Of a DNA stretch of 64,000 nt, positions 1-64,000 are shown one piece after another. The notes beneath the pieces were generated by a model. That model did no database searches and was not told where the DNA came from. It saw only the letters and a program-made list of their open reading frames with translations. Position 1 is the stretch's first letter. Each line of letters starts with the position of its first letter. Both the position numbers and the translations under genes were made by a program. Source of the stretch: Chlamydiota bacterium (lineage in GTDB: Bacteria; Auribacterota; Tritonobacteria; UBA1439); the NCBI GenBank assembly GCA_012729785.1, contig JAAYCL010000011.1, positions 1 to 64,000 on the forward strand. The letters are read 5' to 3'.

Positions 1-214
1 ATCTATGTGAAGCACCTAACTTATCAGTATTCATCACGAATAGATTATGGCCGCCGATTTGTTTACATTCGTCATTTGGCGAACGCGCAATTGTCATTGA
101 TGCACTTCTAGTTACATCGTCAAATAATTTGCAGTCACTACAGCATTTCTCCCGACTTTTAACATACTCCGGGTTTTCTCTCAGAATTTTGGGAGGATTA
201 GATTTTCCATCCAT
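1..214 (-). CDS. Partial cysteine-rich protein overlapping a Panacea gene
   Basis: An open frame of 71 codons starts at the ATG at 214 and runs off the left edge of the window. It overlaps the last 17 bp of the upstream Panacea/DUF4065 gene, so translation is probably coupled; no clear Shine-Dalgarno is seen. The visible part begins MDGKSNPPKILRENPEY and has Cys24, Cys25, Cys28 and Cys50 followed by His56, which could bind zinc. Codon use and base composition match the AT-rich neighbour. I do not recognise the family. Because Panacea proteins are usually paired with a toxin in a two-gene operon, this is the obvious toxin candidate, but that is inference from position only. Confidence 0.55.
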   Translation of the reverse strand, partial: MDGKSNPPKILRENPEYVKSREKCCSDCKLFDDVTRSASMTIARSPNDECKQIGGHNLFVMNTDKLGASHR

Positions 215-764
215 ATTTCTTGGCCAGTTCTAGTCCCCTTGCATGATCCTCCGGAGAAGGCGGATCCTGCGATATGAAGATTAACTCATACGGTATTGAA
301 TCCCTACGAGGAGTAAGCTTGTATGCAGGGTACTTATGACTAATCTTGACCAAATCTCCAGCACTCTTATCCTTAAGTCGATCTATGATACTGTCTATGA
401 AAGCAATCTCTTGTCCACTAAACTTACTTGGGTCTGAATCCCTTAATGGTATAACCCTGTTCTGTTCATGGTTAAAAAACTGACGTGTTATTACCCTTAC
501 AGTTTTGTCCCTTTTCTCCATCTCCATCATTATCGGGACCATCTGTCTCGGCGCGGGTCCCTCGTCTATGGCGAAGTAGTCCGCACCAGTTATAGGCTTA
601 CCGTACATACCGTAGTAAAGCATGTCACAGAAGAAAAGGATCTTGTTCAGCTTGGTAGCCTCAAAATACATATCATCTACCGATTTCTCGGCAATGTAGA
701 TGATAAGCTCTTTCAGCTTGTCGTTATCCTGCTTGAATCTCTTGGGAGCAATTTCTGTTCTCAT
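198..764 (-). CDS. Panacea (DUF4065/SocA-like) domain protein, putative antitoxin
   Basis: About 188 aa. Residues 17-60 carry the DUF4065 signature: an IAEKS stretch, then KLNKILFFCDMLYYG and KPITGADYFAIDEGPAPRQM. This domain is found in SocA proteolytic adaptors, phage GepA proteins and the Panacea antitoxins that neutralise diverse toxins. The start at 764 is preferred because GGAGGG lies 7 nt upstream and the protein then begins MRTEIAPKRF as usual for the family. An in-frame ATG at 899 would add 45 residues without family resemblance, although AAAGGAGG lies inside that stretch. The gene is clearly AT-richer than the chromosome to the right and overlaps the partial gene downstream, consistent with a horizontally acquired toxin-antitoxin pair. 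Confidence 0.8.
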   Translation of the reverse strand: MRTEIAPKRFKQDNDKLKELIIYIAEKSVDDMYFEATKLNKILFFCDMLYYGMYGKPITGADYFAIDEGPAPRQMVPIMMEMEKRDKTVRVITRQFFNHEQNRVIPLRDSDPSKFSGQEIAFIDSIIDRLKDKSAGDLVKISHKYPAYKLTPRRDSIPYELIFISQDPPSPEDHARGLELAKKYGWKI

Positions 765-955
765 TTTCTTGCCCTCCAACGAGTTGCGGCAAATCGTTGA
801 GGTACTTGTCCCTTTTGCTACACTCCTCCTTTGAAAGTTTACGCACGTCGCTCTAATAATGTCAAGAGCCATTTTCAAAAAAGTTTCATTGTTTTTCATA
901 ATGCTACATTCTCCAATATAGGGTTAATCAAGTATAGGCGAAAGAAAAGCGAAAA

Positions 956-1492
956 TCAAGAGTCCGCCTCACCTATGCGCAAAAGGTGAAGTGGGTTAGT
1001 CAAGTATATAATTCCGTTCACTAATTCCGCGGTTCTTTCCTTCACTCTCCGATCGAGTTCGTTGCACGAATCGCGAAGCAACTTCTCGGCGTGTTTGCGC
1101 TCCGATATGTCGCGCGCCATCGCTACCATATAGTCCCCCCCCGGCAGGCTTACAATGGAGGAGCTTACCTCGACGGGGAAGTCTGTGCCGTCTTTCCGCC
1201 TGATCAATCCCTCCCGAATGAAGACGCTCTTCCTTACCCTTCTTTCTCTCTCCTTCTCTTCGTCCCACGGACGTGTAATGGAGGGGTCGATATCGGCTAC
1301 GGACAATGCACGGAACTCGTCACGTGTATAGCCTATTGCCATACAGGCAGCCTCATTTACATAGAGGTACTGGCCCGTATGCAGATCAATGATCGAAAGG
1401 AAATCGCTCGAACGGTCGATAAGCTCATGAAAGAGGATTAAATCCTCTTCCTGATGCCTTGTATTGTTGGAATCCCTTAGCATGCGTAACAT
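956..1492 (-). CDS. Orphan PAS-domain protein, probable fragment of a sensor kinase
   Basis: 178 aa. Residues 19-130 form a PAS/PAC sensor domain (ELIDRSSDFLSIIDLHTGQY, then a PAC-like RRKDGTDFPVEVSSSI and MVAMARDISERK). It is followed by the start of the coiled coil that normally leads to a histidine-kinase domain (LDRRVKERTAEL). Instead of continuing, the protein ends 20 residues later with unrelated sequence, so no HisKA or ATPase domain is present. The ATG at 1492 has only a weak AGG upstream. Most likely a remnant left by recombination in the AT-richer island; a functional stand-alone PAS protein cannot be excluded. Confidence 0.6.
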   Translation of the reverse strand: MLRMLRDSNNTRHQEEDLILFHELIDRSSDFLSIIDLHTGQYLYVNEAACMAIGYTRDEFRALSVADIDPSITRPWDEEKERERRVRKSVFIREGLIRRKDGTDFPVEVSSSIVSLPGGDYMVAMARDISERKHAEKLLRDSCNELDRRVKERTAELVNGIIYLTNPLHLLRIGEADS

Positions 1493-1905
1493 CCTACGCG
1501 TCGGTCAGTAAAGCTGATCGCCTTGCTATGCCGCTGTAGTGTCATCCATGCACCTGGCTGCGATCCCCCTCACGTTCGCTCCCACCTGTGCAGACAGACG
1601 TTGCATCGAGTGATAGGCTTTGAAGACATATCGTCGGGATTCTAGCATAGAGACAACAATACAGGGCAATATAATTGTCAATGAATTAGAGGAGAGGATT
1701 CGCATCGCTTGTGGCCCACGGATAAGGCAGTTCTGATATTGTTTCGGTATATCCCCTGACAGCATGTGTGATTCCGGCTATCTTCCTACCTAATAGATCG
1801 TTGCGATATAGCGAGACATCCTCCGGCTTAGCCAACAAATAGACCTTGCATGTTTTCCCGATATTGGCTATTTTCTCATTTAAGAAATTACGGAGATCTG
1901 GGAAT
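1493..1905. other. Gene-free stretch
   Basis: About 410 bp between the PAS fragment and the AbiEi gene. Short open frames exist (for example 1526-1765, minus strand) but none has a recognisable domain, a good ribosome-binding site or convincing codon use. Probably decayed sequence inside the acquired island. Confidence 0.4.
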
Positions 1906-2997
1906 ATGCCCACAATCCAAGAGATGATCAAGATGCTCCGGACAAGGAAGATCGTTCTGCCACCCTTGTCGTTCGATGTTCTGGAAGCACAGCCTTCCAT
2001 GGGGGCCAATCGCCGCATAGACCTGATGATCAAGGCGTCGTGGCGGAGTTCCACGGCACGATTCGCTGTTGAATGCAGGAGTGTCTCGACCCCCAAGGTG
2101 TTTCAGGATGGACTCAATCTGCTGAAAACGAAACCCATGCCAACGGGTCGCCTCCCCATGCTTATCCTCCCCTATCTCAATGAAAGGCAATTGCAGACGC
2201 TGGAACAGGAGGGGATCAGCGGCATCGATCTGTGCGGCAACGGCGTCGTTGTCGCGCCTGGGATGTTCGCCGTATTCAGAAGCGGAGAGAAGAATCGCTT
2301 CCCCTCCTCGGCTCCGATCAAGAACATCTACCGAAAAAACAGCTCGATGGTCGGAAGGGTCTTCCTCTCGCGTCCGGTCTATGAAACCGTGCAGGACATA
2401 CGCTCCGAGATCAACCGTCGGAACCTTCTGGTGAATTCGTGGAACACATCCCCGATGAGTCTGTCGACGGTATCGAAGGTGCTCAAGACATTGAAGGAGG
2501 ATCTGATCGTCGAACGTGACGGCATCATCCGTCTGCTTCAGGCAGACGAGCTCCTGCGAAGTATCAGCGTCAATTACACCGCTCCCAAGATCACGGATAG
2601 GGTGAAGCTCAATGTGCCCGAGGGGACTGAGATGATCAGGGCTTTACTTGCGAGACAGTCGCAAGAGTTGCGCCTTCCCCTTGTTGCGACGGGCGTATCT
2701 TCGGTCGGGCGATATGCCACTATGCAGCGCGGCGACCTGTTGTCCGTCTATTGCCCATGCGTGGAGATGCTGCTCGAACGATCGCTTGGAAACAAGACCG
2801 ATCGCTTTCCGAACATCGAACTCATTGAAACGGAAGATGAGATGGTGTATTTCGACGCACGTCCGGAGGGTGATTTCCGCTGGGCCTCTCCAGTTCAGGC
2901 ATACGTGGAGCTGATGGCCGGCGACAAGCGAGACCAGGAAACAGCCGGACAGGTCAAATCGTTTATAGCGGCGGAGCTTCAACAGGCCAGGCCATGA
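1906..2997 (+). CDS. AbiEi-like antitoxin/transcriptional regulator, type IV TA
   Basis: 363 aa. A central winged-helix-like segment (about residues 175-215, with PMSLSTVSKVLKTLKEDLIV) follows an N-terminal region typical of AbiEi-type regulators, which bind their own promoter and oppose the AbiEii nucleotidyltransferase without touching it. The start at 1906 is chosen because CGGAGA lies about 9 nt upstream; an in-frame ATG at 1846 has no such site. The stop overlaps the ATG of the next gene (ATGA), a toxin-antitoxin arrangement. GC content is intermediate between the AT-rich left end and the host. Family assignment rests on the wHTH plus the partner gene; the N-terminal domain itself is divergent. 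Confidence 0.65.
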   Translation: MPTIQEMIKMLRTRKIVLPPLSFDVLEAQPSMGANRRIDLMIKASWRSSTARFAVECRSVSTPKVFQDGLNLLKTKPMPTGRLPMLILPYLNERQLQTLEQEGISGIDLCGNGVVVAPGMFAVFRSGEKNRFPSSAPIKNIYRKNSSMVGRVFLSRPVYETVQDIRSEINRRNLLVNSWNTSPMSLSTVSKVLKTLKEDLIVERDGIIRLLQADELLRSISVNYTAPKITDRVKLNVPEGTEMIRALLARQSQELRLPLVATGVSSVGRYATMQRGDLLSVYCPCVEMLLERSLGNKTDRFPNIELIETEDEMVYFDARPEGDFRWASPVQAYVELMAGDKRDQETAGQVKSFIAAELQQARP

Positions 2998-3866
2998 TCA
3001 CGATGCCCGATCTTCAGACCGCATTGCTCGATCTGGTCCACGAGATACGGGACACGGATATCCGGCTCATCATCGGAGGCGGTTTCGGCATCCATCTCAA
3101 GTCCGAGCACGTGCGCCTGTCGGGCGCGCGGACGCTTCTTCGGGAATGGCCCACGCCGCGTTCCACCAATGATCTCGATCTGTTCCTACGCGCGGAACTT
3201 ATCATCCAATCCTCAAGACTCAAGCCTCTGGCTGGTGCCATCGCGCGGTTGGGATATGAGGTCATCCCCGGAGCAGAGAAATACCAGTTTCTGAAACCCG
3301 GGCCAGAAGGCATCGAGGCCGGCAGCATCAAGATCGACATCCTCACGGGGCCGCAAAGTCGTTTCCTGGGCACAAAAGTGAAAACAGACTCCCGCCGCGC
3401 CCGACCCTCTCCATCGGTGGGCATTCATGCCCATCCCCTGGACGAGGTGCCGATGCTGGAGGACGCGCTGCTGTCGGTTGAGATCGCGGGAATATTGAGT
3501 TCCGGCAGGCCCTGGCGTGACCGGATCTTTCTCCCCCATCCCCTCGCCTTCCTGATGATGAAGCTGTTTGCATTCAGGGACCGGATCGACGATGCAGACA
3601 AGGAGTTCGGGCGCTACCATGCCCTGGACATCTACACCATCCTGGCGACCACGACGGAAACAGAGTGGGAACAGGCGCTCGGACTGCGTGATCGCTATGC
3701 GGGTGAACCATGTGTGGTGGAAGCGGGGCTGCTGGTATCGAGGTACTTTTCCGCTCTCGACCTCATGGGCATGATCCGCATGAGAGAAAGCCGCTATTGG
3801 CATCCCGGACTGCAGCTCGATGAATTCATGTCCGCCCTGCGCGAGATATTCTCTGCGGGTTCGTGA
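2994..3866 (+). CDS. AbiEii-like nucleotidyltransferase toxin
   Basis: 290 aa. The nucleotidyltransferase core is visible: Gly28-Gly29-Gly30 in LIIGGGFGIHLK and the metal-binding R56-S-T-N-D60-L-D62 motif (PRSTNDLDLFL), as in AbiEii/MenT-type enzymes that transfer nucleotides to RNA and arrest growth. A further acidic segment, KIDILTG near residue 110, may hold the third carboxylate. It overlaps the upstream AbiEi-like gene by 4 bp, so the two form a type IV toxin-antitoxin or abortive-infection unit. No downstream genes follow before the truncated tRNA at the island border. A housekeeping nucleotidyltransferase role is less likely given the partner. Confidence 0.72.
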   Translation: MITMPDLQTALLDLVHEIRDTDIRLIIGGGFGIHLKSEHVRLSGARTLLREWPTPRSTNDLDLFLRAELIIQSSRLKPLAGAIARLGYEVIPGAEKYQFLKPGPEGIEAGSIKIDILTGPQSRFLGTKVKTDSRRARPSPSVGIHAHPLDEVPMLEDALLSVEIAGILSSGRPWRDRIFLPHPLAFLMMKLFAFRDRIDDADKEFGRYHALDIYTILATTTETEWEQALGLRDRYAGEPCVVEAGLLVSRYFSALDLMGMIRMRESRYWHPGLQLDEFMSALREIFSAGS

Positions 3867-3934
3867 ACAAAGCCGCCCCTCGCGTGGTTGCCCGTTGATT
3901 CCTTTCCTTGGTTCGCCGTGCTTCGGCAAACGCC

Positions 3935-3952
3935 TTGTGACCAAATTGTGAC
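3935..3952 (+). repeat. Two TTGTGAC direct repeats near the tRNA remnant
   Basis: TTGTGAC occurs at 3935-3941 and again at 3946-3952, giving an 11-bp period. Such short direct repeats beside a tRNA attachment site resemble integrase arm-binding sites. No integrase is present in the window, so this is suggestive only. Confidence 0.3.
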
Positions 3953-4074
3953 TAGATCATGGCCACAACATAGCCAAATGCGCCCAAGTTGCTACTCAAC
4001 TAATGTCGCGCATCTGATTGGCGCGCAATATAATATGTTGTATGCCAGGTAGTTATAGAAGGGCCTCTTTAGGC

Positions 4075-4113
4075 TTTCAAGACCGGCGCTTTCGACCGCT
4101 CAGCCACCCCTCC
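4075..4113 (-). tRNA. Truncated tRNA-Ser(UGA), 5' half only
   Basis: Read on the minus strand from 4113: acceptor strand GGAGGGG, TG, a D-arm whose GCT/AGC stem pairs around GAGCGGTCGAA, then anticodon stem CCGGT and loop CTTGAAA with anticodon TGA. Homology stops exactly at the 3' end of the anticodon loop: the expected ACCGG is replaced by GCCTA, and no variable arm, T-arm or 3' acceptor follows. Tyrosine recombinases often cross over in the anticodon loop, so this looks like an attachment-site scar bounding the AT-rich island. The tRNA is not functional as it stands. Confidence 0.75.
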
Positions 4114-4191
4114 GGATGCCCGGCATGATGATACTATGCCCCGGGCGGTGGGGGGAACAGCAATGCGCGGCGGCGGCAGCCGGCGTGTTTC

Positions 4192-4440
4192 CGGGATGAC
4201 GGGATCCACTGCAACGCCGAGATGGGGCACCGGCAGATACGGCGGCACTGCGTTCCGGATGCGGAGGGACAGGAGCTCCCGAGGAAGGCGATCACGGAGC
4301 TGGGGCTCTCTCGGCGCGGGCCTACGACCGGGCGCTCAAGGTCTCCCGCTCCATCGCGGACCTTGAGGGCGCGGAGGCCATCGCCCCCGACCACGTCTCC
4401 GAGGCGATCCAGTACCGCGCCCTCGACCGCCAGCCTGGAT
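4192..4440 (+). pseudogene. comM: Frameshifted C-terminal remnant of comM/yifB
   Basis: Two frames together encode the C-terminal end of the Mg-chelatase-like AAA+ protein ComM (YifB). The first reads [17 protein letters not shown] through to KAITELGL. After an apparent 2-bp insertion in a CTCTC run near 4306-4312 it continues one frame over as [20 protein letters not shown] and [13 protein letters not shown]. The N-terminal ATPase part is absent, and sequence upstream degenerates within about 50 bp. It lies directly beside the tRNA-Ser fragment, so the region is a decayed junction. From 4441 to 4710 nothing else is recognisable. Confidence 0.8.
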
Positions 4441-4710
4441 CGCCAGATCCTCCGAGTCACGTCCCACCCACACACCCACCGGCTGCGGCGTGCAATCGTG
4501 ATGCGCCGTCGAGCGGCTTGTCCACGTCGCAGGTTCTCTACCGTGGCTGCACTTGCGCCGGCGATTTGCGTATGACGGTTCGGTTAGAAGATGGGCGCCT
4601 ACCCTTCATACGATGATGCCTGCATATTGGTTGGTCAGGGATGAGATTCCATGCGTCGACAGGTTGATGCTACCGGCGTCACATCCTTTGACCGGTATAG
4701 GGACATGCTC

Positions 4711-5622
4711 TCATGCCATGTTGTCGCTTTGTGCTCCAGGCATGTCTTGGGCGGATTCTGGCCCCATGCCGACCGGAGGCCTGCGAGATCTTCCCGTGAG
4801 CGAAGCAGGCCCATAGATCATCGTCACCGCAACAGCGATCAGCGCCAGCCACACGAACTGGTAATTCTTGATCTCTCCGGGCAGTCGCAGAAACTCGCCG
4901 GTGAAGTTCATCATGAAGTGCAGCAGGACCGCAGCGAGCGTGCTGCGGCGCGTGTTGTTGTAGACCCATGTCATGACCACGGAGCCCGCCAGGAGGCCCG
5001 GTCCCATGGCGACCCAGAACCCCGTTGACCACAGCGGGAATACGTCTGACATCAACGAGCCGCGCATGAAGAACATCGGCATGTGCCAGATCGCCCAAAT
5101 GACCCCCAGTACGAGGCTGGAGGCCAGCGCACTCCACCTTCTCTGCAGCCGGTCCAGGGCGTATCCGCGCCACCCCATCTCCTCGGGCAGCGGTCCATAG
5201 AGCATCCTTGTGATCGCGAACGGCATGATCGTCAAGGGGTGCGTCACATATCCGACCGCCGTATCGAGCGGAGGGATTTCCCCCTTGATGATCCACGCCA
5301 TCAGAACGGCCAGGGCGCTGTAGACGGGCGCCACCAGCATGATGGTCACGTACCATCCCGGCCGTATTCGCCTGATATTGATCAGCCGGTTCCAGTACTC
5401 CCGCTGTGCCTCCTTGTCGGATGCCAGGCAGGTGAGGAGGATCGCCGAGACCGCCGGCCCAAAGATTCCAACGATACACAGAACGACCCCCGGCCCCGCC
5501 GAGGTGTCCAGCCCCGACGCTGCAACCGGGATCCAGAACAGCCATGACCACCCGAGCGCCAGTGCGAAGTAGGGCCACGGGCTTGTCTTCCAGTCCGCTG
5601 CAATCCGTGTTCTCGGGCACAT
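4711..5622 (-). CDS. CPBP (Abi/CAAX-like) family intramembrane metalloprotease
   Basis: 303 aa with about eight hydrophobic segments. All three family motifs are present: EExxxR in [15 protein letters not shown], the FxxxH-like segment [12 protein letters not shown], and HxxxN in LLHFMMN. CPBP proteins are glutamic-type/metallo intramembrane proteases related to Rce1; bacterial members act in prenyl-protein processing, bacteriocin immunity or stress responses. The start at 5622 ([11 protein letters not shown]) is supported by GGAG 5 nt upstream; an ATG at 5637 is an alternative. It is transcribed alone and divergently from msrAB. Confidence 0.85.
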
Positions 5623-5957
5623 CGGCTCTCCGAGCATGCTCGAGCTCCACGACCGGCGCGTGCGTGCGCCCCGCCCCACCAACGGATGATCATAGCACGC
5701 CTGCGCCAACTCGTTGCGGTATATCGCGCCTCTCGGGCGATGGGGGGGGCGACGGCGAGCATCCACCCCCTCCTCTCCCTCCGTGTCCCGAACCGCCTCC
5801 GTGCTGGAACGCGCCCCCTGCCGCCGGACCGGATCCCGATGTGCAGGTTCCCCTTCCGTCGAAATCGATGGAGCGGCGCAGTCACCCCGCTGCAAATGGT
5901 GGTATGCTCTCTATGGAATGCAGCGCCGCCTGTATGTACCGACGGCATGGGGGAGAC
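5623..5957. other. Divergent intergenic region, CPBP / msrAB
   Basis: About 335 bp between divergent genes and so must hold both promoters. A TATGCT near 5915-5920 could be the -10 box for msrAB. Nothing else is recognised. Confidence 0.3.
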
Positions 5958-7019
5958 ATGGTTGCGCCAATCTGCGCCCTCGCCGCGAGCGTCCTGTGTT
6001 GCGCTTCGGGAGCGGCGCATGGAGGGATTCCCGCGATGAAAAAGGCGACATTCGCCGGCGGATGTTTCTGGTGTATGGAGCACCCGTTCAGGGAACTGGA
6101 AGGGGTCGCGGAGGCGGTCTCCGGGTATACGGGCGGGACCGGTACGAACCCGACCTACGGGGATTACGCGTCGAAGGGGCACCTTGAGGCGGTACAGGTC
6201 GTCTACGATCCTTCCAAGGTCCGCTACGCCGACCTGCTCCGCCTTTTCTGGAGGCAGATCGATCCGACGGACGCGGGGGGACAGTTCGCCGACCGGGGTC
6301 CGCAGTACCGGAGCGCCATCTTCTACCACGACGACGAGCAGAAGAAGGAGGCGGAGGCGTCGAAACGCGCGCTGGGGAAGTCGGAAAAATTCTCCGCCCC
6401 GATCGCCACGGAGATCCTTCCGGCGGGACGGTTCTACCGGGCCGAGGAGTATCACCAGGAGTACCGCCAGAAGTGCCCCGTCCGCTACGCGGCCTACCGG
6501 CTCGGCTCCGGGCGGGACCGGTTCATCAAAAAGCACTGGGGCGACGACATTGAAACCGCCGCCTCGCCGACGCCGACGGCGGCACCGGTTCCCGGCGCAG
6601 CCCGCAAGGAAAGATTGACCCCGCTTCAGTACGAGGTCACGCAGCAGTGCGGGACGGAGCCCCCGTTCAAAAACGACTACTGGGACAACCGCCGCGAGGG
6701 GATCTACGTGGACGTGGTCTCCGGGGAGCCGCTGTTCAGCTCCCGCGACAAGTTCGACTCAGGCACCGGCTGGCCTAGCTTCACGAAGCCGATCGGGGAG
6801 GACACCGTCGTGCGGCGGGAGGACCGCGCCCTCGGGATGCGGCGGACGGAGGTGCGGAGCAGGGGCGCCGATTCCCACCTCGGGCACGTCTTCGACGACG
6901 GCCCCGCTCCCACAGGGCTCCGCTACTGCATCAACTCCGCCGCGCTCAAGTTCATCCCGAAGGAGGAGATGGAAAAGGCCGGTTACGGAAAGTACCTGGA
7001 GCTTCTGCGGCGGCGATAG
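5958..7019 (+). CDS. msrAB: Secreted bifunctional methionine sulfoxide reductase MsrA-MsrB
   Basis: 353 aa. A signal peptide ([18 protein letters not shown]) precedes an MsrA domain with the catalytic GCFWC (Cys36) and the usual GHLEAVQV and EYHQEY segments. An MsrB domain follows (about residues 215-350) with CGTEPPF, GTGWPSF, SHLGHVF and the catalytic RYCINSAAL. MsrA reduces the S-epimer and MsrB the R-epimer of oxidised methionine, so the fusion repairs both, here probably in the periplasm. The classical zinc CxxC pairs of MsrB are not seen. Start 5958 has GGGGAG just upstream; an ATG at 5937 lacks one. Confidence 0.93.
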
Positions 7020-7232
7020 GCGGCCGGTTGCGGGTCTGCTCGATCCGCAGCGGATACATCGTCATCCCCGGTTCGCCGCGTCCCGCGAACGTGCCGCTCC
7101 TTGCGCTTGGCGAACGAGCCGTCCGCGCTTCGCTGCTCTTTTCAGGCCCCCAAAATGCCTGCAAGGCCCTTTTCCAGGGGCGGATATTGCCTGTCCGTCT
7201 CCGCTGCAGCAGGATAACGTGGTCCGCCCCCG

Positions 7233-8180
7233 CTACACGTGATTGCGCAGCATCAGCTCGCGCGGGTGCGGGTGCAGATAGTGCTGCCGGGCGAGGTACG
7301 GCTCCCGGAACTTGCGCACGTAGTGTTGGAGGAGGGTCACGGGGACGACGAGCGGCACCAGCCCGTCGTGGTACTGCGTCACCACCTCGCCCAGCTCCTT
7401 CTTCTCGTCCGCGGAGAGCGCCTTCTTGAAGTAGCCCGCGATATGGTAGAGCACGTTCGTGTTCTGCCGTACCGTCGCCGGCCGTTTCAACGCCTCCAGC
7501 AGGCCGCGTAGATACTCTTCCTGGAGCGCCTTGCGGCCCATCCCCTTCCCCCGCGCCACGAGCGCGCCCAGCTCCGTGAGCGCCTTCGGCCCGTGCGCCA
7601 TCAGGATAAGCTTGTGCCGCGTGTGGAACTCCACGAGCCCCTTCAGCGCGCCGCCGGCGTCGAGGTAGCCGTGCCAGCGGTGCAGCACGAAGACCCGTTC
7701 GATGAAGTTCTCCCGAAGGCCCGGGTCCTGGAGGCGCCCGTCGTCCTCGACGGGCAGGAGGGGGAAGTGCCGCATGAACTCCCTCGCCCAGATGCCGACG
7801 CCGTCCTTCCGGACGCCCGCGTCCCTGTAGACCTTCACGGCGCGCATCCCGGAGCTGGGGGAGTTGATCTTGAAGACGAAGCCGCAGAGGCGTTCCTGCG
7901 CGAGCGCCCTCAGCCGCGCGCCGGCCCATCGCACCATCCGATCGGTGTGGTCGACGCCGGTCTCGCGCGTCACGAGACGGGGCGACGCGGGGTCGCCGAC
8001 CAGGCGCATCGCCTCGCGCGGCACCTGGAGGCCGCATTCCACCTCGGGGCAGACGGGCACCCACTCCACGAACCGCCCCAGCGTGCCGGAGAGGTAGCGG
8101 TCGAGCTGGTGCCCGCCGTCGTAGCGCACGTTGCGCCCCAGCAGGCAGGCGCTTATCCCGAGCCTGATCGTATCGCCCAC
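7233..8180 (-). CDS. DUF523 (TudS-like) - DUF1722 fusion protein
   Basis: 315 aa, GTG start with AAAGGGGG upstream. Residues 1-150 are DUF523, the family of the Fe-S thiouracil desulfurase TudS: GISACLLGRNVRYDGG with Cys12 and CPEVECGL with two more cysteines as likely cluster ligands. Residues about 185-315 are DUF1722, the domain of E. coli YbgA (HKLILMAHGPKAL, NTNVLYHIAGYFK). YbgA-type fusions often sit near photolyase genes, but none is visible here. A role in modified-nucleobase detoxification is inferred from TudS; the DUF1722 role is unknown. Nothing is recognised in 7020-7232 downstream. Confidence 0.88.
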   Translation of the reverse strand: MGDTIRLGISACLLGRNVRYDGGHQLDRYLSGTLGRFVEWVPVCPEVECGLQVPREAMRLVGDPASPRLVTRETGVDHTDRMVRWAGARLRALAQERLCGFVFKINSPSSGMRAVKVYRDAGVRKDGVGIWAREFMRHFPLLPVEDDGRLQDPGLRENFIERVFVLHRWHGYLDAGGALKGLVEFHTRHKLILMAHGPKALTELGALVARGKGMGRKALQEEYLRGLLEALKRPATVRQNTNVLYHIAGYFKKALSADEKKELGEVVTQYHDGLVPLVVPVTLLQHYVRKFREPYLARQHYLHPHPRELMLRNHV

Positions 8181-8487
8181 GCGGCCCCCTTTCGCCGTTT
8201 CGGAATCGACCTACCATAGCGGGATTGCGCCGCAAAGTCGACGATTGAATTGCCGGCCGCGGGGCGCGCCGCGCGCGCGATCTTTCCGTCCGCGCCGGAT
8301 GCGGGCGGGTCGACCGCCGCCCCCGCGGCGAGGCCCGGGTGGCCCTCCCTTCCGATCATCCGTGGCGCGGATCTGCGCTGCCCGGCGGACGGCTTGCGGC
8401 TTCACCGCGCCGGAACGGCGTATCGAGCGGCAATCCTGCCGGGCAACTATGAGCGGGAAAAAGAGCGAATTGACAAGCTCTCGGTTC

Positions 8488-8503
8488 GGCCCCCTAGGGG
8501 GCC
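8488..8503. repeat. Perfect 16-bp palindrome
   Basis: GGCCCCCTAGGGGGCC is a perfect inverted repeat with no loop. There is no T-tract, so it is not a standard terminator. It lies 40 bp left of the IS-end-like repeats and could belong to the same element. Confidence 0.7.
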
Positions 8504-8542
8504 AAGGGAAGATGCACTCTCCACGGAGTGAATCTCAAAACC

Positions 8543-8586
8543 GGACATTTTAACTTTGCTAGAAATAGGACATTTTAGCTTTGCTA
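8543..8586 (+). repeat. Pair of 19-bp direct repeats, IS-end-like
   Basis: GGACATTTTAACTTTGCTA (8543-8561) and GGACATTTTAGCTTTGCTA (8568-8586) differ at one base and are spaced 25 bp apart. Repeated AT-rich blocks of this kind resemble the multiple terminal repeats of IS21-type elements. No transposase or second end is present, so this would be a solo remnant. Confidence 0.5.
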
Positions 8587-8777
8587 TTACACCGCTGAAA
8601 AATAGATTTGCATCACGTACGCACGCGTGGTACTTTGTTATCCCCCTTCCGGACACCTCGGTGTCCGCATGCGGCGTGGTCTGCGCCGCGCGTTCTGTTC
8701 CCGTCGGCTGTCGGCGTCATCCGGGCGTGACCGGTGTCCCTGTATCCGGCGGGAGCGCAACACGAAGGAGGTGGTGG

Positions 8778-9437
8778 ATGCAGCGATTGCGCGTGGTTAC
8801 GGCGGCGACCGCCGTCGCGGCGGCGCTCGCCGTCGCGGGCCTCGGCGAGGCGACGGCGGCGAGCTGGGTGAAGGTCTATTCGACGAACTGGAGCAACGGG
8901 GCGAACGGCTGGAGCGTCGGGCAGTCGTACCTGAAGGAGAAGAACGCCCCCTCGTGGGTGCGGCTCAATCACCCGCTCGCGCCGATGGCCCTGCTCTTCA
9001 ACGGGCAGGACGGATGGGCCATCCGGTCGGGGGGGATCCCCCACCGGCCGATGAAGATCGTCACGCGGATCTACGTGATGGGGAGCAATCAGAACGCCCT
9101 CTCCGTCAACGTGCGCAACCGCGGCGGGGGCCTGATCTTCAAGTACGGTCTCGGCGGCAGCAACAGCGTGATCGCCAACTGCCAGGGATCCATCGACCGC
9201 CCCGTGACGCTTTCCGGTCTCAGCTACCGTCTCAAACACCCGTACGACCTCATCTCCTACTACGACGGAAGGGGGTATCACGTCGGGATACGTGACGTGC
9301 TGACGGGCCAGGAGCGCTGGAGCGGCAGGCGGAACAACACCAAGGGCGGCGGTCCGGCGGCCTGCCTCGACCTCGACCAGGAAAACGGGCGCGGGCCCGT
9401 GTACCTCGGCAAGGTGGAGGTGTGGCTGTACCTGTAA
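8778..9437 (+). CDS. Secreted protein of unknown function
   Basis: 219 aa with a signal peptide of about 26 residues (MQRLRVVTAATAVAAALAVA). The mature part is rich in Gly, Asn, Ser and aromatic residues in alternating patterns (WVKVYSTNWSNGANGWSVG, NRGGGLIFKYGLGG) and probably forms a beta-sandwich of lectin/concanavalin-like type, but no specific family is recognised. The start is set by AAGGAGG 7 nt upstream. A very strong intrinsic terminator follows at 9461, so it is a single-gene unit. The C-terminal VYLGKVEVWLYL resembles the last strand of jelly-roll domains. Confidence 0.75.
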   Translation: MQRLRVVTAATAVAAALAVAGLGEATAASWVKVYSTNWSNGANGWSVGQSYLKEKNAPSWVRLNHPLAPMALLFNGQDGWAIRSGGIPHRPMKIVTRIYVMGSNQNALSVNVRNRGGGLIFKYGLGGSNSVIANCQGSIDRPVTLSGLSYRLKHPYDLISYYDGRGYHVGIRDVLTGQERWSGRRNNTKGGGPAACLDLDQENGRGPVYLGKVEVWLYL

Positions 9438-9460
9438 GCCGCCGCGGGGCAGCGCGGCAC

Positions 9461-9495
9461 GGGGGGAGGGCGTCGACGCCCTCCCCCCTTTTTTT
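9461..9495 (+). terminator. Strong intrinsic terminator
   Basis: Perfect inverted repeat at 9461-9488 (GGGGGGAGGGCG, TCGA, CGCCCTCCCCCC) followed by seven T residues at 9489-9495. It terminates the secreted-protein gene and ends where the convergent MBL gene stops. Confidence 0.93.
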
Positions 9496-10526
9496 CACGG
9501 AACGAGAAGATCGCCCACGCAGGAGAACATCGGCCAGGACCCCGCGAACTCGTCCACCGGATACGGGCCGAACGAGAATTCCGCGCTCCCGGGGCCCTCG
9601 CTGGAGATGGTGTAGCGGAGGCCGTCGGTGGCGACCAGGATCTGCCCCCGCGCCACGGTGACGTTGTGGGCCGTCGCCCCGCAGCCGCGCTCCGTCAGGA
9701 ATATCCTCCGCACCCCGACCTCCGGATGGTTGAGCCGGTTCAGCACCGCCCGCGTGGGATGCCCGTAGGGGTTGTCCGCCCCCACGGAGATCGTCGCGAA
9801 CTCCGGCATGATCCTCTTGAGGAAATGGAGGTTGGAACTGGAGCGGCTCCCGTGGTGGTGGACCTTGTAGACGTCGATGCGGATGCCCAGGCCGGCGAGG
9901 GCGTCCCCGAGCGGGGTCTCGACGTCGGGGTGGTGCCCGGTCCCGGTGAGATCGCCGCCCGACAGGTAGTCGAAGCCGTGGTAGCTGACGTTCAACACGA
10001 TGCTCCGCGCGTTGTTGTTTCCCTTCGGTCGCACGTACGCCCCGCCCGCGACGCGGGCCCCCGCCGCGTAGCAGGTCACCGTCGCGCCGCCGCAGTCGCA
10101 GAGGAGATCGCCGGCCCTGACGCGGCGCCAGCGTATCCCGCCCCATTGTCGCCCCGACCAGGCGTACCCGGTCGTCGAGGGACCCAGGTACCCCGCCTCG
10201 GCGAGCGCCCCGAAGCCGCCGATATGGTCCGGGTGGCCGTGGGACGCGACGGCGAAATCCAGCGCGCGGATGCCGAGGCGGTCGAGGAGGCCGATGACCG
10301 CCCCCGCGGCCTCCGCTTCCCCGGCGTCGATGAGCATCGTCTGCCCGTTCGGGAAGATCAGAAGCGTCGAGTCCCCCTGCCCCACGTCGATCAGGTAGAC
10401 GCGGAGCCCTTGGGCGCCCGAGGCGGGGTCGGCGAAGGCAAGCGGCGCGGCGAGGACCAGGAGGCGGAGAACCCCCCTCGCCAGGGCCGCGGCGACGCGC
10501 GCGGTGGATCCGATCTGGGCGCCCAT
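9495..10526 (-). CDS. Exported MBL-fold hydrolase, ComEC C-terminal-like
   Basis: 343 aa with an N-terminal hydrophobic export signal (about residues 12-32). The metallo-beta-lactamase core starts at YLIDVGQGDSTLLIFPNG and carries the metal motif SHGHPDHIGG, then KVHHHGSRSS and a late VGADNPYGHP. This layout matches the nuclease-like domain of ComEC and stand-alone relatives that may degrade DNA or hydrolyse phosphoesters outside the cytoplasm. No ComEC channel segment is present. Start 10526 is chosen because GGAGG lies 9 nt upstream and the signal then begins at residue 1. Confidence 0.85.
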   Translation of the reverse strand: MGAQIGSTARVAAALARGVLRLLVLAAPLAFADPASGAQGLRVYLIDVGQGDSTLLIFPNGQTMLIDAGEAEAAGAVIGLLDRLGIRALDFAVASHGHPDHIGGFGALAEAGYLGPSTTGYAWSGRQWGGIRWRRVRAGDLLCDCGGATVTCYAAGARVAGGAYVRPKGNNNARSIVLNVSYHGFDYLSGGDLTGTGHHPDVETPLGDALAGLGIRIDVYKVHHHGSRSSSNLHFLKRIMPEFATISVGADNPYGHPTRAVLNRLNHPEVGVRRIFLTERGCGATAHNVTVARGQILVATDGLRYTISSEGPGSAEFSFGPYPVDEFAGSWPMFSCVGDLLVP

Positions 10527-10641
10527 CGGGATGCGCCTCCGGGTTGGATGGAGGGGGAGAGGATACGCCGCCGCGCCGCGGATGTCACGAACTGAAAACA
10601 ACCCGGGGCCCTGCGGGGGGAGGCGGAACACCGGCGCCGCG

Positions 10642-11124
10642 TCAATCTCCCGCGGTGTTCCCGAACGACTCCTCCACCCGTATCGCCTCCCGTTCCATCG
10701 GGCCGTTGGGGTACCCGTGCCTGAGGCACTCCGCGAGGTAGCTCCGGTAGAAGGGCCGCACCCCCCCGAGCGCCTCGGTCTGCGCGACGTGCTTCAGTTC
10801 GTGCGCGATGAGGGCGCGCTCCCCGCGGTGCGCGCGGTGGAGGTAGACGCCGTAGCCCAGCGTCAACGCCTCGGTCTCCGGCGGGATAAGACGGCTCCTG
10901 CCGAAGGCGGGGACGAACAGCGGATGCTCCGGGGAGGGCATCGCCGGCACCTCGAGCAGCCGCACCCGTTCGGGGCGCTTCACCCCGATGCGCCGCGCGT
11001 CCTCCGCCTCCGGGGGGTCGAGCGCGCGCCCCCGGCGTTGGATGCGTCGCTCCTCGCGCTCGGCCCAGGCGCAGTATGCCTCGAGGAGCGCGCCGAACTG
11101 CTCCGGCGTCAGCCCCGCGGTCAT
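10642..11124 (-). CDS. Small HExxH zinc-metallopeptidase-like protein
   Basis: 160 aa, no signal peptide. The motif LIAHELKHVAQTEALGG near residue 115 holds HELKH, the zinc-binding HExxH of gluzincin-type peptidases, and resembles the DUF4157 domain found in extracellular contractile-injection cores and phage-associated proteins. The rest is charged (EREERRIQRRGRALDPPEAE). A GGGAGGGG site precedes the ATG at 11124. It lies between the MBL hydrolase and another secreted-protein gene on the same strand with short gaps. A true protease activity is not proven. Confidence 0.7.
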   Translation of the reverse strand: MTAGLTPEQFGALLEAYCAWAEREERRIQRRGRALDPPEAEDARRIGVKRPERVRLLEVPAMPSPEHPLFVPAFGRSRLIPPETEALTLGYGVYLHRAHRGERALIAHELKHVAQTEALGGVRPFYRSYLAECLRHGYPNGPMEREAIRVEESFGNTAGD

Positions 11125-11168
11125 TTCCCCTCCCGCGCCCGGCGCGCCGGGGCGCGCATGCCTCGCGC

Positions 11169-12038
11169 TCAGATCGGGCCGTTCTTGAGCGGCAGCCCCC
11201 GGTCCTTCAGGTAAGACCCGTACGACTGCTTCCCCGCCTTCACGAACCTGAAGTAGGTCTCGATATCCCCTGCGGTGGGAGGGTCCTTGAGATCCTCGTG
11301 CAGGCGCCGGACGAAGTACCGCCCGTTCTCCGCGATGCGCCGCATCGTCTCCCCCTTGAAGAAATGCGCCGGCGCGCATTCGCAGAGCATCCGCACCTCG
11401 AAGACGAGGCGGTCGCCCGCGTCGCGGCCCGCGAAGAAGAAATCCCTGCTCGTGAGGTAGTCGCTGATGTACGAGGGGTGGTCGTGGTAGAAGGCCGTCT
11501 TCCCGTCGGCGCTCACGCCGATGCGCAGGCTCGTCTTGATCGTGTAGTCCGACGCCCCGAAGCCGCCGCGCGCCGTCACCTCGTAGGCGACCTCCTTGCC
11601 GCGGAGCGCCTCGGCGAGGTCGTAGCGGGAATCCGCCGCCTCCCTGAGAAAGTCGGGGGGATAGGTGAAACTCGACGCCCTGATCGACTGCGGGAACACA
11701 TACTCGTACAGCCCGGCGTCGCAGGCGTACATCACCACCAGATCGAGGGCGTCCGGGCGGTATTTCTCCGGCCACCCGTTCGTCGAGACCGACCAGCGGG
11801 CGATCATCGAGACGAGCGGCCACTCCTGCGTGAAACTGAACTCCGGCTCCGCGCCGGGCCGCGGGAACGCGGCGCGGAGCACCTCGTCCGGGTAGCAGGT
11901 TCGTCGCCCCAGAAAGTCGAAACAGAGCGAACGGTGGTCCGGCCCCCACGTTGCGGCGAGGGGCGCCCCCGCCCCGGCGCGGGGACAGGCCGCCGCGACA
12001 ACGAGGAACATCCCGACCGCGATCCCTCTTCCACGCAT
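11169..12038 (-). CDS. Secreted protein of unknown function
   Basis: 289 aa with a signal peptide (MRGRGIAVGMFLVVAAACPR). The mature part has scattered cysteines (LCFDFLGRRTCYP, MLCECAPAHFF) and many aromatic residues; no known domain is recognised. The start at 12038 is preceded by AAGGGGCGG. Upstream lies the divergent GluR0-like channel gene, downstream the small HExxH protein on the same strand. Possibly an envelope or periplasmic protein. Confidence 0.65.
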   Translation of the reverse strand: MRGRGIAVGMFLVVAAACPRAGAGAPLAATWGPDHRSLCFDFLGRRTCYPDEVLRAAFPRPGAEPEFSFTQEWPLVSMIARWSVSTNGWPEKYRPDALDLVVMYACDAGLYEYVFPQSIRASSFTYPPDFLREAADSRYDLAEALRGKEVAYEVTARGGFGASDYTIKTSLRIGVSADGKTAFYHDHPSYISDYLTSRDFFFAGRDAGDRLVFEVRMLCECAPAHFFKGETMRRIAENGRYFVRRLHEDLKDPPTAGDIETYFRFVKAGKQSYGSYLKDRGLPLKNGPI

Positions 12039-12181
12039 CGCCGCCCCTTTTTTTTCGCCTCGAACCGCCGCTATTGTGCCACAATCGGGTCCGCCCGGGG
12101 AGGATCCCGTACGGTCCGGGGATTTGCGGCCGCCGCGGGAAACGGGAAGCGAAAGGGCGCCCGGCGCGCCGCCCGATGGTG

Positions 12182-12187
12182 TATACT
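12182..12187 (+). promoter_or_regulatory. -10 box TATACT for the GluR0-like gene
   Basis: TATACT 30 nt upstream of the ATG at 12217. No good -35 hexamer is visible. The same hexamer recurs upstream of at least six genes in this window. Confidence 0.5.
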
Positions 12188-12216
12188 CTTCCCGGGAATC
12201 GAGGAACAGGCGGCGT

Positions 12217-13335
12217 ATGAACAGGACGCACCTTCCCGCGGCGGCGCGCACCCTCCTGGCCGCCGCCCTCTTCTCCACGACGCTTCTCCCCAACGCGGTG
12301 TGCGCCTTCGGGGCCAGGAGGCCGCTCCGCGTCGCGACGAAGCCGATCGCGCCGTTCGTGCTCCTGGAGCACGGGCGCCTCACCGGGTTCAGCATAGACC
12401 TGTGGGACGCCATCGCGCATAAGCTCGGCCGCGCCTACACGCTCGTCGACACCGGCACCACCCCCGCGCTCATCGAGGCGGTGCGCGACGGCGACGCGGA
12501 CCTCGGCATCGCCGGCGTCAGCATGACCTCCGAGCGCGCCAAGGTCGTCGATTTCAGCTGCCCCTACTTCATGTCCGGCCTCCAGATACTGGTTGAGCGC
12601 GGCGCGGTCACGCGCCACAGCGGCGTCGCGGGATACTTCCTCCTTCTCCTCACGGAGGCGGGCCATATCGCGCTCATCCTCCTGGCGTTCTTCTCGGTCG
12701 TCGCCGTCTTCGCGCATATCGTCTGGTTCTGCGAGCGGCACCACAACCCCGACTTCTCGCGCGGCTACCTCGCCGGCATCTACGACGCGCTCTGGTGGTC
12801 GGCGCAGACCTTCACGACGGTCGGCTACGGCGACAAGACCCCGCGCCGGCCGATCGGGCGGCTCTTCGGGATTCTCTGGATGCTCGTCGGCTGCATCCTC
12901 TTCTCCTACCTCACGGCGAGCATCACGACGCGCCTGACGCTGCGCGGCATCAACCTGGAAGGCGTCCGGGTGGCGGACCTCGTCCACTGGCGCGTGGCGA
13001 CGGTGAAGGGGAGCACCGCGGCGCAGTACCTCGCCGCCGAGATGATCCACCCGGATGAGTTCGACAGCCCCGAAGAGGCCTGCGCGGCACTCAAGAGCGG
13101 CCAGGTGGAGGCGGTCGTCTACGACTACCCGTTCCTCGCGTACTATGCCGCCCGCGAGGGGAAGGGGAAGGTGATGCTGGCGGGCCCGGTCTTCCACAGC
13201 GAGGCGTACGCGCTCGTCCTTCCCAGCGGCAGTCCGCACCGCGAGTCGATCAACCGCGCGGTCCTCGAACTGCTCGAGGACGGCACCTGGGACAAGCTCT
13301 CCCAGAAGTGGCTGAGGCCGCAGATCCGCCGCTGA
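12217..13335 (+). CDS. GluR0-like prokaryotic ionotropic glutamate receptor (K+ channel)
   Basis: 372 aa in the order signal peptide, S1 half of a type-3 amino-acid-binding domain (residues about 37-130, with the SMTSERAKVVDFSCPYF signature), two membrane helices flanking a pore loop (about 140-245), then the S2 half (about 248-372). The pore loop reads FTTVGYGD (Thr200-Asp206), the exact potassium selectivity filter. This topology is that of Synechocystis GluR0, an amino-acid-gated K+ channel and evolutionary relative of animal glutamate receptors. The ligand-binding Arg is conserved in the S1 signature. Monocistronic, with TATACT upstream. Ligand identity cannot be read from sequence. Confidence 0.92.
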   Translation: MNRTHLPAAARTLLAAALFSTTLLPNAVCAFGARRPLRVATKPIAPFVLLEHGRLTGFSIDLWDAIAHKLGRAYTLVDTGTTPALIEAVRDGDADLGIAGVSMTSERAKVVDFSCPYFMSGLQILVERGAVTRHSGVAGYFLLLLTEAGHIALILLAFFSVVAVFAHIVWFCERHHNPDFSRGYLAGIYDALWWSAQTFTTVGYGDKTPRRPIGRLFGILWMLVGCILFSYLTASITTRLTLRGINLEGVRVADLVHWRVATVKGSTAAQYLAAEMIHPDEFDSPEEACAALKSGQVEAVVYDYPFLAYYAAREGKGKVMLAGPVFHSEAYALVLPSGSPHRESINRAVLELLEDGTWDKLSQKWLRPQIRR

Positions 13336-13374
13336 CGCCCTCCCGCACCCCGCCGCCGCACCGGAGACGAGATC

Positions 13375-14244
13375 GTGCCCGTCATCGAACCCGCGATACG
13401 GCCCCCCGCGGAGGCCGGAAGCTTCCTGCTCCAGGTCACGACCGGCTGCTCGGCGCACGGCTGCACCTTCTGCGGCGCCTACGCGGGAAAACCGTTCCGA
13501 TCCAAACCGGCGGGGGAGGTGGACGCCGACATCGCGGAGGAGCGGCGCGCCCGCCCCGGCACGCGGCGCGTCTTCTTGATGGACGGCGACGCGCTCGCCC
13601 TCTCCAACGCGCGCCTCGTCCCGGTCCTCGACCGGCTCCTCGAAGCGTTTCCGCTGCTCACCCGCGTGTCGAGCTACGCCTGCGGAGACCAGCTCGCCCA
13701 AAGGAGCGGCGAGGAGCTTTCCGCGCTCCGCGACCGGGAGCTCTCGCTCGTCTACCTGGGCCTGGAGAGCGGGAGCCGGGACATCCTCGAGCGCCGCCGC
13801 AAGCGCGCGACCGTCGAGGAGATGGTCGAGGGCGTGCGCAGGGCGGACGCCGCGGGGATACGGTCATCGGTCATCGTCCTCCTCGGCCTTGGCGGGAAGG
13901 AGCGCTCGGCGGAACACGTCCGCGAGACGGTACGCGCCCTCAACCGGATGCAGCCGCGTCATCTGTCGTTCCTCTCCCTCATGCTGATCCCCGGGACGCC
14001 GCTCTGGGAAGAGGCGCGGCGGGGCCGCTTTGTTGAACTCGACTCCGCCGGGCTCCTCCGCGAGGCGCGCGACATCCTCGCCGGACTCGACCTCCGCCGG
14101 ACCGTCTTCCGCTCCGACCACGCCTCCAACCACCTCTTCCTCGAGGGGCGCCTCCCGGCCGACAGGGACAAACTGGTGCGCGCCCTCGACCTCGCCCGTG
14201 CGGGAGGGCTGCCCACGCGGCCCGATTCCTCTCGAGGGCTGTGA
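13375..14244 (+). CDS. Radical SAM protein with CX4CX2C cluster motif
   Basis: 289 aa, GTG start with GGAG upstream. The cluster motif is GCSAHGCTFCGAYAGKPFR, with Cys25, Cys30 and Cys33: a CX4CX2C spacing seen in one branch of B12-independent radical SAM proteins rather than the standard CX3CX2C. Downstream features include YLGLESGSRDILE and IVLLGLGGKE, typical of the TIM-barrel of Elp3/HemN/MiaB-like enzymes. The substrate is unknown. It follows the channel gene by 39 bp on the same strand. It needs an anaerobic or low-oxygen cytoplasm and Fe-S assembly, which nifUS in this window could provide. Confidence 0.85.
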   Translation: MPVIEPAIRPPAEAGSFLLQVTTGCSAHGCTFCGAYAGKPFRSKPAGEVDADIAEERRARPGTRRVFLMDGDALALSNARLVPVLDRLLEAFPLLTRVSSYACGDQLAQRSGEELSALRDRELSLVYLGLESGSRDILERRRKRATVEEMVEGVRRADAAGIRSSVIVLLGLGGKERSAEHVRETVRALNRMQPRHLSFLSLMLIPGTPLWEEARRGRFVELDSAGLLREARDILAGLDLRRTVFRSDHASNHLFLEGRLPADRDKLVRALDLARAGGLPTRPDSSRGL

Positions 14245-14280
14245 CCGGGGCCTCGCCGCCCCCGCGCGCCTATTTCCCCT

Positions 14281-14308
14281 TTGTCCCCCGCCCGCCTGCC
14301 GCTACACT
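14281..14308 (+). promoter_or_regulatory. Promoter giving a leaderless exonuclease mRNA
   Basis: TTGTCC at 14281-14286, 16-bp spacer, TACACT at 14303-14308. The expected start site falls at or next to the ATG at 14315, and no Shine-Dalgarno is present, so the mRNA is probably leaderless. Confidence 0.55.
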
Positions 14309-14314
14309 ATACGC

Positions 14315-15196
14315 ATGACACCCGCCCAGAGGCGGCCGCGACGCCCCCCCGGGCATCCGCCCGCGGAGGGGTACCCGCTCGACACCCCGATCGACCGGAT
14401 CGAGTTCACGGTGCTCGACTCCGAGACCACCGGCATCAACCCGGAAGAGGGGCATCAGATCATCGAGATCGGGATGGCCCGCTACGGGGCCCGCGGCAAA
14501 ATCTCCGAGACCTTCGAGGCCCTCGTCCGTCCCACGCGCCCGCTCTCCCCCGAGGCCCTCGCCGTGCACAAGATCCCACCGGAACAGATCGCGCGGGCGC
14601 GCCCGCTCGAGGAGCGCATCGACGAGGTCCTCGCCTTCATCGGCGGCTCGGTCATCGCGGCCCACAACGTAAAGTTCGACCTGACATTCCTCCACACCGC
14701 GCTCCGCGCGCTCGGGCGCCCGGTGCCCGGCAACCGGGCGATCGACACCATCGAGCTGAGCCGCCGGATGTGGCCGGAGATGAAGTGCCACTGCCTGATG
14801 TGCATGGCGCGCCGCCTCGACCTCCCCCACCAGGGGACGCACCGTGCGCTCGAGGACGTGTACGCCACGGCCGAGCTTCTCGACGCCGTCATCGTGCGCC
14901 TCCGCGAGGAGAAACCGCGGCCCGTTCTCCTCGACCTCTCGCCCGTGCGGGGCGATTTCACCTGGAGCAAGGGCGACGCACACGCGCGCCTCGAGGCGGC
15001 GCTCGCCTGCGCCATCCGCCGCGCATGGCCGGTCCACATCTTCCTCTACGACCGAAACGCCTGCCACTTCACGAAGAAGACCGTGGATCCGGTCAGGGTG
15101 GAGAACGGCAGCCTCTTCGCGCGCGTCGCCGGCGAGGAGGGCGAACGGGAGTTCCCCCTCATCAGCATCGCCAAGGCCCTCGCCGCGCCCGCCTAG
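14315..15196 (+). CDS. DnaQ-family 3'-5' exonuclease with WYL-like C-terminal domain
   Basis: 293 aa. Residues about 25-195 are a DEDDh exonuclease: ExoI VLDSETTGI, ExoII AAHNVKFDLTFL and ExoIII THRALEDVYAT, as in PolC, epsilon subunit and exonuclease-helicase proteins. Residues about 210-293 look like a WYL domain (LACAIRRAWPVHIFLYDRN, TVDPVRVENGSLFAR, REFPLISI), a fold that binds nucleic acids or nucleotides and regulates CRISPR and DNA-damage systems. The fusion suggests a ligand-controlled nuclease in DNA repair or defence. There is no ribosome-binding site; a promoter abuts the ATG, implying leaderless translation. The WYL call is by pattern only. Confidence 0.8.
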   Translation: MTPAQRRPRRPPGHPPAEGYPLDTPIDRIEFTVLDSETTGINPEEGHQIIEIGMARYGARGKISETFEALVRPTRPLSPEALAVHKIPPEQIARARPLEERIDEVLAFIGGSVIAAHNVKFDLTFLHTALRALGRPVPGNRAIDTIELSRRMWPEMKCHCLMCMARRLDLPHQGTHRALEDVYATAELLDAVIVRLREEKPRPVLLDLSPVRGDFTWSKGDAHARLEAALACAIRRAWPVHIFLYDRNACHFTKKTVDPVRVENGSLFARVAGEEGEREFPLISIAKALAAPA

Positions 15197-15677
15197 ACGC
15201 CGCGGCGGGCCGGTGCCGCTCCTATCCCCGCCCGGTCCCCTTCCGCCCTCTCCTCGCGCGTTCATCCCCCTGCGCGCGCCGGGTGGCACCCGGTCCGGAT
15301 CCGTTCGCGCAGCGCCGCGAACCGAACCGCCTTCTTCGAAGCGCCACAACGCGCGCGGCCGCGGCAAGGGCGGTGCACGTTCTCCGCGGAAAGATCCAAT
15401 CCCCCCCACCGCGTGGATCGTGGCGCCCCAGCCGGACCGCAGTCGGGCCCGCGCCGCGCGATATCCTCGTTTGTTGCGCGCCCCCCCATATCCTCCGGCC
15501 CCGCGCGGGGACCGGGCCTGCCGACCGGACCGCGGATGCATCCGTGTTCATCCTATTAGTCGCGAAAATCGGAAATTTATTACGGAAAATCTTCAAGAAT
15601 TTCGTGCTAGCATGAATCCGCGCGCGGGGACGCTTTGCAGCGACCGGATGCGTGTGCGGGAAGGAGCGAGGGGGGCA
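15197..15677. other. Gene-free stretch with dispersed-repeat phrase
   Basis: About 480 bp. Positions 15523-15557 contain a GGACCGCGGATGCATCC phrase followed by GTGTTCATCC, similar to intergenic phrases at 33763-33845 and 46560-46660. The last 120 bp are AT-richer and are the probable leader of the next gene. No coding region is seen on either strand. Confidence 0.45.
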
Positions 15678-16106
15678 ATGACAAGCCTGCTGTGCGGCAT
15701 CGCGGCGCTTTGCGCCGCGTCCGGCGCATGCGCGGCCGACACGGCGGGAGGGCGCGCCGCGCAGCAGCCGCGGGGCTCGTCCGAGCCCTACTGGAGTTCC
15801 TCGGATACAGCCCCCTGGTACGACTCGTACGGCCGGCTCCGGCGCGGCTACCAAGACGCGCCGATGCAACAGTACCCGCCGGGGAAGGAACCGTACTATC
15901 ATTCCAGCGAAAAGTCTAACTGGTACGACTCGCAAGGAAGACTGCGGCACGGGCCGTCGGCGACCGACACCAAAACGTACAGCCCCGGGAGGGAGCCGTA
16001 CTTCCACTACAGCGACAGCACCCCCTGGTACGACTCGTACGGAAACCTGAGGTACGGCCCTCGGGGGATCCCGGCGGACAGGCACCGGGGCGGGCGCAGC
16101 AGATAG
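15678..16106 (+). CDS. Secreted protein with three tandem repeats
   Basis: 142 aa with a signal peptide (MTSLLCGIAALCAASGACA). The mature part is three repeats of about 35 residues built on EPYxxxSDxxPWYDSYGRLRxG: EPYWSSSDTAPWYDSYGRLR, EPYYHSSEKSNWYDSQGRLR and EPYFHYSDSTPWYDSYGNLR, separated by YPPGK or YSPGR linkers. I know no function for it. The start has AAGGAG then GGGGGG upstream. Several other small secreted proteins with short repeats lie within 3 kb, so this is a local cluster of low-complexity envelope proteins. Confidence 0.75.
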   Translation: MTSLLCGIAALCAASGACAADTAGGRAAQQPRGSSEPYWSSSDTAPWYDSYGRLRRGYQDAPMQQYPPGKEPYYHSSEKSNWYDSQGRLRHGPSATDTKTYSPGREPYFHYSDSTPWYDSYGNLRYGPRGIPADRHRGGRSR

Positions 16107-16125
16107 CGCCGGGGCGAACAACCGG

Positions 16126-16305
16126 TCAGTCGAAGTAGCCCATCGCGGCGAGCATCGCGATGAAATCCGCCTCGCCGGGCGTCGCGCACGGCGAGCTGCG
16201 CGGCCGTGCGGGCCCGACGGGCGGAGAGGCGGGAATCGATACCCCGGCCTTTTCCGCACGCCTTCGGACCGGCGTCTCTTTTCCGCGGCGCTTCTTCGCG
16301 GGCAT
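16126..16305 (-). CDS. Small basic protein, hypothetical
   Basis: 59 aa. A GGGAGGGAGGGGGG stretch immediately precedes the ATG at 16305. The protein is basic at the N-terminus (MPAKKRRGKETPVRRRAEK) and ends in an acidic amphipathic segment, EADFIAMLAAMGYFD. No family is recognised. It lies between two secreted-protein genes. Good ribosome site and balanced sequence argue for a real gene, but it is short. Confidence 0.45.
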   Translation of the reverse strand: MPAKKRRGKETPVRRRAEKAGVSIPASPPVGPARPRSSPCATPGEADFIAMLAAMGYFD

Positions 16306-16394
16306 CCCCCCCTCCCTCCCGCAACGCCCTTTCCGCGGACGTTCGAGCGGCCGGCATCGGATCCGCCGTCAAGGGACCGACGGAACGGACCGCC

Positions 16395-16823
16395 CTACTC
16401 CACCACGGTGACGGTGTCGGTCACGATCTGCGAGCCGACCGGCGCGTACGAAACCGGCGGCGCGTAGCAGGGCGCCGGGTAGTACGCGGGCGGCGCGTAG
16501 TATGCAGGCGGCGCATAGTACGCCGGGGCATAGCAGCCGGGATAGTACGCCTCGTAGCCGCGGTTGATGGCGTACGCCGCGACGCCTGCGTTGATCGCCG
16601 CCCCCGCCACGTACGGCCATCCGCCGCCGCGCCAGTAGCCCCACCCGGGCCTCCATCCGCCCCATCCCCATCCTCTGTGGTGGTACCCCCAGCCGCCGTG
16701 CCGCGGCCCCCCGTGCCAGCCGCGATGCCATCCGTGGCCCCCGTGATGCGGGCCACGCGCAAAAGAGGTCCCCGCCGCGAGAAGCACCGCGGCACAGAAG
16801 ATCAGCGCAATCGCCTTTTTCAT
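16395..16823 (-). CDS. Secreted Gly/His/Trp-rich protein with YYAPPA repeats
   Basis: 142 aa. Signal peptide MKKAIALIFCAAVLLAAGTS, then a Gly-His-Trp-rich region (HHGGHGWHRGWHGG), a short hydrophobic segment (PYVAGAAINAGVAAYAINRG) and a Tyr-Pro-Ala repeat tail (PAYYAPPAYYAPPAYYPAP). This is the common layout of small bacterial envelope proteins of unknown function, possibly metal binding through histidines. The start region GGGTGCGATGAAAAAGGCG is almost identical to that of the gene at 23480, suggesting related origin or shared leader. Confidence 0.75.
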   Translation of the reverse strand: MKKAIALIFCAAVLLAAGTSFARGPHHGGHGWHRGWHGGPRHGGWGYHHRGWGWGGWRPGWGYWRGGGWPYVAGAAINAGVAAYAINRGYEAYYPGCYAPAYYAPPAYYAPPAYYPAPCYAPPVSYAPVGSQIVTDTVTVVE

Positions 16824-17069
16824 CGCACCCCCCTTTCATCCGCATCTCTTAATAGAGCATACTTCATGCCGAATGGCAATTCGGCGAGAGGTGAGAATGC
16901 ATCGCATTGCACCGCGTGCGGTTACGGCATGAATCCCGAGTAGGCCGCGTTGCGGGGCCACCTGCCCCATGCTCCGTTTCGAGACGGATACGGAGAAAAC
17001 GGCGCAGCGGGGACACAGTCGCGGGACTCGTGCGAGGCCGGGCGGCGAACCGGTCTCTCGCGGCGCCGG

Positions 17070-17399
17070 TCACGGCCCGCAGGGCTGCGGCGTGATCAAG
17101 CCGTCCATGTACACGCGCGCGCCGAATTCGCCGCCGAGCCGGGGAGAGGTCCAGGTCCACTGCAGGTGCCAGTAACGGCCCCGGCGCCCGGGAGCTTCAT
17201 CCACGCAGAGCCGCGCCCAGCTCAGGTGCTGGGCCGAAAGATCCACGCCTCCCGCGCGCGCCCACTCCTCGGCGAGCCGTATCGCCTCCCGGAGGGGAAG
17301 CGGCGGCACGGCGGGGGCATCGGTGGCGGCGGCGGCGCGCGCGAGGACCAGGGCGAGGAGAAGCGCCACGGCCCCCGACGAGCGTCCCGCCCCCCTCAC
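17070..17399 (-). CDS. Small secreted protein coupled to upstream gene
   Basis: 109 aa. GTG start at 17399 overlaps the TGA of the upstream gene (GTGA), indicating translational coupling. A signal peptide (SSGAVALLLALVLARAAA) is followed by a short domain with REAIRLAEEWARAGGVDLS and WARLCVDEAPGRRG, ending in QWTWTSPRLGGEFGARVYM. This pattern resembles peptidase-propeptide (PepSY)-like or other small periplasmic folds, but I do not assign a family. It is probably a partner of the 253-aa protein encoded just upstream. Confidence 0.65.
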   Translation of the reverse strand: MRGAGRSSGAVALLLALVLARAAAATDAPAVPPLPLREAIRLAEEWARAGGVDLSAQHLSWARLCVDEAPGRRGRYWHLQWTWTSPRLGGEFGARVYMDGLITPQPCGP

Positions 17400-18157
17400 C
17401 AGACCGTCCACGCGATCTCGTCCCCCTCGCCGCGGAATACGTCGAGTCGCCCGACGGGGGCCACCCAGTACGGGACGCCGCCGATCAACCGCTGCTCGAC
17501 GGTGAACTCCACACGGACAGGATCGTACTTGTTCGAATGCTCCCGCAACTCTTTCGCCCGGGCCTCCGGGAGGATAAACGTCACCCTGCGCGCGGCGAGA
17601 TCCGCGGAACTCCCGCCGACGTGCCGTTCCCCTTTGAGCGTCCCGGGCGGGAGCAGCTCGATCGCATAGACCCCCATCACCGGCCGTATCTCTCCGAGCT
17701 TGACCCGGTGGAAGACGATCCGCTGCCCGCGGAAACGCGCGGGATCCGCCTCGAGCGCCCTGAGCGTGACGGCGCCGGAGGGCGCCGCGGGAGAGGCGGC
17801 CGGCCGCGGATGGGACGGGGTGGGAGTGTCGGCGGCGGCTTCCGGGGGGGCGGTGCGCCGCGGGGCGGCAATGTTCACGGCCGGCCCGAACCCGGCGAGC
17901 TCCTCCCGCGACAGGCCGGGACAGCCGGCCGCGTCGCCGTGGTACTCGATCTCGTCCCGGACGATCTCGAACTCGACCCCGTACGACTCGACCAGGACCG
18001 CGCGCTCGTCCTCCCGGACGATCCGGCAGGGCATGATCGATCCGTTCTTGAATTTCACGACGGAGCCGGCGGGAGCGGGGCGGTCCTGGGCGGCGGCCGA
18101 TGCGGCCCAGGCGAACAGCAGGGCTGCGGCGATCGAAACGGTTGCGGCATTCATCAT
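17396..18157 (-). CDS. Secreted protein of unknown function
   Basis: 253 aa. Signal peptide ending near Ala23 (MNAATVSIAAALLFAWAASA). Residues 30-70 (GSVVKFKNGSIMPCRIVRED then VEFEIVRDEIEYH) look like a small SH3-like or LSM-like beta barrel common in periplasmic proteins. A Pro/Ala-rich linker leads to a second domain (about 135-253). No known family. It ends in a GTGA overlap with the 109-aa gene and lies 33 bp after a further small secreted gene, so the three may form one transcript. Confidence 0.65.
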   Translation of the reverse strand: MMNAATVSIAAALLFAWAASAAAQDRPAPAGSVVKFKNGSIMPCRIVREDERAVLVESYGVEFEIVRDEIEYHGDAAGCPGLSREELAGFGPAVNIAAPRRTAPPEAAADTPTPSHPRPAASPAAPSGAVTLRALEADPARFRGQRIVFHRVKLGEIRPVMGVYAIELLPPGTLKGERHVGGSSADLAARRVTFILPEARAKELREHSNKYDPVRVEFTVEQRLIGGVPYWVAPVGRLDVFRGEGDEIAWTVW

Positions 18158-18190
18158 CTCTCTCCCCCCCTCCGTCTTGCGCGCCCCGCG

Positions 18191-18493
18191 CTAGAACCAG
18201 CTGCGGCGCTCCACGGGCCTCCCGTACTGGTCGGATCCGACCCCGGGGCCGTAGGCGTCCGGCTTCACGCGCAGCGTCGGATCCGGCAGACTGGGAGCGC
18301 CCGCGGGGGAATGTTTCGGCGCCCAGAAGAAGGGGCGCCCGGTCGCATCGGAGTCCAGGCCCGGGCCGTAGGCGTTCCTCCTCGCGGGCGGAAGCATCCC
18401 GTCGCTCGACACCCCGAACTCGTACCGGTCCCCATCCCCCGCGCGCGCGGCGGGGGCCGCCGCCAGCAACGCCAGCGCCAGGCACCATCTCAT
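18191..18493 (-). CDS. Small secreted protein with YGPGxxSDxxGRP repeats
   Basis: 100 aa. Signal peptide MRWCLALALLAAAPAARA, then two copies of AYGPGxxSDxxGRP: NAYGPGLDSDATGRPFFW and DAYGPGVGSDQYGRPVERR. This motif recurs in small exported proteins of several bacterial groups, without known function. GGGAGGGGGAC precedes the ATG at 18493. It is the first of three co-oriented small exported genes. Confidence 0.7.
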   Translation of the reverse strand: MRWCLALALLAAAPAARAGDGDRYEFGVSSDGMLPPARRNAYGPGLDSDATGRPFFWAPKHSPAGAPSLPDPTLRVKPDAYGPGVGSDQYGRPVERRSWF

Positions 18494-18531
18494 GTCCCCC
18501 TCCCGGCGGAGACCCCGCCCTCGGCGCCGTT

Positions 18532-20211
18532 TCACAGCTTCCCCGAACGCATGATGCCGAATATGAGCCGCAGGCCGAGCAGCCCCGTCAGGACGAACCC
18601 CGCGAGGCCGAGGAGCGGCAGCCCGAACAGGTGCGGGCCCCGATCGCTCAGGATCACGACCGAGGATCCGACGATGAGCGCCGCCACCACCAGGCCGAAC
18701 GCGATCCTGTTGCTCGACCGGTCCATCTCCATGATGAAGGTGTCGAGGCCGCGGTGCTCGAACTCGAGCTTGAGCTTGCCCCGCGTGGCCTTGCGGACTA
18801 TGAGCTGGAGATCCCCCGGGAGCTCCCGCAGGAGGTGGAGGAGGTCGCCCGCCATATACTCGACCCGCTCCTTCACGCGCCCGGGGCTGAAACGCGAGAG
18901 CGCGTACCGGCGCGCGTAGTCGCGGGCGGCGGCGACCATGTCGAACTCCGGATCGAGCCGCCGTCCCACGTTCTCCATCGCGACAACCGCCTTCCCCAAC
19001 AAAACGCAATCCGGCGGCACGCGGATCCGGTAGCGGCCCGCGATGTAGATCGTTTCGTTCAACACCTGCCCGAGGTTGATATCCTTCAGGGGACGGCCCG
19101 CGTAGCTCTCGATCATGTAGGCGAGATCGGACCTGAACGCGTCCTCGTCGATCTCCTCGTCGAGCAGGCGGAGGCGCAGGAGGTGGCGCGCCGCCCGGGA
19201 GGCGTCCCACTCCGACACCGCCAGCACCACCTGCGCGAGCTCCTCCAGGAGATCCCCGTCCAGCCGCCCCGCCATCCCGAAGTCCACGAGCGCGAGCCGG
19301 CCGTCGGGGAGGACCGAGAAGTTTCCCGGGTGCGGGTCGGCGTGGAAGAACCGGTCCTCGAAGACCTGCTTGAGGAACGCCCGCGCGCCCTTCAGGGCGA
19401 TCTCCTTATGGTCGATGCCGAGGGCGTCGAGACGCGCCGAGTCGTCCACCCGCACGCCCTCGACATCCTCCATGACGAGGACGCGCGGGGTCGTGAGGCG
19501 CCAATGCACCTCGGGGACGACGATATCCGGCTCCCCGGCGAAGTTGTGGCGGAACCGCGCGGCGTTCCTCCCCTCCGTGACGAAGTCGAGCTCCCGGCCG
19601 ATCGTCTTGCGGAAGAACCTCACGAGATCCACCGGCGCGAAGGCGCGGCTCTCGGGCAGGTAGCGCTCGAGACCGTGGGCGAGCAGCTGGAGGATATTCA
19701 GGTCGACGGCCACCTGGCGCTGGATCCCCGGCCGCTGCACCTTGACCACCACCCGCTCCCCGGAAAGAAGGGTCGCCCGGTGGACCTGTGCGATCGAGGC
19801 GGCGGCCATCGGCGCGGACTCGAACTCCCCGAACAGCTCCTCCGGCGGTCGGTGGAGCTCGGCGATGACGGTCTCGCGGACCTCGGCGAACGGAAAGGCG
19901 GGCGCGTGGTCCTGGAGGCGCGTCAGCTCCGCGACGACCTCGGGGGGGACGAGATCCGAGCGGTTGCTCAAAAGCTGGCCGAACTTGATGAAGGTGGGCC
20001 CGAGCTCCTCGAAGGAGAGGCGGAGGCGCGCGCCGAAGGTGAGCGGGCGGTCCTCCTCGTCGCGTCCGAGCGCGCGGTTCAGGAATGGGACGTGCTCCCC
20101 GAGCCGGAGCGCGTAGACCACGTGGCCGAAGCCGTGCCGGAAGAGGACCGCCATCACCTGCCGCAGGCGGACCAGCTCGCCGCGACGCCTGATGAGGGCA
20201 TAGTATCGCAC
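18532..20211 (-). CDS. ubiB: UbiB/AarF (ABC1) atypical kinase family protein
   Basis: 559 aa, GTG start with GGGAGGCGG upstream. Hallmarks in order: KFGQ (76-79), the Ala-rich loop AAASIAQVH (136-144) that replaces the P-loop, the invariant Lys157 in VVVKVQRPG, the catalytic FHADPHPGN and the metal motif LVDFGMAG. Two C-terminal membrane helices (about 500-555) anchor it in the inner membrane. UbiB-type proteins are ATPases that support quinone/isoprenoid lipid metabolism. The phasin-like gene directly upstream is a commonly seen neighbour. No other quinone biosynthesis gene is in the window. Confidence 0.93.
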   Translation of the reverse strand: MRYYALIRRRGELVRLRQVMAVLFRHGFGHVVYALRLGEHVPFLNRALGRDEEDRPLTFGARLRLSFEELGPTFIKFGQLLSNRSDLVPPEVVAELTRLQDHAPAFPFAEVRETVIAELHRPPEELFGEFESAPMAAASIAQVHRATLLSGERVVVKVQRPGIQRQVAVDLNILQLLAHGLERYLPESRAFAPVDLVRFFRKTIGRELDFVTEGRNAARFRHNFAGEPDIVVPEVHWRLTTPRVLVMEDVEGVRVDDSARLDALGIDHKEIALKGARAFLKQVFEDRFFHADPHPGNFSVLPDGRLALVDFGMAGRLDGDLLEELAQVVLAVSEWDASRAARHLLRLRLLDEEIDEDAFRSDLAYMIESYAGRPLKDINLGQVLNETIYIAGRYRIRVPPDCVLLGKAVVAMENVGRRLDPEFDMVAAARDYARRYALSRFSPGRVKERVEYMAGDLLHLLRELPGDLQLIVRKATRGKLKLEFEHRGLDTFIMEMDRSSNRIAFGLVVAALIVGSSVVILSDRGPHLFGLPLLGLAGFVLTGLLGLRLIFGIMRSGKL

Positions 20212-20247
20212 AACCGCCTCCCGGGCCTCGAAATCCCCTGCGGGGGG

Positions 20248-20550
20248 CTATCGTTTCGCCCTGGATTTCCTCTCAAGGGCGCGCAGGCGTTTCTCGAGTT
20301 CCTCCAGCCGGTCGGTGGTCGCCAGGTGCATCTTGTCGAGCATCGCCGCGACGGCGCGCTCGATTCCTTCCTCGAGCTCGCCGCGGCGCTCCCTGGCGGT
20401 GCGCCTGAACGACTGCATGACCTTCTCCGCCTCGGCGCGGCTCATCTCGCCGCGCTTCTCGAGATCGGCGACGGCGCGGGCGAGCGTCTCCCGGGTAAAC
20501 TCCGCCGCGCCCATCCCGATGAGCAGCGCCTTCCTGCACAGATCCTTCAT
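20248..20550 (-). CDS. Phasin-family/PHA-regulator-like coiled-coil protein
   Basis: 100 aa, mostly helical and charged. Residues 1-30 (MKDLCRKALLIGMGAAEFT) and the C-terminal coiled coil (TTDRLEELEKRLRALE) match the small phasin-like proteins that are frequently encoded next to AarF/UbiB. AAAGGAGG precedes the ATG at 20550. It lies 36 bp upstream of ubiB and is probably co-transcribed. A structural or lipid-associated helper role is inferred; no polyhydroxyalkanoate genes are near. Confidence 0.75.
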   Translation of the reverse strand: MKDLCRKALLIGMGAAEFTRETLARAVADLEKRGEMSRAEAEKVMQSFRRTARERRGELEEGIERAVAAMLDKMHLATTDRLEELEKRLRALERKSRAKR

Positions 20551-20688
20551 CGCCGGCCTCCTTTCCTCCCGAGCACCAGCATACCCCGTTTTGACGCGCC
20601 CGGCAATCGCGGAGTGCGCGGAGTGCGCGGGCGAAACCGACCGGCGGCGGCCCGCGCGAGGCGGCGGCGGATCGCGGGCGGGGACGGG

Positions 20689-21159
20689 TCAGGCGTCCCG
20701 GCCGAGAAGCCGATCCGCGGAGCAAGGGCATTCGGGCGAAAGGAGGACCCAGCAGGAGAGCGCCAGGAAGACGACGTCGCGGACGAGCAGATCCAGCGCC
20801 GCGCCCGGCCCGGTGCGGGCGAAGGAGAAGCAGCCGCAATCGAAGTCGAGGCCGCGCGCGAGGTTGAAGGCGAGCGCGCAGATGAACACGAGCAGGCTCA
20901 AAGAGACGGCGAGCGCCGCGCCGCGGCGCAGCAGCCCCGCCAGGAGGAGCGCCCCCGCGGCGAGCTCCACACCGGGCAGGACGATCGCTGTGAGGTTGAT
21001 CGCCCAGGGGGGGAGGATCTTGTAGCCGTAGACGATCCGGCTGAACGAGACCGGATCCGCGAGCTTGTGGAGGCTCGCATAGACGAAGAGGCCGCCGAGG
21101 AACAGCCGGGCGAGGAGCAGTCCCGCCGCCCGCACCCAACGCGCCGCGCGCGGACTCAT
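20689..21159 (-). CDS. MauE/DoxX-like membrane protein
   Basis: 156 aa with four predicted membrane helices (LLLARLFLGGLFVYASLHKL, AIVLPGVELAAGALLLAG, SLSLLVFICALAF, VVFLALSCWVLLS). The motif LDFDCGCFSFAR holds the CxC pair typical of MauE, which helps disulphide formation in methylamine dehydrogenase; related proteins act in general periplasmic thiol chemistry. Its ATG overlaps the stop of the rhodanese gene (ATGA). The coupling with a rhodanese suggests sulphur or disulphide handling in the envelope. Confidence 0.85.
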   Translation of the reverse strand: MSPRAARWVRAAGLLLARLFLGGLFVYASLHKLADPVSFSRIVYGYKILPPWAINLTAIVLPGVELAAGALLLAGLLRRGAALAVSLSLLVFICALAFNLARGLDFDCGCFSFARTGPGAALDLLVRDVVFLALSCWVLLSPECPCSADRLLGRDA

Positions 21160-21674
21160 GGGGCCCCCTCCGCGGCCGTCGCCCTGCCCGCCGCGCGCCA
21201 CTCCCTGAGGCCGCCCGCGAAGACGCGCACGGCGTCGACCCCCGCCTCGCGCAGCCGGCGGGCGACGAGGTGCGCCTCGTCGCAGTCGATCCCCGCGCAG
21301 TAGACCACCGTCGATTCGGCCTCCCCGCAGAGCAGGAGGGCCTCCTCGATCCTCTCGTCCGCCTCGTCCTCCGGGAAGGAGGCCGCGCCGGGGATATGCC
21401 CCGCGGCGTACTCCTCCGCGGGGCGGGCGTCGAGGAAGAGGGCGCCCTCGTCGAGGAGGCGCGCCGCCTCGGCCAACCCGATCTCCACGTTGCCGTAGGT
21501 CGGCGCGTGCACGCCGCCGGCGGAGCGGACGCCGTACGGCTTCGTCCAGTCCCCCAGGAGCGGGATGCCGCGGGGGGAGACGGCGTTGCTCAGGAGCCCC
21601 GCGAGCGCACCCGCGGCCAAAACCAGCGCGAGTTCCCGCGCGGCGCGCGGGGGATCGTGGTGTCGGGCTCTCAT
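21156..21674 (-). CDS. Membrane-anchored rhodanese-domain protein
   Basis: 172 aa. One N-terminal hydrophobic helix (LALVLAAGALAGLLSNAV) then a rhodanese domain (about 65-165) with DARPAEEYAAGHIPGA and the active-site loop VVYCAGIDCDEA, whose first Cys is the likely persulphide carrier. It overlaps the MauE-like gene by 4 bp. Together they may move sulphane sulphur or reducing equivalents on the periplasmic side. The ribosome site is weak; an ATG 15-18 nt further upstream is possible. Confidence 0.85.
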   Translation of the reverse strand: MRARHHDPPRAARELALVLAAGALAGLLSNAVSPRGIPLLGDWTKPYGVRSAGGVHAPTYGNVEIGLAEAARLLDEGALFLDARPAEEYAAGHIPGAASFPEDEADERIEEALLLCGEAESTVVYCAGIDCDEAHLVARRLREAGVDAVRVFAGGLREWRAAGRATAAEGAP

Positions 21675-21935
21675 AGTCTCTGCGGCCATCATAGCGGAGT
21701 CGCCGCCGCCGAAACAAGCATTTCCGCGGATTTTCGCGCCGCCTTTCCCGGCCGGCGCGCGCCGTCGGATTTGCACCGCCGCGCCGACGCCGGTTCCGCG
21801 CCGTTCGCCGCCTCCGGGAACGATCCCCGCGCCGGCCCGCCGCCTCGCCGATGTCGCCGTCCTCCGCGACGGGGCGCAGGCGGCCCCCAAGCGGGGGGAG
21901 GGAGGTTTTTTCTGTTTCCGCCCGGGCGCCCGGTG

Positions 21936-21941
21936 TATACT
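21936..21941 (+). promoter_or_regulatory. -10 box TATACT for tolB
   Basis: TATACT 16 nt upstream of the chosen ATG at 21958. It overlaps the position of the alternative ATG at 21943, which argues against that start. The -35 region is weak. Confidence 0.5.
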
Positions 21942-21957
21942 GATGCGCCGCGAAACA

Positions 21958-23259
21958 ATGAACGCATCCGCCCGCATCGCCGTCTCGGCGCTCGTCGCCG
22001 CCTGTCTGCTTCCCGCGTTCGCGGGGGCGCAGGTGGACATCACCATCACCAAGCAGTACGCCCGCAAGACCGTGATCGCCGTCCCCTCCTTCGCGCGCCA
22101 GGAGGGCGGCGACGAGAAGCTGTCCCGTTCGCTCGCCGAGATGCTCAAGTCCGATCTCGACGCCTCCGGGTATTTCGACACGGTGAAGAAGCAGCAGTTC
22201 GCGGACGAGACCGACCGGGAGGACCGCCAAAGGGGGAGGATCGACCTCCAGGAGTGGACGCGCCTCCGCGCGGAGATGGTCGTCAAGACCGAGGTCGCCG
22301 TCCGCGGCGCCGCCCTCTCCCTCACCTCCCGGCTCTACGCCGTCCGGGACGGAAAGAACCTCTTCTCGCAGGCGTACCGCGGGGAGCTGTCGGCCTCCGC
22401 GCAGCTCATCCACCGGCTCGCCAACGACATCATCAAGGCGGTCACCGGCGAGACGGGCCTCTGCGGGACGCAGATCGCCTTCGTCTCCGACGCCAGCGGC
22501 ATGAAGCAGATCTGCCTGATGGAGTACGGGAGCGCCGCCTACCGCCAGGTCACGAGCGGCAAGAACATCTCGCTCTTCCCGTCGTGGACCCCCGACGCCG
22601 GAAGCCTCGTCTTCACCTCGTACGTCCGCGGCTTCCCCGAGCTGTTCCTGATGGACCTCGGATCGAGGAACGCGCGGGCGATCGCCTCGTTCCCGGGCCT
22701 CAACGCCTTCGGCGACGTGTCGCCGGACGGTCGCGAGATGCTGCTCACGCTCTCCAGGTCCGGGAACCCCGAGCTCTACCGGATGGAGCTGGCCTCGGGA
22801 ACGGTGACGCGCCTGACCCGCACGGCGTGGATAGAGTCGTCGCCCTGCTGGTCTCCGGACGGCCGGCAGATCGCCTTCGTCTCCGACCAGACCGGCTCGC
22901 CGCAGATCTACCTGATGGACGCCCGGGGAAAGACGCCGCCGAAGCGCCTGACATTCAAAGGCTCCTACAACACCGAGCCCGACTGGTCGCCGGACGGCGA
23001 ATCGATCGTCTACAGTTCCCGGCAGGGCGGCTTCGGCATCTGGCTGGTCAACCTGAAGACGCGCGAGGAGATCCCCCTGCCCCGCTCGGGCTCCAGCGAC
23101 GAGGCGCCCTCCTGGGCCCCCGACAGCCGGCACATCGTCTACTGCGTCCAGCGCGGCAGGAAGCGCGATCTGTTCATAATGGACGTCTACGACCGCGCGC
23201 CGACGCAGATCACCCGCGGTCCCGGCAACTTCTCCTCCCCCGCCTGGGCCCCCCGCTGA
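21958..23259 (+). CDS. tolB: TolB beta-propeller protein of the Tol-Pal system
   Basis: 433 aa with signal peptide (MNASARIAVSALVAACLLPA). Residues about 30-160 form the N-terminal TolB domain (KTVIAVPSFARQEGGDEKLS, RSLAEMLKSDLDASGYFD). Residues 170-433 are a six-bladed propeller of WSPDGxxI-type repeats (CWSPDGRQIAFVSDQTG, DWSPDGESIVYSS, SWAPDSRHIVYC). In Gram-negative bacteria TolB works with Pal and TolA in outer-membrane constriction during division. tolA, tolQ, tolR and pal are not in the window, so it stands apart from the usual cluster. It is the best marker here for an outer membrane. Confidence 0.93.
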   Translation: MNASARIAVSALVAACLLPAFAGAQVDITITKQYARKTVIAVPSFARQEGGDEKLSRSLAEMLKSDLDASGYFDTVKKQQFADETDREDRQRGRIDLQEWTRLRAEMVVKTEVAVRGAALSLTSRLYAVRDGKNLFSQAYRGELSASAQLIHRLANDIIKAVTGETGLCGTQIAFVSDASGMKQICLMEYGSAAYRQVTSGKNISLFPSWTPDAGSLVFTSYVRGFPELFLMDLGSRNARAIASFPGLNAFGDVSPDGREMLLTLSRSGNPELYRMELASGTVTRLTRTAWIESSPCWSPDGRQIAFVSDQTGSPQIYLMDARGKTPPKRLTFKGSYNTEPDWSPDGESIVYSSRQGGFGIWLVNLKTREEIPLPRSGSSDEAPSWAPDSRHIVYCVQRGRKRDLFIMDVYDRAPTQITRGPGNFSSPAWAPR

Positions 23260-23479
23260 CGCAGACGTCGTGCCCGACCCGCGCGCCTCGGACAGGGGGC
23301 GCCATCCTGCTCCCCCCGGCGCCGCGTTCCGCTCCGTTTCGTCACCGGGCGAATCTCCACGCGCCATCCTCCGCTGAAATATGCCGGCTGCAGGCGGGGA
23401 TGGCGCGGGCCGACCTGTCGTATAACTCCATGAACAGCCGCGGTGCGGCGACGGCCGGGCCAACAGGGAGGAGGGTGCG

Positions 23480-23824
23480 ATGAAAAAGGCGATCGTGGCG
23501 CTGATGATCCTCGCGGTGGCGGCGAGCCCCGCCCTCGCGAAAAAGCACGGAAAACCGCGGCACTCGCGAAAATCGAACGCGGCCCTCTGTTTCCCCTACG
23601 GCGACACCGCGGTGGCGGCGGCCACGGCCTTCAGCATCATCTTCGACAGCATCAAGGGCGTCGACAGGTACTACCCGGTGCCCGTGGCGCAACCGGTCTA
23701 CGTGCCGCAACCGGTGCCAGTCTCGGTCTGCCCGCCACAGCCGGTCTACTACCAGGCGTACCAGCCGGTCGCCTGCAACCTCCCCGCGGCGTACGCGCCC
23801 GTTCCGTACTATCCGGTCCGCTGA
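23480..23824 (+). CDS. Small secreted Pro/Tyr/Val-rich protein
   Basis: 114 aa. Signal peptide MKKAIVALMILAVAASPALA, a basic stretch (KKHGKPRHSRKS), a hydrophobic segment (TAVAAATAFSIIFDSIKG) and a PVYxPQPV-type repeat tail (QPVYVPQPVPVSVCPPQPVY). GGGAGGAGGGTGCG precedes the ATG; this leader and the first codons closely match those of the Gly/His-rich gene at 16823. Both have the same order of signal, basic region, helix and Tyr/Pro tail, so they are probably members of one family of envelope proteins. Confidence 0.75.
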   Translation: MKKAIVALMILAVAASPALAKKHGKPRHSRKSNAALCFPYGDTAVAAATAFSIIFDSIKGVDRYYPVPVAQPVYVPQPVPVSVCPPQPVYYQAYQPVACNLPAAYAPVPYYPVR

Positions 23825-23936
23825 CCGGAAGCCGCGGAGGGGTTCGGGGGAAACGCAGCGGATCCGGCGGGACGCCTCGTCCGGCGCCCCGCCCGGTCCG
23901 ATCGGCGGCTTCTCCCGAACCGGTTCCCGATCCTCC

Positions 23937-23965
23937 TTGAGGCGACGGCATCAGTATGCTACTAT
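23937..23965 (+). promoter_or_regulatory. Promoter of the topoisomerase VI operon
   Basis: TTGAGG at 23937-23942, 17-bp spacer, TACTAT at 23960-23965. Start site near 23972, giving a leader of about 30 nt to the ATG at 24003, with GGGGA 11 nt before the start codon. Confidence 0.6.
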
Positions 23966-24002
23966 GCCGAATCGTCGCAATTGGATCGGGGAACACGACA
24001 CA

Positions 24003-25739
24003 ATGTCGGCGAAGAAAGCCGCGAAAAAACCGGCCGCGAAAGCAGCCGCGGGCGGGGAAAACCCCCGGGGGACGCGCGCCGCCCAGGCGCGGGGCCGGCG
24101 CGGGGTAAAGACCCCGCACGAGCTCCGTGAGAACGGCATCGCCCTCCACCAGGAGGAGATCGCCTACCAGATGGCGCTCCGGCAGCGCGAGATCTCCGTC
24201 TCCGAGTTCTTCACGAAGAACCGGCACCTGCTCGGTTTCGACAATCCGAAGAAGGCGCTCCTCACCACGGTCAAGGAGGCGGTGGACAACAGCCTCGACG
24301 CGTGCGAGGAGGCCAAGATACTCCCCGAACTCACGGTGGAGGTGCGCCAGACCGGCGAGGACCGGTACCGCGTCGCGGTCGAGGACAACGGCCCCGGGAT
24401 CGTCAGGAGCCAGGTGCCGCGGATATTCGGCAAGCTCCTCTACGGCTCCAAGTTCCACGCCCTCAAGCAGGCCAGGGGCCAGCAGGGGATCGGCATCTCC
24501 GCCGCGGGGATGTACGGCCAGCTCACGACCGGCCAGTCGATTCGGATCATCTCCCGCATCGGCCCGCGGAAGCCCGCCCACTATTTCGAGATCCGCATCG
24601 ACACGGTGAAGAACGCCCCCGAGATCGTCCGGGACGAACCGGCGGAGTGGGCCCCCCCGCACGGCACGCGGGTCGAGATCGACCTCGAGGCCCGATACCA
24701 GCGGGGGCGGCAGTCCGTGGAGCAGTACCTCGAGCAGGTCTCACTCGCCAACCCGCACGTCCGCATCGTCTACCAGGGGCCCGAAGGGGAGAAGGCCGTG
24801 CTCGCCCGCGCGGCCACGCAGCTCCCGCGCGAACCCAAGCAGATCCGGCCGCACCCGTACGGGGTGGAGCTCGGGGTGCTGATGCAGATGCTCAAGACGA
24901 CGAAGGCCAGGCGCCTCCGCTCGTTCCTCATGCAGGACTTCTCCCGGGTCGGCGGGAAGGTCGCGCGGGAGATATGCGCGAAGGCCGGCCTCAACGAGAC
25001 GGCATGGCCCTCCCGCATCGCGCGCGAGGAGTCCGACAAGCTCTACGCCGCACTCAACGCCACGAAGATAATGAGCCCCCCCACCGACTGCCTCTCCCCG
25101 ATCGGGGAGGAGCTCATCCTGGCCGCCCTGAAGAAGGGGATCGCGGCGCACTTCTACACCGCCACCACCCGCCCCCCCGGCGTCTACCGCGGCAACCCGT
25201 TCCAGATCGAGGTCGGGCTCGCCTGGGGCGGCGCCGCGACCGCGGAGGACGACGAGGAGGGCGGGGACGCGGGGGGGCAGGAACAGCTCGCCAGCCTCGT
25301 CCGCTTCGCCAACCGCGTGCCGCTCCTCTACCAGCAGTCGGCCTGCGCCATCACGCGCGCGGTGATCGGGACCAACTGGCGCGCCTACGGCCTCGCGCAG
25401 GGACGCGGCGCCCTCCCCTCGGGGCCGCTCACCCTGATGGTGCACATGGTGTCGGTCTGGGTCCCGTTCACCTCCGAGAGCAAGGAGGCGATCGCCCACT
25501 ATCCGGAGGTCATGAAGGAGATACGTCTCGGCCTCCAGGAGGTGGGGAGGAAGCTCAAGGGGTTCCTCGGCCGGCGCGCCCGGATCGCCGACGCCGAGAA
25601 GAAGAAGGCGTATATCGAGAAGTACCTGCCGCACATCGGCATCGCGCTCCGGGAGATCCTGAAGCTCGACAAGGCGGAGGAGGCGAAGGTCGTGCGGATC
25701 CTGACGGAGATACTCGAGAAGTCGAGGTCGATCGAATGA
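24003..25739 (+). CDS. top6B: DNA topoisomerase VI subunit B
   Basis: 578 aa. After a Lys/Ala-rich tail (residues 1-36, with AKKAAKKPAAKAAAG) comes the GHKL ATPase fold: E92-AVDN-96 in KEAVDNSLDACEE, DNGPGI (128-133) and the glycine lid GQQGIGISAAGMYG (159-172). The transducer domain follows. Segments such as EFFTKNRHLLGFDNPKKA and KLLYGSKFHALKQ are diagnostic of TopoVIB. With subunit A it makes an ATP-driven type IIB topoisomerase that relaxes and decatenates DNA. This is typically archaeal; bacterial examples are scattered. The stop overlaps the start of top6A (ATGA). The basic tail is unusual and may bind DNA. Confidence 0.96.
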   Translation: MSAKKAAKKPAAKAAAGGENPRGTRAAQARGRRGVKTPHELRENGIALHQEEIAYQMALRQREISVSEFFTKNRHLLGFDNPKKALLTTVKEAVDNSLDACEEAKILPELTVEVRQTGEDRYRVAVEDNGPGIVRSQVPRIFGKLLYGSKFHALKQARGQQGIGISAAGMYGQLTTGQSIRIISRIGPRKPAHYFEIRIDTVKNAPEIVRDEPAEWAPPHGTRVEIDLEARYQRGRQSVEQYLEQVSLANPHVRIVYQGPEGEKAVLARAATQLPREPKQIRPHPYGVELGVLMQMLKTTKARRLRSFLMQDFSRVGGKVAREICAKAGLNETAWPSRIAREESDKLYAALNATKIMSPPTDCLSPIGEELILAALKKGIAAHFYTATTRPPGVYRGNPFQIEVGLAWGGAATAEDDEEGGDAGGQEQLASLVRFANRVPLLYQQSACAITRAVIGTNWRAYGLAQGRGALPSGPLTLMVHMVSVWVPFTSESKEAIAHYPEVMKEIRLGLQEVGRKLKGFLGRRARIADAEKKKAYIEKYLPHIGIALREILKLDKAEEAKVVRILTEILEKSRSIE

Positions 25740-26848
25740 GCCGCCGGGGAGGAAAGACGGTGAACAAGACATCCGCCAGGATCGCGCAGGCGGCCCGCGA
25801 CATCTACCGGACGGTCCTGAAGAAGAAGAAACCGTCCCTCAACCTCCCGATCCGCTCGCTCGACAACGTCCGCTACAACCCGAAAACCGGCTACTTCGAG
25901 ATCGGGCGGCGCAAAAAGCAGCGGACGCTCACCGTCGGGACCGCCAAGACGTTCGCCCAGTCGCTGAAGATGATGTCCCTCTCCAACGAGCTGCTCCGGA
26001 AGGACGATATCGCCACGAAGCGGGAGGCGTACTACGTCTCGAAGAACTGGGGCGACGCGCGGTTCGACGAGCAGCCCGAGTCGGACGCGGTGATGGACGA
26101 TATCGAGGCGTTCTTCGAGGTCAACCGCGAGCAGCTCGGTTTCATCCCCGAGGAGAAGGGCGGCGAGGTGGCGGGCCGCCTCGTCGTGGTGGACCGCGAC
26201 GCGGAGACCGGGAAGCGGCTGAAGATCGACTGCACCCGCTTCGGCTCCGGCGCCTACTCGATCCCGATCTCCGTCGAGGAGCTCGAGTTCCAGACCGGCG
26301 CCCGCTTCATCCTCGCGATCGAGACCGCCGGGATGTTCCAGCGCCTCGTGAAGCACAACTTCTGGAAGAAGGCGGACTGCATCCTCGTCTCGATGGGCGG
26401 GGTCCCCACGCGCGCCTGCCGCCGGTTCATCCGCCGCCTCGCGGACGAGAGGCGCATCCCGGTCTATGCGTTCGTGGACGGCGACCCGTACGGGATCACG
26501 AACATCTACCGCACGCTCAAGGTGGGGTCCGGGAACGCCGCCCACATCAACCGCTTCTTCTGCGTCCCGCAGGCGCGCTACCTGGGCGTCACCCCGCAGG
26601 ACATCGTCGACTACAAGCTCCAGGACGCCACCCATCCGCTCAAGGAGGTGGACGTCAAGCGCGCCAGGGACGCCCTCGCGAACGACCCGTTCATACGGCA
26701 CGAGAAGGCGTGGCAGGAGGCGCTCGAGCAGATGATCCGGATGGGGGTGAGGGTCGAGCAGCAGGCGTTCGCCAAGCACAACCTCAACTACGTCCTCGAC
26801 GTCTACCTGCCGAAGAAGCTGAAGAATCCCGAGCGGTTCCTGCCCTGA
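25736..26848 (+). CDS. top6A: DNA topoisomerase VI subunit A (Spo11-like)
   Basis: 370 aa. The catalytic winged helix carries KREAYYVSKNW, with Tyr100 aligned to the Spo11/TopVIA nucleophile. The Toprim domain shows Glu196 (LAIETAGMFQRL) and DGD at 248-250 (FVDGDPYGITN), the Mg2+ ligands. Length and layout match archaeal TopVIA. It overlaps top6B by 4 bp, so subunits are made together. The gene ends 3 bp before the convergent CNNM gene. Both subunits look intact, so a functional enzyme is expected. Confidence 0.96.
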   Translation: MSRRGGKTVNKTSARIAQAARDIYRTVLKKKKPSLNLPIRSLDNVRYNPKTGYFEIGRRKKQRTLTVGTAKTFAQSLKMMSLSNELLRKDDIATKREAYYVSKNWGDARFDEQPESDAVMDDIEAFFEVNREQLGFIPEEKGGEVAGRLVVVDRDAETGKRLKIDCTRFGSGAYSIPISVEELEFQTGARFILAIETAGMFQRLVKHNFWKKADCILVSMGGVPTRACRRFIRRLADERRIPVYAFVDGDPYGITNIYRTLKVGSGNAAHINRFFCVPQARYLGVTPQDIVDYKLQDATHPLKEVDVKRARDALANDPFIRHEKAWQEALEQMIRMGVRVEQQAFAKHNLNYVLDVYLPKKLKNPERFLP

Positions 26849-26851
26849 CCC

Positions 26852-28192
26852 TCAGCGGGAGTCGTCACGCGGCGGGCCCTCCGCCCCGATGCGGCTCACG
26901 ATCGCCTCGAGCATCCTCCCGCTCCTGAACTTTCTCGGGATGACGCGCACCGCGTCGTGTTCGATGCATTCACCCCCCACGAGCGGGCCTCCCGCCCGCT
27001 CCGCGCACCAGTCCGAGAGCGTGGGGACGTCGCCGCCGGGGTACCGCGCCGCCCAGTCGAGGCCCAGCGCCGCGCCGACCGAGGTCATGGGCACCCCTCC
27101 CCCCATTATCCACGACGCCCCGTAGGGCCTGACGTGCGTCATCGCCCGGTCGAACTCGTCCTCGATCTCGCCCACGAGCTCCTCGAGGATGTCCTCGAGC
27201 GTCAGCATCCCCAAAATCACGCGGCCGGGCCCCTCGATGAGCGCGATGTGGGCCTTCTCCATCATCATCCGTTCGAGCGCGTCGGCGACCGAGAGCCCCT
27301 CGTCGAGGCGCAGGAGGGGGCGGGTGATCCCCCGGACGGTGGGGTCCTCCGGGTTGATCCTGAGGGCCATCACGATATCCTTGAAGTTGACGTACCCCTC
27401 GATGGTCTGCGGCTCCCCTTTCCGCGCGCAGACGGGGAAGCGCGTGTGCATATCCATATGCGCCAGCACGAGGGCATCGGCGAGGCTGCTCTCCCGGGGG
27501 ATCATGTAGATGTCGGCCGCGGGCACCATCAGGTCGCGCACCGCGTGCGTGGACAGGTGGGCCGCCGCCAGAACGATCCTCTCCCCCCGGGCGCCCAGCA
27601 GCTTCGAGGTCCTGCCGAGGGAGGCCGCCGCCCGCAGCTCGTAGAGCCCCGCCATCCTCTCGTCGACCGGGCCGGGCACCCTCTTCGAGATGAGGCCCAC
27701 CGCCCTCGTGACGGCGGCCTCCACGAGCGAGACGACCGGATAGACGAGGGAGGCCAGCCGCTTCATCGCCGGCGAGAGCGAGAGGACCATCAGCTCCTTG
27801 TTCCGCAGCGCGAGCATCTTGGGTATGAGCTCGCCGACCGTCATCGTGACGAACGTCAGGGGGATGACCAGCAGCACAAGCCCCAGGATCTCCGCGAGGA
27901 AGGCGGGGAGGCCCCACGAGTCCCTCAGCAGCGGGGAGAGCCGCTGCTCGACCCCGGCCCCGCCGACGGCGGCGGCGACCGCCCCGACGAGGGTGATGCC
28001 GAGCTGGATGACGACGAGGCTCGCCTCCATCCTGCCCTTCATATACGCCGCCTCGGCGGCGCCCGGGCGGCCCGCGGCGACGGTCGCGTCGATCCTGGAC
28101 TGGGAGATCGACGCGAGCGCCATCTCGTAGGCGGCGAAGACGGCGTTGCACGCGATCATCAAGGCGATCAGGAAGAGGTCTACGAGCGGCAT
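26852..28192 (-). CDS. CNNM/CorC-type membrane transporter protein with CBS pair
   Basis: 446 aa. N-terminal CNNM domain with three to four membrane helices (FLIALMIACNAVFAAYEMAL, LVVIQLGITLVGAVAA, ILGLVLLVIPLTFVTMTVGE), then a CBS pair (about 215-340, RDLMVPAADIYMIPRES and GMLTLEDILEELVGEIEDE) and a C-terminal CorC_HlyC domain. Homologues export Mg2+ or other divalent cations with ATP or Mg2+ sensed by the CBS pair. It is convergent with top6A and 37 bp downstream of the DHH gene on the same strand. Confidence 0.92.
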   Translation of the reverse strand: MPLVDLFLIALMIACNAVFAAYEMALASISQSRIDATVAAGRPGAAEAAYMKGRMEASLVVIQLGITLVGAVAAAVGGAGVEQRLSPLLRDSWGLPAFLAEILGLVLLVIPLTFVTMTVGELIPKMLALRNKELMVLSLSPAMKRLASLVYPVVSLVEAAVTRAVGLISKRVPGPVDERMAGLYELRAAASLGRTSKLLGARGERIVLAAAHLSTHAVRDLMVPAADIYMIPRESSLADALVLAHMDMHTRFPVCARKGEPQTIEGYVNFKDIVMALRINPEDPTVRGITRPLLRLDEGLSVADALERMMMEKAHIALIEGPGRVILGMLTLEDILEELVGEIEDEFDRAMTHVRPYGASWIMGGGVPMTSVGAALGLDWAARYPGGDVPTLSDWCAERAGGPLVGGECIEHDAVRVIPRKFRSGRMLEAIVSRIGAEGPPRDDSR

Positions 28193-28229
28193 CGCATCCC
28201 TGTTTCAGGCGCGGCCTGCCGGAACGGCG

Positions 28230-29315
28230 TCAGTCGCCTGGAGACGGGCCCTCGGCGGAGGCGGCGGCCGCCCTCCTCCACTCCTTCCACTGCCGTCGCC
28301 ACTCCCGCGTGACGGCCGCCTTGACCTTCTCGAGGGCGCGCGGGAGGCTCCCCTCGACGACCGCGCCCGCGGCGAGCCAGTGGCCGCCCCCCCCGAGCAC
28401 GCGGGCGAGATCGTTCACCCGGAAGAAGTTCTTCGAACGGAAACTCACCTTGACCCTCCCCTCCGGGACCTGGCGGAGCAGGACGACCAGCTCGACCGTC
28501 CTGATGGCGCGCACGTAGTTCATCAGGTAGTTCTCGCTCGCCTCGGGATCGGCGCCGGAGGCGTCGTACATCCTGCTGGTGACCGTGATCCACGCGATCC
28601 TCCCCCCGTGCTCCAGCCGCAGGGAGTTCAGCGCCTTCCCGAACAAGGCGGCCTCAGGGGCGGTGTGCGTCTGGAAGAGCTTGTCGAACACCTCGTACGG
28701 CTTCACCCCCGCCTCCATCAGTTCCGCGATGATCCGGTGCGTCTCCGGGGAGATCTTGGTGTAGATGAAGCCGCCGCTGTCGGTGTAGATCGCGACGTAC
28801 AGGGCCAGGGCGATCCGCCGGTCGAGCGCGCACCCGAGCGCGCGCCCGAGGTCATGGATGAGCATCCCGGTCGCCACCGCCCGTTCGTCGATGATGTTGA
28901 TGTCGGCGAACGCCTCCTCCTCGGCGAAGACGTGGTGGTCGATCGTGATCTTCGGGCAGGAAAGCGCGGGGACGAGCTCGCCCATCGCGCCGATGCGGAG
29001 CAGGGCGCAGGTGTCCACGACGAACCACGCGTCGCACGGGCCGATCCATTCCGCCCCGCCGCCCGGCGGGTAGACCTCGACGGTGCGGTCGGGATCGATG
29101 AACCGGAGGAGGCGCTGCGGCTCGTCGCAGTTCACCGCGCGGACATTCTTCCCCTTCTGGGTGAGGAACCAGGCGAGGGCGAGCTGCGAGCCGAGGGCGT
29201 CGCCGTCGGCGTGCTCGTGCCCGGTGATCAGGAACCGCGTCCCCCTCTCGATGATCGGGATGATTTGGTCCCAGCGCGACGCCCCTTCCCGCACCGCGGC
29301 CCTGTCGGGTTCCAT
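28230..29315 (-). CDS. nrnA: DHH-family phosphoesterase, NrnA-like
   Basis: 361 aa. Motifs: GHEHADGDALGSQLAL (metal site, HxxxDxD type), WFVVDTCALLRIG, IDHHV (the DHH triad) and the DHHA1 signature GGGGHWLAAGAV. NrnA-type enzymes degrade oligoribonucleotides, pAp and often linear cyclic-di-AMP products. The start at 29315 has AGGGGCG upstream. A ubiquitous Ala-rich C-terminal tail follows the DHHA1 domain. It shares a divergent promoter region with the glycosyltransferase gene. Confidence 0.88.
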   Translation of the reverse strand: MEPDRAAVREGASRWDQIIPIIERGTRFLITGHEHADGDALGSQLALAWFLTQKGKNVRAVNCDEPQRLLRFIDPDRTVEVYPPGGGAEWIGPCDAWFVVDTCALLRIGAMGELVPALSCPKITIDHHVFAEEEAFADINIIDERAVATGMLIHDLGRALGCALDRRIALALYVAIYTDSGGFIYTKISPETHRIIAELMEAGVKPYEVFDKLFQTHTAPEAALFGKALNSLRLEHGGRIAWITVTSRMYDASGADPEASENYLMNYVRAIRTVELVVLLRQVPEGRVKVSFRSKNFFRVNDLARVLGGGGHWLAAGAVVEGSLPRALEKVKAAVTREWRRQWKEWRRAAAASAEGPSPGD

Positions 29316-29356
29316 CAAACGAACGCCCCTCTTGTGTGGCAATCCCCCGGATCGGG

Positions 29357-29364
29357 AGTATACT
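29357..29364. promoter_or_regulatory. Palindromic bidirectional -10 box
   Basis: AGTATACT is its own reverse complement, so TATACT is present on both strands between the divergent nrnA-like and glycosyltransferase genes. It could serve both. No strong -35 hexamer is visible in either direction. Confidence 0.5.
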
Positions 29365-29400
29365 ATAGCACGTCGGCCGGACGCCCGCCAAGGAGCGACC

Positions 29401-30984
29401 ATGGACACGCGCAGGATGACGAGCGCCGCCCTCCTCGCCGCCTTCTGTTGCGGCACGCTGCTCCCCGCCGTCGCGTTCAGGGGGCTGGCGGGGATGGAGT
29501 TCAGGACCGCCCTCTTCGTGCGCGAACTGCTCCGGCACGGCCCCTCCCTCATCCCCCGCCTCGACGGCGCCCCGTACTTCGACTACCCGCCCCTCTACTT
29601 CCTCGTCGCCGCCTTCTCCTCCCGGCTCCTGGGCGCGATCAGCCCGCTCTCCCTCGCCCTCCCCTCGATGCTCGCCGCGGCGGGGACCGCCGTCCTCGTC
29701 CTCCTGATGGGGGGCGGACGGCGGGCGAACGAAGGCCTGGCGGCGGGGGCCGCGCTGGCGGTCACGCCGTTGCTCCTGGTCTGCGCGTCGCAGGCGAACG
29801 TCGATGCGATGCTCGTCTTCTTCATCACCCTCGCCCTCGCGGGCTGCCGGCGGCGCGTCCTCTCCGGCGGGCGCGGTGCGCTTTTCGTCGCCTGTCTCGG
29901 CCTCGCCGGGGCGCTGTGCACCAAGGGACCGATCGGGGCGGCGATCCCGCTCTGCGCCGCGGCGGCGTGGCTCGTCGCGCGAAGAAGGTTCCGCCTCCTC
30001 GCGGGTCTTTTCGTCCCGCTCGGCATCTTCCTCGCCGCCCTTGCCGCCGCCGTCGCCGCGGCGGTGTGCGCCCTCGAGGGGCGGGAGGCGCTCGCCGGGA
30101 TTTTGAACGCCCAGCTTTTCGACCGCGTCAGCGACGAGGCGAACCAGTCCCGCCTCTACTACCTCGGGGTCTTTTTCGGCGCCTTCGCCCCCTGGTCGCT
30201 CCTCGCGACGGGCCGCCTCTTCAGGCGCCTCGACCCCGCCCGCGCGGACCTGGACTCGTTCTGCGCCTCGTGGTTCCTCTCGACGCTCCTCCTCCTCTCC
30301 CTGGCGAGCATCAAGCACTCGCGCTACCTGCTCCCCGCCGCCCCGCCGGTCGCCCTCCTCGCCGCATCCCTCTGGGGCGATCTGTGCGCGCCCGGCGGGC
30401 CGCCGCGCGCGGCGGCGGCGGTGCGCCTCGTCCGGCGCTGCTGCCTCGTCCTCCTCGCCTCGGGCGCGGCGTTCGGCGCCCTCGGCCCTCTCCTGCTCCC
30501 CTTCGCCTCCCCCATCCTCTGGGCGGTCGTCCCGGCCGCGTGCCTCGCCCCGCTGCTCGCCCCCCCGCTGCGCCGCGGGGACGGCGCCTACGGCGTCTTC
30601 CTCCTCGCCGCCTGGACGATGGCGGCCGGCTTCGCCGCCTACTGTCAGTTCGACACGCCGCGGATGGTCGCGAAGGAGGAGGCCCGCACGCTCGTCCGGG
30701 AGATCGAGCGCGCGGCCGACGGGGACCGGATCGTCTTCTACCGCCTCGGGAAAGACACCGACGGCCTGAAGTTCCTCTACTGGCGGGAGAAAGACAACCC
30801 GCTTGCGTTCGCGGACTCCCTCCCCGGCCTGGCCGAGATTCTCGACGAAGGCCCGCCCTCCCTCCTCGTCGTCCGCAACCGCGACCGCGAAACGGTCGAG
30901 GGCGCCTTCGGGCCGCGTCTGCGCATCCTCGTCGAGGGACGGCTCGGCAAACGGCGGTGCGCGGTCTTCAGAACGGCGCAATAA
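29401..30984 (+). CDS. ArnT/PMT-like GT39-family membrane glycosyltransferase
   Basis: 527 aa with about ten to eleven membrane helices and a soluble C-terminal tail (from about residue 420, RTLVREIERAADGDRIVFYR). The first loop carries RGLAGMEFRTALFVRELL and the next FDYPPLYFLVAA, matching the ArnT-like undecaprenyl-phosphate-sugar glycosyltransferase layout, in which the first periplasmic loop holds the acidic catalytic residue. Such enzymes modify lipid A or proteins with sugars outside the inner membrane. AAGGAG lies 6 nt before the ATG. Acceptor and donor are unknown. Confidence 0.85.
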   Translation: MDTRRMTSAALLAAFCCGTLLPAVAFRGLAGMEFRTALFVRELLRHGPSLIPRLDGAPYFDYPPLYFLVAAFSSRLLGAISPLSLALPSMLAAAGTAVLVLLMGGGRRANEGLAAGAALAVTPLLLVCASQANVDAMLVFFITLALAGCRRRVLSGGRGALFVACLGLAGALCTKGPIGAAIPLCAAAAWLVARRRFRLLAGLFVPLGIFLAALAAAVAAAVCALEGREALAGILNAQLFDRVSDEANQSRLYYLGVFFGAFAPWSLLATGRLFRRLDPARADLDSFCASWFLSTLLLLSLASIKHSRYLLPAAPPVALLAASLWGDLCAPGGPPRAAAAVRLVRRCCLVLLASGAAFGALGPLLLPFASPILWAVVPAACLAPLLAPPLRRGDGAYGVFLLAAWTMAAGFAAYCQFDTPRMVAKEEARTLVREIERAADGDRIVFYRLGKDTDGLKFLYWREKDNPLAFADSLPGLAEILDEGPPSLLVVRNRDRETVEGAFGPRLRILVEGRLGKRRCAVFRTAQ

Positions 30985-31011
30985 GCTGTGGCGCGCGCCG
31001 GACGGCTCGGG

Positions 31012-31017
31012 TATACT
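31012..31017 (+). promoter_or_regulatory. -10 box TATACT for the adenosine deaminase gene
   Basis: TATACT 20 nt upstream of the ATG at 31038; the implied leader is about 14 nt. The -35 region is not recognisable. Confidence 0.45.
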
Positions 31018-31037
31018 TTCGCAAACCGGGGTTGCCG

Positions 31038-32117
31038 ATGAGACCGACTCCCGAGATCATCAAGAAACTCCCCAAGGTGCTGCTGCACGACCATCTCGAC
31101 GGCGGCCTGCGCGTCTCCACCATCATCGACCTGGCGCGCAAGGAGCGGTTCCCGCTCCCCTCCGAGGACCCGCAGGAGCTCCTCGCCTGGTTCCACCGCG
31201 GCGCCAACGCGGGCGACCTGCGCCTCTACCTCGAGACGTTCAAGGTCATCTACGCGGCGCTCCAGACCGGGGAGGCGCTCGAACGCGTCGCCTACGAGTC
31301 GCTCCTCGACCTCCACGCGGATAACGTCGTCTACGCGGAGCTGCGCTTCGCCCCGTTCTTCCACACCGCCAAAGGGCTCACGCACGATGAGGTGATGGAG
31401 GCGGTCCTCCGCGGCCTGCGCCGCGCGGAGGGGGAGACGGGGACGCGCTTCGGCCTCATCGTCTGCTCGATGCGCGGCAGCCAATGGGCGATGCCGATGG
31501 CCGAGCTCGCGGTCGCGTACCGGGATAAGGGCGCGGTGGCGTTCGACCTCGCGGGGGACGAGGCGGGCAACCCGGCGAAGAAGGACCAGGCGGCGTTCGA
31601 CTTCTGCCTCCGCAATAACTTTAACATCACCATCCACGCCGGGGAGGCGTTCGGCGCGAAGTCGATCTGGCAGGCGCTCCAGTACTGCGGGGCGCACCGG
31701 ATCGGGCACGGCACGCGTCTCGTGGAGGATTTCACCGTCGAGGAGGGGAAGGCGGTGCGGCTGGGGACGCTCGCCCAGTATATCCTCGACAAGCGCATCC
31801 CGCTGGAGTGCTGCCTGAGCAGCAACATCCAGACCGGCGCCGCCGAGAGCTTCGAGACGCACCCGTTCCGGCTCTTCTACGAGAACCGGTTCCGCGTGAC
31901 CCTGAACACCGACAACCGGCTGATGAGCGATACCTCGATGAGCAAGGAGCTGGGGATCGCGGCGCGCGTCTACGGGCTCACCCTCCGCGACCTCGAGGTG
32001 TTGACGCTGAACGCGATGAAGAGCGCCTTCATCCACTACCGCGAGCGCTGCGACATCATCTACCGGTCGATCAAGCCCGCCTTTGCGCGCCTCGACGACA
32101 CGGAACGCGGCGGCTGA
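31038..32117 (+). CDS. add: Adenosine deaminase
   Basis: 359 aa. Metal and catalytic motifs: HDHLDGG (HxH), the TIHAGEAFG His-Glu, RIGHGTRL and LNTDNRLMS (Asp ligand; the following Asn replaces the usual second Asp, as in some actinobacterial enzymes). The substrate loop and length match the adenosine/adenine deaminase family. The reaction is adenosine to inosine plus ammonia in purine salvage. The 3' end overlaps the convergent HhH gene by 47 bp, so the last 15 codons are read on both strands. Confidence 0.93.
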   Translation: MRPTPEIIKKLPKVLLHDHLDGGLRVSTIIDLARKERFPLPSEDPQELLAWFHRGANAGDLRLYLETFKVIYAALQTGEALERVAYESLLDLHADNVVYAELRFAPFFHTAKGLTHDEVMEAVLRGLRRAEGETGTRFGLIVCSMRGSQWAMPMAELAVAYRDKGAVAFDLAGDEAGNPAKKDQAAFDFCLRNNFNITIHAGEAFGAKSIWQALQYCGAHRIGHGTRLVEDFTVEEGKAVRLGTLAQYILDKRIPLECCLSSNIQTGAAESFETHPFRLFYENRFRVTLNTDNRLMSDTSMSKELGIAARVYGLTLRDLEVLTLNAMKSAFIHYRERCDIIYRSIKPAFARLDDTERGG

Positions 32118-32853
32118 GCGCCCGGTTCCCGTCCTCCCCGCTCTTCTGCGCCCCCCCGGCCCCTCCCCGTCTCTTCGGCGGCGCTGCGGCCCCCTCCCCC
32201 GCCGCGCCCCGGTGTTGCCACAGCGGGCACCCTCCGCACCGCGGCGTCTTCCGGCAGAACTCCTTGCCGACGCGGACGAAGAGGGCGTGGAACTCGTTGT
32301 AGAGGGCGCGGCGTCGCGGGATCCGCGCGGCGATGAGCCGCTGGAGATCCCCGTAGCGCGCCCGGGGCGCGGCGATCCCGTGCCGGGAGAGGACGCGCGC
32401 GGTGTAGGCGTCCACCACGAAGACCGGCCTGTCGAAGGCGTAGAGCAGGATGCTGTCCGCGGTCTCGGGGCCGATGCCGCGCACCGCGAGGAGTTGTTCG
32501 CGGAGCGCCGCAGTCGGCTCCCTCCCCATCCTCGCGAGGCTCCCGCCGTAGCCGCGCGCGAGGAAGCGGCTGAACGCCTTGAGGGCGGCCGCCTTCTGGT
32601 TGAAGTAGCCGGACGGCCTGACGAGGCGGGCGAGGCGCGCGCGGGGGATCCCGGCGAGCCCCCGGACCGAGAGGAGGCGCGCCTCCTTGAGGGCGGCGAC
32701 GGCGCGCTCGACGTTCCTCCAGGCGGTGTTCTGCGTGAGGATGGCCCCGACGATCACCTCGAGCGGCGTCTCCCCGGGCCACCAGCCCTGAGGCCCGAAG
32801 CGGCGACGCAGCGCCCGATAGATCCAAAGGAGCTCCCCGTGCCGCCCCCTCAC
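32071..32853 (-). CDS. HhH-GPD base-excision glycosylase, endonuclease III-related
   Basis: 260 aa. GTG start at 32853 overlaps the era stop (GTGA). FGPQGWWPGETPLEV and ILTQNTAWRNVERAV mark the COG2231 branch of endonuclease III relatives, which includes the 3-methyladenine glycosylase MagIII. The HhH-GPD motif is VRGIGPETADSILLYAF, with the catalytic Asp in VFVVDAYTARVL. Cysteines in FCRKTPRCGGCPL suggest a cluster or zinc site. It has a Gly/Ala/Arg-rich tail that overlaps the adenosine deaminase gene. The role is DNA base-excision repair, with substrate not predictable. Confidence 0.9.
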   Translation of the reverse strand: MRGRHGELLWIYRALRRRFGPQGWWPGETPLEVIVGAILTQNTAWRNVERAVAALKEARLLSVRGLAGIPRARLARLVRPSGYFNQKAAALKAFSRFLARGYGGSLARMGREPTAALREQLLAVRGIGPETADSILLYAFDRPVFVVDAYTARVLSRHGIAAPRARYGDLQRLIAARIPRRRALYNEFHALFVRVGKEFCRKTPRCGGCPLWQHRGAAGEGAAAPPKRRGGAGGAQKSGEDGNRALSRRVPCRRGAQRRA

Positions 32854-33728
32854 TGCACGTACCCGAGCTTCCTGAGGAGCTCCTCGTCCCTCTTCCAATC
32901 CTTGACGACCCTCACCCGCAGGTCGAGGAAGACCCGCCGGCCGAGGAACTCCTCGATGTCGCGGCGCGCGGCGGTGCCGATCCGCTTGATCATCGCCCCG
33001 CCCCTGCCGACGAGCATCCCCTTGTGCGACTCCCGCTCCGCGACGATCGTGGCGGTGACGACGGTCACGCCGTCCTCCCGGTCCTTCATCCCCTCCATCC
33101 GCACGGCGGTGCCGTAGGGGACCTCCTGGTGGAGGAAGCTGAAGACCTTCTCCCGTATCATCTCGCCCACCGCGAATCGGGTCGGCTGGTCGGAGAGGAA
33201 ATCGTCGGGGAACAGCTTCTCCCCCTCGGGAAGGAGTTCGATCGCGGCGCGGAGAAGACGCTCCACCCCGTCCCCGGTGCGCGCGGAGAGCGGGATGATC
33301 TCCCTGAACGGCAGCAGGCCGCGGTACGATTCGATCACGGGGAGGAGCGCCTCCTTCCGCACCGTGTCGGTCTTGTTGATGAGGAGGAAGAGGGGCGACC
33401 GGCACCCCCGCAGGAGGGAGAGCGACGCGCAGTCGGCGTCCGCGGCGGCCGCCGGTTCAACCATCAGACAGGCGAGGTCGGCGTCGCCCGAGGAGCGCTG
33501 GGCGCACCGAACCATGTACCGGCCCAGCGGGTCGCGGGGGACGTGGAGGCCGGGGGTGTCGAGAAACACGATCTGGGCGTCGGGGCGGGTCAAGATCCCG
33601 CGGATCGCGTCGCGCGTGGTCTGCGGCTTCGGCGTGACGATGGCGAGCTTCTGCCCGACGAGGCGATTCAACAGCGTGGACTTCCCGACGTTGGGTCGTC
33701 CGATGAGGGCCACGAATCCGAACTTCAT
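32850..33728 (-). CDS. era: GTPase Era
   Basis: 292 aa. G1 GRPNVGKST (10-18), G3 DTPG, G4 NKTD and a C-terminal KH domain (about 200-285, with GMLVGRGGAMIKRIGTAARR). Era binds 16S rRNA and assists 30S assembly, linking it to growth. The standard length argues for a complete protein. It is coupled to the downstream HhH-GPD gene by a GTGA overlap. The upstream gap of about 146 bp holds a dispersed repeat. Confidence 0.96.
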   Translation of the reverse strand: MKFGFVALIGRPNVGKSTLLNRLVGQKLAIVTPKPQTTRDAIRGILTRPDAQIVFLDTPGLHVPRDPLGRYMVRCAQRSSGDADLACLMVEPAAAADADCASLSLLRGCRSPLFLLINKTDTVRKEALLPVIESYRGLLPFREIIPLSARTGDGVERLLRAAIELLPEGEKLFPDDFLSDQPTRFAVGEMIREKVFSFLHQEVPYGTAVRMEGMKDREDGVTVVTATIVAERESHKGMLVGRGGAMIKRIGTAARRDIEEFLGRRVFLDLRVRVVKDWKRDEELLRKLGYVQ

Positions 33729-33762
33729 CGTTCCTGCCGCCGCGGTTTGAATAGCTCTTGTG

Positions 33763-33845
33763 CCGTCGATCCGCGCCGATGCACACGAATCCGCGCGGAC
33801 ACCCCCGACAGACGCTTCATGTGTGAAGATCCGCGGCTATCCGCG
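33763..33845 (+). repeat. Dispersed GATCCGCG-type intergenic repeat
   Basis: Contains the phrases GATCCGCGCCGATGCACACG, AATCCGCGCGGAC and GATCCGCGGCTATCCGCGG. Related phrases occur at 15523-15557 and 46560-46660. It occupies the gap between trmJ and era and has no coding capacity. Confidence 0.5.
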
Positions 33846-33874
33846 GCGAAGAACCTGTCCGGGCAGACCCGCGG

Positions 33875-34615
33875 CTACCGCTCCTTCTCGGAGCCGAGGT
33901 GCTTCTCCACCTGCTGGCAGATGCCGTGGAGCGCGCGCCACTCGTCGTCCGCGATCCCGCTGCGTCCGAAGATCCTCCGGAGCGTCCGCATCACGCTCTC
34001 CAACACCTGCCGGTCCCCCTCGGTGCCGTAGCCGAGCGCCGCCAGCGTCGCCTCGATCCGCGCGTAGAGGTGCAGGAGACGCTCCTGGGAGACGAGCTCC
34101 GGCGGCTGCTCGGCCTGCTCCGACGCGCCGTACGAGAAGAGCTCGTGGAGGACGACCATCACCGCCTGGGCGACGTTCAGGGAGGCCATCGCACGGGCGG
34201 CCCGGATGCTCACCGCGCACTGGCAGAAGGCGAGCTCCTCGTTGCTCAGCCCCTTGTCCTCGCGCCCGAACAGGATGGCGACCCTGTTCCGCCTCGTCGC
34301 GGCGGCGATGCGGGGAAGGGCCTTCCGCAGATCCGTCACCGGCCTGCGCCCGCGCCCCTTCCGGCGCGTCGCCCCCACGACGAACCCGTACTCCCCGAGC
34401 GCCTCCCCGATCGTCGCATGGGAGCGCGCGCGCTGCACGATATCGAACGAGGCCCAGGCGAGCTTCCGCACCTCCGGGACGTCGAGGGGGGGCGGATCGA
34501 CAAGCACGAGGTCGTCCACCCCGCAGTTCTTCATCGCGCGGGCCGCCGAACCGATATTGCCGGCGTTCCGGATCCCCACGAGGACCACGGAGACATTGCG
34601 CATCAGGGCGTTCAT
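33875..34615 (-). CDS. trmJ: TrmJ-like SPOUT tRNA (Nm32) methyltransferase
   Basis: 246 aa. SPOUT trefoil-knot signatures: SVVLVGIRNAGNIGSAARAM (motif 1), VAILFGREDKGLSNEEL (motif 2) and SLNVAQAVMVVLHEL (motif 3, SAM-binding knot). TrmJ 2'-O-methylates nucleotide 32 in the tRNA anticodon loop. The C-terminal extension (about 165-246) is the family's helical tail. It lies upstream of era on the same strand, separated by a repeat-containing gap, and 70 bp downstream of the FmdB-like gene. Confidence 0.92.
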   Translation of the reverse strand: MNALMRNVSVVLVGIRNAGNIGSAARAMKNCGVDDLVLVDPPPLDVPEVRKLAWASFDIVQRARSHATIGEALGEYGFVVGATRRKGRGRRPVTDLRKALPRIAAATRRNRVAILFGREDKGLSNEELAFCQCAVSIRAARAMASLNVAQAVMVVLHELFSYGASEQAEQPPELVSQERLLHLYARIEATLAALGYGTEGDRQVLESVMRTLRRIFGRSGIADDEWRALHGICQQVEKHLGSEKER

Positions 34616-34685
34616 ACGGTGTGCCCCTCCCGCGGGCAGACGGCTCCTCCGGGATCGTCCGCGTTCGGGACCGGGGCGCGGGGAG

Positions 34686-34850
34686 TCAGGACTTCTTCGC
34701 CGTCACCGCGAAGAACGGCGCAAACCGCTGGCGGGCCTGCCGTGAGCCGCAGCGCGGACACGCGGGCTTCCTCCTGCCGTGCTCCGTGATCGCCATCGCA
34801 ATACTGAACATCCGGCGGCACTTCCCGCACACATACTCGTAGGTCGGCAT
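34686..34850 (-). CDS. FmdB-family zinc-ribbon protein
   Basis: 54 aa beginning MPTYEYVCGKCRRMFSI, the diagnostic start of the FmdB/regulatory zinc-ribbon family. Two CxxC pairs (Cys8/Cys11 and Cys31/Cys34 in PACPRCGS) form the zinc site. The ORF is too short for many gene finders but is complete. Function is unclear; some members were linked to formamidase regulation. Confidence 0.88.
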   Translation of the reverse strand: MPTYEYVCGKCRRMFSIAMAITEHGRRKPACPRCGSRQARQRFAPFFAVTAKKS

Positions 34851-34902
34851 CGTCGGATCCCTCCCTTCCTCCGCGCGTGGCGACGGCCGCGACATACCGG
34901 CC

Positions 34903-35349
34903 TCACCCGAACAGCGACATCTCGAACTCCCATCCCTCGTAGGTCTTCAGAAGCTCCTCGAGCTCGTCCATGGAGATGAACGTCCCGTCCACGAGCAGCC
35001 CCACGCGCTCCGTCTCCGGGTCGAAGGCGATGGAACCGCGCATCAGGTCGTGCGTGAGGGCGAGCTTCTTCGACGAAACGTCGAGGTACTTCACCGCGAG
35101 CCCCGTCTTGATCTTGTGCCTGAGCGGCGCCAGCGCCTCGGCGGGGCTGGAGGTGGAGAACTCCTTGAAGTAGTACCCGTGCGGGCCGTCGACCTGTTCC
35201 GTCGCCGTCAGCACCCACCCGAGATCGGTCTGCTCGGACTCCAGCTTGAAGACGCGCCGCACCCCGGCGCAATCCCGGTACTCCTCGATGAGCGGGAACA
35301 GGATCGGATGCCCCGCGAAGCCGCCCTTTTCGGGCCTGTTGTCGATCAT
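34903..35349 (-). CDS. Conserved-looking hypothetical cytoplasmic protein
   Basis: 148 aa, acidic and without signal peptide or membrane segment. Visible pattern: HPILFPLIEEYRDCAGVRRV, a Gly/Tyr-rich strand DGPHGYYFKEFSTSSPAEAL, and a C-terminal ISMDELEELLKTYEGWEFEM. I do not recognise the family. A clean start, typical codon use and length favour a real gene. It sits between FmdB-like and nnrDE genes on the same strand. Confidence 0.65.
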   Translation of the reverse strand: MIDNRPEKGGFAGHPILFPLIEEYRDCAGVRRVFKLESEQTDLGWVLTATEQVDGPHGYYFKEFSTSSPAEALAPLRHKIKTGLAVKYLDVSSKKLALTHDLMRGSIAFDPETERVGLLVDGTFISMDELEELLKTYEGWEFEMSLFG

Positions 35350-35397
35350 CGATTCCCCTTCCTCCCTTCGCGCCCCCTGCGGCGCGGCGGTCCCATC

Positions 35398-36960
35398 TCA
35401 CCAGTCCCCGCGCACCAGCGCCTCGACGGCAGCGGGGAGGCGTTCGACGATGTCGGAGGCGGTCATCCCTCGTTCGCCCAGGCGCATCGCGGCGCGGTCC
35501 CCCGCGTCGCCGTGGACGAAGACCGCCGCGCGCGCCGCGTCCCGCTGGTCCATCTGCTGCCCCAGGAACGAGGCGATGACGCCCGAGAGCACGTCGCCGC
35601 TCCCTGCGGTGGCCATCCCGGGGTTGCCGCTGGCGTTGATCGAAACGCCGCCGCCGGGCGAAACGACGAGCGTCTGCATCCCCTTCAGCACGACGACCGC
35701 GCCGTGCAGGCGGGCGAATCCCTCCGCGGCGCCGCGACGATCCCGGAGCACACCGGCGGCATCCCCCCCCGCGAGGCGCGCCATCTCGCCCGGGTGCGGG
35801 GTGAGGACGAGGGGGGCCTGCGCCCCCTTGAGGATCGACGGGTCTCCGGCGAGCGCGTACAGGCCGTCGGCATCGACGACCGTCGGGACGCGGAGCGCGG
35901 CGATCAGCGCCCGCACCATCGCAACGGTCTCCGGCCGCCGCCCGAGGCCGGGGCCGATCACCGCGGCGTCGAACCGATCGGCCGCGCGCAGGATCTCCTC
36001 ACCGGCTTCGCCCCCCAGCGCCCCCTCGCGCGTCTCGGGGAGCGGGAGCGTCATCGCCTCGGTCAGCTTCGCGGCCAGCACGGGGTTCAACGAGCGCGCC
36101 GCCGCGACGGTGACCAGCCCCGCCCCGGAGCGCAAGGCGGCGGAGGCGGCGAGGCAGGCCGCCCCGGTCATCCCCGGGGACCCGGCCACGACGAGCACGT
36201 GCCCGAAATCGCCCTTGTGCGCGAGACGCGGGCGGGGAGGGAAGAGGGACTGCAGGTCCGCCTCGACGACGAGGTCGCCCGCGCCCTCGACCGCCTCGAC
36301 GAGGTCCGGGGGCAGCCCGATGTCGGCGACCCGTATCCTCCCGCAGTGCGCGGGGCCGTCCCCGGAGACCATCCCCGTCTTCGGGAGGCCCATCGCGACC
36401 GTCGCCGCGGCGCGGACGGCGATCCCGCGGACCGCGCCGGTCGTCGCGTCGAGGCCCGACGGCACGTCGATGGCCAGCACCGGCGAGCGGAGCTCCCGGA
36501 TGAACCCGATCGCCGCCGCCGCCTGCCCCGAGACCTCCCCGGCGGCGCCGGTCCCGAGGATCCCGTCGACGGCGAGGCCGTACGACGCGGCGTCCTCACG
36601 GAAGGCGGCGAGCTCCGCGGGGGTCTCGACGGACGTCGTCTCGCCCCCCTCCGCCTCGTACCGCCGCAGATTCTCGATCGCGTCGCGCGCGATGTCGCCG
36701 CGGTGCGCGAAGAGGAGCATCCGTACCGCGATCCCCTCCGCCCGGAGGCGCCGGGCGGCCACGAACGCGTCGCCGCCGTTGTTCCCCTTCCCCGCGCACA
36801 GGAGGACGCGCGGACGCAGCCGCCCCTCGCGGATCATCGCGGCGGCGCAGCGCGCGACGGCGGCCCCGGCCCGCTCCATCAGGTCCAGGCCGGGGATCCC
36901 GCGTCCCACGATGGCGGCGCGATCGAGTTCCCGCATCTGCGCCGCGGTGACGAGTTTCAT
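35398..36960 (-). CDS. nnrD/nnrE: Bifunctional NAD(P)H-hydrate repair enzyme
   Basis: 520 aa. The N-terminal half is NAD(P)HX epimerase (YjeF_N: AGKGNNGGDAFVAARRL, then VLAIDVPSGLDATTG). The C-terminal half is the ADP/ATP-dependent dehydratase (carbohydrate-kinase fold: KGDFGHVLVVAGSPGMTGAA, VLTPHPGEMARL, and the GSGDVLSGVIA nucleotide motif). Together they repair hydrated NAD(P)H. Start 36960 gives MKLVTAAQMRELDRA, the usual beginning of the family; further upstream sequence is not conserved-looking. It lies downstream of pdxJ on the same strand. Confidence 0.94.
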   Translation of the reverse strand: MKLVTAAQMRELDRAAIVGRGIPGLDLMERAGAAVARCAAAMIREGRLRPRVLLCAGKGNNGGDAFVAARRLRAEGIAVRMLLFAHRGDIARDAIENLRRYEAEGGETTSVETPAELAAFREDAASYGLAVDGILGTGAAGEVSGQAAAAIGFIRELRSPVLAIDVPSGLDATTGAVRGIAVRAAATVAMGLPKTGMVSGDGPAHCGRIRVADIGLPPDLVEAVEGAGDLVVEADLQSLFPPRPRLAHKGDFGHVLVVAGSPGMTGAACLAASAALRSGAGLVTVAAARSLNPVLAAKLTEAMTLPLPETREGALGGEAGEEILRAADRFDAAVIGPGLGRRPETVAMVRALIAALRVPTVVDADGLYALAGDPSILKGAQAPLVLTPHPGEMARLAGGDAAGVLRDRRGAAEGFARLHGAVVVLKGMQTLVVSPGGGVSINASGNPGMATAGSGDVLSGVIASFLGQQMDQRDAARAAVFVHGDAGDRAAMRLGERGMTASDIVERLPAAVEALVRGDW

Positions 36961-37013
36961 ATGGGCCTGCTCCCGCCGGGGCGGCGCGGAGTCGTTTCGA
37001 CTCACCGGACCGG

Positions 37014-37778
37014 TCAGATTCGTTTGACACGTCCCTGCGACGATCCGAACGGCTCCTCCGGCCCGAGGCGGATCAGTTCCTTCATCTCGCGCACGGCGCG
37101 CTCGAGACCGACGAGCACCGCGCGGGAGATGATGCTGTGGCCGATGTTCAGCTCCTCGAGCCCCGGCAACGCGAGCGCGGACCGCACGTTCCAGTAGGTC
37201 AGCCCGTGCCCGGCGTTGACCCGCAGCCCCTCGCGCAGCGCCATCGCCGCCCCCGCGGCGAGCGTCTCGAGCTCGCGGCGCCGCGCCTCCTCCCCCCGCG
37301 CGTCGGCGTAGCGCCCGGTGTGGAGCTCCACATACTGCGCGCCGGAGCGGGCCGCCGCCCGCACCTGTTCCTCACTCGGGTCGATGAAGAGGCTCACGAT
37401 CACGCCGGCGCCGCGGAGGCGCTTCACCGTTTCCGCGACCCGGGGGAGGTTGCCGGCCACGTCGAGCCCCCCCTCCGTGGTGACCTCCTCGCGCCGCTCG
37501 GGGACCAGGCAGGCGTGGTCGGGCCTCAGCCGCTCCGCGAACGCCACGATCTCCTCCGCGACCGCCATCTCGAGGTTCAGGCGCGTCCGGACGGTCTTCC
37601 GCAGGATCTCCACGTCCCGGTCCTGCATGTGTCGCCGGTCCTCACGCAGGTGCACCGTGATCCCGTCCGCGCCCGCCAGCTCGCAGAGCGCCGCCGCCGC
37701 GACCGGGTCGGGCTCCACCGTCCGCCGGGCCTGCCGCACCGTGGCGACGTGGTCGATATTGACGCCGAGCCGCACCAT
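37014..37778 (-). CDS. pdxJ: Pyridoxine 5'-phosphate synthase
   Basis: 254 aa. [18 protein letters not shown] is the canonical PdxJ N-terminus. [18 protein letters not shown] and [12 protein letters not shown] hold the active-site Glu, Arg and His residues. PdxJ condenses 1-deoxyxylulose 5-phosphate with aminoacetone 3-phosphate, the last ring-forming step of the DXP-dependent vitamin B6 route. The DXP route is typical of Gram-negative lineages. PLP would feed NifS and the WecE-like aminotransferase in this window. It is divergent from the NSS transporter. Confidence 0.96.
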
Positions 37779-37821
37779 CTTTCCCCTCCTGCCCGGTACT
37801 GTAGCATACCGCGGCGCGGGG

Positions 37822-37851
37822 TTGCAACCGCGCCGCCCTGTGCGCTATACT
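37822..37851 (+). promoter_or_regulatory. Promoter of the NSS transporter operon
   Basis: TTGCAA at 37822-37827, 18-bp spacer, TATACT at 37846-37851. The start site falls at about 37858-37859, on or beside the GTG at 37859 and 9 nt from the ATG at 37868, so the mRNA is leaderless or nearly so. Confidence 0.6.
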
Positions 37852-37867
37852 GCCGCCTGTGCGTGCG

Positions 37868-39400
37868 ATGAGAGAGAAGTGGACGTCCAGGATCGGGATC
37901 GTTCTCGCCGTGGCGGGCTCCGCGGTCGGCCTCGGCAACTTCCTCCGTTTCCCATCCCAGGCGGCGCAGAACGGCGGCGGCGCCTTCATGATCCCCTACT
38001 TCATCTCGTTCCTCCTCCTCGGCATCCCCCTGATGTGGATCGAGTGGGCGATCGGCCGGTACGGCGGCCTCTTCGGACACGGGACCGCCCCGCTCATATT
38101 CAACCGGCTCTGGCGGCACCGCATCGCCAAGTACTTCGGCGCGATCGGCGTCTTCGGCCCGCTCGCCATCTTCATCTACTACCTGTACATCGAGAGCTGG
38201 CTGCTGGGTTACTGCGTCTACTCGCTCACCGGGACGCTCGGCGGCCTCTCCACGAAGGAGGAGATGCTCGGATTCCTCCAGCGGTACCAGGGGATCGGCT
38301 CCCGCGACTTGTTCGCCCGGTCGTACCTGTTCTTCCTCGCCGCCTTCGCGTTGAACTTCCTCGTCATCTACCGGGGGGTCCGGGGCGGCATCGAAAGGCT
38401 CTGCAAGATCGCCCTCCCCCTCCTCTTCCTCTTCGCCCTTGTCATCGTGGTCCGGGTCTTCACCCTCGGCGCCCCCGATCCCGCCCGCCCGGACTGGAGC
38501 GTCTGGAACGGCCTCGGATTCCTCTGGAACCCCGACCTCGGCGCCCTGCTGGACGCGAAGGTCTGGCTTGCGGCGGCGGGGCAGATCCTCTTCACCTTGA
38601 GCGTCGGCATCGGCGTCATCATCACCTACGCGAGCTACCTCTCCAAGGGGGACGACATCGTCCTCTCCGGGCTCACCGCCTCCTCGCTCAACGAGTTCGC
38701 GGAGGTGATCCTGGGCGGCTCCATCGTCATCCCGCTCGCCTTCGCCTTCTTCGGCAGCGCCGGGGCCCGGGAGGCGGCGCACAGCGGGAGCTTCAACATC
38801 AGTTTCGTGACGATGCCCCTGATCTTCGCCCGGATGGGATGGGGGACCCTCTTCTCGTTCCTCTGGTTCCTCCTCCTCTTTCTCGCGGGGCTGACCTCGA
38901 GCATCTCGCTCATCGAGCCGACGGTGGCGTTCCTGGGCGACGAGCTCTCGGTATCGCGGAAGAGGGCCGTGAAGATCGTCGCGGCGGCGACGTTCATCCT
39001 CTGCCAGTTCCCGATCTTCTTCATCGCCCGCGGCGTGGTGGACGACATCGACTTCTGGGCGGGCTCCTTCTTTTTGGTGGTCTTCGCGGCGGCGGAGTGC
39101 GTGCTGTTCATCTGGATCTTCGGCATCCAGCGGGCGTGGGACGAGCTACACCACGGGTCCGAGATGCGCGTGCCGCGCTTCTACAAGCCGGTGATCAGGT
39201 ACGTCACGCCGACGTTCCTGCTCCTCATCCTCGGTTTCTGGTTCTTCCAGCAGGCGATCCCGACCTTCCTGATGCGGGGGGTCCCGCCGGAGAACGTGCC
39301 GTACATCCTCGCCACGAGGCTCGGCCTCCTCCTCATCTTCATCGGGATCGCCCTGCTGGTCAGGAAGGCGTACCACGGAAGCGTCTGGGGGAAACGATGA
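37868..39400 (+). CDS. NSS-family sodium:amino-acid symporter
   Basis: About 510 aa with twelve membrane helices. The first helix reads IGIVLAVAGSAVGLGNFLRF, the Na+/substrate-binding unwound region of the neurotransmitter:sodium symporter (LeuT/MetP/SNF) family. Conserved SLSVGIGVIITYASYL-type helix 6 and LFLAGLTSSISLIEP helix 8 segments follow. It probably imports amino acids with Na+. The start is the ATG at 37868 or the in-frame GTG at 37859; the promoter position fits both. It overlaps the small-subunit gene by 4 bp. Confidence 0.92.
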   Translation: MREKWTSRIGIVLAVAGSAVGLGNFLRFPSQAAQNGGGAFMIPYFISFLLLGIPLMWIEWAIGRYGGLFGHGTAPLIFNRLWRHRIAKYFGAIGVFGPLAIFIYYLYIESWLLGYCVYSLTGTLGGLSTKEEMLGFLQRYQGIGSRDLFARSYLFFLAAFALNFLVIYRGVRGGIERLCKIALPLLFLFALVIVVRVFTLGAPDPARPDWSVWNGLGFLWNPDLGALLDAKVWLAAAGQILFTLSVGIGVIITYASYLSKGDDIVLSGLTASSLNEFAEVILGGSIVIPLAFAFFGSAGAREAAHSGSFNISFVTMPLIFARMGWGTLFSFLWFLLLFLAGLTSSISLIEPTVAFLGDELSVSRKRAVKIVAAATFILCQFPIFFIARGVVDDIDFWAGSFFLVVFAAAECVLFIWIFGIQRAWDELHHGSEMRVPRFYKPVIRYVTPTFLLLILGFWFFQQAIPTFLMRGVPPENVPYILATRLGLLLIFIGIALLVRKAYHGSVWGKR

Positions 39401-39504
39401 CCACGGGGGGGTGGCTGTTCATGCTGCTCTCGTGGGGGCTGATACTCTCCCTCACGGCCTACTGCGTCCGCCGCGTCCTGCGAGCGCCGTATAAAGATTT
39501 GTAG
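39397..39504 (+). CDS. MetS-like small subunit of NSS transporter
   Basis: 35 aa with one membrane helix (WLFMLLSWGLILSLTAYCVR) and a basic C-terminal end. The ATG overlaps the transporter stop (ATGA). In the methionine/alanine importer MetPS of Corynebacterium a similar tiny one-helix protein, MetS, is required for transport; this is the same arrangement. It is too short for most gene finders. The stop lies within the first bases of the 107-bp inverted repeat. Confidence 0.82.
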   Translation: MTTGGWLFMLLSWGLILSLTAYCVRRVLRAPYKDL

Positions 39505-39609
39505 ACGTTGTACGCAATGCTTTGCCGGAGAATGAGATGCGCCGTTAATCGCCCCGAGGACGAATAGCGGCGCATCTTGCTGCGGCGGTTGGCGTTATAT
39601 ACAACGTCT
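39503..39609. repeat. 107-bp nested inverted repeat between convergent genes
   Basis: Outer arms AGACGTTGTA (39503-39512) and TACAACGTCT (39600-39609) are perfect complements. Inner arms AGATGCGCC (39535-39543) and GGCGCATCT (39569-39577) are also complementary, with symmetric 22-bp diverged segments between outer and inner arms on each side. It exactly fills the gap between the MetS-like and ftsH genes. There is no T-tract, so it is not a classical terminator. A mobile miniature element, a recombination site or an RNA structure are possible. Confidence 0.75.
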
Positions 39610-39614
39610 GCGGA

Positions 39615-41573
39615 TCACGCCTCGGAGGGACGAAGGCGCTCCGGGACGGGGGCCTTGTCCGGCGCCGCCGGGGCCGCACCGGTCGCCGGGGCGCTCCCCC
39701 CGGGCGGAGCGGGCCGCCGGAGCGGCGGGAGCTCCTCGCCCCGCATCAAGGCGTCGATCTCCTTGCCGTCGAGCACCTCGCGATCGAGGAGCGCCTGCGC
39801 GATCCGGTCGAGCGTGTCGCGGTGCTCGAGCACGATCTCGCGCGCCCGCTGGTAACATCCGTCGACGATGAGCCGCACCTCGCGATCGATCTCCTGGGCG
39901 GTCTTCTCGCTGTAGTCTACCGTCCGGGCGATCTCCTTGCCGAGGAAGATGTGCTCCTCGCGCTCGCCGAAGGTGACCGGCCCCAGGCGCCCGCTCATCC
40001 CCCACTCGCAGACCATCATCCGGGCGATATGCGTCGCCTGCTTGATGTCGCTCCGGGCGCCCGTGGTGATGTCGCCGAAGACGATCTCCTCCGCGATGCG
40101 CCCCCCCATCATCCCGGAGATCTGCCCGAGGAGCTCCTTCCTGCTGTGGTGGTACTTGTCCTTCTCCGGGAGCTGCATCGTGGCGCCGAGGTAGGCGATG
40201 CCGCGCGGGATGATCGTCACCTTGTGGAGCGGCTCGGTCTCCTCGATCAGGTTCAGCACGAGGGCGTGCCCCGCCTCGTGGTAGGCCGTGGTCTTCCGGT
40301 CCTTCTCGTCCATCACCTTGCTGCGCCGCTCGCGGCCCCAGCGGACCTTGTCGCGCGCCTCCTCGAGGTCCTCCATCATCACGCTCTTCTTGTCCTGCCG
40401 CGCGGCGAGCAGCGCCGCCTCGTTCACGAGGTTGGCGAGGTCCGCCCCCGAGAAGCCCGGCGTTCCCCGGGCGATCACGCCCAGCTCCACGGACGGGTCC
40501 AGCGGGACGTTCTTGACGTGCACCTTCAGTATCTCCTCGCGCCCGCGCAGATCCGGCATGTCGATGACGATCTGCCGGTCGAACCGTCCGGGCCTCAGCA
40601 GCGCCGGGTCGAGGACGTCGGGGCGGTTCGTGGCGGCGATGAGGATGACCCCCTCCTGGGTGTTGAAACCGTCCATCTCGACGAGCAGCGCGTTCAGCGT
40701 CTGCTCGCGCTCGTCGTGGCCGCCGCCGATCCCTGCGCCGCGGTAGCGCCCCACCGCGTCGATCTCGTCCATGAAAATCAGGCAGGGGGCGCTCTTCTTC
40801 CCCTGCTCGAAGAGGTCGCGCACCCGGGCGGCGCCGACCCCGACGAACATCTCGACGAAGTCGGAGCCGCTGATGCTGAAGAACGGCACGTCCGCCTCGC
40901 CCGCGATCGCCTTCGCCAGCAGCGTCTTGCCGCAGCCGGGGGGGCCGATGAGCATCACCCCCTTCGGGATCTTGCCGCCGAGCTTCTGGAACCGCTTCGG
41001 GTCCTTCAGGAAGTCGATGATCTCCTGGACCTCCTCCTTCGCCTCGTCGATGCCGGCCACGTCGCTGAACGTCACCTTCTCGTCGCCCTTGGCGAGGAGC
41101 CGCGCGCGGCTCTTGCCGAACGAGAGGGCGCTGTGCCCGACCCCGCGCATCTGGCGCGAGATGAGAAACCAGATGATCCCGGCGATGAGAACGATCGGGA
41201 GGAAGGTGAAGATGACCTGAGTGACGAACGCCTTCGACGGCTCGACTCTGATCTCCACCTCGTGCTCGTTCAAAAGCCCGGTGAGGGCGCTTCGGGCGGC
41301 GTCGCCGGGGACGGTCTCGACGGTGAATTTGCCGCCGTCCCGGTAGACGCCGCGCCCGCTCACCGAGTCCTCGACGAGCGTGAACGAGACGACCTTCCCC
41401 TCCCTCACGTCGCGCTGGAACTGGCTGAAGGAGAGGGAGGCGACGCCGCGGTCCCCGAACCGCTGGAGGTGGAAGGCGAGCATGATGCCGATGAAGACGA
41501 CCAGCCAGAGCACGGCCGGCCGCACCGGCCCCCGCTGCGGCGACTTCATCCCGAGCTTCTTCAGATCCGCCAT
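39615..41573 (-). CDS. ftsH: ATP-dependent zinc metalloprotease FtsH
   Basis: 652 aa. Two N-terminal membrane helices ([14 protein letters not shown] and [18 protein letters not shown]) flank a periplasmic domain. The AAA+ domain has Walker A GPPGCGKT, Walker B LIFMDEID and the SRH with RPGRFDRQI. The zinc motif HEAGH follows, and the C-terminus is Pro/Ala-rich. FtsH degrades misplaced membrane and short-lived regulatory proteins. It lies 46 bp downstream of tilS, the classical tilS-ftsH pairing. Confidence 0.97.
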
Positions 41574-41619
41574 CCGTCACTCCCCTTCGGCCACAACGCT
41601 ACGCGTCACTGTAGCACAT

Positions 41620-43101
41620 TCATCGCGCCCTTTCCAGAACGACCTCGAGCACCCGCCGCGTCGCCGGGGTCACCTTGAAACGCTCCGCGATCCGGTGCCC
41701 CGGGAGCCAGACGATCTCCCGGCCGCGGGCGAGGAGCGGGACGGCGCCGCGGAGGCGCGCGGGGAGCTTCTCGTCGATCAACACCCTCTTCAAGGCGCGC
41801 CCCCCCGCCGCACCGAGCGGGCGGAACCGGTCGCCCGGGCGCCGGGTCCTCACGGCGAGCCCCTCCCCTTCGAGCGCCTCCTGCGAGAGGAGCGCGGAGA
41901 GCGGCCACCCGTTCCAGTTGCCGCCCCATGCCGCCGCGAGCCCCGGCGTGTTCCGCCGAACGCGCCCGACCCCGCGGCGGGCGCGCACGGCAACGCGGAA
42001 CCGCAGGCGGCCCCCGGGGAACGGGATTTCGAGGCCGTCGGCGAGCGGATAGTCGTACGCCGGGTAGGCGGCCGGCGGCCGCCCGATGACAAGCTCTCCG
42101 TACTCCCTGGAGACGACGACCCCGTCCGGGAGACAGACGGCCCCGCCTCCCCCCGGAACGCGGCAGAGGCGGGCGGCCGCCTCCGCGTCGGCGAACCGCA
42201 CCTCGCCCGGTGTGCCGAGCGCGGCGAGCGCGCGGCGGAGGAGACCGGCCCTGAGGGCGGCGGGAAGGGCGGCGAAACGCCGCGCGGGAAAGACCACCCT
42301 GCGCTCCTCCTCCCGCGCCAGGGCGCGGTACCGCCTTGCGGCGTGCGTCTCGCAGAAGTCGTGCTCGCGGGCGAGCAGCTCCGCCGCCCGGATGAGGATC
42401 TCGCGCGCCCGGGGATTGAACTGCCGCTCCAGGTACGGGATCAGCCCGTGCCGCACCCGGTTCCTCAGGAAGAGGCGGTTTCGGTTGCTGGCGTCCGTCC
42501 GGAACGAAACGCCTTGCGCCTTCGCGACCGAGAGGATCTCCCTCCTCCAGAGGCAGAGGAGCGGCCGGACGATGCGCAGCGGCCCCTCGAAACGCACCGG
42601 CCGGATGCCGCCGAGCCCCCGCGCACCCGCCCCGCGGAGGAGTCGCAGCAGGAACGTCTCCGCCTGGTCGTCGGCGGTGTGCCCGAGGGCGACCGCCTCC
42701 GCCCTCGTTCGCGCGGCGCACCGCGCGAGGAACGCGTAGCGCGCCTCCCGCGCCGCCGTTTCGAATGAGAGACCCCTGCGCCGCGCGCGCGCGCGGACGT
42801 CCGACCTCCCCGCGAGGAGCGGGACGCCCAGGGACCGGCACGTGCGGCGCACGAGGGCGAGATCGCGATCGGCGTCGCGGCCGCGCAGGCCGTGGTGGAG
42901 GTGGGCGGCGCGAAGCGTGACGCCGAAAGACGGGGCAAGCGAGGCGAGCAGGTGCAGCAGCACCATCGAGTCGGGTCCGCCCGACACGGCAACCAGGAGC
43001 GACCGCACGCCCCGCAGCATCCGGTGCAGGCGGATGAAGACCCGGACGCGCTCCACGGCCGCCGCCGCTTTCGGGGCGCCGCCCGCGCGTCCTCTCTTCA
43101 C
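41620..43101 (-). CDS. tilS: tRNA(Ile) lysidine synthase
   Basis: 493 aa, GTG start overlapping the stop of the upstream cohesin gene (GTGA). The PP-loop is VAVSGGPDSMVLLHLL near residue 40; LGHTADDQAETFLLRLLRG is the second diagnostic motif. C-terminal TilS domains cover about residues 350-493 (RPGDRFRPLGAAGGRALKRV). TilS converts C34 of tRNA-Ile2(CAU) to lysidine and is essential where that tRNA is used. Upstream coupling to a secreted cohesin protein is unusual. Confidence 0.95.
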   Translation of the reverse strand: MKRGRAGGAPKAAAAVERVRVFIRLHRMLRGVRSLLVAVSGGPDSMVLLHLLASLAPSFGVTLRAAHLHHGLRGRDADRDLALVRRTCRSLGVPLLAGRSDVRARARRRGLSFETAAREARYAFLARCAARTRAEAVALGHTADDQAETFLLRLLRGAGARGLGGIRPVRFEGPLRIVRPLLCLWRREILSVAKAQGVSFRTDASNRNRLFLRNRVRHGLIPYLERQFNPRAREILIRAAELLAREHDFCETHAARRYRALAREEERRVVFPARRFAALPAALRAGLLRRALAALGTPGEVRFADAEAAARLCRVPGGGGAVCLPDGVVVSREYGELVIGRPPAAYPAYDYPLADGLEIPFPGGRLRFRVAVRARRGVGRVRRNTPGLAAAWGGNWNGWPLSALLSQEALEGEGLAVRTRRPGDRFRPLGAAGGRALKRVLIDEKLPARLRGAVPLLARGREIVWLPGHRIAERFKVTPATRRVLEVVLERAR

Positions 43102-43997
43102 GGCCCCGGAGCCGGCGTGGGCGCCGGGGTGGGCGTCGGGGTCGGCAGGAGCTCGAACCGCGTGTCGTCTATCCCCGTGATGCGCCCCTTCGTCTTCAAA
43201 GGGTTCATCCCCGGCCAGGCGAGCGCGCCGTAGAAGGTGTAGACCCCGGTCGGGTACTCAAGCGGCATCGGTCCGAAGTCGATCTCGCCGTCGAGATCGT
43301 CGATCTCGAGATTCCGGACGATCGGGTTCGGCTTCTCGTAGAAGCGGCCGCGCGAGCCGATGAAGAGCAGCCCCCCGGTCGGCGGGACCACGGCGATGTA
43401 CGCGTCCGCCGGAACCCCTTCCCACGACGGGTCCTGCACCTGGACCCGGTAGTTGAGGACGGCGTGCTCCCCCGGAACGATCCGGTCGAGCGACTCCATC
43501 CCGAGATCCACCGTCGGCGGCGGACCGCTCGGCAGCGGCGTGGGCGCGGAGACGACGGTGACAGTCCCGGCCCCCGCGCCCGCGTTCGACGAAGAGCCCC
43601 CGCCGTAGACCGTGCCGCTCGGGACTTCCACCTTGGTGACGGTGCCCACGGCGGCGCCGGGCGAGACGGTGAAGGAGAGAGTGGCGACCGTCCCGTTGAC
43701 CGAGTCGTCGCCGCTCACGGACCGCTCCCCCTCGAGTTTGAGGCGGCCGGCGTAGGGGGTGTCCACGTCCACCTTGAATCCGGCGGAGCCCATCACGTCG
43801 TCGTAGTCGAGAAAACCAGACTTGTACTCGACGGTGCAGTCGAACTTTGTGACGGCCAGATCCGTCCTGAGTCCGACCGGGATTCTCACCCGCTCGCCCG
43901 GGTAGCCGCTGACGCTTCCCACCGTGAAGTTCGTCGCCCCGCAGGGGGCCGCCAGGAGCGCCGGAACGACCATCCAGAACCACGCGCCACGTCGCAT
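43098..43997 (-). CDS. Secreted cohesin-domain protein
   Basis: 299 aa. Signal peptide (MRRGAWFWMVVPALLAAPCG) then a cohesin-like domain, residues about 25-130: VGSVSGYPGERVRIPVGL, KFDCTVEYKSGFLDYDDV, TVATLSFTVSPGA. A Pro/Thr linker leads to a second beta-rich domain (VPGEHAVLNYRVQVQDPS) and a TPTPTPAPTPAPGP tail. Cohesins bind dockerins in cellulosomes; outside Clostridia they occur in diverse surface proteins. No dockerin is visible in the window. GGGAGGTGGCG precedes the ATG at 43997. The gene is coupled by GTGA to tilS. Confidence 0.82.
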   Translation of the reverse strand: MRRGAWFWMVVPALLAAPCGATNFTVGSVSGYPGERVRIPVGLRTDLAVTKFDCTVEYKSGFLDYDDVMGSAGFKVDVDTPYAGRLKLEGERSVSGDDSVNGTVATLSFTVSPGAAVGTVTKVEVPSGTVYGGGSSSNAGAGAGTVTVVSAPTPLPSGPPPTVDLGMESLDRIVPGEHAVLNYRVQVQDPSWEGVPADAYIAVVPPTGGLLFIGSRGRFYEKPNPIVRNLEIDDLDGEIDFGPMPLEYPTGVYTFYGALAWPGMNPLKTKGRITGIDDTRFELLPTPTPTPAPTPAPGP

Positions 43998-44133
43998 CGC
44001 CACCTCCCCGCCGCGCACCGCCGCGGCCTCTACAGTATATGATAGCCCACGAACTCGAGGGCGGCAAGGGCGCCGTCCCTCAGGGCGTCATCCCTAAGCC
44101 CCCATCCCTCGGCCCCATGCCTTTTCATCTTTC

Positions 44134-44164
44134 GTCCGACGGGTCCGACGGGTCCGACAGGTCC
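44134..44164 (+). repeat. 9-bp tandem repeat, about 3.4 copies
   Basis: GTCCGACGG at 44134-44142 and 44143-44151, GTCCGACAG at 44152-44160, then GTCC. It lies just upstream of the nifU promoter. Confidence 0.8.
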
Positions 44165-44175
44165 TCCCCTTCGCG

Positions 44176-44204
44176 TTGCCTGCCTGCGTCCGCTGTACTA
44201 TAAT
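44176..44204 (+). promoter_or_regulatory. Near-consensus sigma-70 promoter of nifUS
   Basis: TTGCCT at 44176-44181, exactly 17-bp spacer, TATAAT at 44199-44204. Start site near 44211, giving a 36-nt leader to the nifU ATG with GGGAGG upstream of it. Confidence 0.75.
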
Positions 44205-44246
44205 GGCGTCGTCTCGCGGGCGCGCGCGGGACCGGGAGGTGCGACG

Positions 44247-45110
44247 ATGTGGGACTACAGCGACAAGGTCATGGACCATTTTCTCCGCCCGCGAAACGTC
44301 GGCGAGATCAAGGACGCCGACGCGGTCGGCGAGGTCGGCAACCTCGCCTGCGGCGACGCCCTGAAGCTCTACCTCAAGCTCGGCGAGGGGCGGCGCATCG
44401 TCGACGCGAAGTTCCAGACGTTCGGCTGCGCCAGCGCCATCGCCTCGGCCTCCGCCCTCACGGAGATCGTCAAGGGGAAGACGCTGGAGGAGGCGGCGCG
44501 GATCACGAACGACGACATCGCCGTCTTCCTCGGCGGCCTCCCGAAGGAGAAGATGCACTGCTCGGTGATGGGTCGCGAGGCGCTCGAGGCGGCGCTGGCG
44601 AACTACCGCGGGGAGCAGCCGGAGCGGCAAGAGGAGGGGGAGATCGTCTGCCGCTGCTTCGGCGTGACCGACACGAGGATCGCCCGGGTCGTCCGGGAGA
44701 ACAAGCTCACGACCCCCGAGCAGGTCACCAACTACTGCAAGGCGGGCGGCGGCTGCGGGAACTGCATTCCCGCCATCCAGGCGATTATCGACGAGGTCTG
44801 GGCGAAGGAGAAGGAGAAGAAGGCCCGGGCCGCGGAGCCCCCCCCGCGGAGACTCACCGTCATCCAGAAGATCCAGCTCATCCAGGAGACGATCGAGAAG
44901 GAGATCAAGCCCGCCCTGATGGCCGACGGCGGCGACATAGAGCTCATCGACGTCATCGGCGACCGGGTCCTCGTCGCCTTCCGCGGCGTCTGCGCCGGGT
45001 GCCCCTCCTCGGGGGTGACGATCGCCTCGGTGGTGGAGAAGAAGCTCCGGGAGTTCGTCTCGCCGTCGCTCGCCGTGGAGGAGGTCAGGGATGAAGACCG
45101 TGTATCTTGA
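44247..45110 (+). CDS. nifU: Full-length NifU Fe-S cluster scaffold
   Basis: 287 aa with all three NifU modules. The IscU-like N-terminal domain has GNLACGDAL, FQTFGCASAIASA and EKMHCSVMG scaffold cysteines. The central [2Fe-2S] ferredoxin-like domain shows VCRCFGVTD and GGGCGNCIPAI. The C-terminal Nfu domain has the CAGCPSSG pair. It assembles clusters from NifS-derived sulphur. Full-length NifU outside nitrogen fixers is typical of anaerobes. The 3' end overlaps nifS by 20 bp. No nif structural genes are in the window. Confidence 0.95.
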   Translation: MWDYSDKVMDHFLRPRNVGEIKDADAVGEVGNLACGDALKLYLKLGEGRRIVDAKFQTFGCASAIASASALTEIVKGKTLEEAARITNDDIAVFLGGLPKEKMHCSVMGREALEAALANYRGEQPERQEEGEIVCRCFGVTDTRIARVVRENKLTTPEQVTNYCKAGGGCGNCIPAIQAIIDEVWAKEKEKKARAAEPPPRRLTVIQKIQLIQETIEKEIKPALMADGGDIELIDVIGDRVLVAFRGVCAGCPSSGVTIASVVEKKLREFVSPSLAVEEVRDEDRVS

Positions 45111-46248
45111 CAACAACGCCACCACGCGCGTCGCGCCCGAGGTGCTGGAGGCGATGCTGCCGTTCCTCCGCGAGCGCTACGGCAACCCCTCCAGCATGCA
45201 CACGTTCGGCGGCGGGGTGAAGAAGGCCGTCGATGAGGCGCGCGGGCTCGTCGCCGGCCTCATCGGCGCCGAACCCGGCGAGATCATCTTCACCGGCTGC
45301 GGGACGGAGAGCGACAACGCGGCGATCCTCGCCGCGCACGTCGCCGACCCGCGGAGACCGCACGTCGTGACCACGCGCGTCGAGCACCCGGCGGTCCTCG
45401 CCCTCTGCATGAAGATCGAGAAAAACGGGCACCGCGTCTCCTGGATCGGCGTGGACGCGCAGGGGATGCTCGATCTCGAGGAGATCCGCCGCGCGGTCCG
45501 CGACTGCACCGGCGTCGTCTCCGTGATGTGGGCGAACAACGAAACCGGCGTCGTCTTCCCGGTCGAGGAGATCGGGAAGATCGTCAAGTCCGCGGGCGCC
45601 TGTTTCCACGTGGACGCGGTCCAAGCGGTCGGCAAGATCCCGCTCGACATGCGCCGCAGCGCCGTCGACTACCTCTCCCTCTCCGGGCACAAGCTCCACG
45701 CGCCCAAAGGGGTGGGGGCGCTCTACATCCGGAAGGGGACGAAGTTCAGCCCGTTCATCGTCGGCGGCCACCAGGAGATGGGGCGCCGCGGCGGCACGGA
45801 GAACGTCGCCTCGATCGTCGGGCTCGGCGCCGCGTGCCTCCTGGCGGCGAAAAACCTGGCCGAGGAGCAGACGCGCGTGAAGACCCTGCGCGACCGGCTC
45901 GAGAAGGCGCTCCTGGAAAAGGCCCCGGACGCGCGCCTGAACGGCCACCCGGAGCGCCGCCTCCCCAACACCTCCAACATCAGCTTCGAGTACGTGGAGG
46001 GCGAGGCGATCCTCCTGCGGATGAACGCCCTCGGCATCTGCGCCTCCTCGGGCTCCGCCTGCACCTCCGGTTCGCTCGAGCCGTCGCATGTCCTGCGGGC
46101 GATGGGCGTCCCCTACACGGCGGCGCACGGCTCCGTCCGATTCTCCTTGAGCCGGTACACGACGGAGGAGGAGGTGGATTTCGTGATCGAGCACCTCCCC
46201 CCGATCATCCGTACGCTCCGCGAGCTGAGCCCGTTCGGGAGGGCATAG
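45091..46248 (+). CDS. nifS: Cysteine desulfurase NifS
   Basis: 385 aa. MKTVYLDNNATTRVAPEV is the NifS/IscS start. PLP binding is through SGHKLHAPKG (Lys) with HVDAVQAVGKIP upstream; the catalytic persulphide Cys is in SSGSACTSGSLEPSHV. It transfers sulphur from cysteine to NifU. Translation is probably coupled to nifU because of the 20-bp overlap. The cluster supply fits the adjacent ferredoxin-dependent kor genes. Confidence 0.96.
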   Translation: MKTVYLDNNATTRVAPEVLEAMLPFLRERYGNPSSMHTFGGGVKKAVDEARGLVAGLIGAEPGEIIFTGCGTESDNAAILAAHVADPRRPHVVTTRVEHPAVLALCMKIEKNGHRVSWIGVDAQGMLDLEEIRRAVRDCTGVVSVMWANNETGVVFPVEEIGKIVKSAGACFHVDAVQAVGKIPLDMRRSAVDYLSLSGHKLHAPKGVGALYIRKGTKFSPFIVGGHQEMGRRGGTENVASIVGLGAACLLAAKNLAEEQTRVKTLRDRLEKALLEKAPDARLNGHPERRLPNTSNISFEYVEGEAILLRMNALGICASSGSACTSGSLEPSHVLRAMGVPYTAAHGSVRFSLSRYTTEEEVDFVIEHLPPIIRTLRELSPFGRA

Positions 46249-46299
46249 CGGCGACGCTCCCCTTCGCCGCACCCCGGCGGGAGGCGGGAAACTGCGGTA

Positions 46300-46328
46300 T
46301 TGACACCCTTTCCCCCGCTCTCTACCAT
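46300..46328 (+). promoter_or_regulatory. Promoter of the kor operon
   Basis: Consensus TTGACA at 46300-46305, 17-bp spacer, TACCAT at 46323-46328 (CATAAT at 46326-46331 is an alternative with a 20-bp spacer). The implied leader to the ATG at 46343 is only about 8 nt. Confidence 0.65.
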
Positions 46329-46342
46329 AATCGCGCTCTGCC

Positions 46343-46537
46343 ATGAAAAGGCGTTTCAAGGTCTCCATAGACCAGCGGCTTTGCAAAGGGTGCAGTCTCT
46401 GCGTGGGGTTCTGCCCGACCGGGAACCTGAAATTCAGGGACGGGGCGCTCGTCTGCGAGGGGGAGTGCTCCGGGTGCATGCTCTGCGTGCGCTACTGCCC
46501 GGACCTCGGCATATCCGTCGAGGAACTGGAAGGATGA
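46343..46537 (+). CDS. korD: 2-oxoacid:ferredoxin oxidoreductase delta subunit (ferredoxin)
   Basis: 64 aa with two [4Fe-4S] motifs: CKGCSLCVGFCPTGNL and CSGCMLCVRYCPD. This is the small ferredoxin-like subunit that usually opens korDABC operons. It carries electrons from the TPP-bound intermediate to soluble ferredoxin. Downstream, an intergenic repeat of about 130 bp separates it from korA. Its stop sits within GGATGACC, where an overlapping ATG may once have started the next gene. Confidence 0.92.
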   Translation: MKRRFKVSIDQRLCKGCSLCVGFCPTGNLKFRDGALVCEGECSGCMLCVRYCPDLGISVEELEG

Positions 46538-46559
46538 CCGTGTGCCGCGGACCGGCGCG

Positions 46560-46660
46560 GTCCCCCCGCGGATCGTTACGGATGAAGCACCCATCCGGGG
46601 TATCCGTGTGGATCCGCGGCACACGACATAGTCGATCCGCCTGAATCCGCGGCGACGCGG
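46560..46660 (+). repeat. Dispersed GATCCGCGG-type repeat between korD and korA
   Basis: Contains CGCGGATCGTTACGGATG, CATCCGGGGTATCCGTGTG, GATCCGCGGCACACGAC and GATCCGCCTGAATCCGCGG. Similar phrases occur at 15523-15557 and 33763-33845. It interrupts an otherwise tightly spaced operon. Confidence 0.55.
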
Positions 46661-46680
46661 TTTTGTTCGTGGACACGATC

Positions 46681-47700
46681 ATGGCCAAACGGATGCTGCT
46701 CCAGGGCAACGACGCGGTGGCGCTCGGCGCCGTGAAGGCGGGACTCGACTTCTTCGCGGGCTACCCGATCACCCCCGCCTCCGAGATACTCCACAAGATC
46801 GTGGAGTTCCCGCGGCAGGTGAAGGTTCTCCAGATGGAGGACGAGATCGCCTCCATCAACGCCTGCGTCGGCGCGGCCCTCGCCGGCGCCAAGGCCATGA
46901 CCGCCACCTCGGGCCCCGGCTTCTCCCTGATGCAGGAGGGGATCGGCCTCGGCCACATGGTCGAGGCGCCGCTCGTCGTCGTCAACGTCCAGCGCGTCGG
47001 CCCCTCCACCGGCATGCCGACCTTCGGCGCGCAGGGCGACATCCTCCAGTGCCGCTGGGGGAGCCACGGCGACTATTTCCCGATCGCCCTCTACCCGAAC
47101 TCGGTCGCCGAGCTCTACGCCTACACGATCCACGCCTTCAACGCCGCAGAGGAGTCGCTTTCGCCCGTCATCCTGCTGAGCGACGGCTGCATCGGACACC
47201 TGTACGAAACCGCCGAGCTCGCCGACGTGCCGCTGAAGAAGCGGGCGGCACAACCGCTCGGGAACGGCACCCGCCACTTCACCAGCCTCACGCACGCCGG
47301 CGACTACCCGCGGGCGACCTCCCCTGAGGCGCACCGAAAGCTCATCGCCTCGCTCGAGAAGAAGACCGCCGCGGTCGCCCCGCGCTACGCCTTCTACGAG
47401 TACCTCCCCCGCGCGGGGGCCGACACCCTCCTCGTCGGCTTCGGGGGCGCCTCCCGGGCGCTCTACCATTTCAAGGACCGCTGCGCCATCTTCCGCCCGA
47501 TCCGGATATTCCCGATGCTCGAGGAGCTCGCCGAGATCGCCCGCGGCTACCGGCGCGTCGTCGTCGTCGAGATGAACGCGGGGCAGTACCGGCTGCTGGT
47601 GGAGGCGCTGCTCCACCGCCCGGTCGGCTTCATCCCGCTGCTGGGCGGCGTGATGCAGATCAGCTACATCGAGGAGAGTTTGAAGCGATGCCTGTCATAG
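46681..47700 (+). CDS. korA: 2-oxoacid:ferredoxin oxidoreductase alpha subunit
   Basis: 339 aa. The start region MAKRMLLQGNDAVALGAVKA and the GYPITPASEILHKIVE and TATSGPGFSLMQEGIGLGHM segments are diagnostic of KorA-type pyrimidine-binding subunits. GPSTGMPTFGAQGDI is the substrate-loop motif of 2-oxoglutarate/2-oxoacid forms. With KorB it decarboxylates a 2-oxoacid (probably 2-oxoglutarate) to the acyl-CoA, reducing ferredoxin. The overlap with korB is 13 bp. The ribosome site is weak. Confidence 0.93.
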   Translation: MAKRMLLQGNDAVALGAVKAGLDFFAGYPITPASEILHKIVEFPRQVKVLQMEDEIASINACVGAALAGAKAMTATSGPGFSLMQEGIGLGHMVEAPLVVVNVQRVGPSTGMPTFGAQGDILQCRWGSHGDYFPIALYPNSVAELYAYTIHAFNAAEESLSPVILLSDGCIGHLYETAELADVPLKKRAAQPLGNGTRHFTSLTHAGDYPRATSPEAHRKLIASLEKKTAAVAPRYAFYEYLPRAGADTLLVGFGGASRALYHFKDRCAIFRPIRIFPMLEELAEIARGYRRVVVVEMNAGQYRLLVEALLHRPVGFIPLLGGVMQISYIEESLKRCLS

Positions 47701-48416
47701 AGTTTCTGCGGCCCGAGCGTCTGCCGACCTACTGGTGCCCCGGCTGCGGAGACGGGCTTGTCGTCAAGACGCTCGCCGCCGTCTTCGAGGAGCTCAAGAT
47801 GGACGGCCGCGACACCGTGCTCGTCTCCGGCATCGGCTGCGCGGCGCGCGCCCCCGGCTACTTCCGGTTCGAGAGCGTCCACGGCCTCCACGGGCGCGCG
47901 ATCCCGATCGCCGAGGGGATCAAGACGGCGAGGCCGGAGCTGAACGTCGTCGTCGTCAGCGGCGACGGGGACCTGCTCGGCATCGGCGGGAACCACCTCA
48001 TCCACGCCTCCCGCCGCAACACCGACCTCACCATCGTCCTCATCGACAACCAGATCTACGGGATGACCGGCGGGCAGAAGTCGCCGACCACCGCCGTCGG
48101 GATGAAGACGCTCACCAGCCCGGAGGGGAACACCGACCGCCCGGTGGACTGCCAGGCGCTCGTCAAGGCGCACGGGAGCTTCTACGCGCGGGCGACCACC
48201 TTCCACCTGCCGCTCCTCGCCCGGGCCCTCCGCCTGGCGCTCCTGCACCGCGGCTTCGCGCTGGTGGACGTCCGGTCGCAGTGCCCGGTGAATCTCGGCC
48301 GGCGGCTCGGCTACAAAAACGCCTACGAGATGCTGCTGCAGTACAAGAAAACCTTCAGGCCCGTCGCGGGCGAGGTCGCGATGCTCGCCCCCGACGAGGT
48401 GGGGATCACCCGATGA
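47688..48416 (+). CDS. korB: 2-oxoacid:ferredoxin oxidoreductase beta subunit
   Basis: 242 aa. WCPGCGDGLVVKTLAAV near the N-terminus and the TPP/Mg motif VVVVSGDGDLLGIGGNHLIH are canonical. GMTGGQKSPTTAVG is the family substrate-channel motif. It binds thiamine pyrophosphate and one Fe-S cluster. It overlaps korA at the 5' end and korC by 4 bp at the 3' end (ATGA). Confidence 0.95.
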   Translation: MPVIEFLRPERLPTYWCPGCGDGLVVKTLAAVFEELKMDGRDTVLVSGIGCAARAPGYFRFESVHGLHGRAIPIAEGIKTARPELNVVVVSGDGDLLGIGGNHLIHASRRNTDLTIVLIDNQIYGMTGGQKSPTTAVGMKTLTSPEGNTDRPVDCQALVKAHGSFYARATTFHLPLLARALRLALLHRGFALVDVRSQCPVNLGRRLGYKNAYEMLLQYKKTFRPVAGEVAMLAPDEVGITR

Positions 48417-48976
48417 CCGCGCATCCGAAGCGTCCCGCCCCGGGGCCGGAGAAGACGACGCACTCGATCGTGCTCCTCGGCACGGCGGGACAGGGGATCA
48501 AGATGATGTCGCACGCCCTCGCCGCCATCCTCGCCTCCCTCGGCAAGCACGTGGCGCTCACCGTGACCTACCCCTCCTCCGTCCGCGCGGGGGTCGTCCG
48601 GGGCGACCTCACCTACTCCGACCGGCCCGTCGAGATGCCGTTCGTCGAGGAGGCGGACCTCCTCCTCCAGCTCGCCCCGGTGAAGAAGGCCGACGCGGTG
48701 AAGGCCGCCCGGGTCATCCGAGACCGCGAAATCGGGAAACTCCTCTCCGACGATTGCATCCCCGTCGATGGGGAGATCGAGGAGCGCTCCTTCAAGAAGG
48801 CCGCGCTCGACGAGTTCGGGAGCCCCCTCTTTGTCAACATGGTCGCCTTGGGGCGGCTGCTGCGGCGCCTGGGCATCGACGTCGGGAAGCTGGACCTCGC
48901 CGCCGCGCTGCCCGGGAAGCATTTCGACCAGAACGTCCGCGCCATCAACCACGGCTACTCGTTCCCCGACGACTGA
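48413..48976 (+). CDS. korC: 2-oxoacid:ferredoxin oxidoreductase gamma subunit
   Basis: 187 aa. SIVLLGTAGQGIKMMSHALA is the gamma-subunit signature (a Gly-rich CoA-binding region), followed by VTYPSSVRAGVVRGDLTYSD. It provides the CoA site of the enzyme. The ATG overlaps the korB stop. It is the last gene of korDABC; the next gene is convergent. Confidence 0.93.
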   Translation: MTAHPKRPAPGPEKTTHSIVLLGTAGQGIKMMSHALAAILASLGKHVALTVTYPSSVRAGVVRGDLTYSDRPVEMPFVEEADLLLQLAPVKKADAVKAARVIRDREIGKLLSDDCIPVDGEIEERSFKKAALDEFGSPLFVNMVALGRLLRRLGIDVGKLDLAAALPGKHFDQNVRAINHGYSFPDD

Positions 48977-49011
48977 AACCCCCACGGTCTGGATCGCGGG
49001 GATGGGCCCGA

Positions 49012-49833
49012 TCACCCTTGCCGGGTCGGCAGGTGGCGGCGGTGGGCGCGAAGACGGGCGCGGATCTTCTTGACCCCGCCCATCCTCGGGTGCAGCTGGA
49101 GCGCGGCGAGGAGGGTGATCCTCGCGAGCCGTTCCTCCCCCGCACGGCAGTACCGCTCGGCGATCTTCTTGTACAGGAACGCCCGCTCCCTCCTGTTCAT
49201 CTCCCCCGCCAGTTCGTCCGCGAACCCGCCGAGGGCGTAGGCGAACTGCCCTTCCGTCTCGAGCAGCTCCAGCACGAGGTTGCGCATCCGCAGGCGGATC
49301 TCGGCCCTGAAGTGCCGGAAGTAGCGGCGCGACGCGTCCTCCCGGTAGATCTCCCGGTACTGCTCGAACGCCGCCCTCGGCCGGTGCTGGCGCTCGAGCT
49401 CCTCGGCGACGAGAAACCCGCAGTCGAGGAAGTCCCGGTACGGCATATGGGCCTTCAGGGAGAAGGCGCTCCGGGAATCCCGCATCCTCTCGTAGAGGGC
49501 GAGCCCCTCCCGGCCGCGCCCCTCGAGGAGGTCGAGGAAGACGAGCTGGCAGCAGGCGGCGGGATCGTTTCCCCTCCTCCGCAGCGACTCCCGGTAGGCG
49601 CTCCCCCGACGAACCTCGATGCGGGAAAGGGTCCTGTCGTAGACCGCCCGCTTCTCGTCGTCGAACAGGACCTCGTAGGCCCTGAGCACCTCCTGGATGC
49701 GGTCGTGCGCCCAGCGGTTCCGGTCGGGGTGGAAGTCGGGATGGTACTTTTTCGCCATCGCACGGAAGGCGGCCTTCACCGCCTCCCGGGAGGCGGTGCG
49801 GTCGATCTCGAGCAGTTCGTAGTAGGTCGTCAT
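49012..49833 (-). CDS. DnaJ-domain protein with helical C-terminal region
   Basis: 273 aa. The J domain is at residues 1-68 (TTYYELLEIDRTASREAV, then the HPD motif in KKYHPDFHPDRN). No G/F linker, zinc fingers or C-terminal DnaJ domains follow. Instead there is an Arg/Glu-rich helical region (AELEYRK-like: EELERQHRPRAAFEQYREI, RRERAFLYKKIAERY) of unknown family that resembles TPR-like repeats. It probably recruits DnaK to a specific client or structure. TATACT lies on the minus strand at 49854-49859. Confidence 0.82.
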   Translation of the reverse strand: MTTYYELLEIDRTASREAVKAAFRAMAKKYHPDFHPDRNRWAHDRIQEVLRAYEVLFDDEKRAVYDRTLSRIEVRRGSAYRESLRRRGNDPAACCQLVFLDLLEGRGREGLALYERMRDSRSAFSLKAHMPYRDFLDCGFLVAEELERQHRPRAAFEQYREIYREDASRRYFRHFRAEIRLRMRNLVLELLETEGQFAYALGGFADELAGEMNRRERAFLYKKIAERYCRAGEERLARITLLAALQLHPRMGGVKKIRARLRAHRRHLPTRQG

Positions 49834-50033
49834 GGGGCACAGGTCGATCGTATAGTATAGCGCAGCGCCTCGGCGCACGACACGCGGCAAAACCGCCCCC
49901 GCCGCCATCCCCCCGCCCGGGAGGCGGGAGCGGGGGGTCGCCTCCCCCCGGCGCCGCGCCGGAATAACTGTTGCGCCGGCGGTGCCGTTGGGGCAGAATC
50001 GCCGTGCCGGGGGCCGAGGCCCCCTCCGAGCCG

Positions 50034-51053
50034 ATGAACGCTGCAACCGGCGGGGCGCGCCCCCGCGTCACGGTCGTCATCCCCTCCTACAACGGGGAGA
50101 GACTCCTCCCGGGCTGCCTGGATGCGCTCGCCCGGCAGGAGTACCGTTCGTTTCGCACGGTCGTCGTGGACAACGGATCCACGGACAACTCGCCCGGCCT
50201 CCTCGCCGCGCGGTACCCTTCCGTCCTCGTCATCCAGATGGGCCGCAACGCGGGGTTCGCCGCGGCGGTGAACGCGGGGATCCGCCGCGCGGAGACCGAA
50301 TTCGTCTCCCTCCTCAACAACGACACCGCGGCGGACCCGGGCTGGCTCGGCGCGCTCGTCGGCGCCCTCGACGCCCATCCGGCGTTCGCCTTCTGCGCGT
50401 CGAAGATGGTCGACTTCTACGACCCCCGGATCATCGACAGCGCCGGGAACTGCCTCGCCTCGAACGGGCGCTCCGTCCCGCGCGCGTTCCTCGAGGAGGA
50501 TCGCGGCCGTTACGACAAGTATGCGGAGGTCTTCGGCGCGTGCGCGGGGGCGGCGCTCTACCGCCGCTCCCTCTTCGACCGGACGGGGCTCTTCGACGAG
50601 CGGTTCGTCTCCTACAAGGAGGACGTGGACCTCGACTTCAGGGCGCAGCTCGCCGACCTCCGCTGCCTCTATGTCCCCTCCGCCGTCTGCCGGCATATCG
50701 GGGGGGCGACCAGCGGGCGCCGGAAGAGCGACCTCGCGGTGCGACTGGGCACGCGGAACGGGATCGCGCTCTTCGTCAAGAACATGCCCGCGGCCCTGCT
50801 CTTCCGCACGGTCCCGAGGCTGCTCCTCGACCTCGCCTTCCAGCTCGCCCACCAGACGCTCGGGGGAGGGCAGGCGGTTCCGCTGCTCCGCGGCCTCCTC
50901 GGCGGGGCGGCGATGGTGCCGCACGCCCTGCGCGAACGCAAGAGGATCCAGCGGCGGGCGACGCCGGACCTCCCGCGCCTGCGGCGGCTGCTGCGGGAGG
51001 GGGACGAGGAGGTCAAACGCCATCGCGCCCGGTGCCGCCGGGGCGGGGGATGA
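50034..51053 (+). CDS. GT2 glycosyltransferase, rhamnosyltransferase-like
   Basis: 339 aa. GT-A fold: VTVVIPSYNGERLLPGCLDA, VVVDNGSTDNSPGLLA, then the metal-site region FVSLLNNDTAADPGWLGAL and the EDVDLDFRAQ acceptor motif. Such enzymes add hexoses or rhamnose to surface polysaccharides. The C-terminal region (about 230-339) is amphipathic and may sit on the membrane. It stands at the start of the surface-sugar locus; the next gene is on the opposite strand. Confidence 0.9.
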   Translation: MNAATGGARPRVTVVIPSYNGERLLPGCLDALARQEYRSFRTVVVDNGSTDNSPGLLAARYPSVLVIQMGRNAGFAAAVNAGIRRAETEFVSLLNNDTAADPGWLGALVGALDAHPAFAFCASKMVDFYDPRIIDSAGNCLASNGRSVPRAFLEEDRGRYDKYAEVFGACAGAALYRRSLFDRTGLFDERFVSYKEDVDLDFRAQLADLRCLYVPSAVCRHIGGATSGRRKSDLAVRLGTRNGIALFVKNMPAALLFRTVPRLLLDLAFQLAHQTLGGGQAVPLLRGLLGGAAMVPHALRERKRIQRRATPDLPRLRRLLREGDEEVKRHRARCRRGGG

Positions 51054-51104
51054 ACCGCGCGCGGAGCGCGGGGACGCCGACAGGGCTCGAACCGCGCAGG
51101 TCGT

Positions 51105-52262
51105 TCAGACCGGCCCCGCCGCTAAGGACTCCTCCTCGGGCATCCGGCCGCGCGGCCGGTAGCTGCTGGCGCAGCAGCCCGCGCACGCCGGGAAGATCCG
51201 GCGTTCCTTCAGCCGTCTCCTGAACCGCGCCTGGTCCGGCCCGTTCCAGACGTCGCGCGGGCGTCTCCTCCTGATGTTCCCCAGCGACAGGAACGGGCAC
51301 GAGCTCATCTCGCCGTAAGCGGAGATGCCGAGCATGCGCCACGGGGTGAAGCAGCGGTACTCCGCGAGATTCGAACGGTCGTCGTAGTAGCGCACGATCT
51401 CCTCGGGCGTCACGCCGAACGGCGAGAAGCGCACCTGCGCCCCGCCCCCGCGCGCCTCCTCCGCGACCAGCCGCAGCTGGGCGCGGAGGAGTTTCGGGTC
51501 GATGCGCATCCGGGTTCCCGCAACCGCCTCGTGCCCGGGGAATTCGACGGTCGGGATGCGGCTGCCGAAGTCCGCGCTGTTCATGACGGTGAAGTTGCAG
51601 TAGTCCGCCCCGACGTCCCTCGCCGCCCGGTACGTCTCCGCGAGATGCGGCGCGTTCCGGTCGGTGATGACGCAGGTCGCGTGGATGTGCGGAAACGCGG
51701 CGCAGCGCCTCGCGCGCAGCGCGCGCAGCCGCCCGATCCCCGCGCAGGCGAGCGCGTGCGCCCCCTTCCTGCCGACGATCTCGTCGTGGACGCTGGCGGG
51801 GCCGTGCAGGGAGACGCCGACGGCGAAGAGCCCGCCGCCCCCGACCCACCGCAGCCGGTTCTCGAAGAGGAACGCGGCGGCCGCGTCGTCGAGGAGCGTG
51901 CCGTTGGTGATGACGTGGAGCTTGTTCCGCGGGGCGAGGGCGGCGAAGATCGCGGGAAGGTCCTTCCTGAGGAGCGGCTCGCCGCCGGTAAAGGTCACGA
52001 CCGCGGTGCGCGGGAACGACTGCACGAACTCCAGGACCTCCGCCGCCGAGAGTTCCTCCCCCCTCCTCCCCTCCAGCCCGCCCTTCTCGAGGAGCGGGAG
52101 GAACTGGCACATCCGGCAACGGAGGTTGCAGCGGTAGGTGAGCTCGACGAAGAGGTGGAGCGGCGGGAACGCGAAGCCGGGGCGCAGACGGTACGGCGCG
52201 AGCGTGTAGAGCGAGCTCAAGGCGTCGTAGCAGCGGGCGAGGTTCAGCGGCGGCCTCTTCAC
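51105..52262 (-). CDS. Radical SAM/SPASM domain protein
   Basis: 385 aa, GTG start overlapping the stop of the upstream membrane gene (GTGA). The radical SAM motif is YRCNLRCRMCQF; TFTGGEPLLRKDLPA is the GGE motif. A C-terminal SPASM-like cysteine set lies in EMSSCPFLSLGNIR, FPACAGCCASSYRP. SPASM proteins modify peptides or other biomolecules and bind extra Fe-S clusters; related proteins are also common in surface-polysaccharide loci. Coupling to a DUF2723 glycosyltransferase suggests a shared pathway. The substrate is unknown. Confidence 0.88.
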   Translation of the reverse strand: MKRPPLNLARCYDALSSLYTLAPYRLRPGFAFPPLHLFVELTYRCNLRCRMCQFLPLLEKGGLEGRRGEELSAAEVLEFVQSFPRTAVVTFTGGEPLLRKDLPAIFAALAPRNKLHVITNGTLLDDAAAAFLFENRLRWVGGGGLFAVGVSLHGPASVHDEIVGRKGAHALACAGIGRLRALRARRCAAFPHIHATCVITDRNAPHLAETYRAARDVGADYCNFTVMNSADFGSRIPTVEFPGHEAVAGTRMRIDPKLLRAQLRLVAEEARGGGAQVRFSPFGVTPEEIVRYYDDRSNLAEYRCFTPWRMLGISAYGEMSSCPFLSLGNIRRRRPRDVWNGPDQARFRRRLKERRIFPACAGCCASSYRPRGRMPEEESLAAGPV

Positions 52263-54247
52263 CGGGCGCCCTCCGGGATGAGCTCGTAGACGGCGGCGTC
52301 GTTCATCCCGCTCAGGTCGCCGCACGAGTAGCGCAGGCGCTCCTCGACCTCGCCGGTCGACGGATCCACGATCGCCACGTTCACCCCGCGGTCCCCGCCC
52401 CCGACCGACCTGCCATCCACGCGGATCCGGCTCCGGTCGCCGCGGCCGAGCGGCGCGCTCTCGATCTCGATCGACGCGGGCGAGACGATCCCGCTGTCGC
52501 CGACCGGGGCGCCCATGGCGAGGCGGATCCGCGCCACGCCGAAGCGGTGCACGACGATGCCGCGCGGCGCCCCCCGGACCGGCACCACCGCCGCGGCGGT
52601 GCTCCAGCCCCACCGCATCCCGCCCGCGCTGCGGGGCTTGAGGCCGAGGGAGAGGAGGAAGTCGTACGCCGCGTCGTTGCAGACGGGCATCCCCTCGTCC
52701 TTCGCCGAGACGAGCAGGAGGCGCCCCTCCGCGCGTTTCCGGAGGGCGTCGAGCGCGGCGCTCTCCTGGAACAGCAGCGGCTCGAGCCGCTCCCCCGCCC
52801 TGCGGAACCGTGCGATGCGCGGGTCGAACGACGACTGCGCGTGGAACAGGATGCGAAGCGGCGGCGCGGGCGCCGCCGCCGGCCGGTAGACGAGGAAGTC
52901 TATCCCCCTCCCCCGCCGGTACTCCGGAACCCTCCCGGGCTCCCAGTTGTTCAGGATGAACACCGGGTCGTCGCCTCGCGCCCCCTCGCCGAGGATCTTG
53001 TACAGGTACGCCTCGGTCCACTGGTAGTTCGGCGAGAGGAGCAGCCCTCCCGCGGGGATGACCTCCAGCGCCTTCGAGGTGAACTCGTCGTAGTGCCTGA
53101 CGCGGCTCAGGTCCGCGCCTGGCCAGTCCCGCGCCGCGGGGATTGCGATCAGGGCAACGGCGGCGCACGCGCAGACGGCGAGGAGCGCCCGCCCCGCGGC
53201 CCCCCGGTTCCGCGCGATCTCCGCGACGAGCGGCACGGAGCAGCCGGCGAGGACGGCCGCCGTCAGGCAGGAGGGGACGAAGTAGACCGGGGTCTCGACC
53301 GTCACGGACGGGAGCGACAGGAAGAGCTGCCCCGCCCAGAGGGCGGCGAGGGCGGCGAGGAACCTCGGGTGGAGGCGGCCAAGCCACACGGCGCCCGCCG
53401 CGGCCAGGACCGCCCCCGCGACGCCGAACTGGCTCCGCATGACGGAGAGATAGAGGCGCAGGTGCACGGTGAGTATCGTGCCCAGCGGCGCGGGGAAGTA
53501 GTTCGCCGTGTACCGTCCGCCGAGCGCGTAGCGGACGAGCCCGGCGAGGCCGTCCACACGCCCCTCGAGGTAGACGGGGTCGCCGCGCGACCAGGCGTAG
53601 ATGAGGAGGTACTGCGCGGCCCCCGCCGCGGCGATCGCCGCCATCGGGAGCAGGTCGCCCCTCCGGAGCGACGGCCGGCCCTTCCCGGGCCACGCGGCCA
53701 CGGCGAACGCCGGGAGGAACGCCAGGAGGGACGGGTGGTTGCCGAGCCCCGCGCAGAAGAACGCCCACGACAGGTACAGGAAACGGCGGCGGGGCCGGCG
53801 CAGCCACGCGGCGAGGAAGAGCAGCGCGGCGGAGAGCAGGAGGGTGTTGAGCGTGTACACCTCCGGGATGAGCGCCGACGACCAGAAGAGCGGGATCGTG
53901 CCGAGCAGCCCCGCCGAGAGGAGCCCGGCGAGCGTCCAGCCGGTGAGGAGGGAAACCAGCAAAGAGACCAGCGCGAGCGTCGCCGCGCCGCAGGCGGCGG
54001 AGATGAAGCTCACGCGCGCCGCGAGCATGCCCACGGGCAGTTGCGAGACGAGCCGGTTGATCGCCAGATACAGCGGGAACCCGGTCGGGTGCGGGAGCCC
54101 GCGGATCTTTCCGACGAACTGGAACTTCGAGCTGTCGCCGTACCCCCCGACGCACGGGAGCATCGTGCGGCCGTAGACGACGAGGAAAAGCGCCAGGACC
54201 GCCGCCGCGACCGCCAGGTTCCGCCTGGAGGGAGAAGGGACGCGCAT
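52259..54247 (-). CDS. DUF2723 membrane glycosyltransferase with C-terminal ILEI-like domain
   Basis: 662 aa. Residues 1-370 hold about ten membrane helices with the DUF2723/TMEM260 signature GGYGDSSKFQFVG and LPHPTGFPLYLAINRL, a GT-C type O-glycosyltransferase fold. Residues about 590-662 resemble the interleukin-like EMT inducer (ILEI/FAM3) domain: IESAPLGRGDRSRIRVDG, NVAIVDPSTGEVEERL. ILEI-like domains are known at the ends of some bacterial glycosyltransferases and may bind glycans. Upstream of a SPASM gene by GTGA overlap. The combination is rare. Confidence 0.82.
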   Translation of the reverse strand: MRVPSPSRRNLAVAAAVLALFLVVYGRTMLPCVGGYGDSSKFQFVGKIRGLPHPTGFPLYLAINRLVSQLPVGMLAARVSFISAACGAATLALVSLLVSLLTGWTLAGLLSAGLLGTIPLFWSSALIPEVYTLNTLLLSAALLFLAAWLRRPRRRFLYLSWAFFCAGLGNHPSLLAFLPAFAVAAWPGKGRPSLRRGDLLPMAAIAAAGAAQYLLIYAWSRGDPVYLEGRVDGLAGLVRYALGGRYTANYFPAPLGTILTVHLRLYLSVMRSQFGVAGAVLAAAGAVWLGRLHPRFLAALAALWAGQLFLSLPSVTVETPVYFVPSCLTAAVLAGCSVPLVAEIARNRGAAGRALLAVCACAAVALIAIPAARDWPGADLSRVRHYDEFTSKALEVIPAGGLLLSPNYQWTEAYLYKILGEGARGDDPVFILNNWEPGRVPEYRRGRGIDFLVYRPAAAPAPPLRILFHAQSSFDPRIARFRRAGERLEPLLFQESAALDALRKRAEGRLLLVSAKDEGMPVCNDAAYDFLLSLGLKPRSAGGMRWGWSTAAAVVPVRGAPRGIVVHRFGVARIRLAMGAPVGDSGIVSPASIEIESAPLGRGDRSRIRVDGRSVGGGDRGVNVAIVDPSTGEVEERLRYSCGDLSGMNDAAVYELIPEGAR

Positions 54248-54428
54248 TGCCGCCTCTCGAGCCCCGGCCGTACCGGGGGATCACATTCTACACGATGCCC
54301 CCCGCCGCCTCAAGCACGGGGGCGTTGCCAACGGCGGATCCGCGCGACCCCGCGGCCCGCCCGCCCTTTTCCGATTGCCGCCGAGGGCGCCCTGTACTAT
54401 CATTCAACCGGTGCGCGGAGCCCGCACG

Positions 54429-55376
54429 ATGGACCAGCCGAGATTGTCCGTGGTCATCCCCCTCCACGACGACGCAGGGATCGTCGGGGAATGCCTGGCA
54501 TCCGTGCGCGCGGTCCTCGACGCCTCCTTCCCGGGCGCCTACGAGCTCGTCTTCGTGGACGACGGCAGCGCCGACGGCACCGCGGCCGCGCTCCTCTCCC
54601 GCGCCGAAAACGATCCGCGCGTGAAACTCGTCGAGCTCGACCGCAACTACGGGCAGCACGCCGCCCTCTGCGCGGGCCTGGAGGCCTCCTCCGGCGACGT
54701 CATCGTCACGCTCGACTCCGATCTCCAGATCGGCCCCGAGGCGATCCCGCTCCTCGCCGCGAAGCTGGCCGAGGGGCACGACCTCGTGAGCGGGGTGCGC
54801 CTCGGCCGCACCGACTCGTTGTTCCTCCGTACCCTCCCGTCGCGCCTGTTCAATCTCCTCGTCGTTCATATGACCGGCGTCCGGCTCCGCGACTGGGGCT
54901 GTCCCGCGGTCGCCCTGTCGAGGCCTCTCGCGACGCAGGTCCTCCGCTACGGCGAGATGCGCCGGTTCCTCAAGCCGCTCGGCGTGATGCTCGCCCGCTC
55001 CACCGCCGAGGTCGAGCTCCGGCACCGCCCCCGCATCGGCGGGCGCTCCGGCTACTCGTTCGCCGACCTGTTCGAGCTCGCCCTCGACTTCGTCACCAAC
55101 TTCAGCCGCCGCCCGTTCCAGAAGGTCAGCCTCGCCGGGACCGCGCTCGTCGCGTTCGGCCTCGTCACGGGCGCCGCCTACACCCTGCTCCGCCTCCTCC
55201 TCGGCGTCTCGCCCGGCAACCGCGTGCAGGCGCTCGTCTTCCTCTCCCTCGTGCTGGGCCTCCAGCTCGCGGTCCTGGGCTTCCTCGGGGAGTTCATCAT
55301 CCGCATCTACCGCCGCCAGAACAATCTCCCCTTCTACACCGTCCGGGCGGTCCGCGGGGGAAAGGGGGGGACGTGA
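54429..55376 (+). CDS. DPM1/ArnC-like polyprenyl-phosphate GT2 glycosyltransferase
   Basis: 315 aa. GT-A domain with LSVVIPLHDDAGIVGECLAS, VFVDDGSADGTAAALL and VIVTLDSDLQIGPEAIPLL (DxD-type). Two C-terminal membrane helices (TALVAFGLVTGAAYTLLRLL and ALVFLSLVLGLQLAVLGFLG) match ArnC/GtrB enzymes that load sugars onto undecaprenyl phosphate for use by flippases or GT-C transferases. It could supply the DUF2723 or the ArnT-like enzyme. It overlaps the next gene by GTGA. Confidence 0.92.
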   Translation: MDQPRLSVVIPLHDDAGIVGECLASVRAVLDASFPGAYELVFVDDGSADGTAAALLSRAENDPRVKLVELDRNYGQHAALCAGLEASSGDVIVTLDSDLQIGPEAIPLLAAKLAEGHDLVSGVRLGRTDSLFLRTLPSRLFNLLVVHMTGVRLRDWGCPAVALSRPLATQVLRYGEMRRFLKPLGVMLARSTAEVELRHRPRIGGRSGYSFADLFELALDFVTNFSRRPFQKVSLAGTALVAFGLVTGAAYTLLRLLLGVSPGNRVQALVFLSLVLGLQLAVLGFLGEFIIRIYRRQNNLPFYTVRAVRGGKGGT

Positions 55377-56335
55377 TCAGGGACTACCGCCCGGGCGACG
55401 AGGAGGCCGTCGGCGCGCTGTTCGCCGCGTACCCGTACGGCGACCTGCGCCGGTACCGCCTCGTCAACCGGGAGAAGCAGGCCGCCTACCTCCGGCACAA
55501 GCTCTCCTCCTGCCTCAAGGACGGCCGGGTTTTGGTGGCGGAGGCGGGCGGCGCGGTGCGCGCCCTCGCCGCCTTCAGACCGCTGCCGTGGGATTCCTCC
55601 ATCTTCGGCATCTCGATGGGGCAGGCGCCCCTCTTCGTCCACGACGCAGGCGAGGGCGTCCGCGCGGAGATCGGACAGCTCGCCGGGGCGCTGCGGGACG
55701 CCTGCCGCGCCGGGGGCGTCGTCCACCTCAACGTCAGGGCCGACGCGGACGATCTGGCCCTGATGCAGTGCCTCGAGGGGAACGGCTTCTACCTCGCGGA
55801 CACGATCGTCACCTACATCTTCATCCCGCGCCGCCAGCAGCTCGGGCACGGCAAGTACCTGTTCAAGACGCGCCTCTACGAGCCCCGGGACCACGACGCC
55901 GTCCTCGCGGTCGCCGCCGCGGCGTACCGGAACTTCATCGGCCGCTACCACGCCGACCCGCACCTGCCGCGCGAGCTGTGCGACCGCCTCTACCAGGCCT
56001 GGGCGCGCCAGCTCCTCGACGGCGGGATCGCCGAGACGATCATCGTGGCGGAGCGGAAGGGCACGGTGGTCGGCTTCCTCGGCTACCGGCTCAAGAGGGA
56101 CATCCTCGAGGCGACCGGCGTGCGGTGCGTGGGCGGCGGGCTCGGCGGCTGCACGCCGGAAGGGTTCGGGGCGTACACCGCCATCATCGAGGAGGCGATG
56201 CGGGAGGGGATGCACCGCTACGACATGCAGGACTTCGAGACGCAGCTCAACAACGTCAACATCGTCCGCATCTACCAGAAGCTCAACTTCGAGTACGCCC
56301 GCGCCAAACACACCTTCCACGCCTGGCTCGGCTGA
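55373..56335 (+). CDS. GNAT acetyltransferase, WecD/RffC-like
   Basis: 320 aa, GTG start in a GTGA overlap. FRPLPWDSSIFGISMGQA is the segment typical of WecD-type dTDP-fucosamine N-acetyltransferases (LPWDSxFFG). A second GNAT-like half starts near residue 165 (YEPRDHDAVLAVAAAAYRN) and ends NIVRIYQKLNFEYARAKHTF, the usual CoA-side motif. The two-domain layout matches WecD relatives. Next to a WecE-type aminotransferase it suggests synthesis of TDP-4-acetamido-4,6-dideoxygalactose, an enterobacterial-common-antigen-type sugar. Confidence 0.8.
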   Translation: MIRDYRPGDEEAVGALFAAYPYGDLRRYRLVNREKQAAYLRHKLSSCLKDGRVLVAEAGGAVRALAAFRPLPWDSSIFGISMGQAPLFVHDAGEGVRAEIGQLAGALRDACRAGGVVHLNVRADADDLALMQCLEGNGFYLADTIVTYIFIPRRQQLGHGKYLFKTRLYEPRDHDAVLAVAAAAYRNFIGRYHADPHLPRELCDRLYQAWARQLLDGGIAETIIVAERKGTVVGFLGYRLKRDILEATGVRCVGGGLGGCTPEGFGAYTAIIEEAMREGMHRYDMQDFETQLNNVNIVRIYQKLNFEYARAKHTFHAWLG

Positions 56336-56356
56336 GACGGGGGCGCGCCGCCGCCG

Positions 56357-57505
56357 TCACGCCAGCACCTTCCGCACCGCCGCGATCACGTCCTCCACGT
56401 CCCCGTCGGAGAGCTTCGCCGAGAGCGGCAGCGAGATCGTCCGGTCCGACACGAACTCCGCGTTCGGGAACTCCCCGCGCCGGTACCCGTACCGCTCGCG
56501 GTAGTACCGGTGCAGGTGCACGCTCACGAAATGGATCCCGGTCCCGATATTCTCCCGGTGGAGCGCCTGCTGGACCTCGTCCCGGCTCCTGCCGAGGGCG
56601 TCGATGTCCACGAGCGGGGTGTACAAATGGCGGGCGTGGACGGTGTCCGGCTCGGGGGGGGCGGGGAGGATGAGCGGCAGGTCCCGGAACGCCTCGTCGT
56701 AGCGGCGCCAGATCTCCTCGCGGCGCCGCAGGTAGCGCTCGATGCGCGGGAGCTGGTGGATCCCCAGCGACGCCTGCAGGTCCGTCATGTTGTACTTGTA
56801 GCCGGGGTAGACCACCTCGTAGTGCTTGAAGCCGTCGTCGGTGTAGCGCCTCCAGGCGCCCTTGTTCAGTCCGTGCAGGCCGTACATCTCGATCTGCTCG
56901 GCCCAGGCCGGGTTGTTCGTGGTGACCATCCCGCCCTCGCCGGTGGTGATGTTCTTCGTCACGTAGAAGGAGAAGACGGTGAGGTCGCCGATCGAGCCGA
57001 TCTTCCTCCCCCGGTAGACCGCCTCGATGGCGTGCGCGGCGTCCTCGATGACCACGAGCCCGCGCTCCCGCGCGATCTCGAGGATCGGGTCCATCGCGCA
57101 GGGGCGCCCGGCGAAGTGCACCGGGATGACGGCGCGCGTCTTGGGGGAGAGCCGCCGCCGGATCTCCTCCGGGTCGATGTTCATCGTGCGGCGGTCGATC
57201 TCGGCGAAGACCGGGACGGCGCCGACGTGCGTGATGACGTTGACCGTGGCCGCGAAGGTCATCGGGGAGGTGATCACCTCGTCGCCGGGCCGGACCCCCG
57301 ACACGAGCATCGAGAGGTGGAGCCCCGCCGTGCAGGAGCCGAGGGCGTGCGCGTAGTTCGCCCCGGCGTACGCGCGGAACATCTCCTCGAATCTGCCGAC
57401 CCGCGGCCCCGTCGAGATCCAGCCCGACCGGAGGCACTCCACGGCCTCCGCGATCTCGGGCTCCTCGATCAGGGGGCTGCCGAACACGAGGAATGTCTTT
57501 CTCAC
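56357..57505 (-). CDS. DegT/DnrJ/EryC1 PLP-dependent sugar aminotransferase, WecE-like
   Basis: 382 aa. Motifs of the aspartate-aminotransferase fold: SGWISTGPRVGRFEEMF, the PLP region VVIEDAAHAIEAVYRG, and the Schiff-base Lys in FYVTKNITTGEGGM. Such enzymes turn TDP-4-keto-6-deoxyhexoses into 4-amino sugars (WecE, DesI, PseC types). GTG at 57505 is the only reasonable start; longer readings would enter the tRNA gene. It is convergent with the WecD-like acetyltransferase, the next step of the proposed pathway. A Pse-type role is also possible. Confidence 0.88.
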   Translation of the reverse strand: MRKTFLVFGSPLIEEPEIAEAVECLRSGWISTGPRVGRFEEMFRAYAGANYAHALGSCTAGLHLSMLVSGVRPGDEVITSPMTFAATVNVITHVGAVPVFAEIDRRTMNIDPEEIRRRLSPKTRAVIPVHFAGRPCAMDPILEIARERGLVVIEDAAHAIEAVYRGRKIGSIGDLTVFSFYVTKNITTGEGGMVTTNNPAWAEQIEMYGLHGLNKGAWRRYTDDGFKHYEVVYPGYKYNMTDLQASLGIHQLPRIERYLRRREEIWRRYDEAFRDLPLILPAPPEPDTVHARHLYTPLVDIDALGRSRDEVQQALHRENIGTGIHFVSVHLHRYYRERYGYRRGEFPNAEFVSDRTISLPLSAKLSDGDVEDVIAAVRKVLA

Positions 57506-57580
57506 GCGGATACTCGCCGGCTCATGTGCGGGGTATGTTGTCCCTAGAAACGAGCAACGAGAAACTAGAAACGGTAGTTG

Positions 57581-57656
57581 TGGTGGCGGTGGCAGGAGTC
57601 GAACCTGCGACACGCGGATTATGATTCCGCTGCTCTGCCAGCTGAGCTACACCGCC
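57581..57656 (-). tRNA. trnM: tRNA-Met(CAU)
   Basis: 76 nt including encoded CCA. Acceptor GGCGGTG pairs with CACCGCC, discriminator A, D-arm AGCTCAG...GAGC, anticodon stem GCGGA/TCCGC with loop ATCATAA (anticodon CAT), and T-arm with GGTTCGACTCC. The CATAAT context favours elongator tRNA-Met over the tRNA-Ile2 that TilS modifies, though CAU anticodons cannot be fully separated by eye. Short phrases CTAGAAAC occur twice just downstream (57544-57551, 57565-57572). Confidence 0.92.
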
Positions 57657-57670
57657 CCGTATCCACGCCC

Positions 57671-57699
57671 AGTATGCCAGCTTCGGCTTCCGTTTTCAA
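57671..57699 (-). promoter_or_regulatory. tRNA-Met promoter
   Basis: On the minus strand TTGAAA (57699-57694), 17-bp spacer, CATACT (57676-57671). Expected start about 8 nt before the tRNA 5' end. Confidence 0.7.
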
Positions 57700-57809
57700 T
57701 CGGAACGGCCGACCGGCGCCGCGTCCGCGGGACGAACGGGCGGATCGTGAACCGGACACGGCCCATGCGGCGCGCCGGGAAGCGGATGGGGGGGGCCAAA
57801 TCCCGGGGG

Positions 57810-58274
57810 TCAGCGGACGCATGCGGCGGGGAGGCCGGCGAGGGCGTCGGCGATGCGCTCGCGGTGGTGCGCCATCAGGTCCATCCGCGCGATCTCATCC
57901 CGCGCGAAGAAGCCGCTCGCGGTCGTCTCGCTGCTCGCGGCCAATTTCCCCCCCTCGACCGCGGCCTCGAAGCTGAGCGCGACGATCTGGAGGAGCTTCC
58001 CGTCGCCGTAGTCGACCGCGCGGTCCGGGCTGCTGTAGACGCCGATGAGCCGCCCCACCCGCACGCGCAGCCCCGTCTCCTCCTCCACCTCGCGCCGGCA
58101 CGACTCCGCGACCGTCTCCCCGGGATCGACGTGGCCGCCCGGGAGGCACCACTGCCCGTTGTCGGCGCGGCGCGTCAGGAGCACCTTGTGCCGCTCTGCG
58201 TCGAAGACGACGGCGTTGACGCAGAGGGCGATCCTGCCGCGCGCGCCGATCCGGGGCCCGGAGACGACCCTCAT
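57810..58274 (-). CDS. Nudix hydrolase
   Basis: 154 aa. The Nudix box is complete: GGHVDPGETVAESCRREVEE followed by ETGL (GX5EX7REUXEEXGU). The N-terminal ALCVNAVVFDAERHKVLLTR is typical of small pyrophosphohydrolases such as MutT or ADP-ribose types. The substrate cannot be named. The ATG lies one base after the stop of the DUF5666 gene, so the two are co-transcribed. Confidence 0.92.
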   Translation of the reverse strand: MRVVSGPRIGARGRIALCVNAVVFDAERHKVLLTRRADNGQWCLPGGHVDPGETVAESCRREVEEETGLRVRVGRLIGVYSSPDRAVDYGDGKLLQIVALSFEAAVEGGKLAASSETTASGFFARDEIARMDLMAHHRERIADALAGLPAACVR

Positions 58275-58275
58275 C

Positions 58276-58770
58276 TCACTCCAGCTCGACCTTCGTCGCG
58301 GTGAACTCCCGCGCGGCGCCCCAGTTCCCCTCGCACTCGACGCGCGCGCCCGCCTCGAGCTTCTCGAACGGGATCGCCGCATCGCGCCGGTCCTCGATCC
58401 GGGCCCCTTCGGGCACGCGGACCGCGACCCCGCCGACGGTGATCGTCCGCGCCGCCGCGTCCGCGGCCGAGACGGCCCCCTCGATCTTGCCGCCGGGGGA
58501 GGAGTCCCTCTCGATCTTCGTCGCCGCGAGCTCGCCGGCCGCGTTGAACGCGCCGTCGACCTCGATGCCGTCGCCCGCCTTGAGGTCCGCGAGCGGGATC
58601 CTCCGATCCTGCTCGTCCTCGATCACCGCCCCCCTGGCCAGGATCTTCACCCCGGACACCTCGATCGTCTCCGCCGCGGAGTCCACCGCCGCGATCCTCC
58701 CCCGCAGCTCGTCGCGCCCCGCCGCCGCGAGCACCGCGCACACGGCCACCGCCGCCACCGCAACTTTCAT
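58276..58770 (-). CDS. Secreted DUF5666-type protein with duplicated domain
   Basis: 164 aa. Signal peptide (MKVAVAAVAVCAVLAAAG) then two copies of a small beta domain: first LRGRIAAVDSAAETIEVSGV with DLKAGDGIEVDGAF, second IEGAVSAADAAARTITVGGV with KLEAGARVECEGNW. This is the DUF5666 pattern found in periplasmic or surface proteins of unknown function. It is co-transcribed with the Nudix gene. Confidence 0.8.
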   Translation of the reverse strand: MKVAVAAVAVCAVLAAAGRDELRGRIAAVDSAAETIEVSGVKILARGAVIEDEQDRRIPLADLKAGDGIEVDGAFNAAGELAATKIERDSSPGGKIEGAVSAADAAARTITVGGVAVRVPEGARIEDRRDAAIPFEKLEAGARVECEGNWGAAREFTATKVELE

Positions 58771-58901
58771 CGTCCCCTCCTCTCTCGATGCGGTAAGGAT
58801 ACATCGTCCGACGGTCCCGGCGCAAGCGCGTCACGCGCCTTGCCGATCGCTTTTCCATCCTCCGGCCTCGACGCGGTCGTGCCTTTCGGCGCGCACTGTG
58901 C

Positions 58902-58907
58902 TATACT
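58902..58907 (+). promoter_or_regulatory. -10 box TATACT for the two-component locus
   Basis: TATACT about 67 nt upstream of the GTG at 58974, with TGCCTT about 16 bp further upstream as a weak -35. It is divergent from the DUF5666 gene. Confidence 0.5.
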
Positions 58908-58973
58908 GACGATGGTCCCCGAAATGAAGCGTCCCCCGGGGACGGCGCGGCGGGCCGACAAAGGAGGAGGCCG

Positions 58974-60455
58974 GTGCGCGGAGCAGAAGCCGTTCGTCAT
59001 CGCGGGGGCCCGATCCCCCGCCTCGCCGCGGCGCTCTCCCGCGGATCCCCGGCGCCGCGCGCCCCGCACGGAATCCCGTTTCGTTTCGCCCCCGCCCTGT
59101 TTCTCCTCTCCGCGTCGCTCCTCCTGGCGCCGCGTTCGGCGGGGGCGCTGACGCTCCGGGTCGGGGTGTACCAGAACAGCCCCAAGGTGTTCATCGACGC
59201 CGACGGCGCGGCGCAAGGCTTCTTCGTCGACATCGTCGACGAGGTGGCGCGTCGGGAACGATGGGAGATCGACTACGTCCCGGGGACCTGGGTGGAGAAT
59301 CTCCGGCGGCTGCAGCGGGGCGAGATCGACGCGCTCGTCGACGTGGCGTACTCGGAGGAGCGGGCCGAGCAGTTCCTCTTCGGCGGGGTCTTCGTGCTGG
59401 AGTCGTGGCTCGACGTCTACTCCCGGAGGGGGATGCGCGTCGAGTCGCTGGGAGACCTCGCCGGAAAGCGGATCGCGGTGCTCGAGGGGTCGGTCCAGGA
59501 AACGTTCCTGCGCGAGGAGCTGCGGCCGAACCTCGGGATCGACTTCACCATGCGCGCCTATCCCGACTATCCGCGCTGCGTCCGATCGGTGAAGTCCGGC
59601 GAGACCGACCTGATGATCGCGACCCGGTTCTTCTCGTTCTCCCCCGAGCGCGACGAGGAGCTGGTCCCCTCGAACGTGATCTTCCGCCCGGACAACCTGT
59701 ACCTCGCCTTCCGGAAAGGGATCGGCCCCGAGCTGATCTCGACCATCGACCGCCAGATCGCCTCGATGAAGAACGATCCGCGCTCGGCCTACTACCGGGC
59801 GCTGCACCGCTGGCTGGCCCTGCATCCGGAGCCGGTGATCCCGTTCTACGTCAAGGCGGCCCTCGCGGCCGCCGCGTGCCTGCTGGCGCTGATCGGGCTC
59901 TTCAGCGTCGTCCTCCGGCGGGAGGTCGCGCGGAGGACCCGGGCGCTCAAGCGGAGCTACGAAAAGCTGAAGGAGACGCACGCGGCGCTGCGCGACAGCG
60001 AGAACAAGTACCGCATCCTCTTCGAGGGGTCGGCCGACGGCATCTTCCTGATGACGGACCGGTTCACGGACTGCAACGAGCAGGCGTGCCGGCTCTGGAA
60101 ATGCCGGCGCGAGGATATCGTCGGCCACAGCCCGGCGGAGTTCTCCCCGCCCCTCCAGCCGGACGGGCGCCCCTCCCTCTCCGCCGCCAAGGAGAGGATC
60201 GACCGCGCGCTCGCGGGCGAACCGCAGTTCTTCGAGTGGCAGCACCAGGCCCGGGACGGGACCCTGATGGACACCGAGGTCTCCTTGAAGGCCCTGACGG
60301 TCTCCAGGCAGACGTTCCTCCTGGCCACCGTGCGCGACGTCTCGGCGCGCAAGCGGGCTGAGCAGGAACTCGAGCGGTACCGACCCGCCTGGAGGAGATG
60401 GTGGAGGAGCGGACCGCCCAGCTCGCCGAGTCGAACCAACGTCTCGAAATGGTGA
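58974..60455 (+). CDS. Sensor histidine kinase, N-terminal part (frameshifted)
   Basis: GTG start with AAAGGAGGAGGCCG upstream. Signal/anchor segment, then a type-3 solute-binding domain as sensor (residues about 58-285: LRVGVYQNSPKVFIDADGAA, VSYS-like EIDALVDVAYSEERAEQFLF), a membrane helix (KAALAAAACLLALIGLFSVV), a coiled coil and a PAS domain (NKYRILFEGSADGIFLMTD). The frame is lost near 60381-60387: after EQELERYR the sequence continues as nonsense, while the +1 frame reads RLEEMVEERTAQLAESNQRL. A single missing base restores one protein of about 714 aa with the part at 60398. Sequencing error or real mutation. Confidence 0.85.
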   Translation: MRGAEAVRHRGGPIPRLAAALSRGSPAPRAPHGIPFRFAPALFLLSASLLLAPRSAGALTLRVGVYQNSPKVFIDADGAAQGFFVDIVDEVARRERWEIDYVPGTWVENLRRLQRGEIDALVDVAYSEERAEQFLFGGVFVLESWLDVYSRRGMRVESLGDLAGKRIAVLEGSVQETFLREELRPNLGIDFTMRAYPDYPRCVRSVKSGETDLMIATRFFSFSPERDEELVPSNVIFRPDNLYLAFRKGIGPELISTIDRQIASMKNDPRSAYYRALHRWLALHPEPVIPFYVKAALAAAACLLALIGLFSVVLRREVARRTRALKRSYEKLKETHAALRDSENKYRILFEGSADGIFLMTDRFTDCNEQACRLWKCRREDIVGHSPAEFSPPLQPDGRPSLSAAKERIDRALAGEPQFFEWQHQARDGTLMDTEVSLKALTVSRQTFLLATVRDVSARKRAEQELERYRPAWRRWWRSGPPSSPSRTNVSKW

Positions 60456-61117
60456 ACCGGGAGCTCGAGGCGTTCAGCTACTCCGCCTCGCACGACCTGC
60501 GCGCCCCGCTGCGGAGCATGGAGGGGTTCGCCCAGGCGCTGCTGGAGGACTACGGCGACCGGATGGAGGAGAAGGCGCGGGACTACCTCGGCCGCATCAT
60601 CAACGCGAGCCGGACGATGGCCGAGCTGATCGACGACCTCCTCAGTCTCTCCCGCGTGACGAGATCGGAGATGCGCATCGAGAAGACGGATCTGAGCGCG
60701 ATCGCGGAGACGATCCTGGCGACGCACGCGCGCACCGAACCCGCGCGCGCCGTGGAATACGTCGTCGAGCCCGGCGCCGTCGCCCGCTGCGACCCGCGCC
60801 TGCTCCGCATCGCGCTGGAGAACCTCCTGGACAACGCCTGGAAGTTCACCGGGAAGACGCCGAACGCCCGTATCGAGTTCCGGGTGGTCCGTGAGAACGG
60901 GGTGACGATGTTCTGCGTTCAGGACAACGGCGCGGGGTTCGAGATGGAGTACGCGGGCAAGCTCTTCGCCCCGTTCCAGCGGCTCCACGCCGCCGGCGAC
61001 TTCCCGGGGACGGGCATCGGCCTCGCGATCGTGCAGAGGATCGTCCACCGCCACGGCGGGACCGTGCGGGCGGAGGGAAAACCGGGCGGCGGCGCGACGA
61101 TATGCTTCACCCTGTGA
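60398..61117 (+). CDS. Sensor histidine kinase, catalytic part
   Basis: 239 aa in the frame shifted from the preceding sensor part. HisKA with the phosphoacceptor His in SYSASHDLRAPLRSMEGF, then HATPase: N box LENLLDNAWKFTG, G1 VQDNGAGFEMEYAG and G2 GTGIGLAIVQRIVHRHGG. It belongs to the bacteriophytochrome-like family of kinases that pair with Rcp1-type response regulators, and such a regulator follows 22 bp later. The ATG used here is inside the coding sequence and is not a true start. Confidence 0.88.
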   Translation: MVEERTAQLAESNQRLEMVNRELEAFSYSASHDLRAPLRSMEGFAQALLEDYGDRMEEKARDYLGRIINASRTMAELIDDLLSLSRVTRSEMRIEKTDLSAIAETILATHARTEPARAVEYVVEPGAVARCDPRLLRIALENLLDNAWKFTGKTPNARIEFRVVRENGVTMFCVQDNGAGFEMEYAGKLFAPFQRLHAAGDFPGTGIGLAIVQRIVHRHGGTVRAEGKPGGGATICFTL

Positions 61118-61139
61118 GAACCGTCGGAAGGAGGGAACG

Positions 61140-61565
61140 ATGGAAAACCGGATCATCTTGCTGATCGAAGACAATCCCGACGACGCGGAGCTGATCCTCA
61201 GGGCGTTCAAGAAGCACACGATCATGAACCCGGTAGTCCTGGCGCGCGACGGCGGGGAGGCGCTCGAGTACCTCATCGGCCCGGATGCGTACGATCCGTC
61301 CCGGATCGGCTTCGTGCTGCTCGACCTCAAGCTCCCCAAGGTGGACGGCCTCGAGGTGCTGCGCCGCATCAGGGAGAACGAGAAGACGAAGTTCCTCCCC
61401 GTCGTCATCCTCACCTCCTCGAAGGAGGACCGGGACCTGATCGAGGGATACCGGCTCGGGACGAACAGCTACGTGCAGAAACCGATAGACTTCAACCAGT
61501 TCTCGGAGGCGGTGCGGCAGGTCGGGCTCTACTGGCTCATCGTCAACGTGCCGCCGCCCTCGTGA
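61140..61565 (+). CDS. Rcp1-like single-domain response regulator
   Basis: 141 aa. Receiver domain only: ILLIEDNPDDAELILRAFKK (acidic pocket), phospho-acceptor Asp in VLLDLKLPKVDGLEVL, VILTSSKEDRDLIEG (Thr/Ser switch) and SYVQKPIDFNQF (Lys). The NPDDAELILRAFKK start is typical of Rcp1-type regulators partnered with phytochrome-like kinases. It has no output domain, so it must act by phosphotransfer or protein binding. GGAAGGAGGG lies upstream of the ATG. Confidence 0.93.
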   Translation: MENRIILLIEDNPDDAELILRAFKKHTIMNPVVLARDGGEALEYLIGPDAYDPSRIGFVLLDLKLPKVDGLEVLRRIRENEKTKFLPVVILTSSKEDRDLIEGYRLGTNSYVQKPIDFNQFSEAVRQVGLYWLIVNVPPPS

Positions 61566-61577
61566 CGAAAGGACGTT

Positions 61578-63777
61578 ATGCCCACGCCCCTGAAGGTGCT
61601 GATGGTCGAGGATTCGCCGAACGACGAGCTGCTGATGGTGCGCGAGCTTGAGCGCGGCGGCTACGCCCCCGCCCACGAGCGGGTCGAGACCGAGGAGGCG
61701 ATGCGCGGGGCGCTCGACCGGGGGGGGTGGGACGTGATCCTCGCCGACTACTCCCTGCCGCGCTTCAGCGCGCCGAAGGCCCTCGCCCTCGTCCGCGAAC
61801 GGGGGCTCGACATCCCGTTCATCATCGTCTCCGGCAGCATCGGGGAGGATATCGCCGTCGATGCGATGAAGGCCGGCGCCCACGACTACTTCAGCAAGAA
61901 CAACCTCGTCCGACTCGTCCCGGCGGTCGAGCGCGAGATCCGGCAGGCGGCGGTGCGGCGGGAGCGGCGGCGCGTCGCGGCCGAGCGCGACCGGGTCTTC
62001 AACCTCTCGATCGACATGCTCTGCATCCTGGGCTTCGACGGCTACTTCAGGCAGGTGAACCCCGCCTTCACCCGCACACTCGGCTGGTCGAAGGAAGAGC
62101 TGCTCCAGTCGAGCGTGCTCGACCTGGTCCATCCGGACGACCGGGAGGCGACCGTGGGGGCGGAAAAGCGCCTGCGCGCGGGCAAGGACCTGTTCCTCTT
62201 CGAGAACCGCTGCCGTTGCCGGGACGGGACGTACCGGTGGGCCTCCTGGAACGCCGTGCCGTTCCCGAAAGACGGGCTCATCGTCGCAATCGCAAGGGAT
62301 ATCACCCGGAAGAGGGCCGACGAGGAGAAGATGCGCCTCCTGGCGCGCTTCCCCGACGAGAGCCCGAGCCCGGTGCTCAGGGTATCGATCGAGGGCGAAC
62401 TCCTCTACGCCAACGGCGCCGCGCGGCCCCTGCTCGAGGCATGGGGGATCACGGCGGGAAAGACCATCCCCGACGACTGGCGCGCCTTCGCCCGGGAGAC
62501 GTTCCACGGGAAGGAGGGCAGGACCCGGGAGTCGGAGGTCGGGGGCCGCACCTACTCGGCCACCTTCACGCCGATCCCCGACGCGGAGTACGTCAACATC
62601 TACGCCGCCGACGTGACGGAACTCCGTCAGGTCGAGCGGCAGCTCCTCCAGCTGCAGAAGCTGGAGGCGGTGGGGACGCTCGCCGGAGGCCTCGCGCACG
62701 ACTTCAACAACATCCTCTCGGGGATCATCGGCTACATCACCCTCATACGGAGCCGCGTGGCGAGGGACGGCGAGGCCCGGGCCGACCTGGACACGATGGA
62801 GAAACTTGCGTGGCGCGGCTCGGACCTCACGAACTCGCTGCTGGCCTTCGCACGCAAGAGCGAGTACCACGCCGGGGTCTTCAACGTCAACACGGTGATC
62901 GAGGAGGTGCTCAAGGTGGTGGGGCGGACAGCGGGAAGGCGCGTGAAGATCGAGACCGCGCTCGATCCGACACTCCCGCACGTCCTCGGCGACAAGGGGC
63001 AGTGCCACCAGGTGATAATGAACCTCTGCCTCAACGCCTGCGACGCGATGCCCGAGGGGGGGACGCTCTCCCTGCGCACCTCGGCCGCCGTGCCCGACGA
63101 GGAGTTTGTGCGCGCCCACCCGCGGATGCGGAAGGGGAACCACGTCCGGATCTCCGTGGCCGACACCGGGATGGGGATGGGGAAGGAGACACTCGACCGG
63201 ATATTCGAGCCGTTTTTCACCACCAAGCCCGTCGGCAAGGGGCGGGGCCTCGGCCTCGCGATGGTGAACGGCATCGTGGACCGGCACGGGGGCGGCATCG
63301 CGGTGGAGAGCGCGTCGGGCAAGGGGACCACCTTCCGCGTCTTTCTCCCGGCCACGGAGAAGGCTGAGAAGAAGGAGGCGGCCCGGCCCGCGGGCGTCCT
63401 CCGCGGCAATGAAACCCTGCTGGTGGTGGACGACGAGGCGATGTTCCGGAGGATAACCGGGCGCATCCTGGGGGGCCTGGGCTACACGGTGCTCGAGGCC
63501 ACGAGCGGGGAGCAGGCGCTTGCGCTGCTCCGCGCGGGTGAGAAGCAGGCGGACCTCGTCCTCCTCGACATGGTGATGCCGAACACGGGCGGGGCGGGAG
63601 ACGTTTGCGCGGATCAAGCGGGAGTTCCCGAACCTCCCCGTCATCATCTGCACCGGCTTCTCGATCGACTACCAGTGCCAGAAGGCGCTCGACGAGGGGG
63701 CGCGGGACTTCATCCAGAAGCCGTTCGATCCCAACGCGCTCGCCCTGAAGATCCGCTCCGTCCTCGACGCACACTGA
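61578..63777 (+). CDS. Hybrid histidine kinase REC-PAS-PAS-HK-REC (frameshifted)
   Basis: Domain order: receiver (1-125, VLMVEDSPNDELLMVREL), PAS (about 140-250, NLSIDMLCILGFDGYFRQVN), a second PAS-like segment, NtrB-type HisKA (LAGGLAHDFNNILSGIIGYI) and HATPase (CLNACDAMPEGGTLSL, VADTGMGMGKETLDRIFEPF), then a C-terminal receiver (TLLVVDDEAMFRRITGRILG, VLLDMVMPNTGG). An extra G in the run at about 63596-63598 shifts the frame; the +1 frame continues the receiver (ETFARIKREFPNLPVIICTG through FIQKPFDPNALALKIR) to a TGA at 63775-63777. It is co-directional with the kinase and regulator upstream. Confidence 0.88.
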
Positions 63778-63790
63778 GGCGGCGCGGAGG

Positions 63791-63979
63791 TCAGTCCCCG
63801 GCGGCCGGGAGCGTCTCCGCGGAGGCGTGGGGGCAACGAGCCGCGAGGGCAGGGTTCTTCCGCACTGCGGCCGCGAACGCGATGCAGGTGCGGTGCCCGC
63901 ACGCCCCGCAGTCCGTCCGCGGCAGGCGCCGGTAGATCCCGAGGACGCCGGGCGGCGGCTTTGTCCCCTCGGATCCGAG
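63791..63979 (-). CDS. Partial Fe-S domain protein (PF04060-like)
   Basis: 62 codons open from an in-frame TGA at 63980-63982 to the TGA at 63791. Residues VLGIYRRLPRTDC-GACGHRTC-IAFAAAV and a later ARCPHAS match the CxxCx4C...C [4Fe-4S] domain of CODH/ACS-type corrinoid proteins and electron-transfer subunits. No ATG, GTG or TTG start precedes the domain in this frame, so the 5' part is either shifted out of frame or the gene is broken. Lies at the right edge, convergent with the hybrid kinase. Confidence 0.55.
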   Translation of the reverse strand, partial: LGSEGTKPPPGVLGIYRRLPRTDCGACGHRTCIAFAAAVRKNPALAARCPHASAETLPAAGD

Positions 63980-64000
63980 TCACGGCGCGCCCCGCCGCTC

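Follow-up and report, generated by a model that had tools for sequence, protein, structure and literature searches.

The window analysed here, a stretch of DNA 64,000 nucleotides in length, contained an open reading frame (ORF) on the forward strand which ran from ATG to TGA over 372 codons plus the stop, with no internal stop codon in the sequence as read (Table 1). A longer, 419-amino-acid version beginning at a GTG at position 12076 was rejected as only the mechanical maximum of the ORF, the predicted signal peptide beginning at the ATG at 12217; cleavage of this peptide is probably after VCA-30. The G+C content of the gene (0.688) and that of its third codon positions (GC3, 0.944) were in line with the neighbouring genes. 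A radical SAM gene (13375–14244) followed on the same strand after 39 bases, and a divergently transcribed gene on the complementary strand (11169–12044), encoding an apparently secreted protein with no Pfam family, had a common intergenic region with the ORF. The surroundings of 16 loci with K+-filter channels yielded no conserved partner gene, except between closely related pairs, as is expected for a self-contained channel. The ORF encoded the sole Ion_trans_2-type K+ channel found in the source genome, so that physiology could be cleanly attributed to it.

Table 1. Positions of the channel gene and its features in the window
Feature	Position	Strand	Basis
GAGGA, ribosome-binding-like site 11 bases 5' of ATG (putative)	12201..12205	+	sequence reading; inference
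GluR0-type channel gene	12217..13335	+	open ORF; PF00497 split around PF07885; AlphaFold pLDDT 88.5
Predicted signal peptide, residues 1–30	12217..12306	+	N-terminal hydrophobic peak and model helix 8–20
S1 lobe, residues ~36–127, R107 inside	12322..12597	+	aligned to NpGluR0 2PYY and Slr1257 GluR0
R107 codon, alpha-carboxylate-binding Arg	12535..12537	+	invariant in 91/91 aligned proteins
M1 transmembrane helix, residues 137–173	12625..12735	+	hydropathy and model
Pore helix, residues 184–201	12766..12819	+	model
K+ selectivity filter TTVGYGD, residues 200–206	12814..12834	+	sequence; Ion_trans_2 match
M2 helix, residues 212–246, with SYLTASITTRLT stretch	12850..12954	+	model
S2 lobe, residues ~250–369, with S266/T267 and D303	12964..13323	+	aligned to 2PYY
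S266-T267 codons	13012..13017	+	same in NpGluR0
D303 codon, alpha-amino-binding acid	13123..13125	+	kept in 90/91 aligned proteins

Pfam analysis revealed a family-3 solute-binding domain (PF00497, E 7e-27) which was split across residues 37–367 and interrupted at residues 159–240 by an Ion_trans_2 domain (PF07885; 60.6 bits, cut-off 22.5). The models PF10613 (Lig_chan-Glu_bd) and PF00060 (Lig_chan), which represent the ligand-binding and channel families of eukaryotic ionotropic glutamate receptors (iGluRs), likewise exceeded their own cut-offs. Hydropathy analysis demonstrated one peak for the predicted signal peptide and two for transmembrane segments (approximately residues 144–166 and 219–233). 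The AlphaFold model, obtained for a single chain from a 33-sequence alignment, had a two-lobed clamshell and a two-helix pore; it contained an N-terminal hydrophobic helix, and the M1, pore and M2 helices lay between two alpha/beta lobes. When this model was compared with the PDB using Foldseek, ligand-binding and transmembrane domain (LBD-TMD) chains of AMPA receptors came first over the whole length (approximately 370 columns, E 1e-23), and the ligand core of Nostoc punctiforme NpGluR0 (2PYY) was also among the top matches, with a TM-score of 0.91–0.94 normalised to the target. In the sequence comparison, 2PYY led the PDB matches (E 9e-52); Synechocystis GluR0 (1II5/1IIT) was matched at 1e-18. 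From the N-terminus, a predicted signal peptide was followed by the S1 lobe, M1, the pore helix, the filter, M2 and the S2 lobe. The split Pfam domain, hydropathy, predicted fold and Foldseek matches thus agreed on the complete S1-M1-pore-M2-S2 architecture that had been claimed for this gene, in which S1 and S2 flank two transmembrane helices and a pore loop as in the Group 1 (GluR0-type) class of prokaryotic iGluRs (Ger et al. 2010, PMC2950845). Within M2, T233 and T241 were conserved (alignment A1). This helix is the equivalent of eukaryotic M3, and its SYLTASITTRLT stretch resembles the iGluR gate motif SYTANLAAFLT.

The TTVGYGD filter was present exactly as predicted, and T198 ahead of it completed the TxxTVGYGD signature; the chance of this heptamer in a protein of the same composition was approximately 1e-6. 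A K+-channel filter within an Ion_trans_2 domain is also a feature of Group 1, and it suggests a K+-selective pore, a property which the presence of a filter alone does not prove.

A conserved Arg (S1) and a conserved Asp (S2) are further marks of Group 1 proteins. The original prediction depended on both being kept, and neither had been lost in the alignment (R107 and D303; Table 1), while the Ser-Thr pair was also retained, S266 in 84 and T267 in 82 of the 91 aligned proteins. In GluA2, R485 holds the alpha-carboxylate of glutamate, E705 its alpha-amino group and S654/T655 its side chain; we take R107 to correspond to GluA2 R485 and GluR0 R117, D303 to E705, and S266/T267 to S654/T655. R107, S102, S266, T267 and D303 were identical in NpGluR0, the ligand core of which was crystallised with L-glutamate (2PYY), and because of this identity L-glutamate is predicted as the most likely ligand. 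The Arg and Asp of the pocket are also common to general amino-acid binding proteins, which counts against reading the gene as a glutamate-gated channel.

Relatives were sought in 84,980 species genomes using one degenerate peptide pattern, with search alignments that had been tuned on viral contigs and were then reused; a scan of the genome collection with the single protein as query gave no match. The pattern yielded 162 encoded relatives, the best 80 of which were kept; by record title they included Cyanobacteria, Alpha-, Beta- and Gammaproteobacteria, desulfobacterial and other deltaproteobacterial lineages, Myxococcales, Chlorobium, Armatimonadaceae, Abditibacteriaceae, Phycisphaerales, Marinimicrobia and Chlamydiae. 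More relatives occurred on plasmids. The view that such proteins are rare and mostly known from cyanobacteria and a few proteobacteria could therefore not be upheld, and the family is much wider than was suggested by either the original prediction or a 2010 survey, which covered 22 prokaryotic channels (PMC2950845). Among the matches found, the nearest relatives were proteins of Thiotrichaceae, Desulfobacterales and Burkholderiales with 39–44% identity, 44% being the highest to any relative. Within its own phylum, a full-length homologue was present in two of 44 genomes, namely the source genome and a distant one (L005; 27–29% identity) in which the gene lay on a 3.5-kb contig starting with sequencing-adapter-like sequence. 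A metagenome-assembled genome titled Bordetella parapertussis (L039) and one of Burkholderiales (L086) had the same channel as each other, identical in the pore stretch; the species name of the former is probably wrong.

A filter of the TVGYG or TSVGYG type was carried by 16 of these best 80 relatives, 14 of which could be identified by automatic motif search and two (L039 and L086, VTVGYGD) by reading the pore alignment, and the filter was absent from most cyanobacterial relatives among the 80. In the pore alignment it was replaced by TQADEMP in the many Nostoc-type relatives and by VNGGFEE in rhodobacteral ones. Across relatives L019–L098 and L010–L017, the replacements at this position (TQADEMP, GQQPDSP, VNGGFEERVP, TSGKSP..RKN) looked unrelated to one another. 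A plasmid channel of Rhizobium tumorigenes (L011, 2878–3999) had a degenerate filter, TQASTGHRGP, yet it fell within a K+-filter clade, and its filter likely represents an independent loss.

In full-length trees, the window protein grouped with nine K+-filter GluR0-type proteins (support 95/84, and 94/88 once cyanobacterial GluR0 orthologues were added), clustering with other K+-filter members as Group 1 proteins do. The nine comprised two proteins from Thiotrichaceae, four from desulfobacterial or deltaproteobacterial lineages, one each from Burkholderiales and an Alphaproteobacterium, and one from a phage contig. Synechocystis GluR0 was represented by orthologues from two cyanobacterial genomes (L115 and L116; 74% identical in S2 and 86% in S1). 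The window protein lay outside this cyanobacterial clade, in a different K+-filter branch of the tree, and orthology to Synechocystis GluR0 was not supported. The closest relatives were not the cyanobacterial GluR0 proteins. All K+-filter sequences together with L011 fell on one side of a branch (84/77), and in the unrooted tree the window clade had the filterless proteins on one side and, on the other, GluR0 with the K+ proteins of Chlorobium/Alteromonas type. A tree of the ligand domains only gave no single K+ clade and a weaker window clade. On these domains, holding the ten members of the window clade together was not rejected (p-AU 0.35). In a separate test, the wider grouping, in which the window protein alone was joined to the GluR0/Chlorobium side, was not rejected either (p-AU 0.24). 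These results are suggestive of an intermediate position between K+-filter GluR0s and filterless forms, with a weakly supported deeper order.

The phage member of the clade was a complete GluR0-type channel of 355 amino acids with an STVGYGD filter, 34–35% identical to the window protein, found on a 395-kb tailed jumbo-phage contig (G059, IMG/VR IMGVR_UViG_3300032132_000001) at L018 407–1474, equivalent to L104 18001–19068 on the complementary strand. The contig also encoded an intein-split terminase, a portal-like protein, a helicase and parts of a DNA ligase, the intein and portal being recognised by sequence reading. As the channel gene was about 400 bases away from an end of the contig and slightly lower in GC, it may have been placed there by a chimeric join. 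A literature search for jumbo phage, glutamate receptor and potassium channel found no paper. On the same contig, L104 4536–5723 (complementary strand) encoded an adenylosuccinate-synthetase-like protein matching phrog_1211, named 2-aminooxy adenylosuccinate synthetase, with GSTGKG where cellular PurA has GDEGKG; its product is possibly PurZ, which would imply 2-aminoadenine (Z) DNA. Among modelled viral proteins, BFVD E3T502 of the giant virus Cafeteria roenbergensis virus, which carries the annotation of an ABC-type amino acid transporter, was matched by Foldseek with E 3e-26 over 383 columns, and since the whole model was matched it is probably an iGluR-like channel.

With a probability of approximately 0.88, the gene can be read as a stand-alone inner-membrane subunit of the prokaryotic Group 1 (GluR0-type) family, which would form a tetrameric K+ pore gated by an amino acid, most probably L-glutamate. 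The split PF00497/PF07885 arrangement, the fold, the filter and the ligand residues all fit the GluR0-type identity first proposed for it. In this reading, the signal peptide would export the subunit, S1 and S2 would form one two-lobed clamshell on the periplasmic side, and between the lobes would sit an inverted K+-channel pore made up of M1, a pore loop entering from the cytoplasm, and M2, with four subunits forming the pore. An alpha-amino acid would be held by R107 at its alpha-carboxylate, by D303 at its alpha-amino group and by S102/S266/T267; closure of the lobes would pull on the M2-S2 linker and open the K+-selective pore, and this opening might change the membrane potential or turgor. 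Its homology to GluR0, together with the positively charged loop between pore and M2, suggests that the N-terminus may lie outside, and by analogy the protein may work as Synechocystis GluR0 does.

A GluR0-type K+ channel could also have another alpha-amino acid (glutamine, serine, alanine or a hydrophobic one) as its natural ligand. This appears unlikely, though it deserves serious attention, as the alpha-amino and alpha-carboxyl groups are all that the Arg/Asp pair fixes, the sequence matches take in glutamine-binding proteins, K264 and Y302 stand where NpGluR0 has A and F, and, to judge from the title of a 2001 study by Mayer, crystals of GluR0 were reportedly obtained with serine in addition to glutamate. 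However, S266/T267, which lie around the side chain both in NpGluR0 and in iGluRs, and S102 are the same as in glutamate-bound NpGluR0. Constitutive opening, or gating by another factor such as voltage, tension or ionic strength, with the lobes serving mainly for assembly, is improbable. Synechocystis GluR0 transports K+ in E. coli, rescuing K+ uptake, and loses function upon lobe deletion or mutation of the dimer interface, both lobes being needed (PMC13099474), which would suit such a channel; conservation of the ligand-site residues across the 91 aligned proteins would nevertheless be needless for a purely structural lobe.

The matches to PF00497 and GlnH-type models, and the annotation of plasmid relatives as transporter substrate-binding proteins, might instead indicate the binding protein of an amino-acid ABC transporter, mis-joined or fused and with no channel. 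That reading was refuted by the architecture, the domain being broken in its middle by a complete Ion_trans_2 pore. No permease or ATPase gene adjoined the ORF, and the fold matched iGluRs over the whole length; practically no weight is left to this reading. Nor does the contig look like contamination carrying a gene foreign to the lineage of the genome. A channel homologue was absent from the other five genomes of the same family, and gene order around the shared radical SAM neighbour was not conserved with one of them (G003), where no channel lay beside that gene. Yet the GC3 was close to that of the neighbours, the adjoining radical SAM gene was 75% identical to its G003 homologue, and the contamination figure of the assembly was 1.07%, which make a foreign contig very improbable. 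Recent horizontal transfer was not supported by composition; since GC and GC3 matched the neighbourhood, a transfer, if there was one, either did not happen recently or had a similar genome as its source. A phage origin of the window copy was rejected, the matches in named phages being only partial matches to binding proteins, as was a plasmid origin, the plasmid relatives examined having no K+ filter.

Such channels were already known, and what is new is a further member in a lineage where they are unusual. Prokaryotic glutamate-receptor channels serve as a model for the origin of animal and plant receptors from a binding protein and an inverted K+ channel, and the window gene is a well-conserved, compact example outside the cyanobacteria. 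We tentatively propose, at somewhat less than even odds, that the window clade links the two prokaryotic channel classes, the K+ filter being ancestral and lost once toward the filterless class, and that phages may have helped to spread the genes; the clade keeps the filter, while in this view the closest affinity of its ligand domain would be with filterless proteins of the NpGluR0 type. As the filterless class is thought to be closest to eukaryotic iGluRs, the clade is useful for asking when the filter was lost.

GluR0 of Synechocystis sp. PCC 6803 (Slr1257) is a K+-selective glutamate-gated channel which shares with the window protein a signal peptide (predicted in the latter), the S1-M1-P-M2-S2 order, TTVGYGD and the ligand Arg/Asp, and both are without an N-terminal domain and M4. 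The window protein, in contrast, belongs to another K+-filter branch, is only 26–28% identical to the close Slr1257 orthologue L115, and has Ser-Thr (S266-T267) where GluR0 has Thr-Thr. Synechocystis GluR0 is located in the plasma membrane with its N- and C-termini outside, slows shrinkage after KCl upshock and needs Q127 for dimerisation (PMC13099474). This Gln aligns with C115 of the window protein, and because of the replacement the dimer contact must differ from that of GluR0. NpGluR0 (2PYY) has identical ligand-site residues, whereas full-length relatives of the Nostoc type carry TQADEMP and no K+ filter, from which the same is presumed for the full-length protein of 2PYY itself. The homologues in Thiomargarita nelsonii (L063) and Parabeggiatoa (L019), uncharacterised proteins of Gammaproteobacteria, were 44% identical near full length and had TTVGYGD and the same architecture. 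With eukaryotic iGluRs (AMPA, delta and NMDA), the window protein shares the LBD-TMD fold and connectivity, the Arg/acid ligand pair and an M3-like gate motif; unlike them, it is without M4 and the amino-terminal domain, and a K+ filter replaces the Q/R-site loop.
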